This document shows positions 1-64,000 of a DNA stretch of 64,000 nt, piece after piece. The position numbers and the translations under genes were made by a program. The notes beneath the pieces are model-generated. The model was not told the origin of the DNA and did no database searches. It worked only from the letters and a program-made list of their open reading frames with translations. Positions within the stretch are counted from its first letter, which is position 1; every line of letters begins with the position of its first letter. Source of the DNA: Anaerolineae bacterium (GTDB lineage: Bacteria > Chloroflexota > Anaerolineae > Anaerolineales > Anaerolineaceae); contig JABUFD010000001.1 of assembly GCA_013314735.1 (NCBI GenBank), positions 372,001 through 436,000 of the forward strand, written 5' to 3'.

Positions 1-177
1 GCCCCAGGAGGAAAAGATCACATCGACTTCATTCAGTAGGGAAGGGTTGTCTTCGATTTCCTGTGCCGTTTGTGGCGGTGCGATAAAACTGACACGGTGG
101 GAAAGGATTTCACGCAATTCCTGCGGATACACATTATCCACCTGGTTTGCATGCAGGATAAAGATACCTTTGACCAT
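1..177 (-). CDS. 2-hydroxyacid dehydrogenase family protein, N-terminal part only
   Basis: The first 59 residues of a protein run off the left edge of the window. It begins MVKGIFILHA and ends with VDVIFSSWG, which resembles the N-terminal substrate-binding part of D-isomer-specific 2-hydroxyacid dehydrogenases, where a DVIxSxWG stretch is common. The Rossmann NAD-binding core and catalytic residues would lie outside the window, so substrate and activity cannot be judged. The ATG overlaps the TAA stop of the SGNH hydrolase by one base (TAATG), which indicates an operon with translational coupling. The family call is an inference from a short fragment. Confidence 0.5.
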   Translation of the reverse strand, partial: MVKGIFILHANQVDNVYPQELREILSHRVSFIAPPQTAQEIEDNPSLLNEVDVIFSSWG

Positions 178-812
178 TATTGATCTCCCATTAATTGTTT
201 GAAAATCGTAAGCCAATGATGGGCGATCAGGGCGTGCCCGGCCGGGGTGGGATGGACACCGTCCGCCGCCCAATACGCTGGATTGCCATTCTGCTGGGCG
301 GCGACAGTGAACAATTGGTCCAACCGAACCAAGTGGGTATTAAATTCAGCAGCAAGACGGCGAGTGACTTCGATCTTTGGCTCAAGGTCTTCCCGCCAGG
401 TTATGCGGTCGGGTGGGGTGGGCAGCACAAATGGTTCGATCAGAATGACATCAGTACCTGGCTGGATGGCTGTCAGCAGGTATCGGTAATCGGCTTCAAA
501 ATCGACAGCAGGGGTGGGGTCATTACTGTCATAACGCCGCCAGGTGTCATTGATACCGATATAAATGGTGAGGATATCCGGTGACAGATCCAGGCAATCG
601 GCTTGCCAGCGGCTGCGCAGATCTCTCACCCGGTTTCCGCTGATACCTCGATTGAGAACCGTCAGGTGATGGGACGGGTATTTAAAGCGCAGGCACGCGT
701 TGAGCAGGCTGACATAACCACTGCCTTTGTCTTCCTCATGATCACGGGCACGTCCGGCGTCTGTGATGCTGTCGCCAATAAAGAGTAAGGTTGCGTGGGG
801 GGTAAGGTTCAT
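177..812 (-). CDS. SGNH/GDSL-family hydrolase (esterase/lipase-like)
   Basis: A 211-residue cytoplasmic-looking protein with all four SGNH blocks: GDSITDAGR near residue 14 (nucleophile Ser), the Gly of GISGNRV (block II), GINDTW (block III Asn) and DGVHPTPAGH near the C-terminus (catalytic Asp and His). Length is normal for the single-domain family, which removes acyl or acetyl groups from sugars, lipids or thioesters. No signal peptide is visible, so the substrate is probably intracellular. It is followed by the partial dehydrogenase with a one-base TAATG overlap and preceded by zwf on the same strand with a 55-base gap. The natural substrate cannot be deduced. Confidence 0.85.
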   Translation of the reverse strand: MNLTPHATLLFIGDSITDAGRARDHEEDKGSGYVSLLNACLRFKYPSHHLTVLNRGISGNRVRDLRSRWQADCLDLSPDILTIYIGINDTWRRYDSNDPTPAVDFEADYRYLLTAIQPGTDVILIEPFVLPTPPDRITWREDLEPKIEVTRRLAAEFNTHLVRLDQLFTVAAQQNGNPAYWAADGVHPTPAGHALIAHHWLTIFKQLMGDQ

Positions 813-867
813 GAAGCTCTCTCTTTCTGGTGAACGTCGTTTCAGGCGTCAGGCCTGGTATGGGATA

Positions 868-2352
868 TCAGATGGTACAAATTCCGGCGCTGCCCTGCAT
901 AATCTGCCAGCATCCACCGTTGGCGGCAATCAGGTCCAGGGATTCTTTTGGTCCCCAACTACCCCTGGGATAGAGAATGGGGCCGGGTTTTTCAGGGTCT
1001 TCCGCGTAACGGATGACCGGGTCAATGATCTTCCAGCTTTGCTCAATCTCGTCCGCCCGGGCAAAGAGCGATGCGTCGTTATTCAAAGCATCCAGCAGCA
1101 GGCGTTCATAGGCATCGGGGAGTGGTTCGTCACCGTATGTGTCGCTATAGTAGAAATTCATGTTAACCGCCTGGGTGCCCTGGTAGGAATCCGGCAATTT
1201 GGTGGCGAAACTGAGATGTATGCCTTCATTGGGTTGGATGATGATGGATAGCACGTTGGCAGGGAGTTCGCAGTTCTGGTCAAAGCCAAACATGTTAAAG
1301 GGCGGGCAGCGGAAAAAAATGGAAATTTCCGAAGTTTTTTGCGGCAAGGCTTTTCCTGAACGTAAATAAAACGGGACGCCTTGCCAACGCCAGTTATTGA
1401 TGAAGAGGCGCATGGCGGCATAGGTCGGCGTGCGGGAATCCGGGGCAACCCGGTCTTCGTCCCGGTACCCTTCATATTGTCCCAGCACCACATCGGTAAT
1501 CGCGATCGGGCGAATGGCATGCAGCACCTTGACCTTCTCGTTGCGCAGTGCGGTGGCATTGAACGAAGTGGGTGCTTCCATTGCTGTCAGGGTCAGCAAT
1601 TGCAGGATGTGATTCTGGAACATATCGCGCAGGACACCGCTGTGGTCATAATAGCCTGCGCGATGGCCGACATCCACACTTTCTGCCGCGGTGATTTGCA
1701 CATGGTCGATATAATTCCGATTCCACAATGGTTCAAAAATGGCGTTGGCAAAGCGGAAGAACAAAAGGTTCTGCGCGGTTTCTTTGCCCAGGTAATGATC
1801 GATTCGGAAAATTTGCTCCTCCCGGAAGACCTTGTGTATAAATTCATTCAACGTGCATGCTGATTTCAGGTCATTGCCAAAGGGTTTTTCGATGATGACT
1901 TTGGAGCCTTTGTCATGCTGTTCCGACAACCCGCAGCCGCCCAGGTTGGCGACAATGGTTTCAAAGAAATCCGGTGCCGTAGCCAGGTAATAAAAATGGT
2001 TGCATAGCGAGCCATATTCTGATTGAAGGTGATCGTTGAGTGCATCATAATCCACCGGTTGGTCCAGATTCCCCTGGAAGTAATGCAAACGCCTGGCGAA
2101 AGATTCCCACATCGGCAGATCAAGGGCTTCGGGCAGAAACTTTTCCAGGCTTTCTTTGAGCAATTCCCTGAAGGACGCATCCGAATACGGGCGGCGCGCA
2201 AACCCGATAATATCGAGAGTCTCAGGCAGGCGGCCTTTTTGGAATAACTTGTAGAGCGCGGGGATCAGTTTTCGCTGGGTCAGGTCACCGGACGCGCCAA
2301 ATATGACGAGAACCGAGCGGGCCTGGTTGAGGCAATTTTTTACCAATGACAT
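868..2352 (-). CDS. zwf: Glucose-6-phosphate 1-dehydrogenase
   Basis: Oxidises glucose-6-phosphate to 6-phosphogluconolactone with NAD(P)+, the entry step of the oxidative pentose phosphate pathway, in the cytoplasm. The 494-residue length is typical. The N-terminus has the dinucleotide-binding motif [11 protein letters not shown] (about residues 19-29), and the family signature RIDHYLGKE with the catalytic His region lies near residue 183. The start is supported by AGGAG a few bases upstream and a TATAAT box at 2390-2395 on the minus strand. No gnd or opcA neighbour is seen. Downstream lies an SGNH hydrolase, upstream a UroD-like gene, both on the same strand. Confidence 0.95.
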
Positions 2353-2444
2353 GGTTCATTCTCTCCTGTTCAAAGGACATCATATTCCGATTATACCGCC
2401 AAGCACAGACATTCCGAGGCGTGAGGGGATGGTTAAACCACAGG

Positions 2445-3461
2445 TCAATTTTGAACATGGTGCCAGGAATCATACACGGCAGCCACGTTTTCCGGTTTTG
2501 CGCCAGGGCCAAATTCACATTGCCCGATCACACCGCCGTTGCGGTAACAGGCCTGGTACACGCGTTGCACCGCCTGGTAAATTTCCTCGACGGACCCGTT
2601 TGGCAGCAGATGCTGGCGGTCAATTTCACCCCAAAAAGTGATCCTGCCGCCGTAAGCTTCTCCCAGTGCTTCAATGTCCATCACAAACAACTGGCTGTTC
2701 AAGGCGTTCACCCCGATTTCGATCAGGTCCGGGTAAATATCGGCGATATGCCCATCCGAATGCATGAAGACGTACTTGCCGTAGGAATGGGCGATGTCGC
2801 AGTAATCGCGGTAGAGGGGTTTGAAAATGGAACGCCACATGCGTGGCGAGATCAGCAGGCGGTTCTGGGCACCCCAATCATCCATCAGGTTGACCGCATC
2901 GACATCCGTGCGGCACCAGCATTCCATTTGCTGCTGGTAGAATTCATGCATGCGGCTTAGCAGGATGTCGAATTCCTCAGGCCGTTCCGCCAGGTCACGG
3001 TAGAGGTTTTCCGAGCCGCGAATGTATTGCAGCTGTTCAAATGGTTTCGGGCAGACACCGCCGGTAACAAACTTGTCAGTATTGGCACAAAAGGCATTAA
3101 TTTTTTCCGGGGTGATGCTGAGCCATCCCTTCGGTGGGATGACTTTGTCGAGATCTTTTTTCCAATCTTTCACCAACGGCTCTTTCACTTCACCAATAAC
3201 ACCCTCATGGATGTTTTCACGGATACAGCCCCATTCATCCACTGATGTGCCCACGGCATATTGGTCTCCCTGTGTTGGCGGTGGATCTTTAAGATAACCG
3301 GGTGCTCCCACCATATCCATCGGATAGCTGGTACGGATGTGGCGAATGACGTCCGCGTATCGTTTCTCTGCCCAGGGCAAGGTCCATAAATCGAGCGGGA
3401 TTCGGTCAGGTCCCTGGAATTCCAGTGTGCGTTGAATGCGTTCTTTGCCAGTAATACTCAC
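2445..3461 (-). CDS. Uroporphyrinogen decarboxylase (URO-D) superfamily protein, probably not HemE
   Basis: A 338-residue protein with the URO-D fold signature: N-terminal KERIQRTLEFQGPDRIPLDLW and C-terminal YGKYVFMHSDGHIADIYPDL. Proteins of this superfamily outside haem synthesis include corrinoid-dependent methyltransferases. The haem enzyme has RGP/FxGAPFT-type active-site segments that I do not see. I also do not see the His-x-Cys...Cys zinc site of MtaA/MtbA-type methyltransferases, so the reaction is unknown. Translation starts at GTG, chosen because AGGAG lies 7 bases upstream. There are no haem or corrinoid genes nearby. Confidence 0.75.
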   Translation of the reverse strand: MSITGKERIQRTLEFQGPDRIPLDLWTLPWAEKRYADVIRHIRTSYPMDMVGAPGYLKDPPPTQGDQYAVGTSVDEWGCIRENIHEGVIGEVKEPLVKDWKKDLDKVIPPKGWLSITPEKINAFCANTDKFVTGGVCPKPFEQLQYIRGSENLYRDLAERPEEFDILLSRMHEFYQQQMECWCRTDVDAVNLMDDWGAQNRLLISPRMWRSIFKPLYRDYCDIAHSYGKYVFMHSDGHIADIYPDLIEIGVNALNSQLFVMDIEALGEAYGGRITFWGEIDRQHLLPNGSVEEIYQAVQRVYQACYRNGGVIGQCEFGPGAKPENVAAVYDSWHHVQN

Positions 3462-3589
3462 AGTTGTTCTCCTTGATTGGTTTTCTGCTTCTTCATTTTA
3501 CGTGACATTCCCGGAAATTTCCACGAAATTCGACAGCCGTGATTTCAGTTATAATGAAGATGATAGTATTGAAAACAGTTGGAGGAAAA

Positions 3590-4339
3590 ATGTACAAACT
3601 GGTTTTATTGCGACACGGTGAAAGTATTTGGAACCAGAAAAACCTGTTCACAGGCTGGACCGATGTTGATCTGTCAGAGAAGGGCGTTGAAGAAGCGACC
3701 GCGGCTGGAAAAGTGTTGAAGGAGGAAGGCTTTACTTTTGATATTGCCTACACCTCTGTGCTGAAGCGCGCTATCCGCACTTTGTGGCTGACCCTGGATG
3801 GAATGGATTTGATGTGGATTCCCGTAATCCGTGATTGGCGCTTGAACGAACGCCATTACGGTAGGCTGCAGGGCCTTAACAAAGCGGAGACGGCAGCGAA
3901 ATATGGTGATGACCAGGTGTTGATCTGGCGGCGCAGTTATGATATCCGTCCCCCCGCGTTGGAATTGGATGATGAACGGCACCCGGCGCATGACCGCCGT
4001 TATGCTGATTTGAAGCCGGAAGAATTACCGGCGCATGAATGTCTGAAGGATACTGTGGAACGTTTCATGCCGATGTGGCATGATGTGATTGCCCCGACGG
4101 TAAAAAGCGGCAAGCGGGTATTGATTGCTGCCCACGGCAACAGCCTGCGCGCGCTGGTGAAGTATCTCGACAATGTTTCAGACGAGGACATCATCCCGTT
4201 GAATATTCCTACCGGCATTCCGCTGGTGTACGAACTGGATGAAAACCTGAAACCGATCACCCATTACTACCTGGGCGACCAGGAAGCGATTGCCGCGGCG
4301 ATCAACAAGGTCGCCAACCAGGGCAAGGCAAAAAAGTAA
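3590..4339 (+). CDS. gpmA: 2,3-bisphosphoglycerate-dependent phosphoglycerate mutase
   Basis: Interconverts 3- and 2-phosphoglycerate in glycolysis and gluconeogenesis. The 249-residue protein carries the phosphohistidine motif LRHGES at residues 6-11, [13 protein letters not shown], the [16 protein letters not shown] substrate loop, and the second catalytic His in [16 protein letters not shown]. It is collinear with E. coli GpmA. The reading frame is open further upstream (to 3539), but the start here gives the canonical N-terminus [10 protein letters not shown] and has GGAGG 4-5 bases upstream. A TATAAT box lies at 3550-3555. The gene is monocistronic, with a strong intrinsic terminator after it. 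Confidence 0.96.
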
Positions 4340-4368
4340 TCCCCCGGTTTTCTGATTTCTCATCACAT

Positions 4369-4401
4369 CAGGAGGATGCCTTGGCGTCCTCCTGTTTTTT
4401 T
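4369..4401 (+). terminator. Intrinsic terminator after gpmA
   Basis: CAGGAGGA (4369-4376) pairs with TCCTCCTG (4387-4394) around a 10-base loop and is followed directly by seven T residues. It sits 30 bases after the gpmA stop, between convergent genes. Confidence 0.9.
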
Positions 4402-4422
4402 GGCGTGTTGTGGTGGTTCATG

Positions 4423-5106
4423 TCAGGCGCGTTGTTTCTTCTGCGCCAATACGCCCTGCCAGATCAATAAACCTGCACCAAGCAGGGTGATTGAAAATGC
4501 GGCGATGAAAGCATCCATCCAGAACTTCTCCGGAAACAGGCGGATCAGGGTGTCAGAGGTGAGGAAAATCCAGGTTTCGCCTTCGAAAAAGAGATGGTGA
4601 AATTCGGTGAATAGCCAATCAAAATTGACGGCGACCCCGGCAACACCGAACAGCATCAGGGCGATGGTCAGCCATCCCCCGTAGCCAAGTGCAGTGCGGA
4701 ATATGAGCCAATCCCCTCGAACCTTCATCACCATGGCAATCACTGCCAGCAGCCCGGTGATGCCATACCAGACAGCAAGTGTTGATTTCACCAGTATTTT
4801 CACATCCAGCATGTGGCTTAATTCGCGTTGGTTGTATATGGGGGTACCATCTTCAAAAGTCAGGTCTGCAAGGAAGTCGATCCCGGCATTGTTGGTCAGG
4901 TACACGATGGAAGGCCGCGCGTACAACAGGCGCTCCTCCCGGGTGAACCCATAGGGGTCTTCGGGAAAATTCGGAAGGCTGTACTGAAGCTGCGCAAAAG
5001 CGGGATTTATCAGAATACGTACAGCAAACATGATCAGAATATATGGGACGCAAAGTGCGGCAATCCAGCCCAGAACCCGGGTCAGCAGGAAATTTGGTTC
5101 TTTCAT
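4423..5106 (-). CDS. TIGR01906/DUF1461-family integral membrane protein
   Basis: About 227 residues with four hydrophobic segments: one near the N-terminus (GWIAALCVPYILIMFAVRI), two in the middle (WYGITGLLAVIAMVM and YGGWLTIALMLFGVAGVAV) and one at the C-terminus. The extracellular loop LPNFPEDPYGFTREERL matches the DUF1461 family of Gram-positives and Chloroflexota, whose function is unknown. I chose the Met at 5106 (MKEPNFLL) over an upstream in-frame Met at 5127, because it has GGAG about 10 bases upstream and does not overlap the preceding gene. It directly follows the spermidine-synthase-like gene, so it is probably co-transcribed. Confidence 0.75.
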   Translation of the reverse strand: MKEPNFLLTRVLGWIAALCVPYILIMFAVRILINPAFAQLQYSLPNFPEDPYGFTREERLLYARPSIVYLTNNAGIDFLADLTFEDGTPIYNQRELSHMLDVKILVKSTLAVWYGITGLLAVIAMVMKVRGDWLIFRTALGYGGWLTIALMLFGVAGVAVNFDWLFTEFHHLFFEGETWIFLTSDTLIRLFPEKFWMDAFIAAFSITLLGAGLLIWQGVLAQKKQRA

Positions 5107-5107
5107 C

Positions 5108-6676
5108 TCAATTCTCCAGTGTGCCAAGGCCTTCTTCCAGGAAGAAGTTAATCATCAGATTATTCGTCATCCACTCAATCGGAGCCTTATCATCAGTGAA
5201 TACAATACTGGGTTGGGGCGGGGGCTGCATGTTGGCATAGGTGGTGTGCATGGCATATTTAAGGATATCTGAAATTTCCGATTGGTCCCATAGCGCAGCC
5301 AGATTCTGGGTGAAGTTCTCTGTTGTGGTAGGTTGAACGGTGGCAAACAGGATGGTGTTAAAGGCATTTGGGAGGTCCATGGCATGCACAGAGGGAAAGA
5401 CAGTATTAAGCGTGGTTGCCAGGGCATTCACCAGGCGGCGGTCTTCTGCAGTGCGGCCGACATTGATCACCAGAACCCCGTCCTCGGCGAGGTGATCATG
5501 GGCGATCTGGAAGAATTCACGGGTGGTCAGGTGAGGTGGAATGTAGGGTGGCCGGTAGGCATCGACACTGATGATCTGGTAGGTGTGGGGGCTGTGTTCC
5601 AGTCCCCAGCGCCCATCCTGTGCATAGGCGTTGAGGTTGGGCAGATCCATCCCAAACCAGGTCTTTCCGACCTCAATGATTTTCGGGTCGATTTCGTAGC
5701 CATCCACCACTGCCTGCGGATAGACCTGGCTGGCCTGCCGTGCGGTGGTACCGGCGGCCAGCCCCACAATCGCGATACGTTCCACGTGTTCGGGGTTGTA
5801 TGGCGCGGGATTAAAGAACGGCGCAACCAGCACCTGCGACCATGGGCCGGCATAATAATATTCGGTGGGATGATAGACCGAGTGCTGCCCCTGGCCTTCA
5901 TTGAGGCGCAGGTAACGGTAGCCATCGATTTCCAGTACCTGGATGTAATTGTAGGCAGATTCGGTTTCGTAGATCATGCCGGTTGATGTTTTTGTTTTGC
6001 CTGTGGTGCCCAGAATGGCCAACAGTGGGATCAGTATGGGAATCCACACATATGTCAGGGCGCGTTTCCAGCCACTGCCACGCAGCAGGCCCAACCATGC
6101 GGTCAACGCCAACAGCATCCCCAACACATTGAAGGTCAGGTAGGTGCCAAGCGTGGGAACCAGAAGCAGGCCTGGCAGGAAAGTGCCAATGAAAGATCCC
6201 AGGGTGGAGATGGCATAGATCCGTCCCGAGACTTTCCCCAAATCATCAGTGGAACTGCCAGTTTCCTGTGCCACCAGGCGGATTGAAAATGGAGATGCCA
6301 TGCCCAGCAGGATGGTGGGTACCACCAGCAAGACCATCACCGCAACAAAGGCGCCGAGTAACATACCGATCTGGAGCTGATCGAATGCATTGGCTGCCAT
6401 GCGCAGAACCGGGCGGGAGACAACAGGCACCATGGCAGTTGCCAGGCCAGCCCACAGTAAAATGGTGAAAAAGGTGGATGGGTATGGTGAACGGTCAGCC
6501 CATTTTCCCCCCAGGAAATTTCCTGCAGCAAGATAGATCAGGATCATCCCGATGATGGAAGCCCACACCAGGTTGCTGGTGCCGAAGACGTTGCTTAACA
6601 ACCGGGAGGCAGCCATTTCGATGGCGAGTGATACCATACCAGCAACAAACACGGTCCAATACAGGGTTCTACGCAT
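5108..6676 (-). CDS. Membrane-anchored spermidine-synthase-like protein (fused transporter-like and SpeE-like domains)
   Basis: A 522-residue two-part protein. The first about 230 residues contain seven to eight hydrophobic helices resembling an MFS/SpeE-associated membrane region (AIEMAASRLLSNVFGTSNLVWASIIG). The second half is a Rossmann SAM-type aminopropyltransferase-like domain, with VGLAAGTTARQ as motif I, a VDGYEIDPKIIEVG acidic strand and ISVDAYRPPYIPPHLTTREFF downstream. Proteins of this architecture are common in Chloroflexota, and their reaction is not established. I chose the start at 6676 (MRRTLYW) because AAAGGA lies 7 bases upstream. In-frame Met codons at 6694 and 6700 are alternatives. 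The DUF1461 gene follows at once. Confidence 0.8.
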   Translation of the reverse strand: MRRTLYWTVFVAGMVSLAIEMAASRLLSNVFGTSNLVWASIIGMILIYLAAGNFLGGKWADRSPYPSTFFTILLWAGLATAMVPVVSRPVLRMAANAFDQLQIGMLLGAFVAVMVLLVVPTILLGMASPFSIRLVAQETGSSTDDLGKVSGRIYAISTLGSFIGTFLPGLLLVPTLGTYLTFNVLGMLLALTAWLGLLRGSGWKRALTYVWIPILIPLLAILGTTGKTKTSTGMIYETESAYNYIQVLEIDGYRYLRLNEGQGQHSVYHPTEYYYAGPWSQVLVAPFFNPAPYNPEHVERIAIVGLAAGTTARQASQVYPQAVVDGYEIDPKIIEVGKTWFGMDLPNLNAYAQDGRWGLEHSPHTYQIISVDAYRPPYIPPHLTTREFFQIAHDHLAEDGVLVINVGRTAEDRRLVNALATTLNTVFPSVHAMDLPNAFNTILFATVQPTTTENFTQNLAALWDQSEISDILKYAMHTTYANMQPPPQPSIVFTDDKAPIEWMTNNLMINFFLEEGLGTLEN

Positions 6677-6778
6677 GTTTCGTTCCTTTGCCATATGCAT
6701 GAGAGTACGAAAACCAGTATATCACAGGCAGGTTATCAGGATTGGGTAGGTGAATGGCAGCAGGACATTACCGGTAAT

Positions 6779-6808
6779 AAAAAAGGAACTGAACTGGTTC
6801 AGTTCCTT
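6779..6808 (-). terminator. Intrinsic terminator after the YtxH gene
   Basis: A perfect 12-bp inverted repeat (AAGGAACTGAAC at 6783-6794 with its complement at 6797-6808) has a 2-base centre and is followed on the minus strand by a T-rich run. It lies 25 bases after the YtxH stop codon. Confidence 0.88.
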
Positions 6809-6832
6809 CTGGATGATAACGATTCCGAATTC

Positions 6833-7180
6833 TTAAGCTTCGGCAGGCGCTTCCGGTGCGGCGTCGGCAGGTTTTTCCTTTTTGGTGATCTGTTCGAGCA
6901 TGATATGACCTTTTTCCTGGAATTCTGCACCTTTTGCTTTGGCCTGGGCAGCGAGTTCTTCAATCTTGCCGCGGGCATCGGCCAGGGCAGATTCCGCCTG
7001 GGCATAGGTCTCTTCGAGGGATTTCCCCGCCTTTTCATACACTTCTACGCTTTTGTCTTTGATCAATTTGCGGGTTTCCTCGCCGGATTGTGGGGCAAAC
7101 AACAGAGCGGCAATACCGCCCAACAACGCGCCAGTGAATAAACCGATAGCGAATGCACCAAATGTATCTTTATCTGACAT
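6833..7180 (-). CDS. YtxH domain-containing protein
   Basis: A 115-residue protein with one N-terminal transmembrane segment (FAIGLFTGALLGGIAALLFAP) followed by the conserved P(Q/L)SGEETRKLI and a long charged, Ala/Lys/Glu-rich helix predicted to be coiled coil. YtxH proteins are small membrane proteins of unclear, possibly stress-related role. AGGAG precedes the ATG at about 8 bases. It lies downstream of another membrane protein on the same strand and ends at a strong terminator, so the two form a likely operon. A second YtxH-like gene is at 47122-47358. Confidence 0.85.
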   Translation of the reverse strand: MSDKDTFGAFAIGLFTGALLGGIAALLFAPQSGEETRKLIKDKSVEVYEKAGKSLEETYAQAESALADARGKIEELAAQAKAKGAEFQEKGHIMLEQITKKEKPADAAPEAPAEA

Positions 7181-7239
7181 GATATTCTCCTTTTTTGATT
7201 TTTATTGAATTCTATTCAGGTTGATAACAGGACCGGTGT

Positions 7240-7689
7240 TTACTGACCGGGACGAACAACGAGGTCTATCAGGCGTTTCAATCCTGCCATGTAGCCGTTC
7301 AGCTTGATGACGGGTTCCGAAACATTTTTGCTCAGAAATTCTGCGGTTCCCTTGAGGGTGTTGACAGTGTCATTGGTGGATTCCAGAATGGGGCGGATTT
7401 CGTGCTGTAACAGGTTGATCAAAACCGCGAGCTGCACCATCAAGAGGACAATCGCCACGCCGATGATCAGCATCTCGAGGGCGATGAAAATAATGAAAAC
7501 GTCACGCCATTTGGCAGCTGTTTCAGCTTCACCCACCAGCAACATTACAGCTCCGGTGATGAGCAACCCCAGGAAAATCACGGCAGCGATTCCAATCAGG
7601 ATGCTTTTAAATTTACTTTCTCCTGCTGGAATTGGTTGCGGAATGGTGGCTTGTGCAGCCTGGGTAGGGGTTTCTTTGGTTTCTTCCAT
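7240..7689 (-). CDS. Hypothetical membrane protein with two transmembrane segments
   Basis: A 149-residue protein: a polar N-terminal tail of about 27 residues, two hydrophobic helices (ILIGIAAVIFLGLLITGAVML and DVFIIFIALEMLIIGVAIVLL), then a helical tail (LQHEIRPILESTNDTVNTL) that resembles DUF948-type proteins. Such proteins often sit next to YtxH genes, as here, 60 bases upstream of one. GGAG precedes the ATG. No enzymatic motif is seen and the function is unknown. Confidence 0.65.
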   Translation of the reverse strand: MEETKETPTQAAQATIPQPIPAGESKFKSILIGIAAVIFLGLLITGAVMLLVGEAETAAKWRDVFIIFIALEMLIIGVAIVLLMVQLAVLINLLQHEIRPILESTNDTVNTLKGTAEFLSKNVSEPVIKLNGYMAGLKRLIDLVVRPGQ

Positions 7690-7862
7690 CTTATTCTTTT
7701 CTCCGCGTCGAGTATGTTATTAATTATAGCATCATTCGGGACGGTTTTTTTAATATCTTATATCAAAATACAATCAATCTTCTGGAAATCTGTTGAAAAT
7801 GTGGCATGAACCTTGCTCCTAAAAAAGCAATCCTGTTTTGTTTGCCCCTAACGATTCATTTA

Positions 7863-7871
7863 TGCTAAACT
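7863..7871 (+). promoter_or_regulatory. Extended -10 promoter, predicted leaderless transcript
   Basis: TGC-TAAACT ends 7 bases before the ATG at 7879, and no Shine-Dalgarno sequence fits in between. Transcription would begin at or beside the A of the start codon. The -35 region is not recognisable. Confidence 0.5.
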
Positions 7872-7878
7872 AATTCCT

Positions 7879-8481
7879 ATGAGCATTTGGTACAGTTCTT
7901 TCTTCAGTGTGGTGGTCAGCCTAGTGCTGATGTGGTTCTCCTCCTTCTTCCCGCAGGTCAATGCAAACCGGGTGGTGTTAAAATTTCCCATGGACAATGA
8001 GGTTCTGCAAGGAGAAATCACCATCACCGGTAACACGGATGTGATCGGGTTTGAGTCTTATGAACTGGTGTTCATGTACGAAAACGGCACCAATGACGGT
8101 GATACCTTTTTCATCATGAAATCGGACGTGCCGGTGAAAGATGGTGTGCTCGGTACCTGGAAAACCAATGAAATCTCGGACGGGAATTACCGGCTGCTGT
8201 TGATTGTCAACTATGAAGATGACAAGCCAGTGATTGAAACCGCCAATAACCTGCGTGTGCGAAATTACACGCCTGTTGAAGAGGATGAAGCGCTCCCTGC
8301 GGTAGAGGAAAGCGAACCCCTGACTGCAGATGAGCAGATCGCTGAAGAAACGAAAGAACCGGAAGTTCAAAGAAGTACATTGTTTGGCAGCATGCTGCGG
8401 GGAATGCTCTACACGGTGATTGTAATTGTGGTGTTAGGCCTGGCAATCTTCGGCTATACCCAGACACGCCGTCGGAGGTAA
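7879..8481 (+). CDS. Hypothetical membrane-anchored extracytoplasmic protein
   Basis: A 200-residue protein with a hydrophobic N-terminal segment (FFSVVVSLVLMWFSSFF, signal peptide or anchor), an extracytoplasmic beta-rich region of about 100 residues (VVLKFPMDNEVLQGEITITGNTD, resembling an Ig/fibronectin-like fold that opens with a P-x-x-x-E-x-L-x-G pattern), an acidic Glu-rich linker (about 130-155) and a C-terminal transmembrane helix ending in RRRR. The function is unknown. It is probably leaderless, and it precedes pth by 38 bases on the same strand. Confidence 0.7.
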   Translation: MSIWYSSFFSVVVSLVLMWFSSFFPQVNANRVVLKFPMDNEVLQGEITITGNTDVIGFESYELVFMYENGTNDGDTFFIMKSDVPVKDGVLGTWKTNEISDGNYRLLLIVNYEDDKPVIETANNLRVRNYTPVEEDEALPAVEESEPLTADEQIAEETKEPEVQRSTLFGSMLRGMLYTVIVIVVLGLAIFGYTQTRRRR

Positions 8482-8519
8482 TCGCTCTATCTGTTAAACA
8501 ATCGCAGGAGACAGATGGA

Positions 8520-9134
8520 ATGAACTTGTTCAGGAGAAAGAGTTCCATCGAACAGCAAGCGATGGAAACCTATTTGATTATTGGTCTGGGGAATCCGGGC
8601 CGCGAATATGCCGAAACCCGCCATAATGCGGGTTTTATGGTCATTGACCGGCTTGGAAAAAACCTGGGATGGGGATGCAACAAAGTGCAAAACAAAGCCC
8701 TGGTGGGCATTGGTAAAGTGGATGGTAACCGCGTGATTCTGTCCAAACCGCAAACCTACATGAACTTATCAGGGCAGGCGGTAAGTGGTTTGATGCGCTT
8801 TTACAAAGTACCAACGAGTAATCTCCTGGTGATCCATGATGATCTGGACCTCCCCCTGGGCACTTTGCGCCTGCGTCCGGGCGGGGGGCCTGGCGGACAA
8901 AAAGGGGTGGCCTCCATCATCGAGCAGTTGGGTACTGAACAATTCGGGCGCATCCGATTCGGCATCGATCGCCCGCCGGGGCGGATGGACCCCAAAGATT
9001 ATGTGCTGCAACCTTTCCGCAAGGAGGATGCTGAACTGGTCATAATGACCCTGGACCGGGCGCAGGAAGCGGCCCAGAGTTTTATCCGCGAAGGTTTGGA
9101 AAGAGCGATGAACCGGTACAATGGACCTATTTAA
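8520..9134 (+). CDS. pth: Peptidyl-tRNA hydrolase
   Basis: Cleaves peptidyl-tRNAs that drop off the ribosome. The 204-residue protein contains LIIGLGNPGREYAETRHNAGF (catalytic His in RHNAGF near residue 36), SKPQTYMNLSG, HDDLDLPLGTLRLRPGGGPGGQKG (catalytic Asp) and FGRIRFGIDRPP. About 14 residues before the usual start (MNLFRRKSSIEQQA) are extra. Met-15 (METYLIIGLGNPG, 8562) would give the standard N-terminus, but AGGAG lies 9 bases before 8520, so I kept the longer form. The 3' end overlaps mfd by 14 bases, a widespread bacterial gene pair. Confidence 0.95.
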   Translation: MNLFRRKSSIEQQAMETYLIIGLGNPGREYAETRHNAGFMVIDRLGKNLGWGCNKVQNKALVGIGKVDGNRVILSKPQTYMNLSGQAVSGLMRFYKVPTSNLLVIHDDLDLPLGTLRLRPGGGPGGQKGVASIIEQLGTEQFGRIRFGIDRPPGRMDPKDYVLQPFRKEDAELVIMTLDRAQEAAQSFIREGLERAMNRYNGPI

Positions 9135-12100
9135 TACTTCCCAATCTATATTAAAACGCCTGCGATCCCTGGAAGACTATCTGGCAGTAGTAGCAGCGAT
9201 TCGCGACAACAAACCAATTGATGGACTTTCCCTGATGCGCTCAACCCGTCTGCCGGTGCTCAGTTTATTGTATACCGACTTGCAGCGCCCGGTATTGTAC
9301 CTGACGGATCGCAGTGATCAGGCATTTAACCAGTTAGAGGAAATGCGTTTTTGGCTGGATGAAGAGGCACTATTCAGCTTTCCGGCGCCGACGCCGCTGT
9401 TCTATGAACAGGCAGAATGGGGAGCGAAAACCCGTCATGATCGCCTGGCAGTACTGGCCCAGTTGGCACAATTCCATTTGCCAGGGGTCGCCAGGGTAGC
9501 TCACCTGCCGTTGATTGTCACACCGCTTCGGGCGGTGATGGCGCGCACACTAAGTCGCCGCGACTACCTGCGTTATTCAAGAACCATCAAATCCGGCCAG
9601 GAGATCACCCCGGAAGATATCCGACGTGACCTGGTGAACATTGGTTATGTGCCAGCGGATACCGTGTATGAACCCGGCTGTTTTGCCCAGCGCGGTGGTA
9701 TTCTTGATTTCTGGATCCCTTCCGCCCCGCAGCCAATACGCCTGGACTTCTTTGGTGATGAATTGGAAGTCATCCGCCAATTTGATCCGGCTTCCCAGCG
9801 CAGTACCCAGACACTGGAAACGGTGCGGGTGACCCCGGCTAGAGAAATTTTGTTGGCAGAAGCAGAAAAACAGGGGTTGGATTTTCAGCACATAGATGAA
9901 TTCCACCTGCCATTGGCGCACCCCAACCCCAGCTCGCTGCTCGATTTTCTGCCCAAAGACACCCTGATCGTGGTCGAAGACCTCAACCTCCTGCACGAAC
10001 GGGCGGATGAGGTGGAAGAACATGCCATTCGCACGCGTTCTGACGCCATCCAGGAAGGTGTACTGGCAGAGGATTTCCCACGGCCTTACCTGGCGTGGGA
10101 CGAACTCGACGACCGATTGCAGGATTTCCAGATCGTGCAATTGGGTTTCACCGACGATGAAACCCAATTAAATTTGTACAGCCATTTTTCCAGCGGGCCG
10201 CGTTTCAACGGCCGGTTGAAGGAAGTAACCGATGATCTGCTAAAACATGCCTATAATGGGGAACACTGCACCGTAGTTTCCCGCCAATCTTCGCGCCTGG
10301 CCGACTTGTGGGAGGATCAGACGGCATATCTCAATGTAGAATTGCAGCAGCCTCTGTTCATCGAAAACTCTCTCAGCGAAGGATGGGTATTGCACCAGGC
10401 AGATGGCAGTGATTTTTACCTGTACACAGACAGTGAAATTTTCGGCTGGGGACGCCCGACCCTGCGTCACCGCCGCGTAGAACAGGCGGAAACACCCGAA
10501 AATGCGTATGAACAATTTGTGCCCGGCGATTACGTGGTACATATCGACCATGGGATTGGCAAATATGTCGGTCTGGTTCGCCGCAGCCTGGATGGGATTG
10601 AGCGCGAATACCTGACGATTGAGTATGCCAACCATGATCAGTTGTTTGTCCCTATTCACCAGGCAGATCGCCTGACGCGATACATCGGCGCAGATGCACA
10701 CCCGCCCAGGGCCGCCAGGATCGGCAGTTCCGAATGGGCGGCCACCCGTCAAAAAGTGGAAGAATCTGTGGTCGAGGTGGCTGAAGACCTGTTGGAAATC
10801 TATGCCAAACGCCAATTGGTGCCCGGCTTTGCCTTTTCTGCCGATACCCCATGGCAGCAGGAATTGGAAGCCAGTTTTCCTTACATCGAAACAGCTGACC
10901 AGATGTCTGCGATTGTGCAGGTCAAACGTGATATGGAACAAGCACGCCCAATGGATCGCTTGCTGTGTGGAGATGTGGGTTATGGGAAAACTGAAGTCGC
11001 GCTGCGAGCGGCCTTCAAGGCTGTGATGGACAGCAAACAGGTGGCGCTGCTCGCTCCCACCACCGTGCTGGCACAGCAGCATTTTGAAACCTTTTCACAG
11101 CGCCTGGCGGCCTACCCGGTCAAGGTCGAGATGCTTTCCCGCTTCCGCTCGCCAGCAGAACAGCGCGAAATTTTGCTGGCTTTGTTCAAGGGCGAGATCG
11201 ATATCATCATCGGTACCCACCGCCTGCTGCAGCAGGATGTGCTGTTCAAGGACCTGGGTCTGCTGATCATTGACGAGGAGCAGCGTTTTGGTGTGGCGCA
11301 CAAGGAATATTTCAAGCAAATGCGCACCGAGTTGGATGTGCTGACCCTGACTGCTACCCCGATCCCACGCACCTTGTATATGGCATTGACCGGGGCGCGC
11401 GACATTTCCACCATCAACACTCCACCCCAGGAACGTCTCCCGATCATCACCCATATTGGTCCGTACTCCGACCGGATCGCGCGGCAGGCGATCCTGCGCG
11501 AGATCGAGCGCGGGGGACAGGTGTTTTTTGTCCATAATCGCGTGATGACGATTGACGGCATGCACCTGCACCTGCAAAACCTGGTACCCGAAGCCCGCAT
11601 TGATGTGGGGCACGGGCAGATGCCGGAAGACGAGTTATCGAATGTAATGCACCGCTTTACGGCGGGTGCCATTGACATCCTGTTGTGCACCTCGATCATC
11701 GAATCTGGCCTTGACATTCCCAATGCCAACACATTGATCGTGGACAGGGCCGATACCTTCGGGCTGGCGCAGCTGTACCAATTGCGCGGCCGGGTAGGTC
11801 GCGGGGCGCAGCGTGCCTATGCCTACTTCTTCCGCCACCGTTCCAAAGCCCCCACCCCGGATGGACAGGAGCGCCTGGAGGTGATCGCGGAAAATACCCA
11901 GCTGGGCTCCGGATATTCGATCGCGATGCGCGACCTGGAAATGCGTGGCGCTGGTGAATTGCTGGGCATGCGGCAGCACGGCAATATCAACTCGGTGGGC
12001 TTTCACCTGTATACTCGCATGCTGGCACAGGCAGTGCACCAGCTGCGCGAAAGCCGCCAGTTTGACCTGCCCGATGGCAGCCTGCCGCGGATCAAAGAAA

Positions 12101-12546
12101 TCGCCATGCCGGTGGCGGTGGATTTACCGCTGGCGGTGGGAATCGACTTGAATTATATCGCCAAGCAGGATTTGCGCCTGAAATTGTATCGGCGCATCGC
12201 GGACCTGGAAGACCAGCACGCCATCACGGCGATGATCGAAGAATTCCAGGATCGCTTTGGCCCGCTGCCCGAAAATACACAGAACCTGTTCTACCAGATG
12301 CGGGTAAAATTGATCGCGGAGGAGTGCGGATTATCGGGCATCAGTATGGAAGACAATCGCATCCAGCTGCGATTCCCGCCGCTGCCGGAAGGTGTGAAAC
12401 AACGCAGCCTGCCGGTGTTGGGGATGAATACGCGGATTGGTAAAAATGGGTACTGGATCATGGTGGAAAACGGTGCGGATTGGCGCGAACACCTGCTGCA
12501 GGTGCTGTATGAATTGGCGCGTGAATTGAAAATCCGCAACCTTTGA
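9121..12546 (+). CDS. mfd: Transcription-repair coupling factor (Mfd)
   Basis: An ATP-driven translocase that removes RNA polymerase stalled at DNA lesions and recruits UvrA. The 1141 residues show the usual order: UvrB-homology region, RNAP-interacting CarD-like domain ([21 protein letters not shown], about residues 465-530), then an SF2 helicase core with Walker [29 protein letters not shown] (motif II), [10 protein letters not shown] (motif III), and RAD[16 protein letters not shown] (motif VI), then the TRCF C-terminal domain. Length is standard. It overlaps pth by 14 bases, so the two are translationally linked. No frameshift is seen. Confidence 0.97.
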
Positions 12547-12570
12547 TTCTAAACCAGGGAAGGATGCTGT

Positions 12571-13650
12571 ATGAATACCATTGTAAACATCGTTGGCCCT
12601 GATTTTTATCTCAACGGCGCACCGACCTATGCTGGCCGAACGTTTGAAGGTAAACGGGTGGAGGGGTTGCTTTTCAACGTCAGGGCAGTGCAGGCGACCT
12701 TCGATGATGAGCATCCTGCCACAAGGCAGTTATGGGCTTATCCGGATACGAATCGATGGGATCCCCAGCGGAATACTGATGACTTTTGTGCAGCGCTTCC
12801 CGCCTGGAAAGCGAAAGGTGTTCTGGCATTTACGGTTAATTTTCAGGGCGGGGGACCGTTGTACAGTCCACCAGTTTATGGGCAATATCAGAATAATGCA
12901 TATACCCTGGATGGTAAGTTAAAACCTGCGTACGCCCGGCGGATGACCCAGGTGTTGGAGACTGCTGATTCGCTGGGAATGGTCGTGATTGTCGGTCTTT
13001 TCTACTGGAAGCAGGTGGAAAAGATGGAGAATGCCGCAATGTGGCAGGCTGCCAGGAATGGACTGGCATTTTTACGTTTGAGTGGCTTCCGTAATTTCTT
13101 AATCGAGATCGCCAATGAAAATGGACAGGCCTATCCACACCGTGAATTGCAGCAGAAAGATGCCCATGTGATCATCGATCAACTTCGCGCCGAATTCCCC
13201 GAAATGTTGTTCTCCACCAGTTTTCCAGGGATGGAAGCCGGCACAGGCTGCAATATGCCGACACCGGCTTTGGTCGCCGCCAGTGATTATGTGTTGTTGC
13301 ATGGCAATGAATGCCTGCCTGAGGGTGTTGCTGCCGGGATCAATTTTGTGCGGGCGATGCCAGCATATCAAAAGTGCCCGAAACCGATCATCATCAACGA
13401 GGATTCGCCTGGCATTCCGAACCTGAATCAGGCATTTGCCATGGGGGTCTCCTGGGGGTATTATGACCAGGGATATGGTGGCGCTGATGCCTATGGTGGG
13501 GACCGGTACATGGATTACCGCTCGAAACCGAGGGAAAGGCAGTATTCAGATTTGAGTGGTTTTCAGACCCCGCCGGTAAATTGGGGAATCAATACCGAAG
13601 AAAAGATCGCTTTTTTTGAACGGGTTGCCGAAATTACTGGCTGTGCATAG
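12571..13650 (+). CDS. Putative clan GH-A-like TIM-barrel glycoside hydrolase
   Basis: A 359-residue protein without a signal peptide. Features suggest a beta/alpha barrel glycosidase: FYLNGAPTYAGRTF at the start, GMVVIVGLFYWKQV, LIEIANENGQ (a candidate acid/base Glu after Asn, as in the clan GH-A strand-4 Asn-Glu motif) and KPIIINEDSPG (a candidate nucleophile Glu on strand 7). The specific family and substrate are not recognisable. AAGGA lies upstream of the ATG, and the gene starts 25 bases after mfd on the same strand. The glycosidase call is an inference from motif order, and a non-catalytic barrel protein is possible. Confidence 0.5.
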   Translation: MNTIVNIVGPDFYLNGAPTYAGRTFEGKRVEGLLFNVRAVQATFDDEHPATRQLWAYPDTNRWDPQRNTDDFCAALPAWKAKGVLAFTVNFQGGGPLYSPPVYGQYQNNAYTLDGKLKPAYARRMTQVLETADSLGMVVIVGLFYWKQVEKMENAAMWQAARNGLAFLRLSGFRNFLIEIANENGQAYPHRELQQKDAHVIIDQLRAEFPEMLFSTSFPGMEAGTGCNMPTPALVAASDYVLLHGNECLPEGVAAGINFVRAMPAYQKCPKPIIINEDSPGIPNLNQAFAMGVSWGYYDQGYGGADAYGGDRYMDYRSKPRERQYSDLSGFQTPPVNWGINTEEKIAFFERVAEITGCA

Positions 13651-13775
13651 AACGAATACCGGTTCTTTCTAAGATATTTCCTATGTTTTTATTGTATATT
13701 GGAAATGTCTGATTCATTCGTGGACGTATTTTGATAGTATTAACGGTGTGATCGCACCAGAAAATGGAGCTTATG

Positions 13776-14234
13776 ATGATAGAAGAAAAAAGCGCAGCGC
13801 CTGATTTTTCCCTGTTGGACCAGGATGGTGTGGAACGTACGTTATCTGAGTACCGAGGCAAACCGGTGGTGTTGTATTTTTATCCAAAAGATGATACTCC
13901 TGGATGTACCACCGAAGCCTGTGAGTTCCGGGATGATTACGACGAGTATCGCAAGGCTGGCGTCACCGTGTTGGGTGTCAGCCCCGATTCACCGAAATCG
14001 CATGCGAAGTTCAAGGCCAAGTACAACCTGCCATTCACGCTGCTGGCGGATGAGGAACATGCGGTGTGTGATGCGTATGGTGTGTGGGTATTGAAAAAAA
14101 TGTACGGTCGGGAATATTACGGTGTGGCACGCACCACTTTCGTGATCGACGCAGATGGCGTGATCCGCAAGGTGTTTGAGAAAGTGACCCCCAAAGGCCA
14201 CAGTGCAGAAATTCTGGCTGCATTAGCCGTATAA
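13776..14234 (+). CDS. bcp: Thioredoxin-dependent thiol peroxidase (Bcp/PrxQ peroxiredoxin)
   Basis: Reduces hydrogen and organic peroxides in the cytoplasm using thioredoxin. About 152 residues with APDFSLLDQDG, the active-site segment YPKDDTPGCTTEACEFRD (peroxidatic Cys in PGCT and resolving Cys five residues on, as in PrxQ) and GVARTTFVIDADGVIRKV. Three in-frame ATGs occur at 13764, 13773 and 13776. GGAG at 13766-13769 is spaced 6 bases from 13776, which decides the start chosen. It is a single gene. Confidence 0.95.
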   Translation: MIEEKSAAPDFSLLDQDGVERTLSEYRGKPVVLYFYPKDDTPGCTTEACEFRDDYDEYRKAGVTVLGVSPDSPKSHAKFKAKYNLPFTLLADEEHAVCDAYGVWVLKKMYGREYYGVARTTFVIDADGVIRKVFEKVTPKGHSAEILAALAV

Positions 14235-14376
14235 ACTGTCAGCAACCATGGGCGGTTTTTTTTCCCATTCCCACTCGAGACGTTGGCAGAATACAGAAAC
14301 GACCCACTCCCATGGCTCCGATTGAAAACAGCAAGGGGAATTTTTATTCCAGATTAATGCAGCATGGCGAACAGGC

Positions 14377-14739
14377 TTATTGAATGCGAAGCACTACCTG
14401 TCCCTGGTACCACAGTTCTTCAAGCTGGTAATAGCTGCGCTTTTCTTCCGAAAACATGTGAACCACAATATCACCCAGATCAACCACCATCCAGCCGCTT
14501 TCGGGCTGTCCTTCAGCCTTGGAATGCAGCCTGAATTTGTCACGGATATCCCGCACCAGGTCATTGGCAAGGCTGCGCAGCTGGCGGTCACTGCCAACGG
14601 TGCAGATCACAAAATAATCGGTGAAGAAAGCGACCGCATGCACATCGAGCACGACGATATCTTCACCGAATTTTTCCTCGAGGAACATGGCAATTTCGCG
14701 CGCCAGTTCTTTTCCTGCAATTTCGATTGTTTGTTCCAT
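14377..14739 (-). CDS. rsfS: Ribosomal silencing factor RsfS
   Basis: Binds ribosomal protein uL14 on the 50S subunit and blocks subunit joining when nutrients are scarce. The 120-residue protein has the Iojap/RsfS core: GEDIVVLDVHAVAFFTDYFVICTVGSDRQLRSLAND, then EGQPESGWMVVDLGDIVVHMFSEEKRSYYQLEELW. AGGAG lies about 7 bases before the ATG. It is usually next to nadD or proA, but neither is here. Its leader of about 90 bases carries two tandem hairpins (see separate entry). Confidence 0.95.
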   Translation of the reverse strand: MEQTIEIAGKELAREIAMFLEEKFGEDIVVLDVHAVAFFTDYFVICTVGSDRQLRSLANDLVRDIRDKFRLHSKAEGQPESGWMVVDLGDIVVHMFSEEKRSYYQLEELWYQGQVVLRIQ

Positions 14740-14774
14740 AAACTCCTGTTTCTGTTGTTTGACTTGTCAATGAT

Positions 14775-14844
14775 GCGGGATCATACCCCGCCAGGATGCG
14801 GGATAAAGTCCCGCTGATCTGTCGGGTGGGCTGACATTATACCA
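14775..14844 (-). promoter_or_regulatory. rsfS promoter and leader with two tandem GCGGG hairpins
   Basis: TGG-TATAAT (14836-14844, minus strand) is an extended -10. Downstream in the leader are two hairpins, GCGGGA/TCCCGC (14798-14803 with 14809-14814) and GCGGG/CCCGC (14775-14779 with 14787-14791), each in a similar GATGCGGGAT context. Neither has a T-run, so they are not ordinary terminators. A role in mRNA stability or protein binding is possible but unproven. Confidence 0.5.
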
Positions 14845-14855
14845 TGGTTAATATA

Positions 14856-15440
14856 CTATACTTCTGTGATTAATTTTACGCGAACCAGCGGGGTATACAC
14901 AGATCCGCCGGGTTTCAGCAGGCTCTGGAACAGGGTTACCGTGTCACAGTCCACACGCCCGAGGGGCGGCAGTTGTTGTTCTTTCAGGCGGTTCCCCAGG
15001 GCAGTGGTTTCCTCCGCCGGCAGGCTGCGGTCAACGCGGCCCAGGGTCAGGTGGGGGGAGAATGGTTTGTTGTCCGGGGAAAAACCCAGGCTGTTGACGC
15101 GGTGGTCCAGTTCCCGCTGCAGTGTCATCAGTTCTCCAGGGCGGTCGAGACCCAGCCAGACCACGCGCGGCGCTTGCCAGCGCGGGAACACGCCCAATTG
15201 TCCAATCTCCAGTGAAAACGGTGAAACCTGCGCGGCACATTCCGACAGAATGGTTTTGACCGCAGCAATTTGCCCATCCGGGACATCGCCCAGGAAACGC
15301 AGGGTCAGGTGGATTTTCTCCGCGGTTTCCCAGCGGATACCGCGTGGTATGTTTGTCTTGATCAACTGAATTTGCTGCCAGCAGGCTTCCCGTGCCTGGG
15401 CGGGTAATTCGAGGGCGATAAAGCAGCGAACACTTGACAT
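14856..15440 (-). CDS. thpR: RNA 2',3'-cyclic phosphodiesterase
   Basis: A 2H-phosphoesterase that opens 2',3'-cyclic phosphate RNA ends to 2'-phosphate. About 194 residues with two catalytic HxTx motifs: IHLTLRFLGDV near residue 45 and PHLTLGRVDRS near residue 125. The frame is open to 15569, but MSSVRCFIALELP matches the family N-terminus and GAGG lies 6 bases before this ATG, so 15440 is the start. It lies upstream of rsfS on the same strand, with a promoter-bearing gap between them. Confidence 0.93.
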   Translation of the reverse strand: MSSVRCFIALELPAQAREACWQQIQLIKTNIPRGIRWETAEKIHLTLRFLGDVPDGQIAAVKTILSECAAQVSPFSLEIGQLGVFPRWQAPRVVWLGLDRPGELMTLQRELDHRVNSLGFSPDNKPFSPHLTLGRVDRSLPAEETTALGNRLKEQQLPPLGRVDCDTVTLFQSLLKPGGSVYTPLVRVKLITEV

Positions 15441-15601
15441 ATGATCCTCAGGTGGTGTTATAATGAAATTACAAACCAGTACCTGCACATTAAAACATAG
15501 AACTATACCGCATATTGCCTGCCAGGTCCTGACGAAGTTGAGTATACAAAGCGGCAAACAGGCTGTCAAGTTGACAATATTTGCGCAGGCGCAATTTTTT
15601 G

Positions 15602-15610
15602 TGGTATAAA
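15602..15610 (+). promoter_or_regulatory. Extended -10 promoter of the 6S-like RNA
   Basis: TGG-TATAAA with TTGCGC 18 bases upstream (15581-15586). The predicted start point is near 15617, which is about where the closing stem of the RNA begins. Confidence 0.5.
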
Positions 15611-15616
15611 AGCATT

Positions 15617-15797
15617 ATTCACCCTGCCATACAGGTGATGCTGCCATCCGGTTTTGTACCAACACTTTAAGTATGGGTTCCGCGTTATCGCGGTGATGTG
15701 ATAGGCTTCGGCCAAGACAGATCCGTGAATCAGGGACCCGCCCTGCTTCTTGCAGGTTCAAAACTTCGCAGCACACGGTATGGCGGGGTATTTTTTT
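15617..15797 (+). ncRNA. ssrS: 6S RNA candidate
   Basis: About 180 bases that code for no protein. The ends ACCCTGCCATAC (15621-15632) and GTATGGCGGGGT (15778-15789) form an uninterrupted 12-bp helix, continued by GTG/CAC and TGCTGC/GCAGCA to a closing stem of about 21 bp. A run of seven T residues follows at once. The 3' half contains AAAACTTCGCAGCACAC, which resembles the AAAACTGCGACGACAC region of E. coli 6S RNA. Length, closing stem, unpaired centre and apical hairpins agree with 6S RNA, the sigma-factor-holoenzyme decoy that accumulates in stationary phase. SRP RNA was excluded because it lacks the GGAAGGAAGCAGCC-type loop. The T-run overlaps the convergent hisE stop. Confidence 0.65.
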
Positions 15798-16071
15798 AAC
15801 GGTGCCGTTTCTCCAGTTCTGCGGCGATGTCCTGCGGGGTGATATCCTGCTGAGCCATCAGCACCAGCACATGGTAGGCCAGATCAGAGATTTCCTCAAC
15901 CAGGCGTTCTTTTCCCTGGCCGCTGGCGGCGATGATCACCTCGGCGGATTCTTCGCCGACTTTTTTGAGGATCTTGTCACGCCCCTGCTGAAACAGGTAG
16001 GTGGTGTAGGAGCCTTCGGGCATCTCCGCTTTTCGGGCCTCGATAATGTCATACAGCGTCTGAAGATTCAT
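15796..16071 (-). CDS. hisE: Phosphoribosyl-ATP pyrophosphatase
   Basis: Second step of histidine synthesis: PR-ATP to PR-AMP plus pyrophosphate. The 91-residue protein has the MazG-like all-alpha core: [31 protein letters not shown] (metal-binding EExxE in GEESAE) and [13 protein letters not shown]. In many bacteria it is fused to HisI. Here the two are separate, but hisE starts 23 bases before the hisI stop, in another frame. It is the last gene of the operon, and no clear minus-strand terminator follows within 100 bases. Confidence 0.95.
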
Positions 16072-16390
16072 CAGGTTGCATTCCTTCCAATTGGGTAAAA
16101 AAACAGGAGGTATTGCCGGTGTGGCAGGCCGGGCCAGCCGGATACACCAGGATCAGGAGAGTATCGGCATCACAATCGACCCAAATACTGCGCACTTTCT
16201 GGGTATTGCCGGAGGTAGCGCCTTTGTGCCATAATACCTGCCTGCTGCGCGACCAGAACACGGTTTCACCGCGTGCCATGGTTTGCGCCAATGATTCGGC
16301 GTTCATGTACGCCATCATCAGTACCTGGTGGGTTTGGGCATCCTGGACAATCGCCGGGATCAGGCCCTGGGGGTTCCATTTCAGGTCCAT
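16049..16390 (-). CDS. hisI: Phosphoribosyl-AMP cyclohydrolase
   Basis: Third step of histidine synthesis, opening the adenine ring of PR-AMP. The 113-residue protein contains [42 protein letters not shown], and the zinc/magnesium-binding [13 protein letters not shown] and [12 protein letters not shown] (Cys ligands). It is short and stand-alone, not the HisIE fusion. It lies 11 bases after hisF and overlaps hisE by 23 bases. Confidence 0.95.
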
Positions 16391-16401
16391 GGCACCTCCG
16401 C

Positions 16402-17172
16402 TTACATCCGCACCGGGACACCGTGGTCGGCGAGGTACTGTTTCAGGTCGGCAATGTGCATCACCCCGTCATGGAACAGGGAGGCAGCGAGAGCCGCGTC
16501 AGCGTTGGCGGTGGTGAGTACATCGGCAAAATGCTGCATGGTGCCCGCGCCGCCGGAAGCGATCACCGGCACATTCACCGCTGCAGTCACCCGGCGGGTT
16601 AACTCGATGTCATACCCTTTAAGGGTGCCATCAGCATCCATGCTGGTCAGCAGGATTTCACCGGCGCCTTTCTCCACCCCGCGTACCGCCCATTCGAGCG
16701 CATCCAGGCCGGTGGGTTGGCGTCCACCGGCAACAAACACCTCCCAGCGGGGGGTGGATTCACTGCCGGGCACACGACGGGCATCGATTGCCAGCACCAT
16801 GCACTGGCTGCCGAACTGGTCAGCGCCGCGGCTGAGCAGTTCGGGGTCACGCACCGCGCTGGAGTTGATGCTGACCTTGTCCGCCCCAGCCAACATCAGC
16901 TTGCGCATATCATCGGTGGTGCGAATGCCGCCGCCAACCGTGAGCGGCATGAACACTTCGCGTGCTACGCGACGTACCACGTCCACCACGGTTTCGCGCT
17001 GTTCGTGGGTGGCGGTGATGTCAAGAAATACAAGTTCATCGGCGCCGGCGTCATTGTAAATGCGCGCCTGTTCCACCGGGTCGCCGGCATCACGCAGGTT
17101 GACGAAATGCACCCCCTTGACCACGCGTCCATTGTTAATGTCAAGGCAGGGAATGATGCGTTTGGCTAGCAT
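16402..17172 (-). CDS. hisF: Imidazole glycerol phosphate synthase, cyclase subunit
   Basis: Uses ammonia delivered by HisH to convert PRFAR to imidazole glycerol phosphate and AICAR. A 256-residue beta/alpha barrel with [21 protein letters not shown] (catalytic Asp in CLDI), [42 protein letters not shown] and [14 protein letters not shown]. The frame is open to 17289, but [12 protein letters not shown] is the conserved start and overlaps the hisA stop by seven bases. HisF and HisH act as a heterodimer. Confidence 0.97.
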
Positions 17173-17915
17173 GGCTGGCCTCCTTTGTAAGCAAATAATG
17201 CAACAGGGTCGAATCGCCCCTCGTAGAGGGCTTTGCCGGTGATCACGCCAGCCAGGCCGGCGGCAGCGGCCTGGTAGATATCGTCCCACCCGGCAACCCC
17301 GCCGGAAGCAATCACGTGCAGGCCGCTGCGCTGGGCCACTTCCTGCGTGGCAGGCAAATTCAGGCCGCTCAGCAGGCCATCCCGGGCAATGTCGGTATAC
17401 ACCAGCCAGGTAATGCCCAACTTGGCCAGGTGACGGGCGAAATCAGCGGCAAATAAGGCGGTTGCGTCCTGCCAGCCACGCGTGCGGACGATGCCATCAC
17501 GGGCATCAATGCTGACCAGGATGCGGTCAGCGCTCCATTTTCGTACTGCTTCCGCCGCCAGCTGCGGACGGGCAACCGCGGCACTGCCCAGGATCACCCG
17601 CGCCGCGCCCAGGTCGAGCAGTTGTTCCATGTCCGCCGCAGATTGGATCCCCCCGCCGATTTGAACCTGGACCCCGGCTGCTGCTGCAGTTGCGAGGATG
17701 TGGGTGATGGCGGTGGTATTCTCGTTGTCATTCTCCCGAAAGGCTCCATCGAGATTGACCACGTGCAGCCATTGCGCGCCGGCGTCGATCCACAGTTTCG
17801 CAACGGCGGCTGGATCTTCGGAATAACGCGTGAGCCGCACTGGATCGCCTTCCTTCAAGCGCACGACTTTTCCGCCGCGCAGATCGATGGCGGGATATAC
17901 GGTGAATGGTGGCAT
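17166..17915 (-). CDS. hisA: Phosphoribosylformimino-AICAR ribotide isomerase
   Basis: Amadori isomerisation of ProFAR to PRFAR. A 249-residue half-barrel-duplicated TIM barrel with [18 protein letters not shown] (catalytic Asp), [30 protein letters not shown] and [13 protein letters not shown] (second catalytic Asp). The start at 17915 ([12 protein letters not shown]) has AGGA about 7 bases upstream. An in-frame ATG at 17936 would give an ATGA overlap with the hisH stop and is a real alternative. It overlaps hisF by seven bases. Confidence 0.96.
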
Positions 17916-17932
17916 AAACGATTCCTTTCGGG

Positions 17933-18547
17933 TCATAGTTCCATAAAGTTCCGCAGCAGCTGCAGGCCGTTGTTCTGGCTTTTTTCGGGGTGAAATTGAA
18001 CCCCATAAACATTGCCTGTACGGATCACACTGGCATACTGGATGCCGTAATCCGTTTGGGCCTGGATCACGGTGCTTTGTGAAGGCAGGCAGTAGAAGGA
18101 ATGGTTGAAATAGAAGTAACTGCCATCCGGAATCTGCCGCAGCAGGGGGCAGGTGCCGGGATGCCAGACCTGGTTCCAACCGGTGTGCGGGATTTTCAAA
18201 CCGCCCAGGTCGGGAAAGAACGGCACCCGGCCTTTGACCAGGCCCAGGCCGGGCCATTGGCCCATTTCTTCACCAAACTCAAACAATGCCTGCATACCCA
18301 CGCAAATCCCGAGCATCGGCACCTGTCGCTGTACCAGGGCTTTGATTGGTTCAATCAACTGGCGTGTCTGGAGGCCTTTGATGAACTGGGCGAATGCGCC
18401 CACACCGGGCAACACCACGCGGGTGCGGCCGTTCAGGTCGTCCGGCCGATCGGTCAGCAGAACCCGGTACCCGAGGAACTGAAGCGCATTGTATACGGAA
18501 GACAGGTTGCCGGTTCCGGCATCGATTAGAATCACATCGTACTGCAT
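17933..18547 (-). CDS. hisH: Imidazole glycerol phosphate synthase, glutamine amidotransferase subunit
   Basis: Hydrolyses glutamine and channels ammonia to HisF. A 204-residue class I amidotransferase with VILIDAGTGNLSSVYNALQ, VVLPGVGAF, the nucleophile elbow MLGICVGMQALFEF (catalytic Cys), and GVQFHPEKSQ (catalytic His and Glu). The frame is open to 18805, overlapping hisCB, but MQYDVILIDAG is the family start and lies 7 bases after the hisCB stop. Confidence 0.96.
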   Translation of the reverse strand: MQYDVILIDAGTGNLSSVYNALQFLGYRVLLTDRPDDLNGRTRVVLPGVGAFAQFIKGLQTRQLIEPIKALVQRQVPMLGICVGMQALFEFGEEMGQWPGLGLVKGRVPFFPDLGGLKIPHTGWNQVWHPGTCPLLRQIPDGSYFYFNHSFYCLPSQSTVIQAQTDYGIQYASVIRTGNVYGVQFHPEKSQNNGLQLLRNFMEL

Positions 18548-18554
18548 GGGCCTC

Positions 18555-20300
18555 CTAGAATAATTCGCCTTTGCTGGAAGGAATGGCGCCTTGACGCCGT
18601 GGGTCAATGCGGGTGGCAGTTGACAGGGCACGTGCCAATGCTTTGAAGGCCGCCTCCGCCTGGTGGTGGGTATCACGCCCATAGGGGATGGATAAGTGTA
18701 GATTGCAGCGCAGTTCTCCCGCGAAACTTTCGAAGAAATGCGTGAACATCGAAACCGGGATGCCGCCGGCGTGCTCCGCCGTCCAATTAATGTGAACCAC
18801 GGCATACGGCCGGCCGGAGAGGTCGAGGGTCAGCTCTGCCAGGGTTTCATCCATTGGTACGCGCACGTCAGCCATGCGCACAATGCCTTTCCTGTCACCG
18901 AGGGCTTTGAGGAATGCATTCCCCAGGGTCAGGGCTACATCTTCGATGGCATGGTGTACATCTACCTCCAGATCACCTGAAGCATTGACGGCAAGGTCAA
19001 ACAGGCCATGCACTGCAATCTGGGTCAGCATATGGTCGAAGAAGGGGATGCCAGTGTTGACCTGGCAAGCCCCGCTGCCATCGAGATTAATTGAGGCCTC
19101 GATGAAGGTTTCCTGCGTGGCGCGTTGGACCGATGCCTTTCGTCCGCGATCTGGTGCTGGGCGGACAGGGCGCAGGGCACTACCCGCTGCCAGTGCGGGA
19201 TTCCCCAACGCATAGAGCATGTCGATCAGAATATCGGTATCCTCGGGTTTGCCAATGCTGATCCGGAGGTAATCCTTGAGTCTGCCGCTGTTATAGTAGC
19301 GGGTGAAAATACCCTGGCGGATGAGATCGGCGTTGAGCGTGGCGGCCGGGCGGTCGTTGACACGGCACAGGATGTAGTTGCTTTGTGAACCGGGTACCGG
19401 ATCCAGGTAAGGGATTTCCGCCAGCCGCTGGTACATCCGCTGGCGTTCCGCTTTGATTTTCTCGACATTTACCGCCAGGAACGGCAGGCTGCCCAGGGAG
19501 GCGGTGGCGGCCTGCTGCGCGGCGACATTCACATTGTAGGGCTGTTTGCAGTTCCATAGAGCGGAGTGCATCCAGCGCGGGAACGCGCCGTATCCCACGC
19601 GCAAACCTGCCAGGCCAGCCCATTTGCTGAATGTGCGCAGTACGATCAAGTTTTCACGCTCCTTTACGTCCTGGATGAAACTGCGTTCCTGCCCCAGGAA
19701 ACCACCATCATCGCAAAATTCGATGTAAGCTTCATCGAGCACCACCAATACCGGCAAGTCAATGATTCGTTGAATTTCCTCACGTGAAGGCAGTGTGCCG
19801 TCAGGATTGTTGGGGGTGGTCAGGAAAAGCACCGCAGGGGATTCGGTTTCTATAGCGGCAGAGACCTGGTCGAAGGGGATCGAAAAATCCGGATTGCGCT
19901 CGATATTTACGATCTCACCGCCGTTGAGGAGTGTATCGAAAGCATACATGCCAAAGGTGGGCACCAGGTTGAGCACTTTTCCTCCGGGTTCGAGCACCAA
20001 CCGAAGGATCAGGTCCAGCAATTCATCCGCGCCGGCGCTGGCAACAAGGAATTCCATCGGCACCCCGGTATAATCGGCCAGGGTGGAGCGCAGTATGCGG
20101 CTTTCCGGGTCAGGGTAAATATTGGGAAACGACAGGTTTGACAGTGCAGCCAGTGCTTCGGGGGCCGGGCCGTAGGGATTTTCGTTCGCGTTCAGCTTCA
20201 CCAGGTCATGGATGGGACGTCCCAACCGCTCCGAAAGGATTTCGAAAGGTTCGATCGGTTGGTAAGGGGGGAGGTTGCGTAAACGTTCTTTGATGTTCAT
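18555..20300 (-). CDS. hisC-hisB: Bifunctional HisC-HisB: histidinol-phosphate aminotransferase fused to imidazoleglycerol-phosphate dehydratase
   Basis: One uninterrupted 581-residue frame. Residues 1 to about 365 are a complete class I/II aminotransferase: NANENPYGP at 38-46, TTPNNPDG near 161-168, the PLP-interacting Asp-189 in VVLDEAYIEF, the Schiff-base Lys-226 in TFSKWAGLAGLR, and the substrate/PLP Arg in LRISIGKPED. A Pro/Arg-rich linker covers about 366-388. Residues 389-581 are a full IGP dehydratase: FFDHML at 420-425, HHAIED at 449-454 and DTHHQAEAAFKAL from 543, the Mn-binding His/Glu repeats. Both active sites look intact. HisB and HisC catalyse consecutive steps (IGP to imidazole acetol phosphate to histidinol phosphate). 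The well-known E. coli HisB fusion partner is instead a phosphatase. The gene overlaps hisD by ATGA. Confidence 0.95.
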   Translation of the reverse strand: MNIKERLRNLPPYQPIEPFEILSERLGRPIHDLVKLNANENPYGPAPEALAALSNLSFPNIYPDPESRILRSTLADYTGVPMEFLVASAGADELLDLILRLVLEPGGKVLNLVPTFGMYAFDTLLNGGEIVNIERNPDFSIPFDQVSAAIETESPAVLFLTTPNNPDGTLPSREEIQRIIDLPVLVVLDEAYIEFCDDGGFLGQERSFIQDVKERENLIVLRTFSKWAGLAGLRVGYGAFPRWMHSALWNCKQPYNVNVAAQQAATASLGSLPFLAVNVEKIKAERQRMYQRLAEIPYLDPVPGSQSNYILCRVNDRPAATLNADLIRQGIFTRYYNSGRLKDYLRISIGKPEDTDILIDMLYALGNPALAAGSALRPVRPAPDRGRKASVQRATQETFIEASINLDGSGACQVNTGIPFFDHMLTQIAVHGLFDLAVNASGDLEVDVHHAIEDVALTLGNAFLKALGDRKGIVRMADVRVPMDETLAELTLDLSGRPYAVVHINWTAEHAGGIPVSMFTHFFESFAGELRCNLHLSIPYGRDTHHQAEAAFKALARALSTATRIDPRRQGAIPSSKGELF

Positions 20301-21622
20301 AAGCGCACCTCTGCGGCATTGGCATGGGCATCAAGGCCTTCGAAATGGGCAATCCGGGCAGCTGCCGGCGCAATCGACCTGGCAGTTGCTGGATCCATGG
20401 CGATCAGGCTGACAAGATGGATGAAATCGAGTACATTGATCGGACTGGAAAACCGGGCAGACCCGCCGGTAGGCATGCAATGGGATGGTCCGGCTGCGTA
20501 ATCCCCCAGCACCTCAAAGGAATGCTCACCGACGAAGACACCGCCGGCGGCATGGAGTTTTTCCGTCCATGCCCATGGATCCTCAACTGAAAGGCACAGG
20601 TGTTCCGGGGCGTATGCATTGGACAGTTCACAGGCCTCTGCCAGGCTGGCAGTCAGCACCGCCCCCGAGCGATGCTTGAGGGATTGGCGGATGGTTTCGC
20701 GGCGTTTCCGTTCAGCAAGCTGGCGCTCCACCGCCGCCTGTACTTTCGCGATCAATGACTGCGAGGGGGTCAGCAATATCGCGGACGCCATGCTGTCATG
20801 TTCCGCCTGTGCCAGCAGGTCAGCGGCCACCCATTCGGGATTAGCGCTGTCATCGGCGATCACCAGGGTTTCTGTGGGACCTGCCAGGTTGTCGATGCCG
20901 ACAGCACCGAACACCTTTTGCTTGGCGATGGTCACAAAGATATTACCTGGTCCGAAGATTTTATCCACCCGGCGGATGGTGCGGGTGCCGTAGGCAAGCG
21001 CGCCGATCGCCTGGGCGCCGCCGATCGCGTATACTTCGTCGATGCCCAGCAGGCTGGCAGCAGCCAGGATACCCTGGTTAACCTTGCCGGTGTTCTTTTC
21101 CGGCGGTGAGACCAGCACAATTTCGGTAACGCCTGCCACCTGGGCAGGTACCGCACTCATGATCACTGTGGAAGGGAGGGGAGCGGTTCCGGCGGGGATG
21201 TAGAGTCCCACGCGCCAAATCGGTCGCACCCACTGGCCGAGGGTACCACCAAGGTCGTTGGTGATCCAGGAGGTAACCGGTTGTTTGCGGTGGAAGTTCC
21301 GTACCCGTTCGATCGATAGTTCCAGCGCGCTACGCAGGTCTTGTGGCAGCGCTGCAAGGGCGGCTGAGATTTCGTCTGCGGAAACGAGCAGTGATTCCGG
21401 GGCAAATCCATCAATTTTGCGGGTATAGTCCAGCACGGCTTCATCGCCCCGCTCACGCACATCGTGCAGGATGCGGTCAACCACCTGTTCCGGGGAGAGG
21501 GTTTCACCAAAAACCTGTTGGATTCCTGCCTGCAAAGCAGGAGAGACCGGCAGCTCGCTCAACAGTCCGCGTTTTAGAATCGTATTTTTTGCCTCAGGTA
21601 CTGAATAACACTGGAGGGGCAT
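20297..21622 (-). CDS. hisD: Histidinol dehydrogenase
   Basis: Oxidises histidinol twice with NAD+ to histidine, the final step. A 441-residue protein with PVTSWITNDLGGTLGQWVRPI, GLYIPAGTAPLPSTVIM, AYAIGGAQAIGALAYGT-type segment, VDKIFGPGNIFVTIAKQKV, GPTETLVIADDSANPEW, DLLAQAEHDSMAS (zinc and catalytic His/Gln region) and APEHLCLSVEDPW. Length is typical. The stop overlaps the hisCB start (ATGA), so translation is coupled. It follows hisG by 2 bases. Confidence 0.97.
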   Translation of the reverse strand: MPLQCYSVPEAKNTILKRGLLSELPVSPALQAGIQQVFGETLSPEQVVDRILHDVRERGDEAVLDYTRKIDGFAPESLLVSADEISAALAALPQDLRSALELSIERVRNFHRKQPVTSWITNDLGGTLGQWVRPIWRVGLYIPAGTAPLPSTVIMSAVPAQVAGVTEIVLVSPPEKNTGKVNQGILAAASLLGIDEVYAIGGAQAIGALAYGTRTIRRVDKIFGPGNIFVTIAKQKVFGAVGIDNLAGPTETLVIADDSANPEWVAADLLAQAEHDSMASAILLTPSQSLIAKVQAAVERQLAERKRRETIRQSLKHRSGAVLTASLAEACELSNAYAPEHLCLSVEDPWAWTEKLHAAGGVFVGEHSFEVLGDYAAGPSHCMPTGGSARFSSPINVLDFIHLVSLIAMDPATARSIAPAAARIAHFEGLDAHANAAEVRL

Positions 21623-21624
21623 GG

Positions 21625-22647
21625 TTAATTCTCCTTCTGGATCGCTTTGATCATTGCGGTATAGCGGGGAGGTTCTTCTTCAAAAATGAACATCACCGGC
21701 AGAACCACCACACCGCTGCCGCCGACTTCTCGCAGAGCATTGACAGCCTGGAATAACTCTGTTCGACGAACGACCACATTGACAGCAAACCATCCGCTGC
21801 TGCTGTCTTCCACGAACACCGGTGAGATGGTAGGGCCTTGCAGGCCGTTGATCACGTCATTCTCAAATAATTTTCGGGCGATTGCCTCCGGTGACTCACC
21901 GCGCATGTTGGCGAAGACAGATACATTGTCCTTGCCACGCAGGTTGGCTTCGATGTATTCCAGCAGGATGCGCGCCACGCGTTGCGCTTCCGGATTCTTT
22001 TGCAGGGCTGTGATATTGCCGATCAGGCTGGCCTGGGAGCGGAGGATGATCCCGTCCGGGAGGGCACGCAGACGGTTGTCCTTCAGTGTCTGGCCGGATG
22101 AAACCAGGTCAGAGATCATATCGGCATAGCCAATCGCTGGTGCGGTTTCGAGTGTACCCTCCGTGGTTATCAGGTCGGCTTCGATTCTCAAACTTGCCAG
22201 AAAGCGGCCGGTGAGGGTCGGAAACTTGGTGACAATCCGCAGCGGCCTGCCCAACCGGACCGCCTTGCCGCTTAATTCCACCGTAGATGGGACATCTTCC
22301 CATCCCTCCGGCACGGCCAACTGCAAGCGGCATCCGCCGAATCCAAGCGCATCGTGCAGGATCAGCACCTGGTTTTCATCCCCTTTGAATTCCTCGATCA
22401 CATCCAGTCCGCTGATGCCGAAGTCCATACTGCCATCGCGCACCGCATTGACAATATCGATCGGGCGTTGAAAAAAGATATCGAGCCCGGGAATTTCCCG
22501 AATGGTCGCCTGGTATTGGCGCGGATTGGGTTTATGAATGGTCAGGCCGCACTCCTGCAGGAATGCTACCGCACTCTCACTGAGAACCCCTTTGGAGGGC
22601 AGTGACAGGCGTACATTGCGTTGGCTTGGGCTGGGTAGATTACTCAT
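21625..22647 (-). CDS. hisG: ATP phosphoribosyltransferase, long form
   Basis: First and committed step: ATP plus PRPP to PR-ATP. At 340 residues it is the long form, with its own C-terminal ACT-like regulatory domain (about 260-340, with SGVVVLPVMFIFEEEPPRYTAMI). No HisZ partner is therefore needed, and feedback inhibition by histidine is expected from family knowledge. The catalytic part has NVRLSLPSKGVLSESAVAFL, GLDIFFQRPIDIVNAVRDGSMDFGISGLDVIEE and EGTLETAPAIGYADMISDLVSSGQTL (PRPP-loop region). It is the first structural gene of the operon, 36 bases after the attenuator terminator. AGGA lies about 18 bases upstream, a weak Shine-Dalgarno. Confidence 0.96.
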   Translation of the reverse strand: MSNLPSPSQRNVRLSLPSKGVLSESAVAFLQECGLTIHKPNPRQYQATIREIPGLDIFFQRPIDIVNAVRDGSMDFGISGLDVIEEFKGDENQVLILHDALGFGGCRLQLAVPEGWEDVPSTVELSGKAVRLGRPLRIVTKFPTLTGRFLASLRIEADLITTEGTLETAPAIGYADMISDLVSSGQTLKDNRLRALPDGIILRSQASLIGNITALQKNPEAQRVARILLEYIEANLRGKDNVSVFANMRGESPEAIARKLFENDVINGLQGPTISPVFVEDSSSGWFAVNVVVRRTELFQAVNALREVGGSGVVVLPVMFIFEEEPPRYTAMIKAIQKEN

Positions 22648-22682
22648 ACTGTTATTGTAGTCATCCTTTCACGAAATGGAAT

Positions 22683-22709
22683 AAAAAAACCCCGGTGCGC
22701 TGACCGGGG
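22683..22709 (-). terminator. Attenuator terminator of the his operon
   Basis: On the minus strand CCCCGGT (22709-22703) and ACCGGGG (22696-22690) enclose a six-base loop CAGCGC and are followed by seven T residues (22689-22683). It stands between the leader peptide and hisG, not after a gene, so its role must be conditional. Confidence 0.92.
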
Positions 22710-22764
22710 TCGGGATTTTGGTTTAAGCAAAAAATTCCAGACGTTCCTGTCAGGCGCACTGGGG
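22690..22764 (-). promoter_or_regulatory. Antiterminator pairing of the his leader
   Basis: The 3' half of the leader-peptide frame, from CCCCAGTGCGC through the TGA stop (22764-22750), can pair with TCAGCGCAC and GGGG of the terminator (22703-22690). That gives 13 base pairs, with one A-C mismatch and one bulged C. This uses both the loop and the 3' arm of the terminator hairpin, so the two structures exclude each other. A ribosome waiting on the four upstream His codons would leave this segment free (read-through), and one at the stop codon would cover it (termination). Confidence 0.75.
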
Positions 22765-22785
22765 CTGTGAATGATGATGATGCAT
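22750..22785 (-). CDS. hisL: His operon leader peptide with four consecutive histidine codons
   Basis: An 11-codon frame encoding MHHHHSQPQCA, with all four His codons CAT, ending at TGA. It sits about 23 bases after the predicted start point of the transcript and about 40 bases before the attenuator terminator. It is the same logic as the enterobacterial hisL (seven His in a row in E. coli), but with an unrelated sequence. AGGT lies 10 bases upstream of the ATG, a weak Shine-Dalgarno. Its product has no expected function, and ribosome speed over the His codons is the signal. The role is inferred from position, codon content and the overlapping antiterminator. Confidence 0.82.
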   Translation of the reverse strand: MHHHHSQPQCA

Positions 22786-22816
22786 CTGGAAAACGACCTG
22801 TGATTTCATAGGCAAA

Positions 22817-22845
22817 AATGTATCAGAAATACAACACTTTGTCAA
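22817..22845 (-). promoter_or_regulatory. Promoter of the his operon
   Basis: TTGACA (22845-22840) and TACATT (22822-22817) are separated by exactly 17 bases on the minus strand. The predicted start point is near 22809, giving a leader of about 160 bases before hisG that contains the leader peptide and the terminator. Confidence 0.8.
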
Positions 22846-22898
22846 TGCAATCTATTGGGCTGAATCGGTGTATACTCGAAAAAAAGAAATGAGACTGC

Positions 22899-24608
22899 AT
22901 GATGAAAACGCTTGATCTGCTGAGGACTTACCCCGACTTGCCGAATGTGGATGGTGAAGGGTTTTTGTTTGCGTTTTCCGGCATGGATGGCGAAACGTGC
23001 AGCGCCAGCCAGTTCGTGCTGACACGACACCGCGAAGGGTATGATTTCCTGGTGGAAACACCGCAACGCCATCGATTGCGAATACGGTTGGGACGAACGG
23101 GAACCGTGCTTGTGGTAACAGGCGATGTTTTCGTGGTCGAATTCGATGACGCAATGTTGATTGTCAGTTTTTCCGCATGGCATACCCTGGTGGGACAACT
23201 GCCCAATGATGCGGTAGTCTCCTTGTTGGATGAATCTCGCAAACGCGTACAGGATGTTTCAAAGTGCAGCAAGCAGGATGAAACCCTGGCATTGGCACGC
23301 ATGGGTAGTCGTTTCAGCCTGTCGTATGGGACCAGTCGAGTGGAAGCCGAAAGCCGTGCCCTGGCTGGTCTAACTGCATTGGTTGACGAAGTGATCCAAC
23401 AATGCCTGGCTCCATATCGAAGTCTGCCGCGGTTGGCAGATCACAGGGACAGCCGTCTACTTCGGAAGTGCTTCAGCGTGATGCGGGTCAACACGCTGGC
23501 AGCAGAAGGCGTCTTTCCCCAGGCATGGTCCACCCCGGACCGGGTACCGCACAAAGACCTGTGGCTGTGGGATTCTGTGTTTCATTCTCTCGCCATGAAC
23601 AAGGTGAATGCCGGATTTGGGTGGCATTTCTTGAAATCCGTGCTGGATCAGCAGGCACTGGATGGAATGATCTCCCATCAGGTCAGGGTGAACGGATGGA
23701 AAAGTGACATTACCCAACCGCCAATCCTGGCATGGGGTGTCTGGGAAAATTATCTGGCACAGCAGAACCGGGATGTGTTGGCTTATGCAGCACCGCGGTT
23801 GGCGGCCTACCTGGACTGGGATGCCAGGCACCGCGACCGCAATGGGAATTCCCTGCTGGAATGGCAAATCGAGGGCGACCGCAATTGCCGCTCAGGGGAA
23901 TCGGGAATGGATAATTCCCAACGATTTGATGAAGCTTTACTGCTGGATGCGGTAGATTTTTCTGCATTTGCCGCACTGGAGATGGCATACCTGGCGCGGA
24001 TGTACGATGTATTGGGTGATACCGGGTCTGCCCAGGCGTGGCGGTCTCGATCCAGCCTGCTCTCAGGCGCGGTTCACCAGCAGCTCTGGAATTCGAAATT
24101 GGGTTTTTATTGTGACCGGAAAATGGACGGTACATTTTCACCTGTTCAAGCGGTGACAGGCTTCCTACCCCTGCTCCTGGATGACTTCCCGGCTGAACGG
24201 CTGCCTGTGCTGGTTACTGCCCTGCAGGATGAAAGCCGTTTTAATACACGCTTCCCACTGTCTTCTGTCGCTGTTTCCACGCCTGGTTGGAGCACCGATA
24301 TGTGGCGTGGAGCCACCTGGATTAATATGAACTACCTGTGTATCCTGGGATTTGAGAAACAAGGAATGCCAGGGATAGCGAAAGAGATTCGACGGATTAC
24401 CATCGACAGGATTCGTCATTATTACGAGCAAACAGGGGTAATCTATGAATTTTTCGATGCCAAAGACCAGATTTTCCCTGCGGAATGCGACCGGAAGGGG
24501 CGGAGAAAACAACCGTATGATATCCGGCGAAAAATGGATTCCATCCGTGATTACCATTGGAGTGCTGCCCTGTGTTACCTGATGCTTGCCGACACGGAGA
24601 CGCCTTGA
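22899..24608 (+). CDS. Trehalase/GH63-like (alpha/alpha)6-barrel glycoside hydrolase
   Basis: A 569-residue protein without a signal peptide. After an N-terminal beta-rich region of about 200 residues, the C-terminal part shows the (alpha/alpha)6 signature of GH63/GH37-type enzymes: KDLWLWDSVFHSLAMNKV, GMISHQVRVNGWKSDITQPPILAW, SGESGMDNSQRFDE (the ESGMDNS-type segment typical of GH63 and mannosylglycerate hydrolases), WRGATWINMNYL and IYEFFDAK near the end. A cytoplasmic glucosidase acting on short alpha-linked sugars or glycosylated compatible solutes is plausible, but the substrate is unknown. It is divergent from the his operon. A second ATG at 22902 is an equally good start. Confidence 0.75.
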   Translation: MMKTLDLLRTYPDLPNVDGEGFLFAFSGMDGETCSASQFVLTRHREGYDFLVETPQRHRLRIRLGRTGTVLVVTGDVFVVEFDDAMLIVSFSAWHTLVGQLPNDAVVSLLDESRKRVQDVSKCSKQDETLALARMGSRFSLSYGTSRVEAESRALAGLTALVDEVIQQCLAPYRSLPRLADHRDSRLLRKCFSVMRVNTLAAEGVFPQAWSTPDRVPHKDLWLWDSVFHSLAMNKVNAGFGWHFLKSVLDQQALDGMISHQVRVNGWKSDITQPPILAWGVWENYLAQQNRDVLAYAAPRLAAYLDWDARHRDRNGNSLLEWQIEGDRNCRSGESGMDNSQRFDEALLLDAVDFSAFAALEMAYLARMYDVLGDTGSAQAWRSRSSLLSGAVHQQLWNSKLGFYCDRKMDGTFSPVQAVTGFLPLLLDDFPAERLPVLVTALQDESRFNTRFPLSSVAVSTPGWSTDMWRGATWINMNYLCILGFEKQGMPGIAKEIRRITIDRIRHYYEQTGVIYEFFDAKDQIFPAECDRKGRRKQPYDIRRKMDSIRDYHWSAALCYLMLADTETP

Positions 24609-24663
24609 TTTTGCAGGAAATTGATACAATTCTATGATGATTGGTCAACCAGAAGGACTGCCC

Positions 24664-25863
24664 ATGACCCAAACCGAACTCGTGCCCTGGAATATCATTC
24701 CATTTCACCGCTACGAACCACCACAACCCCCACCCGCAGAAGTTGTCCGAAAAGGCCTGCAAGGGTTGCTGGCTCAGTTCTCCCGCAGAAAAGAATACCG
24801 TTTTGGCGTCGCTGACTTGAATGATCTCTCAAACGTACCGCCGTACCTGCTTAATCGGATTGCCGCCACTCCTTCACCGGCGGTGTACCTGTCCGCTCTG
24901 CGCCAGGCGTACGATGGTTGGGTGAGCCAGGAACATCCGTTAAATCCGGTGCAGGTGGTGGTGTATCCGCCCATGGGTTTTATGCTCGATTCACTGATTG
25001 AATGGGCCAGGGAACATGACTGGTGGGTGATGGAGCGACCGGCAGCACAGGATATCCTGACCGGCGGCGCTGGTTGGCTGGCGGAATATGAACGTAATCC
25101 CCATAAAGAGTTGTTGATTCCAGATCTGGCAACCCAGTTCCTGCGGCATCATAATGGGCTTGATCTGGTTCGTGGGCTGCTGAACTGGCTCTGGCTGCGT
25201 CAGCGCCACTGCCTGATCGGGTGTTCCAGTTGGGCATGGGCCTATCTGAGCAAAGCATTGCATATTAATACCATTTTGCCCCAACCGATGGTGCCTGCGC
25301 CAGCAGATGCCCGGCTGCTGGAAAACTGGTTCGAATTGCAGGCGGAAAAATCGGATAAATTTGGTGTTCGGTTCCGCCAGGTGAAAAATGGCAAGCCGGT
25401 GTTTGTAACGGAAGGGATTGATGGCGAAGGGGGCGGCGAATACCTGAAGCGGTTGGCGGCCCTTTGCCGGGGGAATGCCGGCGTGGCGTGGTCGGTATGG
25501 CGGGTGAGTTTGCAATATGGCATGGATGGGAAGCTTGATGACAGGGTTGCCTCTTCCGCTCAATCGGATCCGACAACGATCTGGGTCAAGGATATTGACA
25601 AACTTGAACTGCCGCAGGTGCCCTCTATGTCACAGGAAGTTGTGTTCATTCTGCATGGCATCCTTTTACACAGCGGATTATCCATGAATGATCTGATTGC
25701 GATTTTGCCGTTGGCGGAAACCGATGTGATGCAGACCCTGCAGTTATTAACAGCCAGCCAGGTGATTGACGAAATCGACGGCAAGTGGCAGGTCAGTCCC
25801 CTGGCCTACCCGGCTGTGCGCCAGGCATTGATGCTGGAAGGCACCCTGAGTGATGGGTTCTAA
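24664..25863 (+). CDS. Protein of unknown function, partner of an MscS channel
   Basis: A 399-residue soluble protein that I do not recognise. The N-terminus is Pro-rich (FHRYEPPQPPPAE). The middle contains alternating hydrophobic strands and helices (VQVVVYPPMGFMLDSLIEW, then LVRGLLNWLWLRQRHCLIGCSSWAWAYL) that look like an NTPase-type fold without Walker motifs. The last 90 residues (SQEVVFILHGILLHSGLSMNDL... LQLLTASQVIDEI... WQVSPLAYPAVRQAL) look like a winged helix. The start at 24664 has AAGGA 6 bases upstream. In-frame ATGs at 24634 and 24637 follow an extended -10 (TGA-TACAAT) and are alternatives. It ends 11 bases before mscS, so the two are probably one operon. Confidence 0.65.
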   Translation: MTQTELVPWNIIPFHRYEPPQPPPAEVVRKGLQGLLAQFSRRKEYRFGVADLNDLSNVPPYLLNRIAATPSPAVYLSALRQAYDGWVSQEHPLNPVQVVVYPPMGFMLDSLIEWAREHDWWVMERPAAQDILTGGAGWLAEYERNPHKELLIPDLATQFLRHHNGLDLVRGLLNWLWLRQRHCLIGCSSWAWAYLSKALHINTILPQPMVPAPADARLLENWFELQAEKSDKFGVRFRQVKNGKPVFVTEGIDGEGGGEYLKRLAALCRGNAGVAWSVWRVSLQYGMDGKLDDRVASSAQSDPTTIWVKDIDKLELPQVPSMSQEVVFILHGILLHSGLSMNDLIAILPLAETDVMQTLQLLTASQVIDEIDGKWQVSPLAYPAVRQALMLEGTLSDGF

Positions 25864-25874
25864 GGTGGTATGAA

Positions 25875-26690
25875 ATGGATCCAAATGAGTCTGTTCAACT
25901 ATTCCGTGATCTTGCGGAAATCAACTTTGTTAAAGCGCTATTCATTGTAGGATTCGCCTACCTGCTGACGCTGTTAATTGAAAAGGGATTGCCTTTTGTT
26001 ACCCGCTATCTACCGGCCAAGATGCGCTTTGCCATCCTGCCATCAATTCCTGTGCTGCGCCTGGCGGTGCAGGTGGTTGCGGTGGTGTGGGTTGTGCCGT
26101 TGTTTATTCACCCAACGTTCGAGAGCCTGCTGGCGATTCTGGGTGCAGTCGGGCTGGCAATCGGTTTTGCCTTCAAAGACTATGTCAGCAGCCTGGTGGC
26201 AGGGGTGGTATCCGTTTATGAGCATCCTTATCGTCCCGGAGATTGGGTGGAGATGAATGGGGTATACGGCGAAGTATTGTCGGTCGGGTTGCGGTCATTA
26301 AAACTGGTCACGCCGAATGATACCGTGGTGATGATTCCGCACCAGACGATCTGGACTGACAGCGTTCACAATGCCAACAGTGGCGCACGGGAGTTGATGG
26401 TTGTGACGCACTTCTACCTGCGGCCGCAGCATGATGCCACCCGTATCCTGCAGAAATTAAAGGATGTCGCTTTGACCAGTCCCTTCACCCAGCTGCTGAA
26501 ACCTGTGATCGTTGAAGTGCAGCAGGAACCATGGGGAACGCATTACCAGTTGAAGGCTTACCCGATTGACAGCCGGGACCAATTTTCCTTCCGCAGTGAT
26601 CTGACGGTGCGCGGGAAGGAGGCAATCCGTGCGTTGGGCGGTGAGGAAGTGGAAGTGGTGCCCATGGTGGGTGAAGGCTTCGGGCGTTGA
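25875..26690 (+). CDS. Small-conductance mechanosensitive channel (MscS family)
   Basis: A membrane channel of 271 residues that opens under membrane tension to release solutes on osmotic downshock. It has three transmembrane helices: VKALFIVGFAYLLTLLI, LRLAVQVVAVVWVVPLFI and the pore helix LLAILGAVGLAIGFAFKDYVSSLVAGVV. These are followed by the MscS beta domain (EHPYRPGDWVEMNGVYGEVLSVGLRSLKLVTPNDTVVMIPH). The alpha/beta C-terminal domain is complete. Length is close to E. coli MscS (286). It is 11 bases after an unknown gene on the same strand. Confidence 0.93.
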   Translation: MDPNESVQLFRDLAEINFVKALFIVGFAYLLTLLIEKGLPFVTRYLPAKMRFAILPSIPVLRLAVQVVAVVWVVPLFIHPTFESLLAILGAVGLAIGFAFKDYVSSLVAGVVSVYEHPYRPGDWVEMNGVYGEVLSVGLRSLKLVTPNDTVVMIPHQTIWTDSVHNANSGARELMVVTHFYLRPQHDATRILQKLKDVALTSPFTQLLKPVIVEVQQEPWGTHYQLKAYPIDSRDQFSFRSDLTVRGKEAIRALGGEEVEVVPMVGEGFGR

Positions 26691-26714
26691 CGAAGGTCAT
26701 ACGGACCCGGATGC

Positions 26715-26743
26715 TTGACAGAAAACAGGCTATGCTGTAAAAT
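26715..26743 (+). promoter_or_regulatory. Strong promoter before the tRNA-Ala pair and leuS
   Basis: Consensus TTGACA (26715-26720) and TAAAAT (26738-26743) are 17 bases apart, and the first tRNA begins 18 bases downstream. It is the only obvious promoter upstream of the two tRNAs and the T-box leader. Confidence 0.85.
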
Positions 26744-26761
26744 CTCTTTGCCTTGAAAACC

Positions 26762-26834
26762 GGGCCTGTAGCGCAGTTGGGAGCGCGCATCAATCGCACT
26801 GATGAGGTCAGGGGTTCGAATCCCCTCAGGTCCA
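26762..26834 (+). tRNA. tRNA-Ala (anticodon CGC)
   Basis: A full cloverleaf: acceptor GGGCCTG/CAGGTCC with the G3-U70 pair that marks alanine tRNAs, a D arm with AGTTGGGA, an anticodon stem CATCA/TGATG with loop ATCGCAC (anticodon CGC, reads GCG), and a T arm AGGGG-TTCGAAT-CCCCT. The discriminator is A, and CCA is not encoded. Confidence 0.95.
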
Positions 26835-26861
26835 CTCAAGGGTGGTACGCTAACAAAATAT

Positions 26862-26934
26862 GGGCCCATAGCGCAGTTGGGAGCGCGTCTCAATGGCATT
26901 GAGAAGGTCGCGAGTTCGAATCTCGCTGGGTCCA
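26862..26934 (+). tRNA. tRNA-Ala (anticodon GGC)
   Basis: A cloverleaf with acceptor GGGCCCA/TGGGTCC (again G3-U70), anticodon stem TCTCA/TGAGA with loop ATGGCAT (anticodon GGC, reads GCC and GCT) and T arm GCGAG-TTCGAAT-CTCGC. CCA is not encoded. It lies 27 bases after the first tRNA-Ala, with no terminator between them. Confidence 0.95.
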
Positions 26935-26943
26935 CTCATCTCC

Positions 26944-27230
26944 CCAGGAGTAGTAGGTCATCCGCCAGAGAGCCGGCGAACGTGGAAATCCGGCAAGGCA
27001 GCCGCGGAATGCCATTGAGATTGAACTCGCCTGGATGCCGGTGATCACAATCCACAGCTGGATCATTGGCAGGATATGCAGGTGAAGCAGCCTCGGCTGT
27101 GCGTAGTCAGCATCGGGTTTGCCCGTTACAGCAACAAGAGCGGCTTGTTTCTATCAAGGCGGAAACAGGCAAGCAGGGTGGTACCACGGAAACCTTCGTC
27201 CCTGAACGGCGAAGGTTTCTTTTATTTTTT
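26944..27230 (+). promoter_or_regulatory. T-box leader (leucine specifier CUC) controlling leuS
   Basis: Stem I closes by CCAGG (26944-26948) with CCTGG (27030-27034), and has GAGAG and GGAAATCCGG elements inside. The specifier loop reads TTGAACTCG, giving specifier codon CTC (27026-27028), leucine. The T-box motif AGGGTGGTACCACGG is at 27175-27189, and its AGGG can pair with the CCCT of CGTCCCT (antiterminator). The terminator is GAAACCTTCG (27189-27198) with CGAAGGTTTC (27210-27219), followed by a T-rich run to 27230. Uncharged tRNA-Leu would stabilise the antiterminator and switch on leuS. It begins only 9 bases after the second tRNA-Ala. Confidence 0.93.
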
Positions 27231-27284
27231 CCCTGTGGTAATACCAATTGACTGGTAGAAATGGAAGAAGCAGGAGCGAAAGCA

Positions 27285-29756
27285 ATGAGAAACAGACAGG
27301 AAACACCGAACTATGATCCCGGCGCCATTGAAAAGAAATGGCAAAAGCAGTGGGAGGCGGACGGCCTTTACCATTCTGATATTGATGAAAGCAAGCCAAA
27401 GCATTATGCTCTGACCATGCTCCCCTATCCTTCCGGCGATCTTCACATTGGGCATTGGTACGCAATGACCCCTTCGGATGCCCATGCCCGTTTTATGCGA
27501 ATGCAAGGATACAATGTCCTGTTTCCGATGGGCTTTGATGCGTTCGGCCTGCCGGCAGAAAACGCGGCAATCAAGAACAACATCCATCCCAAAGTGTGGA
27601 CGTATAAGAATATAGACCGCATGCGCACTCAAATGAAAACCATGGGTGCGATGTTCGACTGGCGCCGTGAAGCCATCTCAGCCGATCCGGAATATTACCG
27701 CTGGACGCAGTGGTTTTTTACCCAGTTATTCCGGAATGGCCTGGCCTATCGCAAGGAATCACCGGTGGATTGGTGTCCAAACTGCAATACCACCCTGGCC
27801 CGGGAACAGGTATGGGGCGATGACCGCCACTGTGAACGTTGTGATACCCCGGTGATTAAAAAGAACCTGGTGCAATGGTTCTTCCGCACGACCAATTACG
27901 CGGAAGAATTGCTGTATTATGATGGGATTGACTGGCCGGAGACGGTCCGGTTGCTGCAAACCAATTGGATCGGTCGTTCCACCGGGGCGAATGTTACATT
28001 CAAAACGGCCGTTGAAGGGCATCAATTTGATATTTTCACCACCCGTCCAGATACCCTGTGGGGGGCAACTTTCATGGTGCTGGCACCAGAACATGAACTG
28101 GTATCGAAGATTACCACCCCTGCGCAAAAAGACGAGGTGGAAGCCTATGTGGAACAGGCTTTGCGCCAGACAGAAATCCAGCGAGAAGCCACGGATAAAG
28201 AAAAGAGTGGTGTATTCACGGGTGAGTATGCCATCAACCCTGTCAATGGGGAACAGATTCCGATTTGGATCGCCGATTATGTGTTGACCACGTATGGTAC
28301 TGGCGCGATCATGGCGGTACCGGCGCATGACCAGCGCGACTTCGAATTCGCGCGTAAATTCGGCCTGGAAGTACGGGTCGTAATTCAACCCTCCGGAGTG
28401 GAGCCAATCAGTGGTGATGAGATGACGGAAGCGATTCCTGCCAAAGGCGACGGGGTGATGGTGAATTCCGGCGAAATGAGCGGGACACCGGGGGAGATCG
28501 CCATCCAGAAGGTGAATCAATGGCTGGAAGAGAGAGGGATCGGCCATGCAGAAACCCAGTACCGCCTGCGTGACTGGTTGATCTCCCGCCAGCGTTACTG
28601 GGGCGCGCCGATTCCGATGGTGCACTGCCCAAAATGCGGGTCTGTGCCTGTACCGGATCACCAATTGCCTGTGCTGCTGCCGGATGATGTTGAATGGAAA
28701 CCCACCGGCGAAAGCCCATTAAAACTGCATCCCACCTGGCGTTTCACCACCTGCCCCACTTGCGGTGGTGAGGCGGAACGCGATACCGATACGATGGATA
28801 CCTTTATGTGCTCCTCCTGGTATCACCTGCGTTATCTCAGCCCGAAGTATGACAAAGGGCCGTTTGATCCGAAGGAATATGATTACTGGATGCCTGTTGA
28901 TACCTATACCGGCGGGATCGAACATGCCAACATGCACCTGATTTACACCCGTTTTTTCCACAAAGCCTGCCGCGATATGGGCATCACTGAAGGACACGAA
29001 CCGATGATGCAACTACGCAACCAGGGGATGGTACTGGGTGAGGATGGCGAGAAGATGTCGAAGAGCCGCGGCAATACGGTGCCGCCGGACGAATTGGTGC
29101 AGAAGTACGGCGCGGATACTGTGCGCGCGTACCTGATCTTCTTCTCACGCTGGAACCAGGGTGGCCCCTGGTCGTACAGCGGGATCGAAGGCACCTCTCG
29201 CTGGCTGCGGCGTGTGTGGGCGATGGTGCTGGAGGCACCGCAAAACAGCGGGAGCGCCAATGAGCGTACGATCCGCAACTTGCGCCGAAAGGTGCATCAG
29301 ACCCTGGCAAGTATCACGCGGGATTATGAGAACTTCGAATTCAATACCATCATTTCCTCATTGATGGAACTTTCCAACCTGATGATCCAATCCAAGCAGG
29401 ATGGTGCTTCCGCAACCAGGGCATGGGATGAAGCGGTTGACATTTATTTGAAGATGATGGCGCCGGTCACTCCGCATATTGCGGAGGAATTGTGGGCTGG
29501 CCTGGGTAAGCCCTACTCGATCCACACCCAATATTGGCCCAAGGTAGATAACGAGGCCGCTGCTGAAGATGAAATCACCCTGGTGGTGCAGGTCAATGGC
29601 AAGGTGCGTGACAAGATCGTCGTTCCTGCGGATATCAGTGATGCTGATGCAGAGAAGACAGCCCTGACCAGTGACGCCATTGCCCGCCACCTGGAGGGCA
29701 AAACACCGCGCAAGGTGATCGTGATTCCGGGGCGGTTGGTGAATATAGTCCTGTAG
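27285..29756 (+). CDS. leuS: Leucyl-tRNA synthetase
   Basis: Charges tRNA-Leu. The protein is about 823 residues, with the class I HIGH motif as HIGHW in YPSGDLHIGHWYAMTPSDA, a zinc-binding WCPNCNTTLAREQVWGDDRHCERC, the CP1 editing domain (FTTRPDTLWGATFMVLAPEH, GTGAIMAVPAHDQRDFEFA with the editing Asp), the KMSKS motif as KMSKSRGNTV, an anticodon-binding domain, and the C-terminal VNGKVRDKI segment. I chose ATG 27285 because AGGAG lies 8 bases upstream. A frame from 27261 is possible. Expression is expected to follow leucine-tRNA charging through the T-box. Confidence 0.97.
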   Translation: MRNRQETPNYDPGAIEKKWQKQWEADGLYHSDIDESKPKHYALTMLPYPSGDLHIGHWYAMTPSDAHARFMRMQGYNVLFPMGFDAFGLPAENAAIKNNIHPKVWTYKNIDRMRTQMKTMGAMFDWRREAISADPEYYRWTQWFFTQLFRNGLAYRKESPVDWCPNCNTTLAREQVWGDDRHCERCDTPVIKKNLVQWFFRTTNYAEELLYYDGIDWPETVRLLQTNWIGRSTGANVTFKTAVEGHQFDIFTTRPDTLWGATFMVLAPEHELVSKITTPAQKDEVEAYVEQALRQTEIQREATDKEKSGVFTGEYAINPVNGEQIPIWIADYVLTTYGTGAIMAVPAHDQRDFEFARKFGLEVRVVIQPSGVEPISGDEMTEAIPAKGDGVMVNSGEMSGTPGEIAIQKVNQWLEERGIGHAETQYRLRDWLISRQRYWGAPIPMVHCPKCGSVPVPDHQLPVLLPDDVEWKPTGESPLKLHPTWRFTTCPTCGGEAERDTDTMDTFMCSSWYHLRYLSPKYDKGPFDPKEYDYWMPVDTYTGGIEHANMHLIYTRFFHKACRDMGITEGHEPMMQLRNQGMVLGEDGEKMSKSRGNTVPPDELVQKYGADTVRAYLIFFSRWNQGGPWSYSGIEGTSRWLRRVWAMVLEAPQNSGSANERTIRNLRRKVHQTLASITRDYENFEFNTIISSLMELSNLMIQSKQDGASATRAWDEAVDIYLKMMAPVTPHIAEELWAGLGKPYSIHTQYWPKVDNEAAAEDEITLVVQVNGKVRDKIVVPADISDADAEKTALTSDAIARHLEGKTPRKVIVIPGRLVNIVL

Positions 29757-29785
29757 CGGTGATGAAACCAGTTTCGAGATAAAAG

Positions 29786-29813
29786 AGCACCCCGGAGAGC
29801 CGGGGTGCTTCTT
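29786..29813. terminator. Bidirectional terminator between leuS and a nucleotidyltransferase gene
   Basis: AGCACCCCGG (29786-29795) pairs with CCGGGGTGCT (29800-29809) over an AGAG loop. It is followed by TTCTTT on the plus strand and by CTTTTAT on the minus strand, so it serves both convergent genes. Confidence 0.88.
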
Positions 29814-29829
29814 TGTTGTGAAACATGGA

Positions 29830-30711
29830 TTAAAGGATGAATTTTGGCTGGTATACACCTTCCGTGCAATTCACCACGGCAGTCCAGATGCCCTGGATCG
29901 CCTGGACACTCCTCTGGAGTGATTCCTGTGTAGCCCCTGGGCAGGCGAGGATCTCGGTCAGCCTGTTGGCATAATGATCGGGCAGCACTGGGAATCGATC
30001 GATTACCTGCATCACCTGTTTTTCGCGGATGAAGTAGGTTTCGTTGAGGGCGAACAGGGCTTGGGTCAGGTTGGCGGCAATCCGCGACAGGCAGGCGGCG
30101 GTGTTATACACATCGCCTTTGGCGGAAAAATCACGGGCAAAGGCCAGGGTAAATTCCGCTGACCACAAAGAATCCTGGATGATGCGCGTTTTTAACAAGG
30201 GTGGGTAATGTTTCACCTGCCGTTTCAAGTTGTCGATCACACCTGCAGGGTCATACAGTGGAATACAGATGCTGGTTTCTGCCAGGTAGATCACCGAATA
30301 AAAACCATTGCTGGGCTGTTGGTCATAATCGTGGTGGCTGATACCTTCTTGCGCCTCGTCGATGGTTTTCCGTACCTGGAGCAGGTTACGGTAAAGGAAA
30401 TCAACCTTGCCAACAGGAGTATGAATCCAGGCACCGCCGTTGACCCAGTCGCCCCAGCCGTAGAAGTCTGTCACGGTCACCGATCCTCCTTCAGCCAATA
30501 CTTCTGCTGCCTGGCGGATGTCATGGATGAGGAATGGGTGTTCTGGTTCATAATACAGGCCGATATCGAAATCTGAATCGGCGTGCTGTGTCCCGGCGGC
30601 ATACGACCCTCCGAGCGCGACAGCGGTAATTCCATCAATCCGTTTCAGTTGATCTGTAATTCGATTGAGCAGGTCTTTTTTGGGTGCTGGCAAATCTGGG
30701 AGTTGATTCAT
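29830..30711 (-). CDS. Nucleotidyltransferase-domain protein (MNT/aminoglycoside-adenylyltransferase-like)
   Basis: A 293-residue protein. Residues about 15-120 form a pol-beta-type nucleotidyltransferase fold: VALGGSYAAGTQHADSDFDIGLYYEP (GS...D-x-D with two catalytic Asp) and a later Asp in VGKVDFLYRN. The remainder is helical, with a DUF4037-like substrate domain (KTRIIQDSLWSAEFTLAFARDF). The target is unknown. It could nucleotidylate a small molecule or a protein. The start at 30711 has GGAGG 5 bases upstream and overlaps the preceding TAA by one base (TAATG). Confidence 0.7.
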   Translation of the reverse strand: MNQLPDLPAPKKDLLNRITDQLKRIDGITAVALGGSYAAGTQHADSDFDIGLYYEPEHPFLIHDIRQAAEVLAEGGSVTVTDFYGWGDWVNGGAWIHTPVGKVDFLYRNLLQVRKTIDEAQEGISHHDYDQQPSNGFYSVIYLAETSICIPLYDPAGVIDNLKRQVKHYPPLLKTRIIQDSLWSAEFTLAFARDFSAKGDVYNTAACLSRIAANLTQALFALNETYFIREKQVMQVIDRFPVLPDHYANRLTEILACPGATQESLQRSVQAIQGIWTAVVNCTEGVYQPKFIL

Positions 30712-31553
30712 TAATCCTCCAATGGCGGGACAGGTTGATTCCATCGCCAGAACAGGAAGCCTTTATCCAGAAGCCGTTTGGAAAGCTGGATCGAAAATTG
30801 GTTATCATTCAGGTATACCGCGCTCTGGCGGAACCAGGTGCGCAGTCCCCATTGCCTGTAAGCAACGCTGGCCTGGACGGCCTGTTTCCATGCCGCGATG
30901 AAGTGGAAGATAGGCTCGCCTTCCTGCATGCGGTGGATAAAATTTTTCGGGAGCACTGGCTGGAACAACTCGGGAGAAAAACCCCAACGGAAATTGGTGC
31001 TGAATAACAGGCCTTCGTATACCAGGGTTCGAGCTTTCCGGCGGAGTATGTTGGCGGTCCAGATTTTCCCGTAGGGGTCGGAAGTACCTTCGATGAGCAG
31101 GCCGTTATCGGCCAGCGATTGTGCCATGGTGTGCCAGGCGGGAAGCACCTCATCCTCGGGGTATTGGCGCAGGACGTTGAAAGCGCGGATGATACGGGCG
31201 GATTCGCCGGGAAGGAGAGGGAGATTGAAACCGCCGAGGCGATATTGCGTATAGTCATCCTGATATGGAAGTGCGTTATTGACCCGCTTTGGGTCAATTT
31301 CCACTCCGAGGACAGGGATGTGTGGATTGACAGCCCGTAGGCGGGAGGCCATTTCGATTACCGTGGTGGCTTCCTCGCCATACCCAAGGTCGACGACAAA
31401 AGCCTTGGCGTTAAATGGGGCAGGTGGTGTGAGTAATTCACGGGCATACAACAACAAAAAGATATCTACGCGCCGCAGGCGGTTGCTGGCGGTTTTCCCA
31501 CGGGTAATCACCCCTTCGGCGCCGGGAGGTGCCTTGCCGACGTTTTTGTTCAT
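30711..31553 (-). CDS. Class I SAM-dependent methyltransferase-like protein
   Basis: About 280 residues. FVVDLGYGEEATTVIEMASRL is a Rossmann motif I, and VLGVEIDPKRVNNAL contains the acidic residue that normally holds the SAM ribose. FNVLRQYPEDEVLPAWHTMAQSLADNGLLIEGTSDP matches the motif III/post-III region. The C-terminal half is unusual and Trp/Phe-rich (RWGFSPELFQPVLPKNFIHRM). The substrate is unknown. The start at 31553 follows an extended -10 by 6 bases with no Shine-Dalgarno, so it is probably leaderless. It is coupled to the nucleotidyltransferase by a one-base overlap. Confidence 0.7.
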   Translation of the reverse strand: MNKNVGKAPPGAEGVITRGKTASNRLRRVDIFLLLYARELLTPPAPFNAKAFVVDLGYGEEATTVIEMASRLRAVNPHIPVLGVEIDPKRVNNALPYQDDYTQYRLGGFNLPLLPGESARIIRAFNVLRQYPEDEVLPAWHTMAQSLADNGLLIEGTSDPYGKIWTANILRRKARTLVYEGLLFSTNFRWGFSPELFQPVLPKNFIHRMQEGEPIFHFIAAWKQAVQASVAYRQWGLRTWFRQSAVYLNDNQFSIQLSKRLLDKGFLFWRWNQPVPPLED

Positions 31554-31559
31554 GCGGTT

Positions 31560-31568
31560 ATTGTAACA
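31560..31568 (-). promoter_or_regulatory. Extended -10 promoter, predicted leaderless transcript
   Basis: TGT-TACAAT on the minus strand, followed by six bases (AACCGC) and the ATG at 31553. No Shine-Dalgarno sequence can fit. Confidence 0.55.
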
Positions 31569-31625
31569 TCGGAACCTTTTTGCTTCTGATTTCGCTGGTG
31601 TGATTCTGTCCATGCTGTTAACGCA

Positions 31626-31655
31626 GGCACCAGGCGGGAGTGCCTGGTGCCTTTT
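31626..31655. terminator. GC-rich hairpin after the ABC exporter operon
   Basis: GGCACCAGGC (31626-31635) pairs with GCCTGGTGCC (31642-31651) around a six-base loop. A TTTT run follows on the plus strand only. On the minus strand, where the exporter operon ends 30 bases earlier, there is no T-run. It may act as a weak terminator or as a 3'-end stabiliser. Confidence 0.6.
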
Positions 31656-31684
31656 GGTGATCCTGTTGGAGAGAATGACAGAAT

Positions 31685-33007
31685 TTATTCGAAATTTACA
31701 TCTGCCGGCATACCCGGTTTCAGAGCGTAATCTTCATTCTGGATCAGGATGCGGATGGCAAACACGGTGGCTTTGCGGCCCTCAACGGTTTGCACATTGC
31801 GGGGTGTAAACTCCGCCTCGTCTGCGATGTGCACCACTTCGCCGGTGAATGTACGGTTGGGGAAGGAATCTGCGGTTATGGTCACGGTTTGTCCCAGGCT
31901 AACCTGGCCGTACTGGTCTTCGGGTACGTAAACTGTCAACTCCACCTGATCCATCTGGGCGATCGAAAGGGCTTTCATCCCGGCTCCAATCAATTCGCCG
32001 ACAGCCAGTGATTCCGAGAGGATGATGCCACCCACTGGCGCATACACGGTGGTTTTCTCCAACTGCAGGGCTGCCAGTGCTGCAGCAGCCCGGGCCTGTT
32101 CCAGCCCTGCTTGCGCCTGGGTAATGTTGGCATCTGCCAGGTTGACATTTGCCAGGGCAGCTGCAACCGTCAGCGATTGGTCACCAACCAGCTGTTGATC
32201 CAATGCGAGGAGGGCCATGTCCAACCGGTCTTCAGCCGCCTGAACCTCTCCACGTGCATCCAACAGTTCCTGTTGTTGATCTTCGTCCAGCAGGCGGTCA
32301 TAGAGCAGCTGGTAGCGGTCCAGGTCAGCCTGGGCTTCGTCCAGTTGATCTTGCGCGACTTCTGTGATTTCGGGAGCAGCACCGGATTGCTGGTAGCCAG
32401 CCAACTGCTGTTGGAGCAAAGCAACCTGCACGCGGGTGTTGGTGAGGTCACTTTCCAATGATAACAGTTCATCGGCTCCGTTCTCGGCAATCCAGTCCAC
32501 CAAGCTGGTGGTTGCATCTGCCAGGTTGCTGGTGGCGAGGTCGACTTCCGCGCGCAAGGCATCAATCCACTCCTGCTCAGTTGCGTACCATTGTGGCAAA
32601 CCAGAACCGTCATCTCCGGCTGCTGTTTGGGGGGCCATCATTCCCACTTGCTGCATACGGGCGCCTTGCAGGGCAAGTTCGTACTGGTATTCGGCTGCTG
32701 TTTTTTGCTGGACGGCAGCATTTACGGCGGCTTCAGCTACAGCCAGACCTGCTATTGCCTGGTCATTTTGGGCGGATATGAATTCAGGGTTAATCCGGAA
32801 AAGGGCATCTCCTGTTTTAACCCTATCTCCAGCCTGAATCAGGACTTCCTGGATGGTCCCGCTGACTTCGGGACTGATATCAACCGAAGCTGCACTGATC
32901 GTGCCGGAGGCAGTCAGTGATGTCTCGTCCGCCGGCTGGCCGCAACTGGCAACCAGAAGGGCGATAACAATGCCAGCAAATAATATAGTGATCCATTTTC
33001 GTTTCAT
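31685..33007 (-). CDS. HlyD-type membrane-fusion lipoprotein of an ABC exporter
   Basis: A 440-residue periplasmic-adaptor-like protein. The N-terminal signal has a lipobox LLVASC (Cys-22). The barrel-sandwich hybrid half-motif ISPEVSGTIQEVLIQAGDRVKTGDALFRI is followed by a long coiled coil (about 75-310, Gln/Ala/Leu-rich), the second half YAPVGGIILSESLAVGELIGAG, and a beta-barrel domain (VELTVYVPEDQYGQVSLGQTVTI). GGAGG lies 8 bases before the chosen ATG. It is the last gene of the exporter operon, as YbhG is in the YbhGFSR system. In a cell envelope without an outer membrane it would project into the wall. The substrate is unknown. Confidence 0.88.
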   Translation of the reverse strand: MKRKWITILFAGIVIALLVASCGQPADETSLTASGTISAASVDISPEVSGTIQEVLIQAGDRVKTGDALFRINPEFISAQNDQAIAGLAVAEAAVNAAVQQKTAAEYQYELALQGARMQQVGMMAPQTAAGDDGSGLPQWYATEQEWIDALRAEVDLATSNLADATTSLVDWIAENGADELLSLESDLTNTRVQVALLQQQLAGYQQSGAAPEITEVAQDQLDEAQADLDRYQLLYDRLLDEDQQQELLDARGEVQAAEDRLDMALLALDQQLVGDQSLTVAAALANVNLADANITQAQAGLEQARAAAALAALQLEKTTVYAPVGGIILSESLAVGELIGAGMKALSIAQMDQVELTVYVPEDQYGQVSLGQTVTITADSFPNRTFTGEVVHIADEAEFTPRNVQTVEGRKATVFAIRILIQNEDYALKPGMPADVNFE

Positions 33008-33035
33008 TGAGAAACCTCCGATGTGAAGTAAATTG

Positions 33036-34169
33036 TTAAATTTTCTTGCGGAATGCCAGTACACTGGCAACGAAGTACACCAACCCCAGCACAATCTCCA
33101 TAATGATGGATGGCATCAGAAATTGAACAGCCACCCCCTTGACCATGATTCCGCGGATGATAACCAGGTAGTGGGTAACAGGCAGGAGTTCACTGAAGTA
33201 ATAGGTCAGCCAGGGCATCGATTCACGGGCATAGATCAAGCCGCTGAGGATGATAGCGGGGATCAACACCAAACCGACGGCGAGATACATGGCCTGCATC
33301 TGGGTACGCGAGATGTTTGAGATCAGGACACCCATTCCCAGGGAGCCGATGATGAAAGGGATCGTCAGCAGCACCAACAGCCAGAAGCTGCCCTGCACCA
33401 CCAGTCCGAAAATGTAGACCGAGATCAGTAAGGTGGCGATTGTGTTGAAGATGCCAACAGCCAGGTACGGGATGATCTTGCCCAGCACCAGCTCCCACGA
33501 TTTGATCGGGGTGACAATCAGCTGTTCCATCGTCCCTTGTTCTCGCTCGCGTACAATCGCCAAAGCAGTCAGCAGCAAAGCCTGCACCTGTAAAACGATC
33601 GCTGTCAGACCGGGAATCAGGTAGATTTTTTCTGAACCATCCGGGTTGTACAGGGTTTTGATGGTGGTGGTAATCGGCAGTTCTGACAGGTTGATCCCCT
33701 GGATACCGCTGGTTTCCAGCTGCTCCATTAAAATCTTCTGTGTTGCCACCTGGCTGATGGTTTCCAGTTTCAGGTGGGCTGATTGTGCTTCGGAGGGGTC
33801 AGAACCGTTGACATAAAATTGCACACTGGTGGGTACGCCACTCTCGAGGTTGTTGCCAAAATCAGGCGGGATCAAAATACCGCCGGTGATCAATTCACCA
33901 TCGAGCAGCGTCAGAATTTCGTCTTCACTCAGGACGTCATACGCCACCATGAACTCGCGGCTGGCGGTAAAATACTCGATGTAACGGCGGCTGGTGTCGG
34001 TCTTGCTTAAGTCAGCCACCGCCAACGCGAGGTCTTTGCTTTCACCGGAAACCCCGTAGCCCAGCAGGAGTAGTAGAAAAGCCGGGAGGATGATGATGAT
34101 CGCCAATGTGCGCCAATCACGGATGATGTGGATGAATTCTTTGCGGACAACTGTCCATACACGTTCCAT
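33036..34169 (-). CDS. ABC-2 type exporter permease
   Basis: A 377-residue integral membrane protein with the ABC-2 layout: an N-terminal amphipathic stretch and first helix (TLAIIIILPAFLLLLLGYGV), a large extracytoplasmic domain of about 150 residues, then five helices. The conserved AIVREREQGTMEQLIVTPIKSWELVLGKIIPYL sits in the cytoplasmic coupling region, as in YbhS/YhhJ-type permeases. It lies 3 bases after the second ATPase and 28 bases before the membrane-fusion gene. Only one permease is encoded here, so a homodimer is likely. Confidence 0.9.
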   Translation of the reverse strand: MERVWTVVRKEFIHIIRDWRTLAIIIILPAFLLLLLGYGVSGESKDLALAVADLSKTDTSRRYIEYFTASREFMVAYDVLSEDEILTLLDGELITGGILIPPDFGNNLESGVPTSVQFYVNGSDPSEAQSAHLKLETISQVATQKILMEQLETSGIQGINLSELPITTTIKTLYNPDGSEKIYLIPGLTAIVLQVQALLLTALAIVREREQGTMEQLIVTPIKSWELVLGKIIPYLAVGIFNTIATLLISVYIFGLVVQGSFWLLVLLTIPFIIGSLGMGVLISNISRTQMQAMYLAVGLVLIPAIILSGLIYARESMPWLTYYFSELLPVTHYLVIIRGIMVKGVAVQFLMPSIIMEIVLGLVYFVASVLAFRKKI

Positions 34170-34172
34170 GGA

Positions 34173-35129
34173 TCAGTCCTTTCTGGTTTGAATTTTATGC
34201 TGGTCCTGCTCGTCTACCAGGCTGATGAAAACATCTTCCAATGATGGTTCGATTTCCGTCAGGTCAGCGACATGGATGCCGCTGGCATGAAGCTTGCGCC
34301 GCAGGGCGCGCGTGTCAGAAGCAGTTTTCATCTGGACATGCAGGAGAACGCCGTGGAGTGAAACCTCTTTCACAACAGGCAAGGTGCGCAACAATTCTTC
34401 GGCAGCCAATGGACGGTCAACGGTGAGTTGGAAAAGATTGCCCCCGATCCTGGCCCGCATCGCATCGGGTGTATCAAGGGCGATCAGGCTGCCTTCATGC
34501 ATCATTCCAATCATATTGCAGTATTCGGCTTCATCCATGTAATGCGTGGTCGCCAGGATACTGACCCCCTGGGATGCCATCCTGTAGATCAGGTCCCAGA
34601 ATTCTTTGCGAGCCAGGGGGTCCACCCCCGCTGTCGCCTCATCGAGGAATAACATCCGCGGGCGGTGAGCGATGGCGCAGGCCAATGCCAGGCGCTGACG
34701 CCATGCTCCCGACAGGTTGGCGGTACGTTCCCGACGGAAGGCTGCCAGGTCAACTTCTTTCAGCAGTTCTTCCACCCGACCATTTTGCACCTTGCTTTGC
34801 AGTCCGTAGATCGATGCATAAAAGCGGATATTCTCTTCCACGGTCAGGTCATTATAAAGAGAGAATAACTGCGACATGTACCCGATGCGTTTTTTCACCT
34901 GTTCCGGGTGGCTGCGGACGTTGAATCCCAGCACAGTGGCCTCACCCCTGGAGGGCGGCAGAATACCGCATAACATGCGGATGGTGGTGGTTTTTCCTGC
35001 GCCATTCGGTCCCAGCAAGCCGAAAATTTCACCTTCGGGGATGTGGAAATTAACATCCTGCACCGCATGGAAGCTGCCAAAATGCCTCGACAGGTGTTCG
35101 GCGGAAACTGCCAGTTCTTTTATGGGCAT
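34173..35129 (-). CDS. ABC transporter ATPase, second of two
   Basis: A 318-residue ATPase: Walker A LLGPNGAGKTTTIRML, Q-loop MSQLFSLYNDLTV, Walker B MLFLDEATAGVDP and H-loop ATTHYMDEAEYC. The ABC signature reads LSGAWRQRLALAC, where the usual fourth residue Gly is Ala, as in the second ATPase half of YbhF-like proteins. The C-terminal 70 residues form a small regulatory domain. It starts 1 base after the stop of the first ATPase. It may pair with that ATPase as an asymmetric dimer on one permease, which is an inference. Confidence 0.9.
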   Translation of the reverse strand: MPIKELAVSAEHLSRHFGSFHAVQDVNFHIPEGEIFGLLGPNGAGKTTTIRMLCGILPPSRGEATVLGFNVRSHPEQVKKRIGYMSQLFSLYNDLTVEENIRFYASIYGLQSKVQNGRVEELLKEVDLAAFRRERTANLSGAWRQRLALACAIAHRPRMLFLDEATAGVDPLARKEFWDLIYRMASQGVSILATTHYMDEAEYCNMIGMMHEGSLIALDTPDAMRARIGGNLFQLTVDRPLAAEELLRTLPVVKEVSLHGVLLHVQMKTASDTRALRRKLHASGIHVADLTEIEPSLEDVFISLVDEQDQHKIQTRKD

Positions 35130-35130
35130 C

Positions 35131-36099
35131 TTACTCCTGCCCGATCATCGGAGCCTTCGCGCCGTGCTTGAGGTAAACCAGGTTCATAAAAACATCTTCC
35201 ATCGTGTGACTCACCTTGCGCAGAATCTGGCTGCGGATACCCTCACGGGTAAGGCGCCATTTCAGCAAGAGGATGGTTTTTTGCGCATTCTGAACTGATA
35301 GACGCAGGCGGTCGCCGATGGGGCGGTAATTCAACATGCCTGGCAGGTCTTCAACGGTACGGTACATGGATTTACGCGGGGTTGCCTTGTACTCAACCAC
35401 ATCAAATGGCAGCCGGCTTTCCAGCGCTTTGGGTTGGCCGGTTTCAAGAATCTCGCCCCGGTAGAGGATTGCCACCCGTGAGCAGCGTTCGGCTTCATCC
35501 ATATACGGCGTGCTGACCAGGACAGATACACCCTGGTGGACAACACGGGACAGGATCAACCATAACTCGCGGCGCGATACTGGGTCCACACCGGTGGATG
35601 GCTCATCCAGGATGAGGATTTCAGGGTTGTGCATCAATGAGCAGGCAAGTGCCAGTTTTTTCTTCATTCCGCCCGAAAGGTCCTGGGCTTTGCGGCTCTG
35701 GAATGCGGCCAGACGCGTGAATGCGAGCATGGATTGCATGCGTTCTTCGCGGTCACGCTGCGGAACCTCATTGATGTCAGCAAAAAAGGACATGTTCTCC
35801 CGTACAGTCAGGTCGGGATACAGGCTGAAGTTTTGGGGCATGTACCCGATCCGCCGCCGGAAATGTTCCTTGTTCTTGCGCAGATCAAGCCCGTTGACGG
35901 TAACAGACCCGCTGGTAGGCGGGAGTGTGGTGGCAAGGATGCGCAGGATCGTGGTCTTGCCGGCTCCATCAGGACCGACCAGACCGACCATTTCACCGCG
36001 GTGAAGCTGGAGATTAACGCCGTGGACAGCATCTATCCCTTTCTTTTGAGATGGATAGTGCTTCGACAGGGATTGAATATCGATCAATGGATTCATCAT
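35131..36099 (-). CDS. ABC transporter ATPase, first of two
   Basis: A 322-residue ATPase: Walker A GLVGPDGAGKTTILRIL, Q-loop MPQNFSLYPDLTVRENM, signature LSGGMKKKLALAC, Walker B ILILDEPSTGVDP and H-loop residue region VSTPYMDEAERC. The usual H-loop His in S-T-H is replaced by Pro here (STPYMDEA), as in several YbhF-like proteins. The frame is open to 36210, but AAAGG lies 5 bases before ATG 36099. It is the first gene of the exporter operon, divergent from a two-component system at 36303. Confidence 0.88.
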   Translation of the reverse strand: MMNPLIDIQSLSKHYPSQKKGIDAVHGVNLQLHRGEMVGLVGPDGAGKTTILRILATTLPPTSGSVTVNGLDLRKNKEHFRRRIGYMPQNFSLYPDLTVRENMSFFADINEVPQRDREERMQSMLAFTRLAAFQSRKAQDLSGGMKKKLALACSLMHNPEILILDEPSTGVDPVSRRELWLILSRVVHQGVSVLVSTPYMDEAERCSRVAILYRGEILETGQPKALESRLPFDVVEYKATPRKSMYRTVEDLPGMLNYRPIGDRLRLSVQNAQKTILLLKWRLTREGIRSQILRKVSHTMEDVFMNLVYLKHGAKAPMIGQE

Positions 36100-36287
36100 T
36101 AAAACCTTTCTCAAGGGTTTGCCGGATTTAAAGAAACCCTTGATTTCTTTCACTATATTGCATCCAGAAGGTTTTTTATAGGTGCCAATCCCCACACAAC
36201 CCGATGACACGGGTCAAGAGTAGAAATGACGCATGTCACATCCGGGGAAAATAAACGATTGATTACGAAACGGTTACGATTGAATTA

Positions 36288-36296
36288 TGTTACACT
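36288..36296 (+). promoter_or_regulatory. Extended -10 promoter, predicted leaderless transcript
   Basis: TGT-TACACT followed by CGAAAT (6 bases) and the ATG at 36303. No Shine-Dalgarno sequence is present. Confidence 0.55.
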
Positions 36297-36302
36297 CGAA
36301 AT

Positions 36303-37544
36303 ATGAAGCGTCCGCTGGAAGCCAATCTGGTTGCGATTTTTCGCCTGTTTGTGGGTCTCGAGATGGTCGCGCTCTCGCTGGTCCCGTTATTTGAGTATGT
36401 ACTGATTGGCGAATTCCAGTTTGTGCATGACCCATTTTTTTCGCTCCTGTACCAATCTGCCCTCCTCTTTGTTTATCTTTCCATCCCCCTGTTTCAATAT
36501 CGATTGCAGCAGATGTACCTGCCGTTGGCGATTATGGCAGCGGTGTTCATTCCATCGCTGATTAACCTGAATACGGTGCTGGAAAGCCTCTCGAGAGGCG
36601 AGGCAGTGGATATGTTGCATGTATGGGCGCTGCTGCCGCTGCTGATGATCCCGTTGGTTCCAATGGCATGGCAATATACATTTCGTAGTGTGGTAACCCT
36701 GTTTGGGGGTCTGGCATTTTTGGAAACGGTGCTGGTGATTTTCAATGCGGGTGGAATACGGTTCGAAATTCTCGATTTCATCTATGCGACTTTCATCCGG
36801 ATGGTTTCCCTGCTGCTGGTTGGCTTCATGATCTCACAGCTGGTGAGGGTGCAGCGGCAGCAGCGGGATCAATTACGTACTGCCAATCTAAGGCTGACAC
36901 GCCAGGCATTGGTGATGGAAGAAATGGCAACGGTGCAGGAGCGCAACCGGATTGCCCGTGAGCTGCATGATACCCTCGCTCATACCCTCAGCGGCCTGGC
37001 TGTGCAATTGGAGGCGGTGAAAACACTGATTTCGCCAACTGAACCCAATGAGGTGTATCTCATTGTCAATGAGGCATTGTCCAATACACGTGAGGGTTTG
37101 AATGAAACCAGGCGGGTATTAAAAGCACTTCGGGCAACTCCCCTGGTGGAGCTGGGACTGGCGCAGGCATTGACGCAGATGGCAGAGGGCCTGGGAAAAC
37201 AACAAAACGCTGTGATGGAGATTTATATCAGCAACCGCCTTCCGTTGCTATCCAAACCAATGGAACAGACAATTTATCGCATTGCACAGGAAGCCTTAAA
37301 GAACGCCGTGCAACATGCCAACGCGAGAATCATTGCCCTCGATCTCGATTTCCAACCGCCGATGTTGACATTGCGGATTCATGATGACGGGGCCGGATTC
37401 GATCCTGCCAGGATCGATAACAGCCGTCGGTTCGGGATGGAGGGAATGCGCGAACGAGCGGAACTGGTGGGGGGGTCTTTATCCATCGAGAGCAGTCATA
37501 ACCAGGGTACTACGATCCTGTTCAAGGTGGAGTTGTCCGAATGA
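36303..37544 (+). CDS. Sensor histidine kinase, NarL/LiaS type
   Basis: A 413-residue membrane kinase. The first about 185 residues have six hydrophobic segments with short loops, an MFS-less intramembrane-sensing arrangement with no large extracellular sensor. After a coiled linker (QRQQRDQLRTANLRL), the HisKA_3 dimerisation helix is ERNRIARELHDTLAHTLSGLAVQLE with the phosphorylated His-222. The ATPase domain has EALKNAVQHANA (N box), DDGAGFDP (G1) and GMEGMRERAELVGG (G2). It overlaps its response regulator by ATGA and lies divergent from the ABC exporter operon, which it may regulate. Confidence 0.93.
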   Translation: MKRPLEANLVAIFRLFVGLEMVALSLVPLFEYVLIGEFQFVHDPFFSLLYQSALLFVYLSIPLFQYRLQQMYLPLAIMAAVFIPSLINLNTVLESLSRGEAVDMLHVWALLPLLMIPLVPMAWQYTFRSVVTLFGGLAFLETVLVIFNAGGIRFEILDFIYATFIRMVSLLLVGFMISQLVRVQRQQRDQLRTANLRLTRQALVMEEMATVQERNRIARELHDTLAHTLSGLAVQLEAVKTLISPTEPNEVYLIVNEALSNTREGLNETRRVLKALRATPLVELGLAQALTQMAEGLGKQQNAVMEIYISNRLPLLSKPMEQTIYRIAQEALKNAVQHANARIIALDLDFQPPMLTLRIHDDGAGFDPARIDNSRRFGMEGMRERAELVGGSLSIESSHNQGTTILFKVELSE

Positions 37545-38194
37545 TCCGCGTGGTTATTTGCGATGACCAGGAAATCGTTCGCCAGGGTTTGCGGACTATT
37601 TTGAATGCTGATCCTTCACTAACGGTGATTGACACCGCCGAGGATGGCCTGGATTTACTGGAAAAGTTGAAATCCATTGAACCCGATATCATCCTGATGG
37701 ATTTGAAGATGCCGGTGATGAATGGCGTCCAGGCAACCCGTCAGGTTCGTCAACAATATCCTGCTGTTAAGGTGCTGATCCTGACCACGTACGATGATGA
37801 TGAATGGTTGTTTGATGCACTGAAAAGCGGCGCATCCGGCTATTTGCTAAAGGATACACCCGGTGAGAAATTGCGCGAAGCAATTATCGGAACAGTGAGC
37901 GGTGAATCACATCTGGACCCTTCCATCGCTGGGAAAGTAGTGCAGGCCATGCTGAACCAACAGCCACGGCAGATGCAGAAAACCAATATTGACCTCAGCC
38001 AGCGGGAGCAGGAAATCCTGACATTGATGGCGCAGGGTTTGTCCAACGCAGATATTGCGCGGTCATTGTTTTTATCGGAGGGCACAGTTCGGAACTACAC
38101 CAGCAATATTTTTAGCAAATTGGGGGTCTCTGATCGGACTCAGGCTGTGATCACAGCTCTTCGCCTGGGTCTGGTGGATTTGCATCATTTGTGA
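37541..38194 (+). CDS. NarL/LuxR-family response regulator
   Basis: A 217-residue DNA-binding regulator. The receiver domain (1-120) has ICDDQE acidic residues, the phosphoacceptor Asp-54 in IILMDLKMPVMNG, TTYDDDEW and YLLKDT with the conserved Lys. The C-terminal LuxR helix-turn-helix (about 150-215) reads LSQREQEILTLMAQGLSNADIARSLFLSEGTVRNYTSNIFSKLGV. It is the cognate partner of the kinase with which it overlaps by 4 bases. Targets are unknown, and the divergent exporter operon is the natural candidate. Confidence 0.95.
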   Translation: MIRVVICDDQEIVRQGLRTILNADPSLTVIDTAEDGLDLLEKLKSIEPDIILMDLKMPVMNGVQATRQVRQQYPAVKVLILTTYDDDEWLFDALKSGASGYLLKDTPGEKLREAIIGTVSGESHLDPSIAGKVVQAMLNQQPRQMQKTNIDLSQREQEILTLMAQGLSNADIARSLFLSEGTVRNYTSNIFSKLGVSDRTQAVITALRLGLVDLHHL

Positions 38195-38252
38195 GGATGC
38201 CATTCAAAACGGCAATCCGCTCCCGTTGTGGTTCAGCCAACGCCTGTGAATA

Positions 38253-38261
38253 TGATACAAT
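38253..38261 (+). promoter_or_regulatory. Extended -10 promoter with an AUG-UAA start-stop at the predicted transcript end
   Basis: TGA-TACAAT ends at 38261. ATG at 38269-38271, 7 bases on, is followed immediately by TAA. The real lipoprotein gene starts at 38297 with its own GGAG. The transcript could therefore begin with, or within a base of, AUGUAA. Confidence 0.45.
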
Positions 38262-38296
38262 CAGGAGAATGTAACGGATCCTCCCGGAGTGCTTTG

Positions 38297-38947
38297 ATGA
38301 GATACCTGCGAACCAATGCCGCCATCCTGTTGTTTTTTGCCATTCTATTCCTGATGGGTCTTGCGTGTTCATTCCCGACATTTGCCCTGGACACGCCATT
38401 GCCGACAGCAGTATTGTGCCCGACATGTGAACCCTGTGAATCGTGCGAGTTGGTATTGGAACGCGATACTGCAACGCAAACACCGGCAATACAACACACC
38501 CCTACCTCTGAACCCACAGTTACCCTGGTGCCAACCAGCACACTGCTCCCCTCGCCAACGCCGGAGACTTTTCCCTACATACTTCAACCCGGAACACCCT
38601 CTTACATACCCAACCTTCATCATCTTGAGTACGGAAGTAACTGGCTTGGTGTCGGCGGTCAGGTGTTTGGGCCGGATGGCATACCGGTGGAATATATTGT
38701 GGTTCGCGTGCGTGGCAGCCTGGAGGGGGAAAGTGTTGATCTTACCAGCATGACCGGGGTGGCGGATTATTTCGGTCCCGGTGGTTATGACCTGAAACTT
38801 GGCGATCGCGGCATTGAATCCACAGACACCCTGACCATTACCCTGTTCGATCTCGCAGGGAAGCAAATATCGGAAGAAATCCCATTTGCAACGCACCAAC
38901 AGACGGATCAGGTTCAGATCGTGATTAACTTCATGTCGCGTCCCTGA
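38297..38947 (+). CDS. Hypothetical lipoprotein with Cys- and Thr/Pro-rich linker
   Basis: A 216-residue protein: signal peptide with lipobox FLMGLAC (Cys-24), a short Cys cluster (CPTCEPCESC, about residues 40-49), a Thr/Pro-rich spacer, then a beta-rich domain of about 120 residues beginning YGSNWLGVGGQVFGPDGIPVEYIVVRVRG. That domain resembles carboxypeptidase-regulatory or transthyretin-like folds. GGAG precedes the ATG. The C-terminal domain also suggests display on the cell surface. Its role is unknown. It starts the cluster with the Wzz-like and O-antigen-ligase-like genes. Confidence 0.7.
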   Translation: MRYLRTNAAILLFFAILFLMGLACSFPTFALDTPLPTAVLCPTCEPCESCELVLERDTATQTPAIQHTPTSEPTVTLVPTSTLLPSPTPETFPYILQPGTPSYIPNLHHLEYGSNWLGVGGQVFGPDGIPVEYIVVRVRGSLEGESVDLTSMTGVADYFGPGGYDLKLGDRGIESTDTLTITLFDLAGKQISEEIPFATHQQTDQVQIVINFMSRP

Positions 38948-38963
38948 TTGATGGAACCTGGCT

Positions 38964-39656
38964 GTGAATAGCTGGTCGCTTAACGATTTTGTGTGGGCTT
39001 TCAAGGGGCTGCGCTGGCGCGCATGGCTTCTGGTAGCCTTGAGCGCCGCCCTGGCCATTGGTTGGCGCATGATTCGCCCCGTGCCAGCCGAAGCAAGTCT
39101 GTCCATTCCGGTCGTGATTCGTGGATCTCAACACAATCACCATTGGGATGAACTCAAAGTGGATGCTTTCTACCATGCTTTGTTCCAGATCATCGAGGAA
39201 CAGCGGCCATCTCTAAGTCCGGCCAGCAGTGCATGGTTGGAATTAACCAATGAAACTTACCGCCTGGTGGTACGCAATGTGGATGGAGACCAGGCCGCAG
39301 CCGATGTGCGCCTGTGGGCCGCGGGTGCGTACCAACATCTGACAAAGGGCAGTGTGAACCAGTTGCCAGGCATCGATGGGGAAGCGCCTGGAGATTGCAT
39401 TTCCGGGGCAGCGGCGGAAACAGGTTACACCTGCCTGTTGCCAGACAGTCTGGCTGCATCTGAAGAAGGTGGTTCAGCAGAAAGCCAATTTGCCATGCTT
39501 TGGGTAGGTGAGCCGGAAAAATTCCAACAGGAAATCCCGCCCCTTTTTCTGAACCTGCTGGCAGCTGGACTCAGTGGCGGATTGATGGGTATGATTCTGG
39601 CTGCGTTCGCTGCTTTTGTGCGGTTGTCCGAAACAATGAGGAAGCATGAAGCTTGA
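38964..39656 (+). CDS. Wzz/GumC-like two-helix membrane protein
   Basis: A 230-residue protein with one transmembrane helix near the N-terminus (WLLVALSAALAIGWRMI), an extracytoplasmic region of about 150 residues and a second helix near the C-terminus (LLAAGLSGGLMGMILAAFAAFV). This is the topology of polysaccharide co-polymerases (Wzz). It lacks the Pro-rich motif and the kinase domain seen in many members. Its 3' end overlaps the O-antigen-ligase-like gene by 11 bases, so a role in chain-length control of a surface polysaccharide is plausible but inferred only from topology and position. Confidence 0.6.
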   Translation: MNSWSLNDFVWAFKGLRWRAWLLVALSAALAIGWRMIRPVPAEASLSIPVVIRGSQHNHHWDELKVDAFYHALFQIIEEQRPSLSPASSAWLELTNETYRLVVRNVDGDQAAADVRLWAAGAYQHLTKGSVNQLPGIDGEAPGDCISGAAAETGYTCLLPDSLAASEEGGSAESQFAMLWVGEPEKFQQEIPPLFLNLLAAGLSGGLMGMILAAFAAFVRLSETMRKHEA

Positions 39657-41139
39657 CCGAATCCCCCCTCTCTTGCTGCGCAGTGCATGGTTTGCCCTGG
39701 TGATCCTGCTGCCGGTGACCAGTTTCCCGTTGGTGGTGAAACTGGTTCGGTCCGATGTTGTCGGATTGCCTTCCGGCATCATCCTCGGTGTGATAACGGC
39801 TGCTTGCTACCTCCCGTCACTTTTAAAAGGTGGGAAACTGCCTGTGCATGGCATTCCATTGCTGATGTTTGTTCTGGCGGCTTTGTTCAGTACCTGCCTC
39901 TCGGTGTTTTTATCCATCCCACCATATAAAGGCAATACGCCTCTGGGTGAAGGGCTTTCTTCTTACATCACCGTGGCGGTCGGCGTTTTCACATTCCTGG
40001 TTACTGCCCGCATGACAGAAAAACCCGGGAGATTACAATGGACCTTCCGCTTGTTGAATTACAGCGGTGCGTTTATCCTGGTGTGGTCGTTGGTACAGGC
40101 TGTGGTGTGGCGCCTGATCGGAGGCTATCCCTGGTATATCGAATTATTCCACCGCTTCTTTTCAACAGGTGTGCTGTATGCGGATCGTGTAACAGGTTTG
40201 GCCCTTGAGCCCTCCTGGTTTGCCCACCAGTTGAATATGCTGTACTTGCCCTTGTGGCTTTCAGCCACCATTTCCCGCTATTCAGCTCATCGAAGGCGAA
40301 TTCTGGGCATTTCCTGGGAAAATGTGCTGCTGGTGCTTGGGGTGATCAACCTGGTACTCAGCATGTCACGCATCGGCTACCTGTCTTTACTGATGATGTT
40401 GTTTGTGTTCTTCGTTCGCATGAATGGCCAACTGTTGAATATTATCACCAGTTGGGCTGCAAAAAAAATGAACTGGAATGCTGATAAAACCGAATCCTTG
40501 AGCCGTTATCAGAAGAAACGGAGACGGCTGCGGGTTGGACTATTCATTGCCATGCTGTGTGTGTACCTCTCATTGGTCATTGTCGGAGCTTTGGCATTGA
40601 GCCGTTTGGATGACAGGATGAGTACCTTGTTCGAGGTTAATTTCACCCAGGATCATTGGCTGTATCGTTATCTTGGAAAAATGGATCTGGGTCCGCGGGT
40701 TTCCTTCTGGCTGGGAGGATGGCAGGTGTTCGAGTCACATCCAATTTTTGGGGTGGGGTTGGGCAACAGCGGCTTCTTCTTTATGGATGCAATGCCCGAT
40801 TATGCCTGGTCTTTTCCTGAGGTGCGTTCATTGATGCTGGGTGGCAGTGGGGTCTTGAATCCGAAAAATTTATGGTCACGGCTGCTGGCAGAAACCGGAA
40901 TTGTGGGATTTTTCCTGTTCGCAGCATGGATGCTCAGCCTATGGAAAACATCCGATGAGTTATCGCGCAAATCGTCTCCACTCCTGCGGCAGGTGGGATG
41001 GATGGGCCTGTTCGTATGCGCAGCCCTGACCACGGAAGGGTTCAGCGTTGATTCATTCGCTCTGCCGTACTACTGGTTTTCTTTAGGGTTGGTGGTATCG
41101 GCATATCAGCAGGCACAAGAAACATCAGAGCGCCTGTAA
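39646..41139 (+). CDS. O-antigen ligase/polymerase-like (Wzy/WaaL family) membrane protein
   Basis: A 497-residue polytopic protein with about twelve transmembrane helices. A large extracytoplasmic loop (about 310-400) contains the family segment FEVNFTQDHWLYRYLGKMDLGPRVSFWLGGWQVFESHPIFGVGLGNSGFFF, where the W-x-H-P-x-x-G-x-G-x-G-type motif is typical of the Wzy_C/O-antigen-ligase superfamily. It polymerises or transfers polysaccharide chains outside the membrane. It overlaps the Wzz-like gene by 11 bases. No glycosyltransferases of a full locus are adjacent. Confidence 0.8.
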   Translation: MKLDRIPPLLLRSAWFALVILLPVTSFPLVVKLVRSDVVGLPSGIILGVITAACYLPSLLKGGKLPVHGIPLLMFVLAALFSTCLSVFLSIPPYKGNTPLGEGLSSYITVAVGVFTFLVTARMTEKPGRLQWTFRLLNYSGAFILVWSLVQAVVWRLIGGYPWYIELFHRFFSTGVLYADRVTGLALEPSWFAHQLNMLYLPLWLSATISRYSAHRRRILGISWENVLLVLGVINLVLSMSRIGYLSLLMMLFVFFVRMNGQLLNIITSWAAKKMNWNADKTESLSRYQKKRRRLRVGLFIAMLCVYLSLVIVGALALSRLDDRMSTLFEVNFTQDHWLYRYLGKMDLGPRVSFWLGGWQVFESHPIFGVGLGNSGFFFMDAMPDYAWSFPEVRSLMLGGSGVLNPKNLWSRLLAETGIVGFFLFAAWMLSLWKTSDELSRKSSPLLRQVGWMGLFVCAALTTEGFSVDSFALPYYWFSLGLVVSAYQQAQETSERL

Positions 41140-41172
41140 TCTAGCGAAAATTGCTTTCATGATGGAATTGAT

Positions 41173-43170
41173 ATGAAAAGAAATTGGTGGGTAATCCTTC
41201 TTATTGTTTTATTGGTCGGTTGTTTGTGCTGCTGTGGTACGGTCATTGCAGCTGGATTGGTGTTCGCCGCCTCAGACGTTTCATCCGGGCTACCTGGCTG
41301 GATGGGTGAAACGCAGATCCCTTTCCCTATCGAAGGCGTTGCACCGCCCAGTGACAGGGCAATTGCCATGCTGCAGGCTTTGGCATCGGTCGATGTTCCT
41401 GAAAACGATCCCCGCGATCTGGCGATGCGCTTGCGTGGATTAACGCAAATTCGTGAGGTAATTCCTGCGTTGGATTACCAGGTAGGTGACCTGGAAACTT
41501 TTTGGGCAAGCAATATGGATACCGATGCGAATTTCCAGATCACAGCCCGTCTGGCCGCAGCCAGCGACCATGCCTATGTATGGATCGAGGAGGGTGTCGA
41601 ATATGTGGAGGAAGACTTACATTCGCTGATCACCACATTTGAGTCTCAAATTTATCCCACCAATCGGGAATTCTTCGGCTCTGAATTTACCCCTGGGATC
41701 GATGGCGACGTCCACATCTACCTGGTGTATGCCGGAGGGTTGGGATCGAATATTGCTGGTTATTTTTCAGCGAATGATTCACTGCCGCCTGAAGTGTACC
41801 CATACTCCAATGCGCATGAAACATTTTTCTTCAATTCCGATGTGTTAAAGTTGGGGGACCAATACACCCTCAGTACCCTGGCGCATGAGTTTCAGCATAT
41901 GATCCATTGGAATCAGGATCGCAATGAAAGCTCATGGGTGAATGAAGGTTTTTCAGAACTGGCAACCGTTTTGAATGGCTATTCACCAGGCGGCTTCGAT
42001 TTGCTGTACCTGATGGACCCGGATGTGCAGCTGAACGTATGGCCGGTTGATCCTGCCGCACAAAGTGTACATTATGGTTCTTCGTTCCTATTTATGCAAT
42101 ACTTCCTCTCGCGATTTGGCGAAACGGCCACACAAGCACTGGTCGCCAACCCTTTGAATGATATGGCAGCGATTGACGCAGTACTGTCAGATTTGGATGT
42201 GCGCCATCCCGAAACGGATGAGCTTCTGCGAGCAGAGGATGTATTTGCTGATTGGGCGGTGGCGAACGTGGTTAATGACTCCACGGTGGCAGATGGTCAG
42301 TATGGTTATTCGGGATATGTACCCACGGTCCTGGATATTGCTTTTCTGCAGGAACGCTTGCGCAACTGCACCACAGCAGCATGGGCCGAAGGCAATGTAA
42401 CCCAGTTTGGTGTGGATCGAATCGATATCGCATGCCACGGTGTATACCAGCTTGAGTTCGAGGGTGTTGGTGAGGTCGGGTTGCTGCCCGTTAACGCCTA
42501 CAGCGGCGATTGGATGTTCTGGTCCAATAAGGGTTCTGAATCAGATATGACACTGACCCGTACTATTGACCTGCGTGAGGTCACGGCACCGGTGATGCTG
42601 GAGTACACCATGTGGTTTGACCTTGAAGAAGACTATGACTACGTGTACCTGCTGGTATCGCAGGATGGTGAGTCCTGGGAGTTTCTCGAAACTCCACATG
42701 GCACCGGAGATAATCCCGTTGGCAGCAATTTGGGATGGGGGTATACCGGCAGCAGTGAAGGCTGGATCAAAGAAACCGTAGATTTGAGCGCATTTGCCGG
42801 AGAATTGGTCATGGTGCGTTTTGAATATGTGACCGATGCCAACCTGAATGGGGAAGGTTTCCTGTTGGATGATGTCAACCTGGATGCCGTGGGATATCAG
42901 GCAGATTTTGAAGATGGTGATGGGGGATGGCTGTCCGAGGGCTTTGTGCGTGTCGAGAACCGCCTGGCACAGTCCTATGTCCTCTCCATCATATACGAGG
43001 ATGCGGAAAGAACTGAAGTGGATACATTCTTTTTCGATGGAGGAGTTCTGGAAGAATTCGTTTTGCGCAATGATGTAATTTGGGATAGGATTACCGTATT
43101 GGTCAGCGGTACCACACGCTATACAGAACAACCCGCGGTATACCGTCTGCGGGTGGTGGAACTGGAGTAA
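41173..43170 (+). CDS. Membrane-anchored HExxH metalloprotease, immune-inhibitor-A-like (paralogue 1)
   Basis: A 665-residue extracytoplasmic protein. It has an N-terminal membrane segment rich in Cys (LLIVLLVGCLCCCGTVIAAGLVF) and a zinc protease motif HEFQHMIHW (His-238, Glu-239, His-242), followed about 15 residues later by NEGFSELA with the third ligand Glu-262, a gluzincin-type arrangement. The C-terminal part, about 440-590, is a jelly-roll/MAM-like domain (LEYTMWFDLEEDYDYVYLLVSQDGESW, MVRFEYVTDANLNGEGFLLDDV) as in InhA/M6 proteases. It is presumably secreted and cell-attached and acts on external protein. The next gene is a close paralogue, 4 bases away. Confidence 0.85.
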   Translation: MKRNWWVILLIVLLVGCLCCCGTVIAAGLVFAASDVSSGLPGWMGETQIPFPIEGVAPPSDRAIAMLQALASVDVPENDPRDLAMRLRGLTQIREVIPALDYQVGDLETFWASNMDTDANFQITARLAAASDHAYVWIEEGVEYVEEDLHSLITTFESQIYPTNREFFGSEFTPGIDGDVHIYLVYAGGLGSNIAGYFSANDSLPPEVYPYSNAHETFFFNSDVLKLGDQYTLSTLAHEFQHMIHWNQDRNESSWVNEGFSELATVLNGYSPGGFDLLYLMDPDVQLNVWPVDPAAQSVHYGSSFLFMQYFLSRFGETATQALVANPLNDMAAIDAVLSDLDVRHPETDELLRAEDVFADWAVANVVNDSTVADGQYGYSGYVPTVLDIAFLQERLRNCTTAAWAEGNVTQFGVDRIDIACHGVYQLEFEGVGEVGLLPVNAYSGDWMFWSNKGSESDMTLTRTIDLREVTAPVMLEYTMWFDLEEDYDYVYLLVSQDGESWEFLETPHGTGDNPVGSNLGWGYTGSSEGWIKETVDLSAFAGELVMVRFEYVTDANLNGEGFLLDDVNLDAVGYQADFEDGDGGWLSEGFVRVENRLAQSYVLSIIYEDAERTEVDTFFFDGGVLEEFVLRNDVIWDRITVLVSGTTRYTEQPAVYRLRVVELE

Positions 43171-43174
43171 ACGA

Positions 43175-45265
43175 ATGACGAAAAGAAATGCAGTGCCGGT
43201 TGTCTTGATCATATTGTTGGTGATCTGTGTCTTGTTTTGCTGCATATCTGTCGCTTGTGGGGGTTTAATGGCTGCAGCCAATACGATTTTTTTGTCCGCC
43301 AATCTGACACCTCCCTTTTCCAATGCAACCACGGTTCCCTGGGAAGCACCGACACGGCTTCCACCGACCAAAACACAACCTGCTGGTGAGGTTGTACCAA
43401 CCACAACCCCGGAAGCTGTTCAACTCCCCCAACCCGAAGCAGAAGTACAGGCCGGTAATGGTTGGGAAACATTGCAAACGCTGGAAAATGCGATTGTGCC
43501 CGAAGCGGATCCGGAAGACATCGCCATGCGGTTTATGGGGATCGATAATATTCCAGCAACGTTGGATGAACCGCCCATTGCCTACCAAATCGGTGATACA
43601 AAAAATTTCTGGCTGATGGATATGGACACCAATACCAATTTCCAGGTCACAACCCGGCTGGCATACATCACACCGCACTCCTACTTCTGGATCGAAGATG
43701 GCGTCCGTTATGACGAGCGTGAGCTTAAAGACCTGGCGGAGACATTTGAGAACCAGATTTATCCCACCAACAGGGAATTCTTTGGCAGTGAATGGTCTCC
43801 CGGGATTGATAATGATGAACACATTTACCTGGTATATGCGCGCGGTTTGGGTTTCTCGATTGCTGGTTATTTTTCATCCGTCGATTCGGTTCATCCCATG
43901 GCGAATGAATTTTCAAATGGGCATGAAACTTTCATGTTTAATGCCGACACTGTTGGATTGAGTGAGCGATTTACCTATGGAGTGCTGGCACATGAGTTCC
44001 AGCATATGATCCACTGGTACCAGGATCAGAACGAAACCACCTGGTTGAATGAAGGGTTTTCCGAACTGGCTGCGTTGTTGAATGGATATTACGAGAGTGG
44101 GTTTGACAGCTTATATTTTTGGGATACCGACCTGCAATTGAACGATTGGCCCAATGACTCTTCTGCCACCACACCTCATTACGGTGCCAGTTTTCTGTTT
44201 GTGACTTACCTGTTGGACAGGATGGGTGACGATATTACCAAAGCCCTGGTGGCTGATGCTCAAAATGGACTGAAAAGCGTGGATGAAATTTTCCAGCAAT
44301 TCCAGGCGGTGGACCCTGTTACAGGATCACCGATCGGGGCGGATGATCTATTCCGGGACTGGAGCGTTACAAATTACCTGCAAGATGGAGATGTCGCTGA
44401 CGGACGCTACGTCTACACATCGCTGCCGTCTTTCCGCACGGCGTCCGTCACAGATACCATCTCCCAATGTGTACAGTCAGTAGATTCAACGGTGAAGCAA
44501 TACGGGGTGGACTACTACGAAATCGAATGCGATTCCGATGTTGTGCTGCATTTCCAGGGAGAACAGAATGCGAAATTGCTTCCGATGGATGCCTATTCCG
44601 GTCAATACGCCTTCTGGTCGAACAAAGGGGATGAATCTGATATGCGTCTCACACGTCAATTTGATCTCACGGCGATTTCGACTGGTGAACCAGTAGCGAT
44701 GAAGTACTGGTTGTGGTATGACTTGGAAACCGATTATGATTATGTTTATCTGATGATCTCAGAAGATGGTGAAGATTGGGACTTTGTCGAAACACCGCGC
44801 GGTACCGGGTATGACCCGGTTGGGAACAATTACGGTTGGGGTTATAACGATCGTACCGGCGGATGGGTTGAGGAAATTGTTGACCTTTCGGATTATGCCG
44901 GTAAAGAAATCTGGCTCCGTTTTGAGTATGTGACCGATGCGGCCGTGAACGGAGAAGGTTTGTTGCTGGACGATGTGTCGATTCCCGTGATCGGTTATTT
45001 TAGTGATTTCGAAACCGATGAAGGTGGATGGGAGGCGGAAGGCTTCGTACGCATTAATAATTCCCTTCCGCAAAAATACCTGGCAACAGTGATCCGTGAA
45101 AATAAAGATGGCCTGGTAACCGTGGAATCGATCGATCTCAACCAGGGGCAGGGGTTTGTGGTCAATCTCGATTTCTCCGGCACATTGCAACGCGCAACCC
45201 TGGTGTTGAGCGGCGCAACCCGTTACACCCGGATGGAGGCGGATTACCAGTTCTGGTTTGAATGA
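43175..45265 (+). CDS. Membrane-anchored HExxH metalloprotease, immune-inhibitor-A-like (paralogue 2)
   Basis: A 696-residue protein with the same order of parts as the preceding gene: a Cys-containing hydrophobic N-terminus (VLIILLVICVLFCCISVACGGLM), an additional Thr/Pro/Glu-rich stretch of about 50 residues, HEFQHMIHW with His-273, Glu-274 and His-277, NEGFSELA, and the jelly-roll C-terminus (MKYWLWYDLETDYDYVYLMISEDGEDW, WLRFEYVTDAAVNGEGLLLDDV). Long blocks are identical between the two, which points to tandem duplication followed by divergence. Both active sites are intact. A terminator follows 30 bases after the stop. Confidence 0.85.
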   Translation: MTKRNAVPVVLIILLVICVLFCCISVACGGLMAAANTIFLSANLTPPFSNATTVPWEAPTRLPPTKTQPAGEVVPTTTPEAVQLPQPEAEVQAGNGWETLQTLENAIVPEADPEDIAMRFMGIDNIPATLDEPPIAYQIGDTKNFWLMDMDTNTNFQVTTRLAYITPHSYFWIEDGVRYDERELKDLAETFENQIYPTNREFFGSEWSPGIDNDEHIYLVYARGLGFSIAGYFSSVDSVHPMANEFSNGHETFMFNADTVGLSERFTYGVLAHEFQHMIHWYQDQNETTWLNEGFSELAALLNGYYESGFDSLYFWDTDLQLNDWPNDSSATTPHYGASFLFVTYLLDRMGDDITKALVADAQNGLKSVDEIFQQFQAVDPVTGSPIGADDLFRDWSVTNYLQDGDVADGRYVYTSLPSFRTASVTDTISQCVQSVDSTVKQYGVDYYEIECDSDVVLHFQGEQNAKLLPMDAYSGQYAFWSNKGDESDMRLTRQFDLTAISTGEPVAMKYWLWYDLETDYDYVYLMISEDGEDWDFVETPRGTGYDPVGNNYGWGYNDRTGGWVEEIVDLSDYAGKEIWLRFEYVTDAAVNGEGLLLDDVSIPVIGYFSDFETDEGGWEAEGFVRINNSLPQKYLATVIRENKDGLVTVESIDLNQGQGFVVNLDFSGTLQRATLVLSGATRYTRMEADYQFWFE

Positions 45266-45295
45266 ACTCCTCACATCAATCCATAAAAGGTATTC

Positions 45296-45325
45296 CAAAC
45301 GCATCTTCTGATGGGGATGCGTTTG
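45296..45325 (+). terminator. Terminator after the tandem proteases
   Basis: CAAACGCATC (45296-45305) pairs with GATGCGTTTG (45316-45325) around a 10-base loop and is followed by a short T-rich stretch (TGTTT). It separates the protease operon from msrPQ. Confidence 0.75.
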
Positions 45326-45423
45326 TGTTTGGTTCGGCTATTGACAGCTGTGGTGACAGGTATTAATGCATAATTAAGAATTATGTACTATTATTATTAA
45401 TAATTAGTAGTTAAGGTTGAACC

Positions 45424-46428
45424 ATGAAAAAAATACCATCATCTTCCATAACCCCTGAGCATATTTATCGTTCACGCCGCAAATTCCTGAAATGGATGGG
45501 CATTGGGGCTGCAGGTGCAGCCCTGGCATCTTGTGCTGTGGACGAAAAACCGGCAGCTGTTACAGCGCCCTCTGGAGAAAATGAAACGCCTGTCAGTGAG
45601 GAGCTCGAGCCACAGGAGGCGCCTACTGAAACACCGTTGCCTTCCGCCAGCCAGATGACCGATGAACTTGGGCGCCAGCTAACACGCTACGAAGATATCA
45701 CCAACTACAATAACTATTACGAATTCAGTCTGAATAAAGGCGCTGTGGCACCCCTGGCAAGAGATTTCCCAACCCGCCCGTGGACAATCGAAGTGGATGG
45801 TTTGGTCAACACACCCACGATTTTTGATATGGAAGACATCTACCAGATGTTTGACGAGGAGGAACGCATTTATCGGTTGCGCTGTGTTGAGGCCTGGTCG
45901 ATGGTTGTTCCATGGCTTGGTTTTCCGCTGTGGAAACTGCTGGAAAAAGTGGAACCTACCTCTGACGCCAAGTATGTCTATTTCGAAACCAAGCTCGACG
46001 AGGAAAATATGCCCCTCGTGAATCGTGATATGTTTGTGTGGCCCTATACCGAAGGCTTGCGCCTGGACGAGGCAATGCATGATCTCACAATCCTCTCCAC
46101 TGGCTTGTACGGACAGCGCTTGCTGCCGCAGAATGGCGCCCCGTTGCGCCTTGTGGTTCCGTGGAAGTATGGGTTTAAGAGTATCAAATCGATTGTCAAG
46201 ATCAAATTGGTTGCTGACCAACCGCGCACCTTCTGGAACAATTACGCGCCGCAAGAATATGGTTTTTACGCTAATGTGAACCCGAAGGTAGACCATCCCC
46301 GGTGGTCACAGGCTACCGAAACCCTTGTTGGTGCAGGTATTGGTAGAGTGGAAACCCTGTTGTACAATGGGTATGAAGAAGAAGTCGCATCGATGTATGA
46401 AGGGATGGACTTAACGGTCTGGTATTAA
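45424..46428 (+). CDS. msrP: Methionine sulfoxide reductase, molybdopterin subunit MsrP
   Basis: Reduces methionine sulfoxide in exported proteins, using electrons from MsrQ. The 334-residue protein has a twin-arginine signal SRRKFLKW (Arg-18/19) with a hydrophobic stretch that ends in a lipobox-like LASC (Cys-37). A Thr/Pro/Glu linker of about 45 residues follows. The molybdopterin domain has FPTRPWTIEVDGLV, the Mo-ligand Cys-154 in YRLRCVEAWSMVVPW and the conserved GAPLRLVVPWKYGFKSIKSIVKI. Export folded by Tat is expected. The linker and lipobox suggest lipid anchoring instead of free periplasmic location. A TTGACA is seen at 45341-45346. It forms an operon with msrQ. Confidence 0.93.
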   Translation: MKKIPSSSITPEHIYRSRRKFLKWMGIGAAGAALASCAVDEKPAAVTAPSGENETPVSEELEPQEAPTETPLPSASQMTDELGRQLTRYEDITNYNNYYEFSLNKGAVAPLARDFPTRPWTIEVDGLVNTPTIFDMEDIYQMFDEEERIYRLRCVEAWSMVVPWLGFPLWKLLEKVEPTSDAKYVYFETKLDEENMPLVNRDMFVWPYTEGLRLDEAMHDLTILSTGLYGQRLLPQNGAPLRLVVPWKYGFKSIKSIVKIKLVADQPRTFWNNYAPQEYGFYANVNPKVDHPRWSQATETLVGAGIGRVETLLYNGYEEEVASMYEGMDLTVWY

Positions 46429-46441
46429 AACGAGGGAGCGT

Positions 46442-47041
46442 ATGGATAAGAAAAAATGGATCACGATTATCGCAGCTGTTGTTTCGGCATTCACCTTCCT
46501 GTGGGTGTTTTTTGACCTGATCACGGGGCGGTTGCAGGGGTTTGTGTATTTTGAAATCATGCACCGCTTTGGGCATACCGCGATCATCATGTTATTATTA
46601 TCATCCCTTTCGGTGCTGGCAAAAAACTACAGCCTGCCGGAAGGGTTTTTCCCACATCGTGTATTTGGGCTGTACGGCCTGCTGTATGCTGCCAGCCATT
46701 TTTTTGTATTTATGCTGAGCTTCGGCTTTGATCTCCAGTTGCTGATTACAGCATTTGTCAGCCAGCCATTTATTCTGTTGGGAGACCTTGCCCTGATCGT
46801 CTTGTTCGTCATGCAATTGACTTCCAGCGATAAATTCCGCAAGCAGCACCACAAAACATGGCGGCTGATTCATTATTTTTATTACCTCGGAATTGGGGCG
46901 ATCATAACCCACATTTTCCTGGTATCAAAAGTGATCAAACCCGTTTTCTGGGTTTACCTGGCAGGTTTTGTCCTGATGGGGTTGTTGCATGCCAAATTTG
47001 TGCGGGACTGGATCAAGCCCAAGAAAAAAAGTGCCAGCTAA
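46442..47041 (+). CDS. msrQ: Haem membrane subunit MsrQ
   Basis: A 199-residue ferric-reductase-like transmembrane protein with six helices. Conserved His residues expected to bind haem b occur in MHRFGHTAIIMLL, YAASHFFVFML and RLIHYFYYLGIGAIITHIFLV. It passes electrons from the cytoplasmic quinol/flavin pool to MsrP. GAGGGAG lies just before the ATG, 13 bases after msrP. The start of the next convergent gene is separated by a strong hairpin. Confidence 0.92.
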   Translation: MDKKKWITIIAAVVSAFTFLWVFFDLITGRLQGFVYFEIMHRFGHTAIIMLLLSSLSVLAKNYSLPEGFFPHRVFGLYGLLYAASHFFVFMLSFGFDLQLLITAFVSQPFILLGDLALIVLFVMQLTSSDKFRKQHHKTWRLIHYFYYLGIGAIITHIFLVSKVIKPVFWVYLAGFVLMGLLHAKFVRDWIKPKKKSAS

Positions 47042-47074
47042 AACAAGTCAGCGTTTCATTTTTAAACCAACAAC

Positions 47075-47106
47075 ATCAACGGGCTGTTACACTGCAGCCC
47101 GTTGAT
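47075..47106. terminator. Hairpin terminator between msrQ and a convergent YtxH-like gene
   Basis: A perfect 12-bp stem ATCAACGGGCTG (47075-47086) with CAGCCCGTTGAT (47095-47106) over an 8-base loop. The plus side is followed by TGATTT, so the T-run is short. Confidence 0.75.
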
Positions 47107-47121
47107 TGATTTAAGCTTGAT

Positions 47122-47358
47122 TTACTCTACACTATCGAGTTTGATATTCTTCCCTTGCCGCAGGTTTTCCAGTTCCTCGAGCAGTTCTTTCTGCCGCATT
47201 TCGCTGGCACTTTTTACATCCTGCATCAACTGGTTCGATTCCTGCTTGATCTTTTCTCTCAGATCTTTCCCTGAAAGGGGGGTGAACAATAAAACGGTAA
47301 CACCTGTGAGCCAGGCGCCAACGAGCAATCCTGTTAAAAATGACCACACTTTTTTCAT
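47122..47358 (-). CDS. YtxH-like small membrane protein
   Basis: A 78-residue protein with one transmembrane helix (FLTGLLVGAWLTGVTVLLFTP), the PLSGKDLREKI continuation that parallels PQSGEETRKLI of the longer YtxH protein at 6833-7180, and a C-terminal coiled-coil helix rich in Glu/Lys/Gln. AGGAG precedes the ATG. It is probably a membrane-associated structural or stress protein, and its function is unknown. Confidence 0.75.
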   Translation of the reverse strand: MKKVWSFLTGLLVGAWLTGVTVLLFTPLSGKDLREKIKQESNQLMQDVKSASEMRQKELLEELENLRQGKNIKLDSVE

Positions 47359-47426
47359 TCCAGTTTCTCCTTTTCACTCACTCGGGTGATGCGTAGTGTT
47401 TCGTCTGTACTACTTCCACTCCCATT

Positions 47427-48434
47427 TTACCCGATGCCTTCCAATTTTTCCACCTGCATCCATTTCAAGTGCCGAAACAGCCAGGGAGCCCCACCGCTGA
47501 TCCAGGCCCCCAACATGCCATAGCGGATGAACCGCATCAGCAGCGCGATCAAACTTTCACCCTCGGGGGTTACATATTTCATGCCCAGATAAATCACCGC
47601 CAGGCCTGCCACCCCTGCCAGGTACCGAAGCGTTTTTTGGCGGACCGTTCCACCGGCATCCGGTATGCCCTGGTATTTCTCCATGAACCATGTCAGACCA
47701 AGCAAGGTGCCAAAGGTTGTTCCCGCTACAGTAAAGGCCCCTTCGACACTCATCGGGTTGATCTGTGTGTCGGGAGCTGCATTGATCGAGTTGACAATCC
47801 ATGCTTCGGGCAAAGACCATGCACGGGAAATCAGCACCAGCAACAGTGGTAGGAAGATCATTGCCGCGGAAATGATCATGGTCAGGTTGATCCGATTGGA
47901 TGAATTGCCAGTGACGAATTTCTTTGCAATCGGCTTCTCATATTTCAAAGCAACCACCACAAGCAGCGCGCCGGTGAGCCAGCCCAGTAAAACATCGTGC
48001 AAATAATGGACTCCCAGATGAATGCGAGACAGGCCGATGAGAAAGATGGTGAGGTAGCAAATCAGGCGAACCCATTTTTTTGTGCGCGTATGGCCAAACA
48101 ATCCCCACAAACCGGCAGCGTTCTGTGAATGGCCAGATGGCATTCCAAAAGATGTCTCTACGCGCAGTGCCAGAACATCAGGATTCACCCAATACGGACG
48201 CGGTGTGCGAAAACTCAATTTGAGGATCATATTGGTGGTGTTGGAGATCATCAGCATCATTCCCAACCGCAGCCCATCGCGGTAGCTGATGCTCCAAAAG
48301 AAAAGCGGTAGGAAGAGCATATAGAAATACTCATCACCGAGGTAGGAGATCAACTGCATCAGCGGGGTGAGGAAAGCAAAGTGCTCTTGAAAAAAAATGT
48401 TGATGACACTCTCAAGTTGCCAGATTCCCTGCAT
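47427..48434 (-). CDS. PAP2-superfamily phosphatase (lipid phosphatase-like)
   Basis: A 335-residue membrane protein with eight or nine helices and a complete PAP2 triad of motifs: KLSFRTPRPYW (C1), MPSGHSQNA (C2, catalytic His) and SRIHLGVHYLHDVLLGW (C3, nucleophile His and Asp). It probably dephosphorylates undecaprenyl pyrophosphate, phosphatidic acid or a related lipid on the outer membrane face. The C-terminal half has additional helices not seen in minimal PAP2 proteins. AGGAG lies 9 bases before ATG 48434, which fixes the start even though the frame is open to 48515. Confidence 0.9.
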   Translation of the reverse strand: MQGIWQLESVINIFFQEHFAFLTPLMQLISYLGDEYFYMLFLPLFFWSISYRDGLRLGMMLMISNTTNMILKLSFRTPRPYWVNPDVLALRVETSFGMPSGHSQNAAGLWGLFGHTRTKKWVRLICYLTIFLIGLSRIHLGVHYLHDVLLGWLTGALLVVVALKYEKPIAKKFVTGNSSNRINLTMIISAAMIFLPLLLVLISRAWSLPEAWIVNSINAAPDTQINPMSVEGAFTVAGTTFGTLLGLTWFMEKYQGIPDAGGTVRQKTLRYLAGVAGLAVIYLGMKYVTPEGESLIALLMRFIRYGMLGAWISGGAPWLFRHLKWMQVEKLEGIG

Positions 48435-48562
48435 TGCTCGGTCTCCTTGTCGCAAAGCTATTGATCCATTGGTAGGCAAGCATCCAGTGAACGTGGATTG
48501 TGGACGTTGCCCCATCTACTTTTTTATTGTACACTTAATCCGCAGGACGAGGTAGCCGAGTA

Positions 48563-50308
48563 ATGAGTGTTCCATCTTCAGAGTCATCCACTTTCACAAA
48601 CCTGGCATCACAAATTTTACGTGCGTCAGCGCAAATTCACAGCATTGGCCAGTGCCTTGAAGAGATGCCTTATACAACTGAAATCGGGAAAGCAAGAGAA
48701 TTACTGGCTGCCCTTGGCGTGGAATATCGGCGAATGAAAGATTCCATCCAATCGCTCGAAGAAGAGCGGCACAGTTTTCATACCCTGGTCAGTACCGGTA
48801 GGATCATAAATTCCACATTAGACCCCGATGAAGTTTTGTTGGTGGCGATGGATCAGATCATTCAACTTACCTCCGCTGAACGCGGGTTTCTGATGCTGCG
48901 GGATTCATCAGGCGGTTTGCAAATCGAAGTTGCCCGCAATTGGGAACAAGAAACTCTTGACAATGAAGAGGTTCGGATCAGCAAGACAGTCATAGATCGG
49001 GTAATTAACACCGGTGAACCCGTAATTACTACGAATGCACAGGAAGATCCGCGTTTTCTAGGGCAGGACAGCATTGTTGCGTATTCATTGCGCTCCATTT
49101 TGTGTGTTCCATTGACGCTAAAGCAGGAAAAAATTGGGGTGGTCTACGTGGACAGCCGCCTGCGAAGCGGTCTGTTCACAAACACCGACCTGAACGCACT
49201 GCAGGCCTTTGCCAACCAGACTGCGGTGGCGATCGAAAACGCACGCCTTTTCGTCAGCCTGCGGCATACCCTGGCGGAAGTGACGGAATTGAAGAATCTG
49301 ATGGATGGCGTTTTCCATTCAATGGCGAGTGGATTGATTATGATCAATCAGGCAAACCAGGTTGTGCTTTGCAATCCTGCAGCAGGAGATATTTTGCGTA
49401 CAAACGCAGACTTGCTGGTTGGTGCACCGATCCATGCCGTGTGTCCGGGTTTTGCGCAGGGGATTTCTGGACATATTCAGACCGTACTGACATCAGAAAT
49501 GGCCCTGACCGGTCTGGAAATCAGCGGTAACCTGGCTGGAAATGAACGTCAGGACTTGCGGTTGTCTATCGCGCCACTAAAGGACAGTGAGGGGACAGTA
49601 CAGGGTGCCGCGGTGGTGTTCGAAGATGAGACAGAACAACGCCGTCTGAAGGCCCAACGGCGATTGTTTGAGCGGATGGTTTCACCTGCGGTAATCAGCC
49701 AGTTGAACCCTGACCGCCTGCAGTTAGCCGGCCGCCGTGGAGTGATCACCACCTTGTTCGCCGATATCCGCGGCTTCACCAGTTTCAGTGAGACTGTTTC
49801 ACCCGAAATTGTTTTTTCGCTGCTCAACCAGCATTGGGATTACGCGGTGGAGGCTATTCTGCGGGAAGGAGGCACCATTGATAAGTATCTTGGTGATGCG
49901 GTGATGGCCTGGTTTAATGCCCCTGTCCCGCTTCAGGATCATCCTTACCATGCGGTTCGGGCGGCATTGGCGATTCAAATGCGGGTCGCCAGGCTGCATC
50001 AAACGTTGTCGCCGGAGAATCACTTCCATTTTGGCATTGGCTTGCATATGGGGGAGGCTGTTTTGGGTCTGGTCGGTACCGAACAGCGGATGGAATACAC
50101 TGCCATTGGTGACAGTGTGAATACTGCCAAGCGTGTGCAGGAATATGCCGCGCCAGGTCAGGTATTGATTACAGACCAAGTGTATGATGTGGTTCATGAC
50201 CGGGTGGCGGCAAACCATGTCGCATCCATCAAGGTGAAGGGTAAGCGCAACGAGATCCAGGTTTACGAAGTCAAGGGCTTGCGAAGTCAACATTCGCCTC
50301 ACACCTAA
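48563..50308 (+). CDS. GAF-PAS-adenylate/guanylate cyclase (class III)
   Basis: A 581-residue soluble signalling protein: a short N-terminal helix, a GAF domain (about 75-230; ILCVPLTLKQEKIGVVYVDSRL, FANQTAVAIENARLF), a PAS domain (about 250-370) and a class III cyclase domain (about 390-570). The cyclase has the metal-binding FADIRGF and second Asp in IDKYLGDAVMAWF, the Lys in IDKY expected to recognise adenine, Thr at the partner position (EYTAIGD), and the transition-state Asn/Arg in GDSVNTAKRV. These agree with class IIIb adenylate cyclases. No transmembrane region is present. The stop codon overlaps that of the convergent PfkB-like gene. Confidence 0.93.
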   Translation: MSVPSSESSTFTNLASQILRASAQIHSIGQCLEEMPYTTEIGKARELLAALGVEYRRMKDSIQSLEEERHSFHTLVSTGRIINSTLDPDEVLLVAMDQIIQLTSAERGFLMLRDSSGGLQIEVARNWEQETLDNEEVRISKTVIDRVINTGEPVITTNAQEDPRFLGQDSIVAYSLRSILCVPLTLKQEKIGVVYVDSRLRSGLFTNTDLNALQAFANQTAVAIENARLFVSLRHTLAEVTELKNLMDGVFHSMASGLIMINQANQVVLCNPAAGDILRTNADLLVGAPIHAVCPGFAQGISGHIQTVLTSEMALTGLEISGNLAGNERQDLRLSIAPLKDSEGTVQGAAVVFEDETEQRRLKAQRRLFERMVSPAVISQLNPDRLQLAGRRGVITTLFADIRGFTSFSETVSPEIVFSLLNQHWDYAVEAILREGGTIDKYLGDAVMAWFNAPVPLQDHPYHAVRAALAIQMRVARLHQTLSPENHFHFGIGLHMGEAVLGLVGTEQRMEYTAIGDSVNTAKRVQEYAAPGQVLITDQVYDVVHDRVAANHVASIKVKGKRNEIQVYEVKGLRSQHSPHT

Positions 50309-51336
50309 CACTGTTTTACGAGAGAGCTGACAAGGCGGAGTCGCTCGGGCAATAATTCCCGCAATGCAGTTAAGGCAGAAAATCCACCGAGGGCCTCCAT
50401 GGCGGTTGAGGATGACACCTCACCATAGCAATAAGCTTCGAGGGGATCGTATGCATTTCGCCTGCCGGCTGCATAACCGCCGCAAAAGGCAAACTGACTG
50501 CCAACCGGGTTGACCCTGCGCGTGAATGGATAGGCGGGGATGCAAAATTTCTTACGGGTTTCCTTGCAATACAAATAACCGCCTGAGAACTGGTTGTAGA
50601 TGACCACGGATTCCTTGCAGTACTCAGATATGGCCTCAATCATTTCCCATGTTTTCATTTTTTGAATCGCATACATTGCGTTAAGATCGTCAAGGGTGAG
50701 AAAAAGAGTACGCACATTTGCGCAGATTTTACTGAACTCTTTCACCTTCAATGGCTGCATCCAGGAGGATGCAGGAAAAAATCCGATAAACGGAAAGTGT
50801 GATGAATTCATTTCAGCCAGGAGCGCTTCCTGCTCTGCACCAGGCATTGGCAGCAGAAGGAAATTGGACGCATCGCTGTGGTGGGAATGGATCCCACTGA
50901 TATGGAAGGTGGCTGCAGGGTTGCTGTTGGTATCCTGGTCAGACAGGTACCGATTCTTTTGCCATTCCAACAGCGATCCGGGCATGGTCAGGTTTCGTCG
51001 GGAAAATTCGTGGATGGGATTCAAGCCGCATGTCCCCGACCAATCCGAAAAGGCCTGAAACTGGATCATGGAATACTCGTCTTCCGCGATCTGGATTCCG
51101 CTGGGGTCAATCCCAAGTTCGGCAAACTGTTCAAGCCACCGGGTTGGATAATCTGAACTGACGCGGCTGAGAATACTGATCTGGTTATCCCACAGCGCCA
51201 GCCCCGCGCAGGCGTACAGGGCAGATCCACCTGGCAGATCATATCGGCATGACCCATCCGGCAGAATAAGATAGTCGCGGGTCAATTGACCAGCGACTAC
51301 ATAACGGCACAAAGGATGTGTAAAAAATTGCCCCAT
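50305..51336 (-). CDS. PfkB/ribokinase-like protein, catalytic Asp apparently lost
   Basis: A 343-residue protein with ribokinase-fold traits: an N-terminal PGGSALYACAGLALWD (family GG motif) and the C-terminal half with RRVNPVGSQFAFCGGYAAG. In active PfkB kinases the second motif reads N-P-x-G-A-G-D-x-F-x-G-G, where Asp is the catalytic base. Here positions 279-282 are G-S-Q-F, so the Asp and the oxyanion Gly are replaced. The rest of the fold appears full length. It is either a non-catalytic binding or regulatory homologue, or a protein with changed chemistry. It shares a CTAA stop overlap with the cyclase gene. Confidence 0.65.
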   Translation of the reverse strand: MGQFFTHPLCRYVVAGQLTRDYLILPDGSCRYDLPGGSALYACAGLALWDNQISILSRVSSDYPTRWLEQFAELGIDPSGIQIAEDEYSMIQFQAFSDWSGTCGLNPIHEFSRRNLTMPGSLLEWQKNRYLSDQDTNSNPAATFHISGIHSHHSDASNFLLLPMPGAEQEALLAEMNSSHFPFIGFFPASSWMQPLKVKEFSKICANVRTLFLTLDDLNAMYAIQKMKTWEMIEAISEYCKESVVIYNQFSGGYLYCKETRKKFCIPAYPFTRRVNPVGSQFAFCGGYAAGRRNAYDPLEAYCYGEVSSSTAMEALGGFSALTALRELLPERLRLVSSLVKQC

Positions 51337-51362
51337 TAAAAAGGTTCAGAAATGGAGGCGGG

Positions 51363-51602
51363 TCAGCGGGTCAGGAGTCGCAATACCCCCAGTATACCCA
51401 GGCCCAGCTGTACACCGGTTGCAGCATCCAGTTTGTCATCGTCTTGATCCTGATGGTTGTTGACGAAAATGAAAGCGCCAATCAGGCCGGCAACAGCGCC
51501 GATCACTCCACCAATGATGAAGGCTTTGGTGACCCATGCCTGCCTGGTGGGAAGGCTCAATTCGGCATCAGCGTTAGGCTGGAGTTGATTTTCGTTTTCC
51601 AT
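51363..51602 (-). CDS. Small membrane protein of unknown function
   Basis: A 79-residue protein with a polar N-terminus, one transmembrane helix (AFIIGGVIGAVAGLIGAFIFV), an acidic stretch HQDQDDDKLD, and a second hydrophobic stretch (VQLGLGILGVLRLL). There is no recognisable domain. GGAG lies upstream of the ATG. It follows the next gene by 18 bases on the same strand, so the two are probably co-transcribed. Confidence 0.6.
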   Translation of the reverse strand: MENENQLQPNADAELSLPTRQAWVTKAFIIGGVIGAVAGLIGAFIFVNNHQDQDDDKLDAATGVQLGLGILGVLRLLTR

Positions 51603-51620
51603 ACGGTTTCTCCTTTTGAT

Positions 51621-52085
51621 TTACTTCTTCCTGGTGTGTGTGATGGATTGCAAAAAAACGTGTATTCCTTTGGCTGTTCCACCAGCTTTGATAACCGGTG
51701 AAACGATCGCATCAGACCATTGACCAACTTTCTGGCGAAAGAGGTTTGTGTAGTACTTTGCCATATTGGTGTATACAGGCGCTGCGTGGATCCCCTTGGC
51801 CAGGGTATAAGCCATGTAAAACAATGCTGCCGCAATCCCCAGAGCAAAGATGCTGATTACAGAGATAAAAATGATCAAAATCAAACTGGACCATTTCGAG
51901 TTGGTTCCTGCCATGTCGCCCTGGATGGTTGTCAGGACGGCGAACACGGTCACCATCAACACCAGTGCGATACTGAGGATCAGCGGAAAATAGATCTGCC
52001 AGAAAGTGGTTTTTTGATGTTTTTTGTATTCCCGGGTTTTTCGGATCACTTTCGGATCGATTTCCGGTACGGGTAATGGGGACAT
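51621..52085 (-). CDS. Hypothetical membrane protein with two transmembrane helices
   Basis: A 154-residue protein: a basic N-terminal region (KVIRKTREYKKHQK), two helices (FPLILSIALVLMVTVFAVLTTI and LILIIFISVISIFALGIAAALFYMAYTLA) and an amphipathic C-terminal tail. AGGA precedes the ATG at 8 bases. No domain is recognised. Its layout resembles the two-helix protein beside the YtxH gene at 7240-7689, but the sequences do not look homologous by eye. Confidence 0.6.
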   Translation of the reverse strand: MSPLPVPEIDPKVIRKTREYKKHQKTTFWQIYFPLILSIALVLMVTVFAVLTTIQGDMAGTNSKWSSLILIIFISVISIFALGIAAALFYMAYTLAKGIHAAPVYTNMAKYYTNLFRQKVGQWSDAIVSPVIKAGGTAKGIHVFLQSITHTRKK

Positions 52086-52394
52086 TGATTTTCCTGTGTG
52101 AACTTTCTAATTGCTTTCTTAACTGTAATGGATTTTTATGCTGCCGTCAATAAGCTATCGAGGGCTGCTGGTCTCTGCTTGCAGGTTTCCAAAATATGAT
52201 TTGAGGACCTTCCTGTTTATTTGACGAATCCTGTATTCCGTCATGCGTTTTTTCATAGTACGGCTGTGCCACATGCCAGGGCGTATCATGCTACACGCCA
52301 GTGATTGTGGTAATCGCTTTGGGTTGGTCCGGTCCCCTCATTTGTCGGGATATCTCTTGGTACATATGGGGAATGGCTTTCATAGATCGAGGTT
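52086..52394. other. 309-base gap with no recognised gene
   Basis: I see no plausible coding frame, tRNA or terminator with a T-run. A short AT-rich inverted repeat AGGTTTT/AAAACCT lies at about 52390, just past the CPBP gene stop, and could be a weak end signal. The promoter for the 52085 gene should lie here, but no clear -35/-10 pair is visible. Confidence 0.4.
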
Positions 52395-53231
52395 TTAAAA
52401 ACCTGCCAGAAACCGGGCAGCATCTTGAATCCAATGGAAGGCAATCGCGGATTCAAGTCCGCGGCGACGGGCCAGAATCAGGGGAGGCAGACCCCAGATC
52501 AACGCCAGGACAGTACCCATTCCCAGTGCAGTCAGCGGTGATTGGAGGAAGAGATTATCGAAATGGGAAAAATTATGGATCAACATTGCCAATCCACCGG
52601 CCAACCAGATTGCCTGTTGCGGGAGCGGGTTTCGCAACACCAACCAGAGTAGGCCCCACAGGGCAAAGCGGTAAATGACTTCCTCCATCACGCCTGGCTG
52701 CAGGGCATCCAGAACAGCGGCAAACGGGTGCTGCCACTGGATTGGCCTACCCTGGGTGAAACTCAGGGCGAAGATATTCAGAACAGCCAACGGAAGGCCA
52801 ATTGCCAGGCCTGACAGGATGCCCCGGCGCATATCTGACCAGTTACCGCTGGCGGCGTGGAATTGAACCGGGCCTTGCTGCCGCATAATGACCAGACCGC
52901 CCAGAGTTGCGATGGTTGTGAACAGTCCACGAATCACTGCCTGTCCGGTATTGCTGCTAACAATTCCAAAGAATGGATAGGGAGTGAAAAGGGAAGAAAA
53001 CAACATGCCTGCGCAAATAGCTGCGCCCAAAATGAAGGCGGCTATCCAATCCCCTCTTCGCAGACTGCGATGATTCATCAAGAAAATGATGAGCGATCCT
53101 GCCACCGTGAGGGAATCGAAGATTTCGAAGGTGCGGGGCATGGTATTGGTGGAGGCCAGCAAGGTGCGCAGGATGAATACCCCGGCAATTCCTGATATCA
53201 GTAGAAAGAGTGTTAAATATTTGTGTTTCAT
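52395..53231 (-). CDS. CPBP-family (CAAX-protease-like) intramembrane protein
   Basis: A 278-residue protein with about eight transmembrane helices. It has the ABI/CPBP motif pair: QPGVMEEVIYRFALWGLLW (EExxxR, catalytic Glu pair) and a later His in LAMLIHNFSHFDN that stands where the conserved HxxxN/HxxxB-type residues occur. Such proteins are glutamic proteases or bacteriocin-immunity proteins. AGGAG lies 8 bases before ATG 53231, so the start is set there despite an open frame to 53267. Confidence 0.8.
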   Translation of the reverse strand: MKHKYLTLFLLISGIAGVFILRTLLASTNTMPRTFEIFDSLTVAGSLIIFLMNHRSLRRGDWIAAFILGAAICAGMLFSSLFTPYPFFGIVSSNTGQAVIRGLFTTIATLGGLVIMRQQGPVQFHAASGNWSDMRRGILSGLAIGLPLAVLNIFALSFTQGRPIQWQHPFAAVLDALQPGVMEEVIYRFALWGLLWLVLRNPLPQQAIWLAGGLAMLIHNFSHFDNLFLQSPLTALGMGTVLALIWGLPPLILARRRGLESAIAFHWIQDAARFLAGF

Positions 53232-53405
53232 CGGTACATCTCCTGGCTGGCGCTTGCCGCCAGCCAAACCAGTCTTTGCGATACCTCCTTGTACGATTGC
53301 CAGCTGCGTTCCTTTCGGTTCTCACTGATGCGACCGCCGTCGTGTCCTTGAGATAGTCCATAGGGACTACGCCATCGAGGACTGGTGTAGGTCGTTTGCT
53401 TCTTT

Positions 53406-54287
53406 TCAGGCAGGTTCCCGGCGGCAGGTGTTTTGCAGAATTCCCAGGCTTTCAATCGTTATTTCAATGATATCGCCGTCCTGCAGGAATACTGGAGGCT
53501 GGCGGTAAACGCCCACCCCGGATGGCGTGCCCGTCGCAATGATGTCACCCGGTTCCAGGGTTATACCAGCGCTGATATCTTCAATCAAGTATGGAATATC
53601 AAATATGAGTTGTGTTGTGTTGGAGTGCTGCATTTGGGTTCCGTTAAGGTGGGCAGCAATCTCCAGGCAATGGGGATTTGGTATTTCGTCAGCGGTCACC
53701 AGGAATGGACCCATGGGCGCGAATGTGTCAAATGATTTTCCCACTGTCCATTGCGTCGACCGTTTCTGGTAATCACGCGCGGTAACGTCGTTGAGAATTG
53801 TGTAACCAGCCACATAGCTCAAAGCCGCTTTACGAGGTATATGTTTTCCGCGTTTGCCAATCACGACGGCCAGCTCAGCTTCATAATCCACCATCTGGGA
53901 ACAAGCCGGCAGCAAGATTTCGGTCTTGTGTCCGGTCAGGGAACTGGTCGTTTTGCTGAATATGGTGGGGTGCTGTGGTAACTCACGTCCGCCTTCTAAC
54001 ACATGATCTTTGTAATTCAAACCAACGCACAATATTTTACCTGGATACATAATTGGTGGAAGAAGGCGGACATCCTGGAGGGGCCGTTTTGGGGCGGAGG
54101 TTCTTGTTGCTTCATACAACCGGGAAATTATCTCAATATCCAGTATTGGCAGCAAGTCATCAAGGGTGGAGGGGAGCTGGGGTGAAAGGTCAGCCAGGCT
54201 GACCATCTCCATTTTCTCAGGATTGGGACAGATGACACCCGCCTGTGGCTTTCCCGTCTTCGGATCGATATACATTAAGAATTTCAT
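53406..54287 (-). CDS. Fumarylacetoacetate hydrolase (FAH) family protein
   Basis: A 293-residue enzyme with the FAH/MhpD fold: KILCVGLNYKDHVLEGG, metal-binding Glu and Asp around VDYEAELAVVIGKRGKHI, GYTILNDVTARDYQ, FAPMGPFLVTADEIPNP and LEPGDIIATGTPSGVGVYRQPP. These enzymes hydrolyse or decarboxylate 2-keto-acyl compounds such as acylpyruvates and 2-oxo-hept-ene-dioates. The exact substrate is not evident. AAAGG lies before the ATG. There is no other aromatic-degradation gene nearby. Confidence 0.9.
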   Translation of the reverse strand: MKFLMYIDPKTGKPQAGVICPNPEKMEMVSLADLSPQLPSTLDDLLPILDIEIISRLYEATRTSAPKRPLQDVRLLPPIMYPGKILCVGLNYKDHVLEGGRELPQHPTIFSKTTSSLTGHKTEILLPACSQMVDYEAELAVVIGKRGKHIPRKAALSYVAGYTILNDVTARDYQKRSTQWTVGKSFDTFAPMGPFLVTADEIPNPHCLEIAAHLNGTQMQHSNTTQLIFDIPYLIEDISAGITLEPGDIIATGTPSGVGVYRQPPVFLQDGDIIEITIESLGILQNTCRREPA

Positions 54288-54406
54288 ACCTTACCTTTGG
54301 ATATTCTGACTGGTGGTTACAATATTGTTAGGAGGTTGCTTTTGGAAAGTATTATAATCTTAACAGAGCTGCTGAATATCAACCTTCTTAATGACCAGGA
54401 GCATTT

Positions 54407-55927
54407 ATGAAAATGAGAAAAACGCAAATATGGATTGGCGGAGGAATTGGCGCAGTAATGCTGATCGCGCTGTTAATCCTGTTGCTGAGTGGATGGGGAC
54501 AGAAGCCTCCTGCTTTGGCGGTGCTGGCAGCACAGGATGAGATGATCGATGAACCAGCAGATGTCGCTGATGATGAGCAACTTCAGGAAGCAGAACCCAC
54601 CGAGATACCCGAACCCACAGCGACACCCACGCTTGTCCTGACGGCGACAGCAACGACAGAGCCAACTCCGATCCCTGAACCGACACAAATCCCCACGCCG
54701 ACAGTTCCGAGCGGACCATTTGGTCCTGATGCGGAAGACTTCCCACTGGGAATCAATCCGCTCACAGGAAAAATGGCCCTGGATCCCGCAACCTTGAGTT
54801 TCCAACCGGCCCTGGTCTCCATCACCAATTGGCCGATTAATGCCAGACCACAGGCAGGACTTGGTTCCTCAGCCTGGGTGTACGAGTTGTATATCGGCCA
54901 AGGGATGTCTCGCTTCCTGGCGCTTTTTTATGGCGCATTTCCCGGTGAGACTGCTGCGATCGACACAGCAGGTGGAGGGGATGGCAGCAGTGATGACGCT
55001 GGTGGAGGCGATGGCCAGCAATCTGCCGGCCTGGCGATTGATAATACCAATGCCGATTCGATCGGTCCGATCCGCTCCGGCCGGTTGCCATACGAGGGAA
55101 TCCGGGTACTGAATAATGGATTTTTGGTAATGGCATCAGGATACAGCGGGGTGGTGCAGAATATGGAATCCTATACCAATGTGTATGGCTCGGATGCGAC
55201 TGATATCAACAGTGCCATGATCCCGGCTTCGGAGTTAAAAACAATTGCCAGCGAGAATGCAGGGACATTAACAGAAGGTGCCTTAAGTGGGAATGTGTTC
55301 GATGCCCTGGCGCCTGAAGGTGGATTACCCGGTGAAACATTCTGGTTTATTTACAACACAATGAACCAGATCGCCTGGCGTTATGATCCCGCGCAGGGAG
55401 TGTACTATCGATATGCCGACCAGGCTGATGGAAAAACGTTTGTTCGCCTGACAGACCGGCTGGACGAGAGCAATGTTGATGTTGCAAATGTGATCCTGCT
55501 GTATGCCAACCACCGTTATTGTACGGAAAAGGCCTTTGATATCGATTTTCTCAATATCCAAAAAGCGCCAGCTGTCCTGTTCCGGGATGGACAAAAATAT
55601 GACCTGTTCTGGACCACTCGAAATGGGGAGTTTGAGATTGCCACAGGAAAATACCGCCCTATCCGGTTCATTGATGATGAGGGCAATCCCTTCCCATTAA
55701 AACCTGGCTCCACATGGGTCATTCTTGTGCCGAATCGAACACCGATCTGGGAAGCCCCCCTGTTTGAAGATGTTCCTTATACTGAAGCAGTCTGGACCCC
55801 GGCTGAACCTGAAAAATTACTGTATCGCTTGCTAAATGCGGAGGAAGCCGGTTCGGGTGTGTGGGTGTCACGTTACTACCAATCATTGATGCTATATGAT
55901 GCCAACGTATGTGCTGCCATCCGGTAA
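54407..55927 (+). CDS. DUF3048 domain-containing extracytoplasmic protein
   Basis: A 506-residue protein: an N-terminal membrane anchor (IGAVMLIALLILLLSGW), a Thr/Pro/Glu-rich linker of about 60 residues (about 45-105), then the DUF3048 (YerB-like) domain: INPLTGKMALDPATLSFQPALVSI, GIGPIRSGR-like segment SIGPIRSGRLPYEGIRV, and the C-terminal half NVVANVILLYANHRY-type region with RPIRFIDDEGNPFPLKPGSTWVILV. An insertion of about 35 Gly/Ser/Asp residues occurs after PGETAAIDTAGG. DUF3048 proteins sit on the cell surface, function unknown. TATAAT is at 54353-54358 and GGAG precedes the ATG. Confidence 0.85.
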   Translation: MKMRKTQIWIGGGIGAVMLIALLILLLSGWGQKPPALAVLAAQDEMIDEPADVADDEQLQEAEPTEIPEPTATPTLVLTATATTEPTPIPEPTQIPTPTVPSGPFGPDAEDFPLGINPLTGKMALDPATLSFQPALVSITNWPINARPQAGLGSSAWVYELYIGQGMSRFLALFYGAFPGETAAIDTAGGGDGSSDDAGGGDGQQSAGLAIDNTNADSIGPIRSGRLPYEGIRVLNNGFLVMASGYSGVVQNMESYTNVYGSDATDINSAMIPASELKTIASENAGTLTEGALSGNVFDALAPEGGLPGETFWFIYNTMNQIAWRYDPAQGVYYRYADQADGKTFVRLTDRLDESNVDVANVILLYANHRYCTEKAFDIDFLNIQKAPAVLFRDGQKYDLFWTTRNGEFEIATGKYRPIRFIDDEGNPFPLKPGSTWVILVPNRTPIWEAPLFEDVPYTEAVWTPAEPEKLLYRLLNAEEAGSGVWVSRYYQSLMLYDANVCAAIR

Positions 55928-55951
55928 AAGGTGATCGTTAGACCCAACAGG

Positions 55952-55989
55952 AACAGGATCGGAAGGATACCTCCCGATCCTGTTTTTTG
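55952..55989 (+). terminator. Intrinsic terminator after the DUF3048 gene
   Basis: AACAGGATCGG (55952-55962) pairs with CCGATCCTGTT (55974-55984) around an 11-base loop, followed by a run of T residues. Confidence 0.9.
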
Positions 55990-56065
55990 TCGCCCGCCCT
56001 GGCGGTGACGGTACCATTCTGGATGTGGCTTGCATGTCAGTTGGTGGAAAGAAACCATCCTGCCG

Positions 56066-56074
56066 TGTTAAAAT
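56066..56074 (+). promoter_or_regulatory. Extended -10 promoter, predicted leaderless transcript
   Basis: TGT-TAAAAT followed by GACTGG (6 bases) and the ATG at 56081. There is no room for a Shine-Dalgarno sequence. Confidence 0.55.
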
Positions 56075-56080
56075 GACTGG

Positions 56081-56989
56081 ATGAATGGTCAAATATCGCC
56101 TCACCGGCTTTCACGCCGGACAATACTGCGCAACATGCTGTATGGTTTGTTCGGATTATTCCTTGCGCCCATCGCCGGATCGCAGCAGCAGAGCCGGGCA
56201 GAAACAGGTTGGTATGAGACCAGTGAGTATGACGTTGAGGTGGCTGGCCTGCCACTGGAATTGGATGGTTTGACAATCCTTCACCTGACCGATATCCACC
56301 AATCCACTGTCATCAACCGCGATCGCTTGATGGAATTGCGGGCTCACATTGAACAGTTGCAGGTGGATGCCATTGCGGTGACTGGCGACCTGACCTATCA
56401 TTCAACGGATATGTCTGACCTGCAGGATTTTTTCCATGATCTGCCCGACCGATATCCGGTGTTGTTGGTGATGGGCAACCATGATTATTGGGATGGCGGT
56501 ATACCCACGTTGCAACCGCTGTTGGATGAGGGGATTCACTTACTGTGCAATGACTGTTTCTACCTGGAGCGGGATGGTGCCCGTTTCATAATTGCCGGTC
56601 TGGACAACGTGTGGGAAGAGATGGATGATTTAAAAGGTTTGCTCGGCCGTCTTCCAGGCGAAGGACCGGCGATGTTGATGGTGCATGAACCGGATGTTGC
56701 CGACCAATGTGCGGCCACAGGCAGGTTCTTCTTACAAATTTCCGGTCATTCGCATGGCGGTCAAATTTGTCTTCCGGGTGGCTTCGCGCCAGTGCTTCCC
56801 TGGATGGGACAAAAATATTACCGGGGGTATCATCTGGTGGATGGCATGATGGTATACACATGCCGGGGAATCGGGATGAGCAAACCCTTTATCCGGGTGA
56901 ATTGTCGCCCGGAGATTGTTCTGTATCATTTTCATCCAGGAGCCAAACCTGGTTTTCATCCTGTCGCAGCAGGACAAATAACAACATGA
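56081..56989 (+). CDS. Tat-exported metallophosphoesterase (YkuE/YaeI type)
   Basis: A 302-residue calcineurin-like phosphoesterase. The N-terminus has a twin-arginine signal SRRTILRNM with hydrophobic LYGLFGLFLAPIAG, as in B. subtilis YkuE, a Tat substrate. The metal-binding motifs are LTILHLTDIHQS (D-x-H), VTGDLTYH (GD), VMGNHDYWDGG (GNHD) and SGHSHGGQICLPGG (GH-x-H). All ligands are present. Family members hydrolyse UDP-diacylglucosamine-like or other phosphate esters outside the membrane. The next gene starts 7 bases after the stop and is likely in the same operon. Confidence 0.9.
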   Translation: MNGQISPHRLSRRTILRNMLYGLFGLFLAPIAGSQQQSRAETGWYETSEYDVEVAGLPLELDGLTILHLTDIHQSTVINRDRLMELRAHIEQLQVDAIAVTGDLTYHSTDMSDLQDFFHDLPDRYPVLLVMGNHDYWDGGIPTLQPLLDEGIHLLCNDCFYLERDGARFIIAGLDNVWEEMDDLKGLLGRLPGEGPAMLMVHEPDVADQCAATGRFFLQISGHSHGGQICLPGGFAPVLPWMGQKYYRGYHLVDGMMVYTCRGIGMSKPFIRVNCRPEIVLYHFHPGAKPGFHPVAAGQITT

Positions 56990-56996
56990 GGTTTCA

Positions 56997-58052
56997 ATGA
57001 GACAAAGGCACCGAAAAACATACAATCGAATCCTTACCTTATTCATCATCGTCATTGGCGTCATAACGGCTTGCCGCCCTGGCCCGGTTAGTGAGCCTGT
57101 AGATCTGCCCTCTCCGGCGGCTGAAATCGCAACAGAAACCCCGACGCCGCAACCCACTGAGACCCCGCCCCCCGGGTTGGTAGTATTGGTGGCCCCCCAG
57201 AGTGTATCTGCCGAGGAAGTGAATCTATGGCAGTCACGCCTGGCAAGCCTGGTGGAAACTCAAGGCTTGGTTTTGGATGTGCGTGATATGGTGACAGAAG
57301 GGGATATCAGCCAGGAGTGGAAAGTAGTACTCTTCCTCGACAACCCTGAGCGGTATGAGGCTATCAGGGCTTCCGCACCTGATGTCCAATTCGTACGAAT
57401 TGTGAATGATCCACAGCTGAACGGGGACGGGAATGGATCGGTGATTTATGACAGCAGCCTGGAGCAATCATTCATGGCCGGTTATGTGACCATGTTGGCA
57501 GCGCCAGATTTTCGGGCTGGCGGATTGCTCAGTATGGGTGATGGAGTGAATATCGACCAACACCAGCAAGCATTTATTAACGGTGCGGCGTATTTTTGCG
57601 GCAGGTGTGCTTCGGTGTATATGCCGGTAACGCTATTCCCGGTAACGACCCAACTACCAGGTTCGAGTGCTCCAGCCGCGTGGCTGGAAGCTTACAATAC
57701 CATGAATTTGCAGTATATTGTTTATACAACCTATGTGGATGCTGGTGCAGGTAGTGATGAACTGTATACCGGGCTGACCACTCAAAACACTGTGATCGTT
57801 GGCGGAAGGTCACCGGGTGACACAGCGTTATACCGGTGGGCGGCAACGGTTCAGGTTACCCCATTCGCAGCCCTCGAATCAATCTGGCCAGCGCTGATGA
57901 ATGGGCAGGGAGGACATTCCATCAAAGCTCCGGTGGAGGTGGCGGATGTCAGTGATGATTTCCTTTCCCAGGGGCGGATGCGGTTGGTGGATGAAACACT
58001 TCAGGCTTTGATGGACGGGGCGATCTTGCCCCTCTCCCCCGATTATCCCTGA
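56997..58052 (+). CDS. PnrA/BMP-like substrate-binding lipoprotein
   Basis: A 351-residue protein with a signal peptide and lipobox-like GVITAC near residue 23, a Thr/Pro/Glu-rich linker (ATETPTPQPTETPPP), and a periplasmic-binding-protein fold. Segments such as YDSSLEQSFMAGYVTMLAA, GGLLSMGDGVNID... and VIVGGRSPGDTALY resemble the Bmp/PnrA family, which binds nucleosides for ABC import. No cognate permease or ATPase is adjacent, so it may be a sensor or an orphan receptor. It overlaps the convergent GT2 gene by 10 bases with no terminator between. Confidence 0.65.
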   Translation: MRQRHRKTYNRILTLFIIVIGVITACRPGPVSEPVDLPSPAAEIATETPTPQPTETPPPGLVVLVAPQSVSAEEVNLWQSRLASLVETQGLVLDVRDMVTEGDISQEWKVVLFLDNPERYEAIRASAPDVQFVRIVNDPQLNGDGNGSVIYDSSLEQSFMAGYVTMLAAPDFRAGGLLSMGDGVNIDQHQQAFINGAAYFCGRCASVYMPVTLFPVTTQLPGSSAPAAWLEAYNTMNLQYIVYTTYVDAGAGSDELYTGLTTQNTVIVGGRSPGDTALYRWAATVQVTPFAALESIWPALMNGQGGHSIKAPVEVADVSDDFLSQGRMRLVDETLQALMDGAILPLSPDYP

Positions 58053-58795
58053 CCTTTTTTACTGTGATCCGGGTTGAACTTTCTTAATTTTCGGTAAACC
58101 CAGGGCAGCATCCAGGTGCGGATGGCGGCTTCCAACTGGATGCTGAAGGACATTTTGGAAGCTCCCCATTCTCGTTCAGCGAAATAAATGGGTATTTCGC
58201 CAATGGTAAAACCCAGCCGGTGGATGATATAGGTCATTTCAACCTGGTAGATATATCCATTGGACTTAATCAACGCCAGCGGAAGCGCTTCAATGACGTT
58301 TCTGCGGTACGCTCGAAAACCCCCGGTCACATCATTGGTTCTCAGACCTAGTATGGTACGGGCATAAAAATTACCCCAGGCTGAAAGTGCTTTGCGCCAT
58401 AGGCTCCATTCCACATCCACGCTGCCGCCCTTGATGTAGCGTGAACCGATCACCACGTCATTCGCGTCCAGGGCTTTGATCATTTCAGGTAATTTTTGGG
58501 GGGGATGGGAAAAATCAGCATCCATCTGGACCATAATATCAGCACCGCTTTCCAGGGCGTGTTGAAAGCCCTGTACGTAGGCTGTTCCCAGACCAAGCTT
58601 TCCAGGACGGTGAATGACCTGAATACGATTATTCGCCTGGGCCAATTCATCCACCAGTTCTCCGGTTCCATCCTGGCTGTTGTCATCAACGACCAGCACA
58701 TGGAAATCATCCAGCGGCAATGCCATCAGTTCGGGGATTAATCGCCGGAGGTTTTCAGCTTCGTTATATGTTGGGATGATAACAATTACCTTCAT
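58043..58795 (-). CDS. GT2 glycosyltransferase, dolichol/polyprenol-phosphate mannosyltransferase type
   Basis: A 250-residue GT-A enzyme that transfers a sugar (mannose or similar) from a nucleotide sugar to polyprenyl phosphate. It has VIIPTYNEAENLRRLI, LVVDDNSQDGTGELV (first Asp pair), VQMDADFSHPPQKLPEM (the D-x-D and metal-binding motif) and the QVEMTYIIHRLGFTIGEIPIYFAEREWGASKM C-terminal catalytic segment typical of Dpm1/Ppm1. No transmembrane segments are present, so it corresponds to the soluble catalytic type. The start is preceded by TAAACT and 6 bases, a likely leaderless transcript. Confidence 0.9.
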   Translation of the reverse strand: MKVIVIIPTYNEAENLRRLIPELMALPLDDFHVLVVDDNSQDGTGELVDELAQANNRIQVIHRPGKLGLGTAYVQGFQHALESGADIMVQMDADFSHPPQKLPEMIKALDANDVVIGSRYIKGGSVDVEWSLWRKALSAWGNFYARTILGLRTNDVTGGFRAYRRNVIEALPLALIKSNGYIYQVEMTYIIHRLGFTIGEIPIYFAEREWGASKMSFSIQLEAAIRTWMLPWVYRKLRKFNPDHSKKGQG

Positions 58796-58801
58796 TAGTC
58801 C

Positions 58802-58807
58802 AGTTTA
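58802..58807 (-). promoter_or_regulatory. -10 element, possible leaderless transcript of the GT2 gene
   Basis: TAAACT on the minus strand, followed by GGACTA (6 bases) and the ATG at 58795. It lacks the upstream TG found in the other sites, and a GAGG lies too far (about 12 bases) to be an optimal Shine-Dalgarno. Confidence 0.4.
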
Positions 58808-58870
58808 CCTCAGGCAGTACTGTTGCCGGGCTTCGCTTTCTGAGTGTGGTTGCCATGATACTATAAAAAA

Positions 58871-58902
58871 AACAATCAGGGAATGGCTTCGCTCTGATTG
58901 TT
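58871..58902. terminator. Bidirectional terminator between V4R gene and GT2 gene
   Basis: AACAATCAG (58871-58879) pairs with CTGATTGTT (58894-58902) with a 14-base interior that can extend it. It is flanked by an A-run on the left and a T-run on the right, so it terminates in both directions. It ends the V4R/roadblock operon, 25 bases after the V4R stop. Confidence 0.88.
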
Positions 58903-58926
58903 TTTTGTTTGTCTGAGTATGAGATA

Positions 58927-59568
58927 TTATTCCACGGGGAGTGGTTCTTTATAGATGGCAAATTCGCAGTCGTGGTCTCCCATGGCGTGGCAGGTGGTTT
59001 GAACCACTTTAAATTCACGTCCGTTTGACACCCATTTTAGACCTTCCTGCAGCAAGCCGGTTGCCATATGGCATGAAACCCGATCAGAAGTACGGCCCCA
59101 ACAGCAAGGGCATTTGTGAATCGTATAAATGTAGTGATCACCGGAATCATGTACCGTTGAGTGCTGGTCGCTGGTGGTGGAGAATACTTTGGCCATGGCG
59201 GGAATGCCGACCTTCAGTTTGGTGCTCATTGGTAAAATTTTGAAGGCAAGGTCTCCTGCTCCGGCGAGGGCGCCGAAATTGCGCAGGCCTTCATTGAACA
59301 CAGCCCGTCCTGCGCGTAAGGCCAGACCTCTGCCACCGCGCTCTCCATACATATCCAGCAATGCTCCCTGGATAGCGGAAAAATCAGCGAAATCAAACTC
59401 GCGTGCCAGGTTATCGGGAGGTGGATTGTTGATGAGGTGGGGAAGCCCGGCCAGGTTGAGGATCGAATGAAGTCCGTTTTTTCCCATCACATCTTCCAGC
59501 GCATGCAACGCCAGAAGGGCAATTTTATTCGGGTAGTACAATCCACTGGGGGGAATTTTGTTTGCCAT
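58927..59568 (-). CDS. V4R (4-vinyl reductase) domain protein
   Basis: A 213-residue protein. A helical N-terminal part (ALLALHALEDVMGKNGLHSILNLAG) is followed by a V4R small-molecule-binding domain, with the Cys-rich core HKCPCCWGRTSDRVSCHMATGLLQEGLKWV and VVQTTCHAMGDHDCEFAIYKE at the C-terminus. The Cys/His set may bind a metal or haem. V4R domains act as ligand or redox sensors. It follows a roadblock/LC7 gene by 19 bases in one operon, a pairing known from signalling modules. The start at 59568 is preceded by a weak GAAGG, and the frame is open to 59613. Confidence 0.85.
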   Translation of the reverse strand: MANKIPPSGLYYPNKIALLALHALEDVMGKNGLHSILNLAGLPHLINNPPPDNLAREFDFADFSAIQGALLDMYGERGGRGLALRAGRAVFNEGLRNFGALAGAGDLAFKILPMSTKLKVGIPAMAKVFSTTSDQHSTVHDSGDHYIYTIHKCPCCWGRTSDRVSCHMATGLLQEGLKWVSNGREFKVVQTTCHAMGDHDCEFAIYKEPLPVE

Positions 59569-59587
59569 TCGTTTTCTGCCTTCGTGA

Positions 59588-59959
59588 CTAGATGAGTTTG
59601 GCGATGTCTTCAACGGCGCGCCGCATATCGAGGAAAATCAAACCCAATTTGGCATTCTTATGCGCGAGCGCGGTAAGGACGGCTTCTTCGCCAACGGCCA
59701 TCAATACCACATACCCATCTTCGCCTTTGATGTAAACCTGGTCCAACACGCCGCGTCCCAATTCTGATGCGATCCGTTCCCCTAACGAGAGCATGGCAGC
59801 TGACATGGCTGAAACGCGGTCCTCCTCCACATCCTGAGGAAGAGAGGATGCGATTGAAAGCCCATCGACACTGACAATGGCAGATGCTTCAATATCGGGT
59901 GAAGATGCCTGAAGATCACGAAGCCGTTCGACCATCATTTGCGTACGAGATTTATTCAC
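59588..59959 (-). CDS. Roadblock/LC7 domain protein (MglB-like)
   Basis: A 123-residue protein with the roadblock fold: QASSPDIEASAIVSVDGLSIASSLPQDV, then DRVSAMSAAMLSLGERIASELGRG, QVYIKGEDGYVVLMAVGEEAVLTALAHKNAKLGLIFLDMRRAV. Bacterial members act as GTPase-activating or scaffold partners of MglA-type small GTPases. No MglA gene is adjacent. Translation starts at GTG, with AGGAG 6 bases upstream. It is the first gene of the pair with the V4R protein. Confidence 0.9.
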   Translation of the reverse strand: MNKSRTQMMVERLRDLQASSPDIEASAIVSVDGLSIASSLPQDVEEDRVSAMSAAMLSLGERIASELGRGVLDQVYIKGEDGYVVLMAVGEEAVLTALAHKNAKLGLIFLDMRRAVEDIAKLI

Positions 59960-60043
59960 AATATGCTCCTCTACTGTACTTCATACCAACTTGGCTTGTT
60001 TCTTAACCATTTTATCCTGAAACGAAGGAAAGGCAAGCGGGGT

Positions 60044-60061
60044 ATGCAATCGAAATTGCAT
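60044..60061. repeat. Inverted repeat between the roadblock and LysM-peptidase genes
   Basis: ATGCAAT and ATTGCAT flank CGAA, a perfect 7-bp inverted repeat with a 4-base centre. On the minus strand the loop is TTCG, so an RNA hairpin with a UUCG loop could form about 85 bases before the roadblock start codon. It could equally be an operator, and no T-run follows. Confidence 0.4.
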
Positions 60062-60123
60062 AATGCATGCCAATCTTATTGTTACACAAAAATGCCTGCC
60101 GGTAAAGAGAGGCTGAACACTGG

Positions 60124-61242
60124 TTAATTCAGTACAAACCAGGGGTTGATAAAACCGCCGAAGTAACGCACTTCAAAATGGAGGTGGGGTCCGGTTGAGT
60201 TGCCGGTGCTGCCGCCGTAACCGATGGTCTGACCCTGGTAGACACTCGCACCGCACCGCACCGCGGTGTTGCTCAGGTGGGCATACAGGGTCTGATAACC
60301 ATTGCCATGGTCGATCATTACCATATTGCCATAACCGGAAGTGTTCCAGCCGGAATACACCACCACACCACTGTCAGAGGCAAAAACGGGGTCACCAACG
60401 CCAACTGCGAAATCCAACGCCAGGTGGCCGGACCAGTAATCATTGCCGGAGAGTCGGTGCTGTGAGGTCGGGTAAACAAAAAAACCACTGCCGTATGCGC
60501 CATCTTCAGAAGTTGTACACCCGCCTGCGCCATATACGGTGGATGAAACACCAGCAGCGCCACGGGGGATGGTGGGCATGACCCATTGCACAAATTCACG
60601 GTACCCATCCGGGATCATCACCTGGGTTCCGGGATCTATTTGTGGATCTGTTAGATCGAGATTGTTGCCATCGAACAACAGGATATCCATCGGTTCAGCG
60701 TAATATTCCCCGGCGATGGCCTCAATCGTATCGCCTTCCTTCCAGGTATACAATACACCGTCCACCGGCGGGATGACCAGGTTCTGACCGACTGCCAGCA
60801 TATCGGGGTTGTCCTGCAACACATCATAGTTCGCCCACAGGAGCGTTTCTGGTTTCAGGTTGAATTTGTTGGAAATGCCAAATATGGAATCGAGTGATTC
60901 GACCGTGTATGTGACAACTTCGCTGCGCGTTCGAGCAGATTGGATGGTTGTGGAATCCAGAGCACGACCAACACTTGAAAATGATTGCGGTACGGTAATT
61001 TCAGGGAGCGAGATATTCGGTTCGAGGGTGGGTGTCGGCAAAAGTTCTACCGGGGCCGGGTTCGGCTCGTTGGCTTGCGCCAGGGCAGCCACTTCGGATG
61101 GCGGGCGGAAGTAGAGTACGATCATCAAACCAACCAGAGCCAGCGCGATGCCCCATGCAATAGAAGGAAGCCATTCATTCAGAAAGGCATCTTTTACCGA
61201 TTTACTGACAGGAGAAACCATGAGGCTGTTCGATCCTTTCAC
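60124..61242 (-). CDS. LysM-containing M23 peptidase (cell-wall endopeptidase)
   Basis: A 372-residue protein with an N-terminal membrane segment (SIAWGIALALVGLMIVLYF, residues about 28-46), a Thr/Pro-rich spacer, two LysM-like repeats (SLDSIFGISNKFNLKPETLLWAN and DTIEAIAGEYYAEPMDILLFDG), and a C-terminal M23 domain. The M23 domain has zinc ligands in HLALDFAVGVGDPVFASDSG (HxxxD), YAHLS and PHLHFEVR (HxH). It cuts or remodels peptidoglycan outside the membrane. The start is a GTG overlapping the rho stop (GTGA). An ATG at 61221 is an alternative. Confidence 0.9.
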   Translation of the reverse strand: MKGSNSLMVSPVSKSVKDAFLNEWLPSIAWGIALALVGLMIVLYFRPPSEVAALAQANEPNPAPVELLPTPTLEPNISLPEITVPQSFSSVGRALDSTTIQSARTRSEVVTYTVESLDSIFGISNKFNLKPETLLWANYDVLQDNPDMLAVGQNLVIPPVDGVLYTWKEGDTIEAIAGEYYAEPMDILLFDGNNLDLTDPQIDPGTQVMIPDGYREFVQWVMPTIPRGAAGVSSTVYGAGGCTTSEDGAYGSGFFVYPTSQHRLSGNDYWSGHLALDFAVGVGDPVFASDSGVVVYSGWNTSGYGNMVMIDHGNGYQTLYAHLSNTAVRCGASVYQGQTIGYGGSTGNSTGPHLHFEVRYFGGFINPWFVLN

Positions 61243-62573
61243 ATCTCATGCGCCAGCGTTTCCAGGAAGGCGGCATTATTTTTTGCTTTGGCCATGCGTT
61301 GCAGGATCGCTTCGGAGGCGATGGCCGGATCCATGCCCGCACCGGTCGGCTGGGCTGCGATCATCTGGAGGTACATGCGGCGCATCAGCCAAACCTTTTG
61401 CAGTGTGTCTGGTGTCAGCAGCAATTCTTCGCGGCGGGTGGAAGAGCGTTCCATGTCAATGGCCGGGAAGATGCGGCGTTCCTGCAACCGGCGGGAGAGA
61501 TGCAGTTCCATGTTGCCGGTACCTTTGAATTCCTCATAGACCACATCATCCAGGCGGGAACCGGTATCTATTAATGCTGTGGCGACGATGGTGAGTGATC
61601 CACCTTCTTCGAGGTTGCGCGCAGCACCAAAAAAGCGTTTGGGTGGGTACAGGGCGGAGGGATCCATTCCACCGGAGAGTGTACGGCCGGAAGGATTGAC
61701 GACCAGGTTATAGGCTCGCGCCAGGCGGGTCAGCGAATCCATCAGGATGACCACATCGTAGCCTCGCTCCACCAGGCGCTTGGCGCGTGCCAGGGCAAAT
61801 TCGGCGGTACGGACATGCGATTTCACCGGCTCATCAAAAGTAGAGGCGATCACCTCCGCTTCCACTGAGCGGTCCATATCGGTAACCTCCTCAGGGCGCT
61901 CGCCTACCAGTGCCAGGATCTGGATCACATCAGGGTGGTTGGCGGAAATGGCATTGGCAATGTTCTTCATGATGCTTGTTTTACCGGCTTTGGGCGGAGA
62001 GACAATCATACCGCGTTGACCGCGGCCTATCGGGGCGATCAGGTTGATCAGTCGTGTATCCAGGCGCATGGGATCATATTCCAGGTTCAGCTGCTGCTCA
62101 GGAAAAATGGGTGTCAATTTCTCAAACACCGGTCGGTAACGCGATTCCTCAGGGTGCAGGCCATTAATGGATTCCACCCGGATTAACCCATGGTGCCGCT
62201 CATTTTCGCGCGGTGGTCGAACCTGTCCAATCACCAGGTCGCCATCTCGCAGATCATAGCGCCGCAGCTGGGCCTGGCTCACATACACATCATCCTGGCC
62301 AATCCGGTAATTCAAACGCAGGAAACCGATCCCTTCATTCAATATCTCAAGTATACCTCCGCGGATGTCAAGACCTTCCCGTTCAGCCGTGTTTTGGACA
62401 ATCCGCACCACCAGGTTTTCACGTTTCAGGCGGTTGGCATGCTCCACGCCCAATGCAGTCGCAATTCCCCGTAAATCCTGGAGGTGCTTTGGGAGTAATT
62501 CATTCACCATCGCGGTGATGTTGAGGGACGTGGTTCCAATATCGTCCAATTCGTTTTCTTGAACATTTTCCAT
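61239..62573 (-). CDS. rho: Transcription termination factor Rho
   Basis: An ATP-dependent RNA helicase that releases transcripts. 444 residues with the N-terminal Rho_N helix bundle ([34 protein letters not shown]), the RNA-binding CSD ([42 protein letters not shown]) and the ATPase core with Walker [25 protein letters not shown], Walker [18 protein letters not shown] and the Q/R-loop region [21 protein letters not shown]. The frame is open to 62747, but [12 protein letters not shown] fits the family start, and 62573 leaves an untranslated leader of about 100 bases. It is translationally linked with the LysM-M23 gene. Confidence 0.96.
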
Positions 62574-62678
62574 ACGGTCGTCTTCTTTTGTTGTGAAAAG
62601 GGGTATCAGTTTCGGATGAGAGGCGTTCTGTAATGCATCCATTGGTTGATGGGTCACAGCAGTACAGATACGCGGTTG

Positions 62679-62707
62679 ATTATAGCATGAGTAAAAAACC
62701 ATCACAA
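62679..62707 (-). promoter_or_regulatory. rho promoter
   Basis: TTGTGA (62707-62702) and TATAAT (62684-62679) are separated by 17 bases on the minus strand. The predicted start point near 62672 gives a leader of about 100 bases, which could carry autoregulation. Confidence 0.7.
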
Positions 62708-62775
62708 GAACGCTTACCCTACTGAAGGATGATGTTTTCCTCATCAATCTGTCAGTTTTCCTGCTCGTAACTTTC

Positions 62776-64000
62776 TCAATTGAACCCGAAGCTGGAGCAT
62801 ATCAAGCGGCTTTCATCAATGATCGACATAATTACCGGTTCATTCCGGTAGACCTCTGTGACATCATCAAAAACCTCGACCGCCTGGGTGCAGTAGCCAA
62901 GACCGGGGCGGTGCATACCGGCCAGGACCGATGCGTATGAATAATAGTAGACAACAGTGGTGTCTGTCAGAGGTGTGGGTGGGATAACGATATCCGGTTC
63001 CGTTTCCTCATCACAGAATCGAACCGCGCAGCTGACTTCCGCAGAGCAGCCATAGGTGGCGCATTGCAGGGCGGGAATGGATCCTTCGTAATTCCGCGCT
63101 TTGAAGTAAATGATGCCCAGTGTACCGTAAATATCCGGGTTGGAAGGATCATATTCGAGCACTTTTTCTACATTACGGGCGGCGATAAAAAACTCACCCA
63201 TCTGTGAATAGGTTTTTCCGATCGCCAGGTAGGGGAGTGGGTCTTGTACTCCATTTTGCTCATTAATTGTGGCTGCCTTGGCGAAATATTCAAGGGCCAT
63301 ATCATAATTCTGGAGTTGGCGGTAATTGACACCGATTCGTATGTACAAAAAGGTCAGGTTCGGCATCAGGTCGGCTGCCCTCTTGTAGGCATCAATTGCG
63401 TCTCCGTAATAGCCCATCGATTCGAGGACGTAGCCATACACGCGGTATACGTCCATCACTTCCTCATTGCGGTTGAGGGCTTCTTCGATGTTCTGCTGTG
63501 CCTGGAGAATCAGGCTCTGGTCAGCCTGGATTTCTGCGTAATAGGCAAGCGCAAGTGTGTTACGGTTATCGAGTGTCAATGCTGCGATCGCCTCACGCTC
63601 TGCTTCCAATTGGGAGCTATCCCTGGTGGTTTTATCGAAGCTGGCACTGGCATACCAGTTGAGGACAAAAGCACGAACAGCATGCGCATAAGAGGAGGAT
63701 GGATCAATCTCAATCGCGCGATCTGCTGAGGCAAGCGCGGTTTGCATGCGTTCCAGTCGCTGTGAGTCGGTGGTCATGGTAGAGGAAGAATAGGCCTGTA
63801 TTCGCGCCAATTCGGCCCACATTTCGGCATTATCTGGTTCCAGCAGCAAGGCCTGATCATAAGAATCGATCGCTTTCTGCAGGTCGCCGGCAATGAAGAA
63901 AGTCTCACCCTGAAGCGTGTAATTGCCAGCTGTGCGGGTTGGAATCGGTGTGGGTTGGAAAAAGGGTTCGATCTCCCCCGATTGGAAGCTTCGCAGGACA
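62776..64000 (-). CDS. TPR-repeat protein, N-terminal part outside the window
   Basis: About 408 residues are visible, and the frame stays open to the right edge. The first in-frame start codon visible at 63849 is a TTG within the gene and not its start. The part before it contains a Thr/Pro-rich linker (PTPIPTRTAGN) and then tetratricopeptide repeats such as GDLQKAIDSYDQALLLEPDNAEMWAEL, ALASADRAIEIDPSSSYAHAV, GDAIDAYKRAADLMPNLTFLYIRIG and NVEKVLEYDPSNPDIYGTLGIIYFKARNYEGSI. At least six repeats are seen. The C-terminal 90 residues contain several Cys (LQCATYGCSAEVSCAVRFCDEE) and are extracellular-looking. It is probably a lipoprotein or membrane-anchored scaffold. Confidence 0.75.
   Translation of the reverse strand, partial: VLRSFQSGEIEPFFQPTPIPTRTAGNYTLQGETFFIAGDLQKAIDSYDQALLLEPDNAEMWAELARIQAYSSSTMTTDSQRLERMQTALASADRAIEIDPSSSYAHAVRAFVLNWYASASFDKTTRDSSQLEAEREAIAALTLDNRNTLALAYYAEIQADQSLILQAQQNIEEALNRNEEVMDVYRVYGYVLESMGYYGDAIDAYKRAADLMPNLTFLYIRIGVNYRQLQNYDMALEYFAKAATINEQNGVQDPLPYLAIGKTYSQMGEFFIAARNVEKVLEYDPSNPDIYGTLGIIYFKARNYEGSIPALQCATYGCSAEVSCAVRFCDEETEPDIVIPPTPLTDTTVVYYYSYASVLAGMHRPGLGYCTQAVEVFDDVTEVYRNEPVIMSIIDESRLICSSFGFN

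Follow-up and report, generated by a model that had tools for sequence, protein, structure and literature searches.

Does the short leader in front of hisG allow the cell to adjust transcription of the his operon to the supply of histidine? Leader-peptide attenuation is a textbook case of coupled transcription and translation, and the arrangement found in the window (the whole stretch of 64,000 nucleotides analysed here) has its appearance. On the minus strand the order is promoter, short frame with four CAT codons, GC-rich hairpin followed by seven T, and hisG from 22647. The first-pass annotation had read this order as a His-codon leader-peptide attenuator of the his operon, and conservation, codon specificity and competing folds, all taken from sequence, support that reading. 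We regard it as very probable that the element is a ribosome-mediated transcription attenuator of the his operon with a leader peptide read from a leaderless mRNA.

The his leader, the operon and their relatives

The promoter is of the sigma-70 type (22817–22845, minus strand), with TTGACA at 22845–22840, TACATT at 22822–22817 and the previously annotated spacing of 17 nt between them, and it matches 10 of 12 consensus bases. The four tandem CAT (His) codons, the proposed sensor, occupy 22771–22782 (minus strand). The intrinsic terminator (22683–22710, minus strand) consists of the stem-loop ACCCCGGTCAGCGCACCGGGGT at 22710–22689 and T7 at 22689–22683; the terminator with seven T that had been placed at 22683–22709 is this hairpin, and it was the first-listed terminator-like match in the 13-kb region scanned. 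That region holds 17 such matches against 14.1 ± 4.0 expected in shuffles, and a hairpin with T7 is an ordinary intrinsic terminator, as would be expected if it were a constitutive terminator between the divergent gene and hisG, with a His-rich frame arisen by chance and no regulation. However, the hairpin is placed after the promoter and ahead of the first his gene, and several families conserve the competing pairing as well as the His run, the frame and the geometry of the start, which makes constitutive termination very improbable. The divergent gene, a glycoside hydrolase at 22899–24608 (plus strand) with MGH1-like, GH63 and trehalase matches, shares its intergenic region with the his leader.

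Downstream of the leader, a Pfam search found the his genes from hisG to hisE all co-directional on the minus strand. hisG, the first gene of the presumed operon, has the long form with HisG and HisG_C domains (21625–22647; PF01634, PF08029). It is followed by hisD (20297–21622; PF00815) and by hisC and hisB fused in one 581-aa frame (18555–20300; PF00155 and PF00475), in which hisC, a class I/II aminotransferase, is assigned by context and HisB is the IGPD. Next come hisH (17933–18550; PF00117), a glutamine amidotransferase assigned by context, hisA (17166–17942) and hisF (16402–17169), both of which match His_biosynth (PF00977) and are provisionally told apart by gene order, hisI (16049–16390; PF01502) and hisE (15796–16071; PF01503). 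Just beyond the end of hisE, on the opposite strand, lies a 6S RNA (15618–15793, plus strand; Rfam RF00013, 66.8 bits). At the other end, a six-codon frame ATGACTACAATAACAGTATGA at 22644–22664 (minus strand) overlaps the hisG start in a TATGA junction; it may be a product of chance or a reinitiation site.

Of 147 genomes of the family, 45 gave a HisG match, as did 286 of 396 genomes sampled from the class. The comparison covered 107 hisG upstream regions, namely 40 family loci and 67 other class loci; the latter, drawn from the 286 genomes with a HisG match, were the 27 best-scoring and 40 picked by hand for spread over families. Five weak family HisG matches were dropped, four of which (L042–L045) were kept out of the 107 because the match was partial or poor. 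A strict test asked for a run of three or more consecutive His codons, or for four or more His, a pair among them, within a short stretch, together with a hairpin and T run before hisG. It was passed at 70 of the 107 loci (37 of 40 in the family), although these 70 leaders are related rather than independent and the class sample was partly chosen by hand. The passing loci belong to the family and to ten other family labels (f2, f10, f13, f25, f38, f45, f49, f53, f57 and f60), which makes eleven family-level groups. The test failed at 37 loci, including all 20 tested of f7, f14, f19, f23, f44 and f48 and all nine from eight further families with few loci sampled; some of the failing loci (for example L067, L072 and L098) keep shorter His clusters.

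A second set of 80 loci, which overlaps the first, gave a leaderless His-dense frame at 69 of the 78 loci with at least 250 nt upstream; the two others had less than this. The cultured genera Ornatilinea, Levilinea, Leptolinea, Longilinea and Thermanaerothrix carry such a frame at hisG. No His-rich frame was seen at any of 20 new hisG loci of a phylum-wide sample, 17 of them outside the class (from 30 genomes drawn out of 160 with a match). Within the leaders the His codons vary synonymously, with 197 CAT and 40 CAC.

Start of the leader frame

The leader had been annotated as an 11-codon frame from 22785 to 22750, and ATG, four CAT codons and a closing TGA are indeed present there; its start, however, is more likely to lie further upstream. 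The His frame is open upstream of 22785 as far as an ATG at 22809–22807, exactly 7 nt after the −10 hexamer and 24 nt upstream of the internal ATG. Since relatives conserve a start of the 22809 type and not the internal ATG, the frame (22750–22809, minus strand) is most likely leaderless and has 19 codons including the start, followed by TGA at 22752–22750 (MKSQVVFQMHHHHSQPQCA).

The start geometry was examined in the 70 leaders with the promoter picked by hexamer score alone. The first in-frame ATG or GTG falls 6–11 nt after the −10 hexamer in 66 leaders, the four others being L021, L041, L062 and L105, and the window shares this promoter-to-start geometry. At matching distances in the other two frames, none of 280 positions holds an ATG or GTG. 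A Shine-Dalgarno-like core 4–16 nt before the leader start was found in none of the 70 leaders against a background of 7%, in a 13-nt interval that is partly filled by the −10 box itself as a consequence of the geometry. For hisG, the starts of which are estimates from the protein match, such a core lies within −30 to +12 at 62 of 70 loci (background 30%), in an interval of 42 nt compared with the 13 nt used for the leaders, and in the preceding 20 nt at 28 of 70 (background 13%). As a rule, transcription sets in some 7 nt past the −10 hexamer, and therefore the mRNA should begin at the leader AUG or a few bases before it. On this promoter geometry, the leader peptide is probably read from a leaderless mRNA.

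The same attenuator could also work with a conventional 5' UTR and a peptide MHHHHSQPQCA read from the internal ATG at 22785. In the window and in L012 an ATG immediately precedes the His run, and in the window CAGG lies about 11 nt upstream of it. Among the family peptides listed, however, a Met adjoining the His run occurs only in these two, and an internal start is at odds both with the regular in-frame start after the −10 hexamer and with the lack of a Shine-Dalgarno-like core before that start. We therefore judge an internal start very improbable and retain the leaderless frame from 22809.

A search of the whole 4.09-Mb genome for a promoter with an ATG 6–9 nt after the −10 hexamer gave 30 places, compared with 18 for a reversed-pattern control. 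Read by eye, two of the 30 combine a cluster of codons for a single amino acid with a terminator and a gene making that amino acid. One is the his leader of the window and the other is an argG leader in which CGA (Arg) makes up three of five successive codons. A third place, L141, has a short frame and T runs, with no codon cluster visible by eye. The pattern also matches before long frames (L115, L121, L131 and L137), which by eye we take to be DnaJ-, PadR-, TetR- and MerR-type proteins, and leaderless mRNAs may thus be a regular feature of this genome. By the prediction in the consulted part of PMC3160421, just 4 of 12 Chloroflexi genomes have leaderless genes, which make up about 4–6% of the genes in those four, and with leaderless genes so scarce the 66 of 70 leader starts form a strong contrast.

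Competing folds and the proposed switch

The antiterminator is predicted to join a 5' strand, GCGCCUGACAGG at 22746–22757 (minus strand), to a 3' strand at 22697–22707 (minus strand) that is made up of the terminator 5' arm and loop. A second pairing, between the leader frame and the terminator loop and 3' arm, had been proposed in the first-pass annotation. A competing helix does exist, but the pairing shared by relatives is with the 5' arm and loop (22757–22746 with 22707–22697); in the window genome this shared helix continues outwards into the pairing with the loop and 3' arm. The further proposal, that terminator and second pairing exclude each other, agrees with the computed minimum-energy fold of the 128-nt leader, which is the antiterminator fold and occupies both terminator arms. 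The folding energy of this leader is −39.3 kcal/mol against −27.46 ± 3.45 in 200 shuffles (z −3.43, 0 shuffles as good).

Across the 70 leaders, what recurs is a helix between the stretch that follows the His codons and the 5' arm and loop of the terminator; its letters differ between lineages with complementarity kept. The helices are GACCGG/CCGGTC in the family and f2, GATTGG/CCAATC in four family members, GGTCGGG/CCCGACC in f2, GATTCGGG/CCCGAATC in f53, GATCGAAGG/CCTTCGATC in f25 and GGTCAGG/CCTGACC in f57; each is the best of its leader, and shuffles therefore serve as the test. Measured by duplex energy, at most 5 of 100 dinucleotide shuffles are as good in 46 of the 70 leaders (mean z −2.2), with the window at 4 of 100, and 24 leaders fall short of this level. 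Conservation in relatives, which had been set beforehand as the test that could overturn the proposal, was thus found for the His codons (70 of 107 loci by the strict test) as well as for the antiterminator. A MAFFT alignment of 41 of the 70 leaders placed the antiterminator GG inconsistently between rows, with short and long forms, so that covariation pairs were not counted and duplex energies against shuffles were used instead. Testing pairings across families was of only moderate use (median native rank 0.18), C-rich arms common to the terminators being the probable reason.

This turnover of letters also bears on whether the leader is a His T-box or is bound by a HisR- or TRAP-like protein, with the small frame incidental. 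T-boxes occur in Chloroflexi according to the part of PMC3766115 consulted. However, the window and 15 relatives gave no Rfam cis-regulatory match at gathering score, T-box and His_leader (RF00514) included, and the window leader alone gave 12 weak Rfam matches, none of them a T-box or an amino-acid leader. A protein-binding leader fits poorly with the fact that, outside the His run and terminator, it is mainly complementarity that recurs. We consider T-box or protein control extremely improbable, more so than any other explanation weighed here.

The effect of a ribosome was modelled with its edge 13 nt past the start of the A-site codon. Over the 70 leaders, the mean modelled probability of the terminator is 0.54 for a ribosome on the first His codon and 0.97 for one at the stop; in the latter state the model deletes all sequence 5' of the ribosome, which by itself reduces pairing. 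With the segment shuffled, the stalled value is 0.94 compared with the native 0.54 (paired Wilcoxon p 7e-7). The native stalled value is below the shuffled mean in 46 of 70 leaders and not below it in 24; in 40 of 70, at most 1 of 20 shuffles is as low. For the window leader the modelled probability is about 0 when stalled and 0.97 at the stop. In a model with no ribosome the window leader is predicted to be read through, and the mean probability of the terminator over the 70 leaders is 0.82.

The proposed switch would work as follows. The mRNA would begin with the AUG at 22809 or no more than a few bases away from it, and with such a start a ribosome could load once the 5' end emerges. When charged tRNA-His is scarce, this ribosome would stall on the four CAT codons and leave the strand at 22757–22746 free to pair with 22707–22697, extending in the window genome into the 3' arm. 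With the antiterminator formed, RNA polymerase would read through into hisG-D-CB-H-A-F-I-E. When histidine is plentiful, the ribosome would reach the UGA and, as the antiterminator 5' strand overlaps the stop codon, cover 22757–22746, so that the terminator could fold and transcription would stop. There are 21 leaders among the 70, six of these from the family, in which the antiterminator strand stops 16–31 nt short of the end of the stop codon; there a ribosome at the stop would account for covering only in part, and the covering step must differ in timing.

A protector (1:2) hairpin after the His codons, of the form ACC..CCTCC/GGAGG..GGT, had been noticed by eye. Folding up to 60 nt after the run supported it in 5 of 70 leaders (mean z −0.15), and as this is no excess over shuffles the hairpin was dropped as a general feature. 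Such a hairpin is an optional feature of ribosome-mediated attenuators and not a condition of the kind. This raises the question of whether leaderless initiation replaces it by ensuring that a ribosome has loaded by the time the terminator is transcribed; early leaderless loading might then hold a ribosome on the leader and so permit termination.

A probable arginine counterpart and relation to known attenuators

In an identical scan of 107 hisG and 57 argG loci, the codons of the leader matched the operon downstream. His-dense leaderless frames stand at 72 of the 107 hisG loci and at 0 of the 57 argG loci, whereas Arg-dense ones stand at 24 of 57 argG and 7 of 107 hisG loci. The 57 argG loci comprise 30 from a class search and 27 new ones from an order search, and an Arg-dense frame followed by a T run was found at 22 of them (4 of 30 and 18 of 27), counting one locus (L167) with an implausible terminator. 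In this genome the argG leader (L130; C9:497316–497352, minus strand, outside the window) is the leaderless-looking MAIKTAFSIFRRTRPQHMDIQMVL, with three CGA codons and a terminator directly before argG. At argG, peptides resembling MFAFFALPRTRRPKPTS and MFTLISNPRRPRRKKLSS are found repeatedly. The argG antiterminators reach the 5-in-100 level in 14 of 22 cases; that of this genome misses it, with 23 of 100 shuffles as good. Our data support the conclusion that the his element is one member of a class of regulators present in several families, of which argG has an arginine version.

Comparable frames are lacking at other biosynthetic genes. A Trp-dense leaderless frame was found at 1 of 30 trpE loci, on the strand opposite trpE. 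Ile/Leu/Val-dense frames were found at 1 of 30 leuA loci (L353 in G038, MNRLIDVNLFFGLLLSRLYTDV, with a T run after it) and 1 of 30 ilvB loci (L370), in scans anchored at the protein-match position. We take these single frames as chance, though L353 could be a lone real leucine leader. The leader grammar is therefore not used for every amino acid, at least by the scan used. PF00425 (chorismate-binding, including anthranilate synthase I) has no match at E 0.001 in the whole of this genome, the assembly of which is 95.5% complete, and the organism may be a tryptophan auxotroph.

We lean, with moderate confidence, towards an attenuator grammar of the Anaerolineae' own that evolved independently. 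It would consist of a leaderless peptide placed on the promoter, a sensor typically about eight codons in and a bare antiterminator and terminator, with early loading in place of a protector hairpin. It would have been used at least two times, with His at hisG and Arg (for example MFSLFALPRSRRPKPAS...) at argG. The occurrence of the attenuator in eleven family-level groups of a Chloroflexota class, with the leader frame at or near the 5' end, suggests that the mechanism arose more than once. Independence from the Proteobacteria is likely in view of the missing Rfam His_leader match and the different mode of initiation. If the grammar is indeed used in both places, the argG leader would represent attenuation of transcription by arginine at a bacterial biosynthetic gene. 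The argG leader offers an arginine-sensing sister for comparison, and the his element is present in cultured genera.

According to the parts of PMC2965389 and PMC9413887 consulted, leader-peptide attenuation has been described mainly in Proteobacteria, with cases in Actinobacteria and Firmicutes. In the openly licensed literature, among the matches listed and judged by title and start of abstract, no his or arg leader-peptide attenuator has been described in Chloroflexi or Chloroflexota. A survey of 43 Rfam motifs, including four amino-acid leaders, covered 255 genomes, five of them Chloroflexi, and in its consulted part suggests that those amino-acid leaders may have originated in gamma-proteobacteria (PMC3766115). 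In Actinobacteria, conserved RNA structure was not observed at histidine or arginine operons, as far as the consulted part of PMC1262725 goes.

Closer parallels are known for single features, here as described in the consulted parts of the papers. Candidate His attenuators in the Bacillus cereus group, Peptostreptococcaceae and Erysipelotrichales (PMC9413887) likewise carry runs of three to five His codons ahead of his operons, together with a terminator and an antiterminator; they differ in belonging to Firmicutes, leaderless starts are not mentioned in that part of the paper, and its single mention of 'Chloroflexi' stands in the title of a reference. The hisZ/hisS* leaders of bacilli (PMC2965389) are also computationally found His leader peptides outside the Proteobacteria; they precede hisS paralogues in Firmicutes, and the part of the main text consulted contains neither 'Chloroflex' nor 'arginine'. 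The polycysteine leaderless short ORFs of mycobacteria (Canestrari 2020, described in PMC9031893) resemble the his leader, as predicted here, in their leaderless short frame, tandem sensor codons and control of a downstream operon. They differ in sensing cysteine, in occurring in Actinobacteria and in regulating translation of the downstream genes, whereas the terminator between leader and hisG points to control of transcription. The trpL of Sinorhizobium meliloti (PMC7298713) is a transcription attenuator with an RNA that starts at the leader-peptide ATG; it differs in its Trp codons, in its place in the Alphaproteobacteria and in controlling trpE(G) only.

With the enterobacterial his attenuator (RF00514) the element shares tandem His codons in a leader frame, an intrinsic terminator, a competing antiterminator and a his operon downstream. 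Here, however, the start lies at the promoter, with neither a Shine-Dalgarno core nor a detectable protector hairpin, and there is no Rfam match. Sensor codons, terminator and, by computation, an exclusive antiterminator predicted to be released by stalling place the element in the general kind of ribosome-mediated attenuation, and it is filed there rather than under His_leader. It differs from the classical attenuators in its lineage, its probably leaderless start, its arginine sister and the fact that no protector hairpin could be detected; the proposed working principle is alike.
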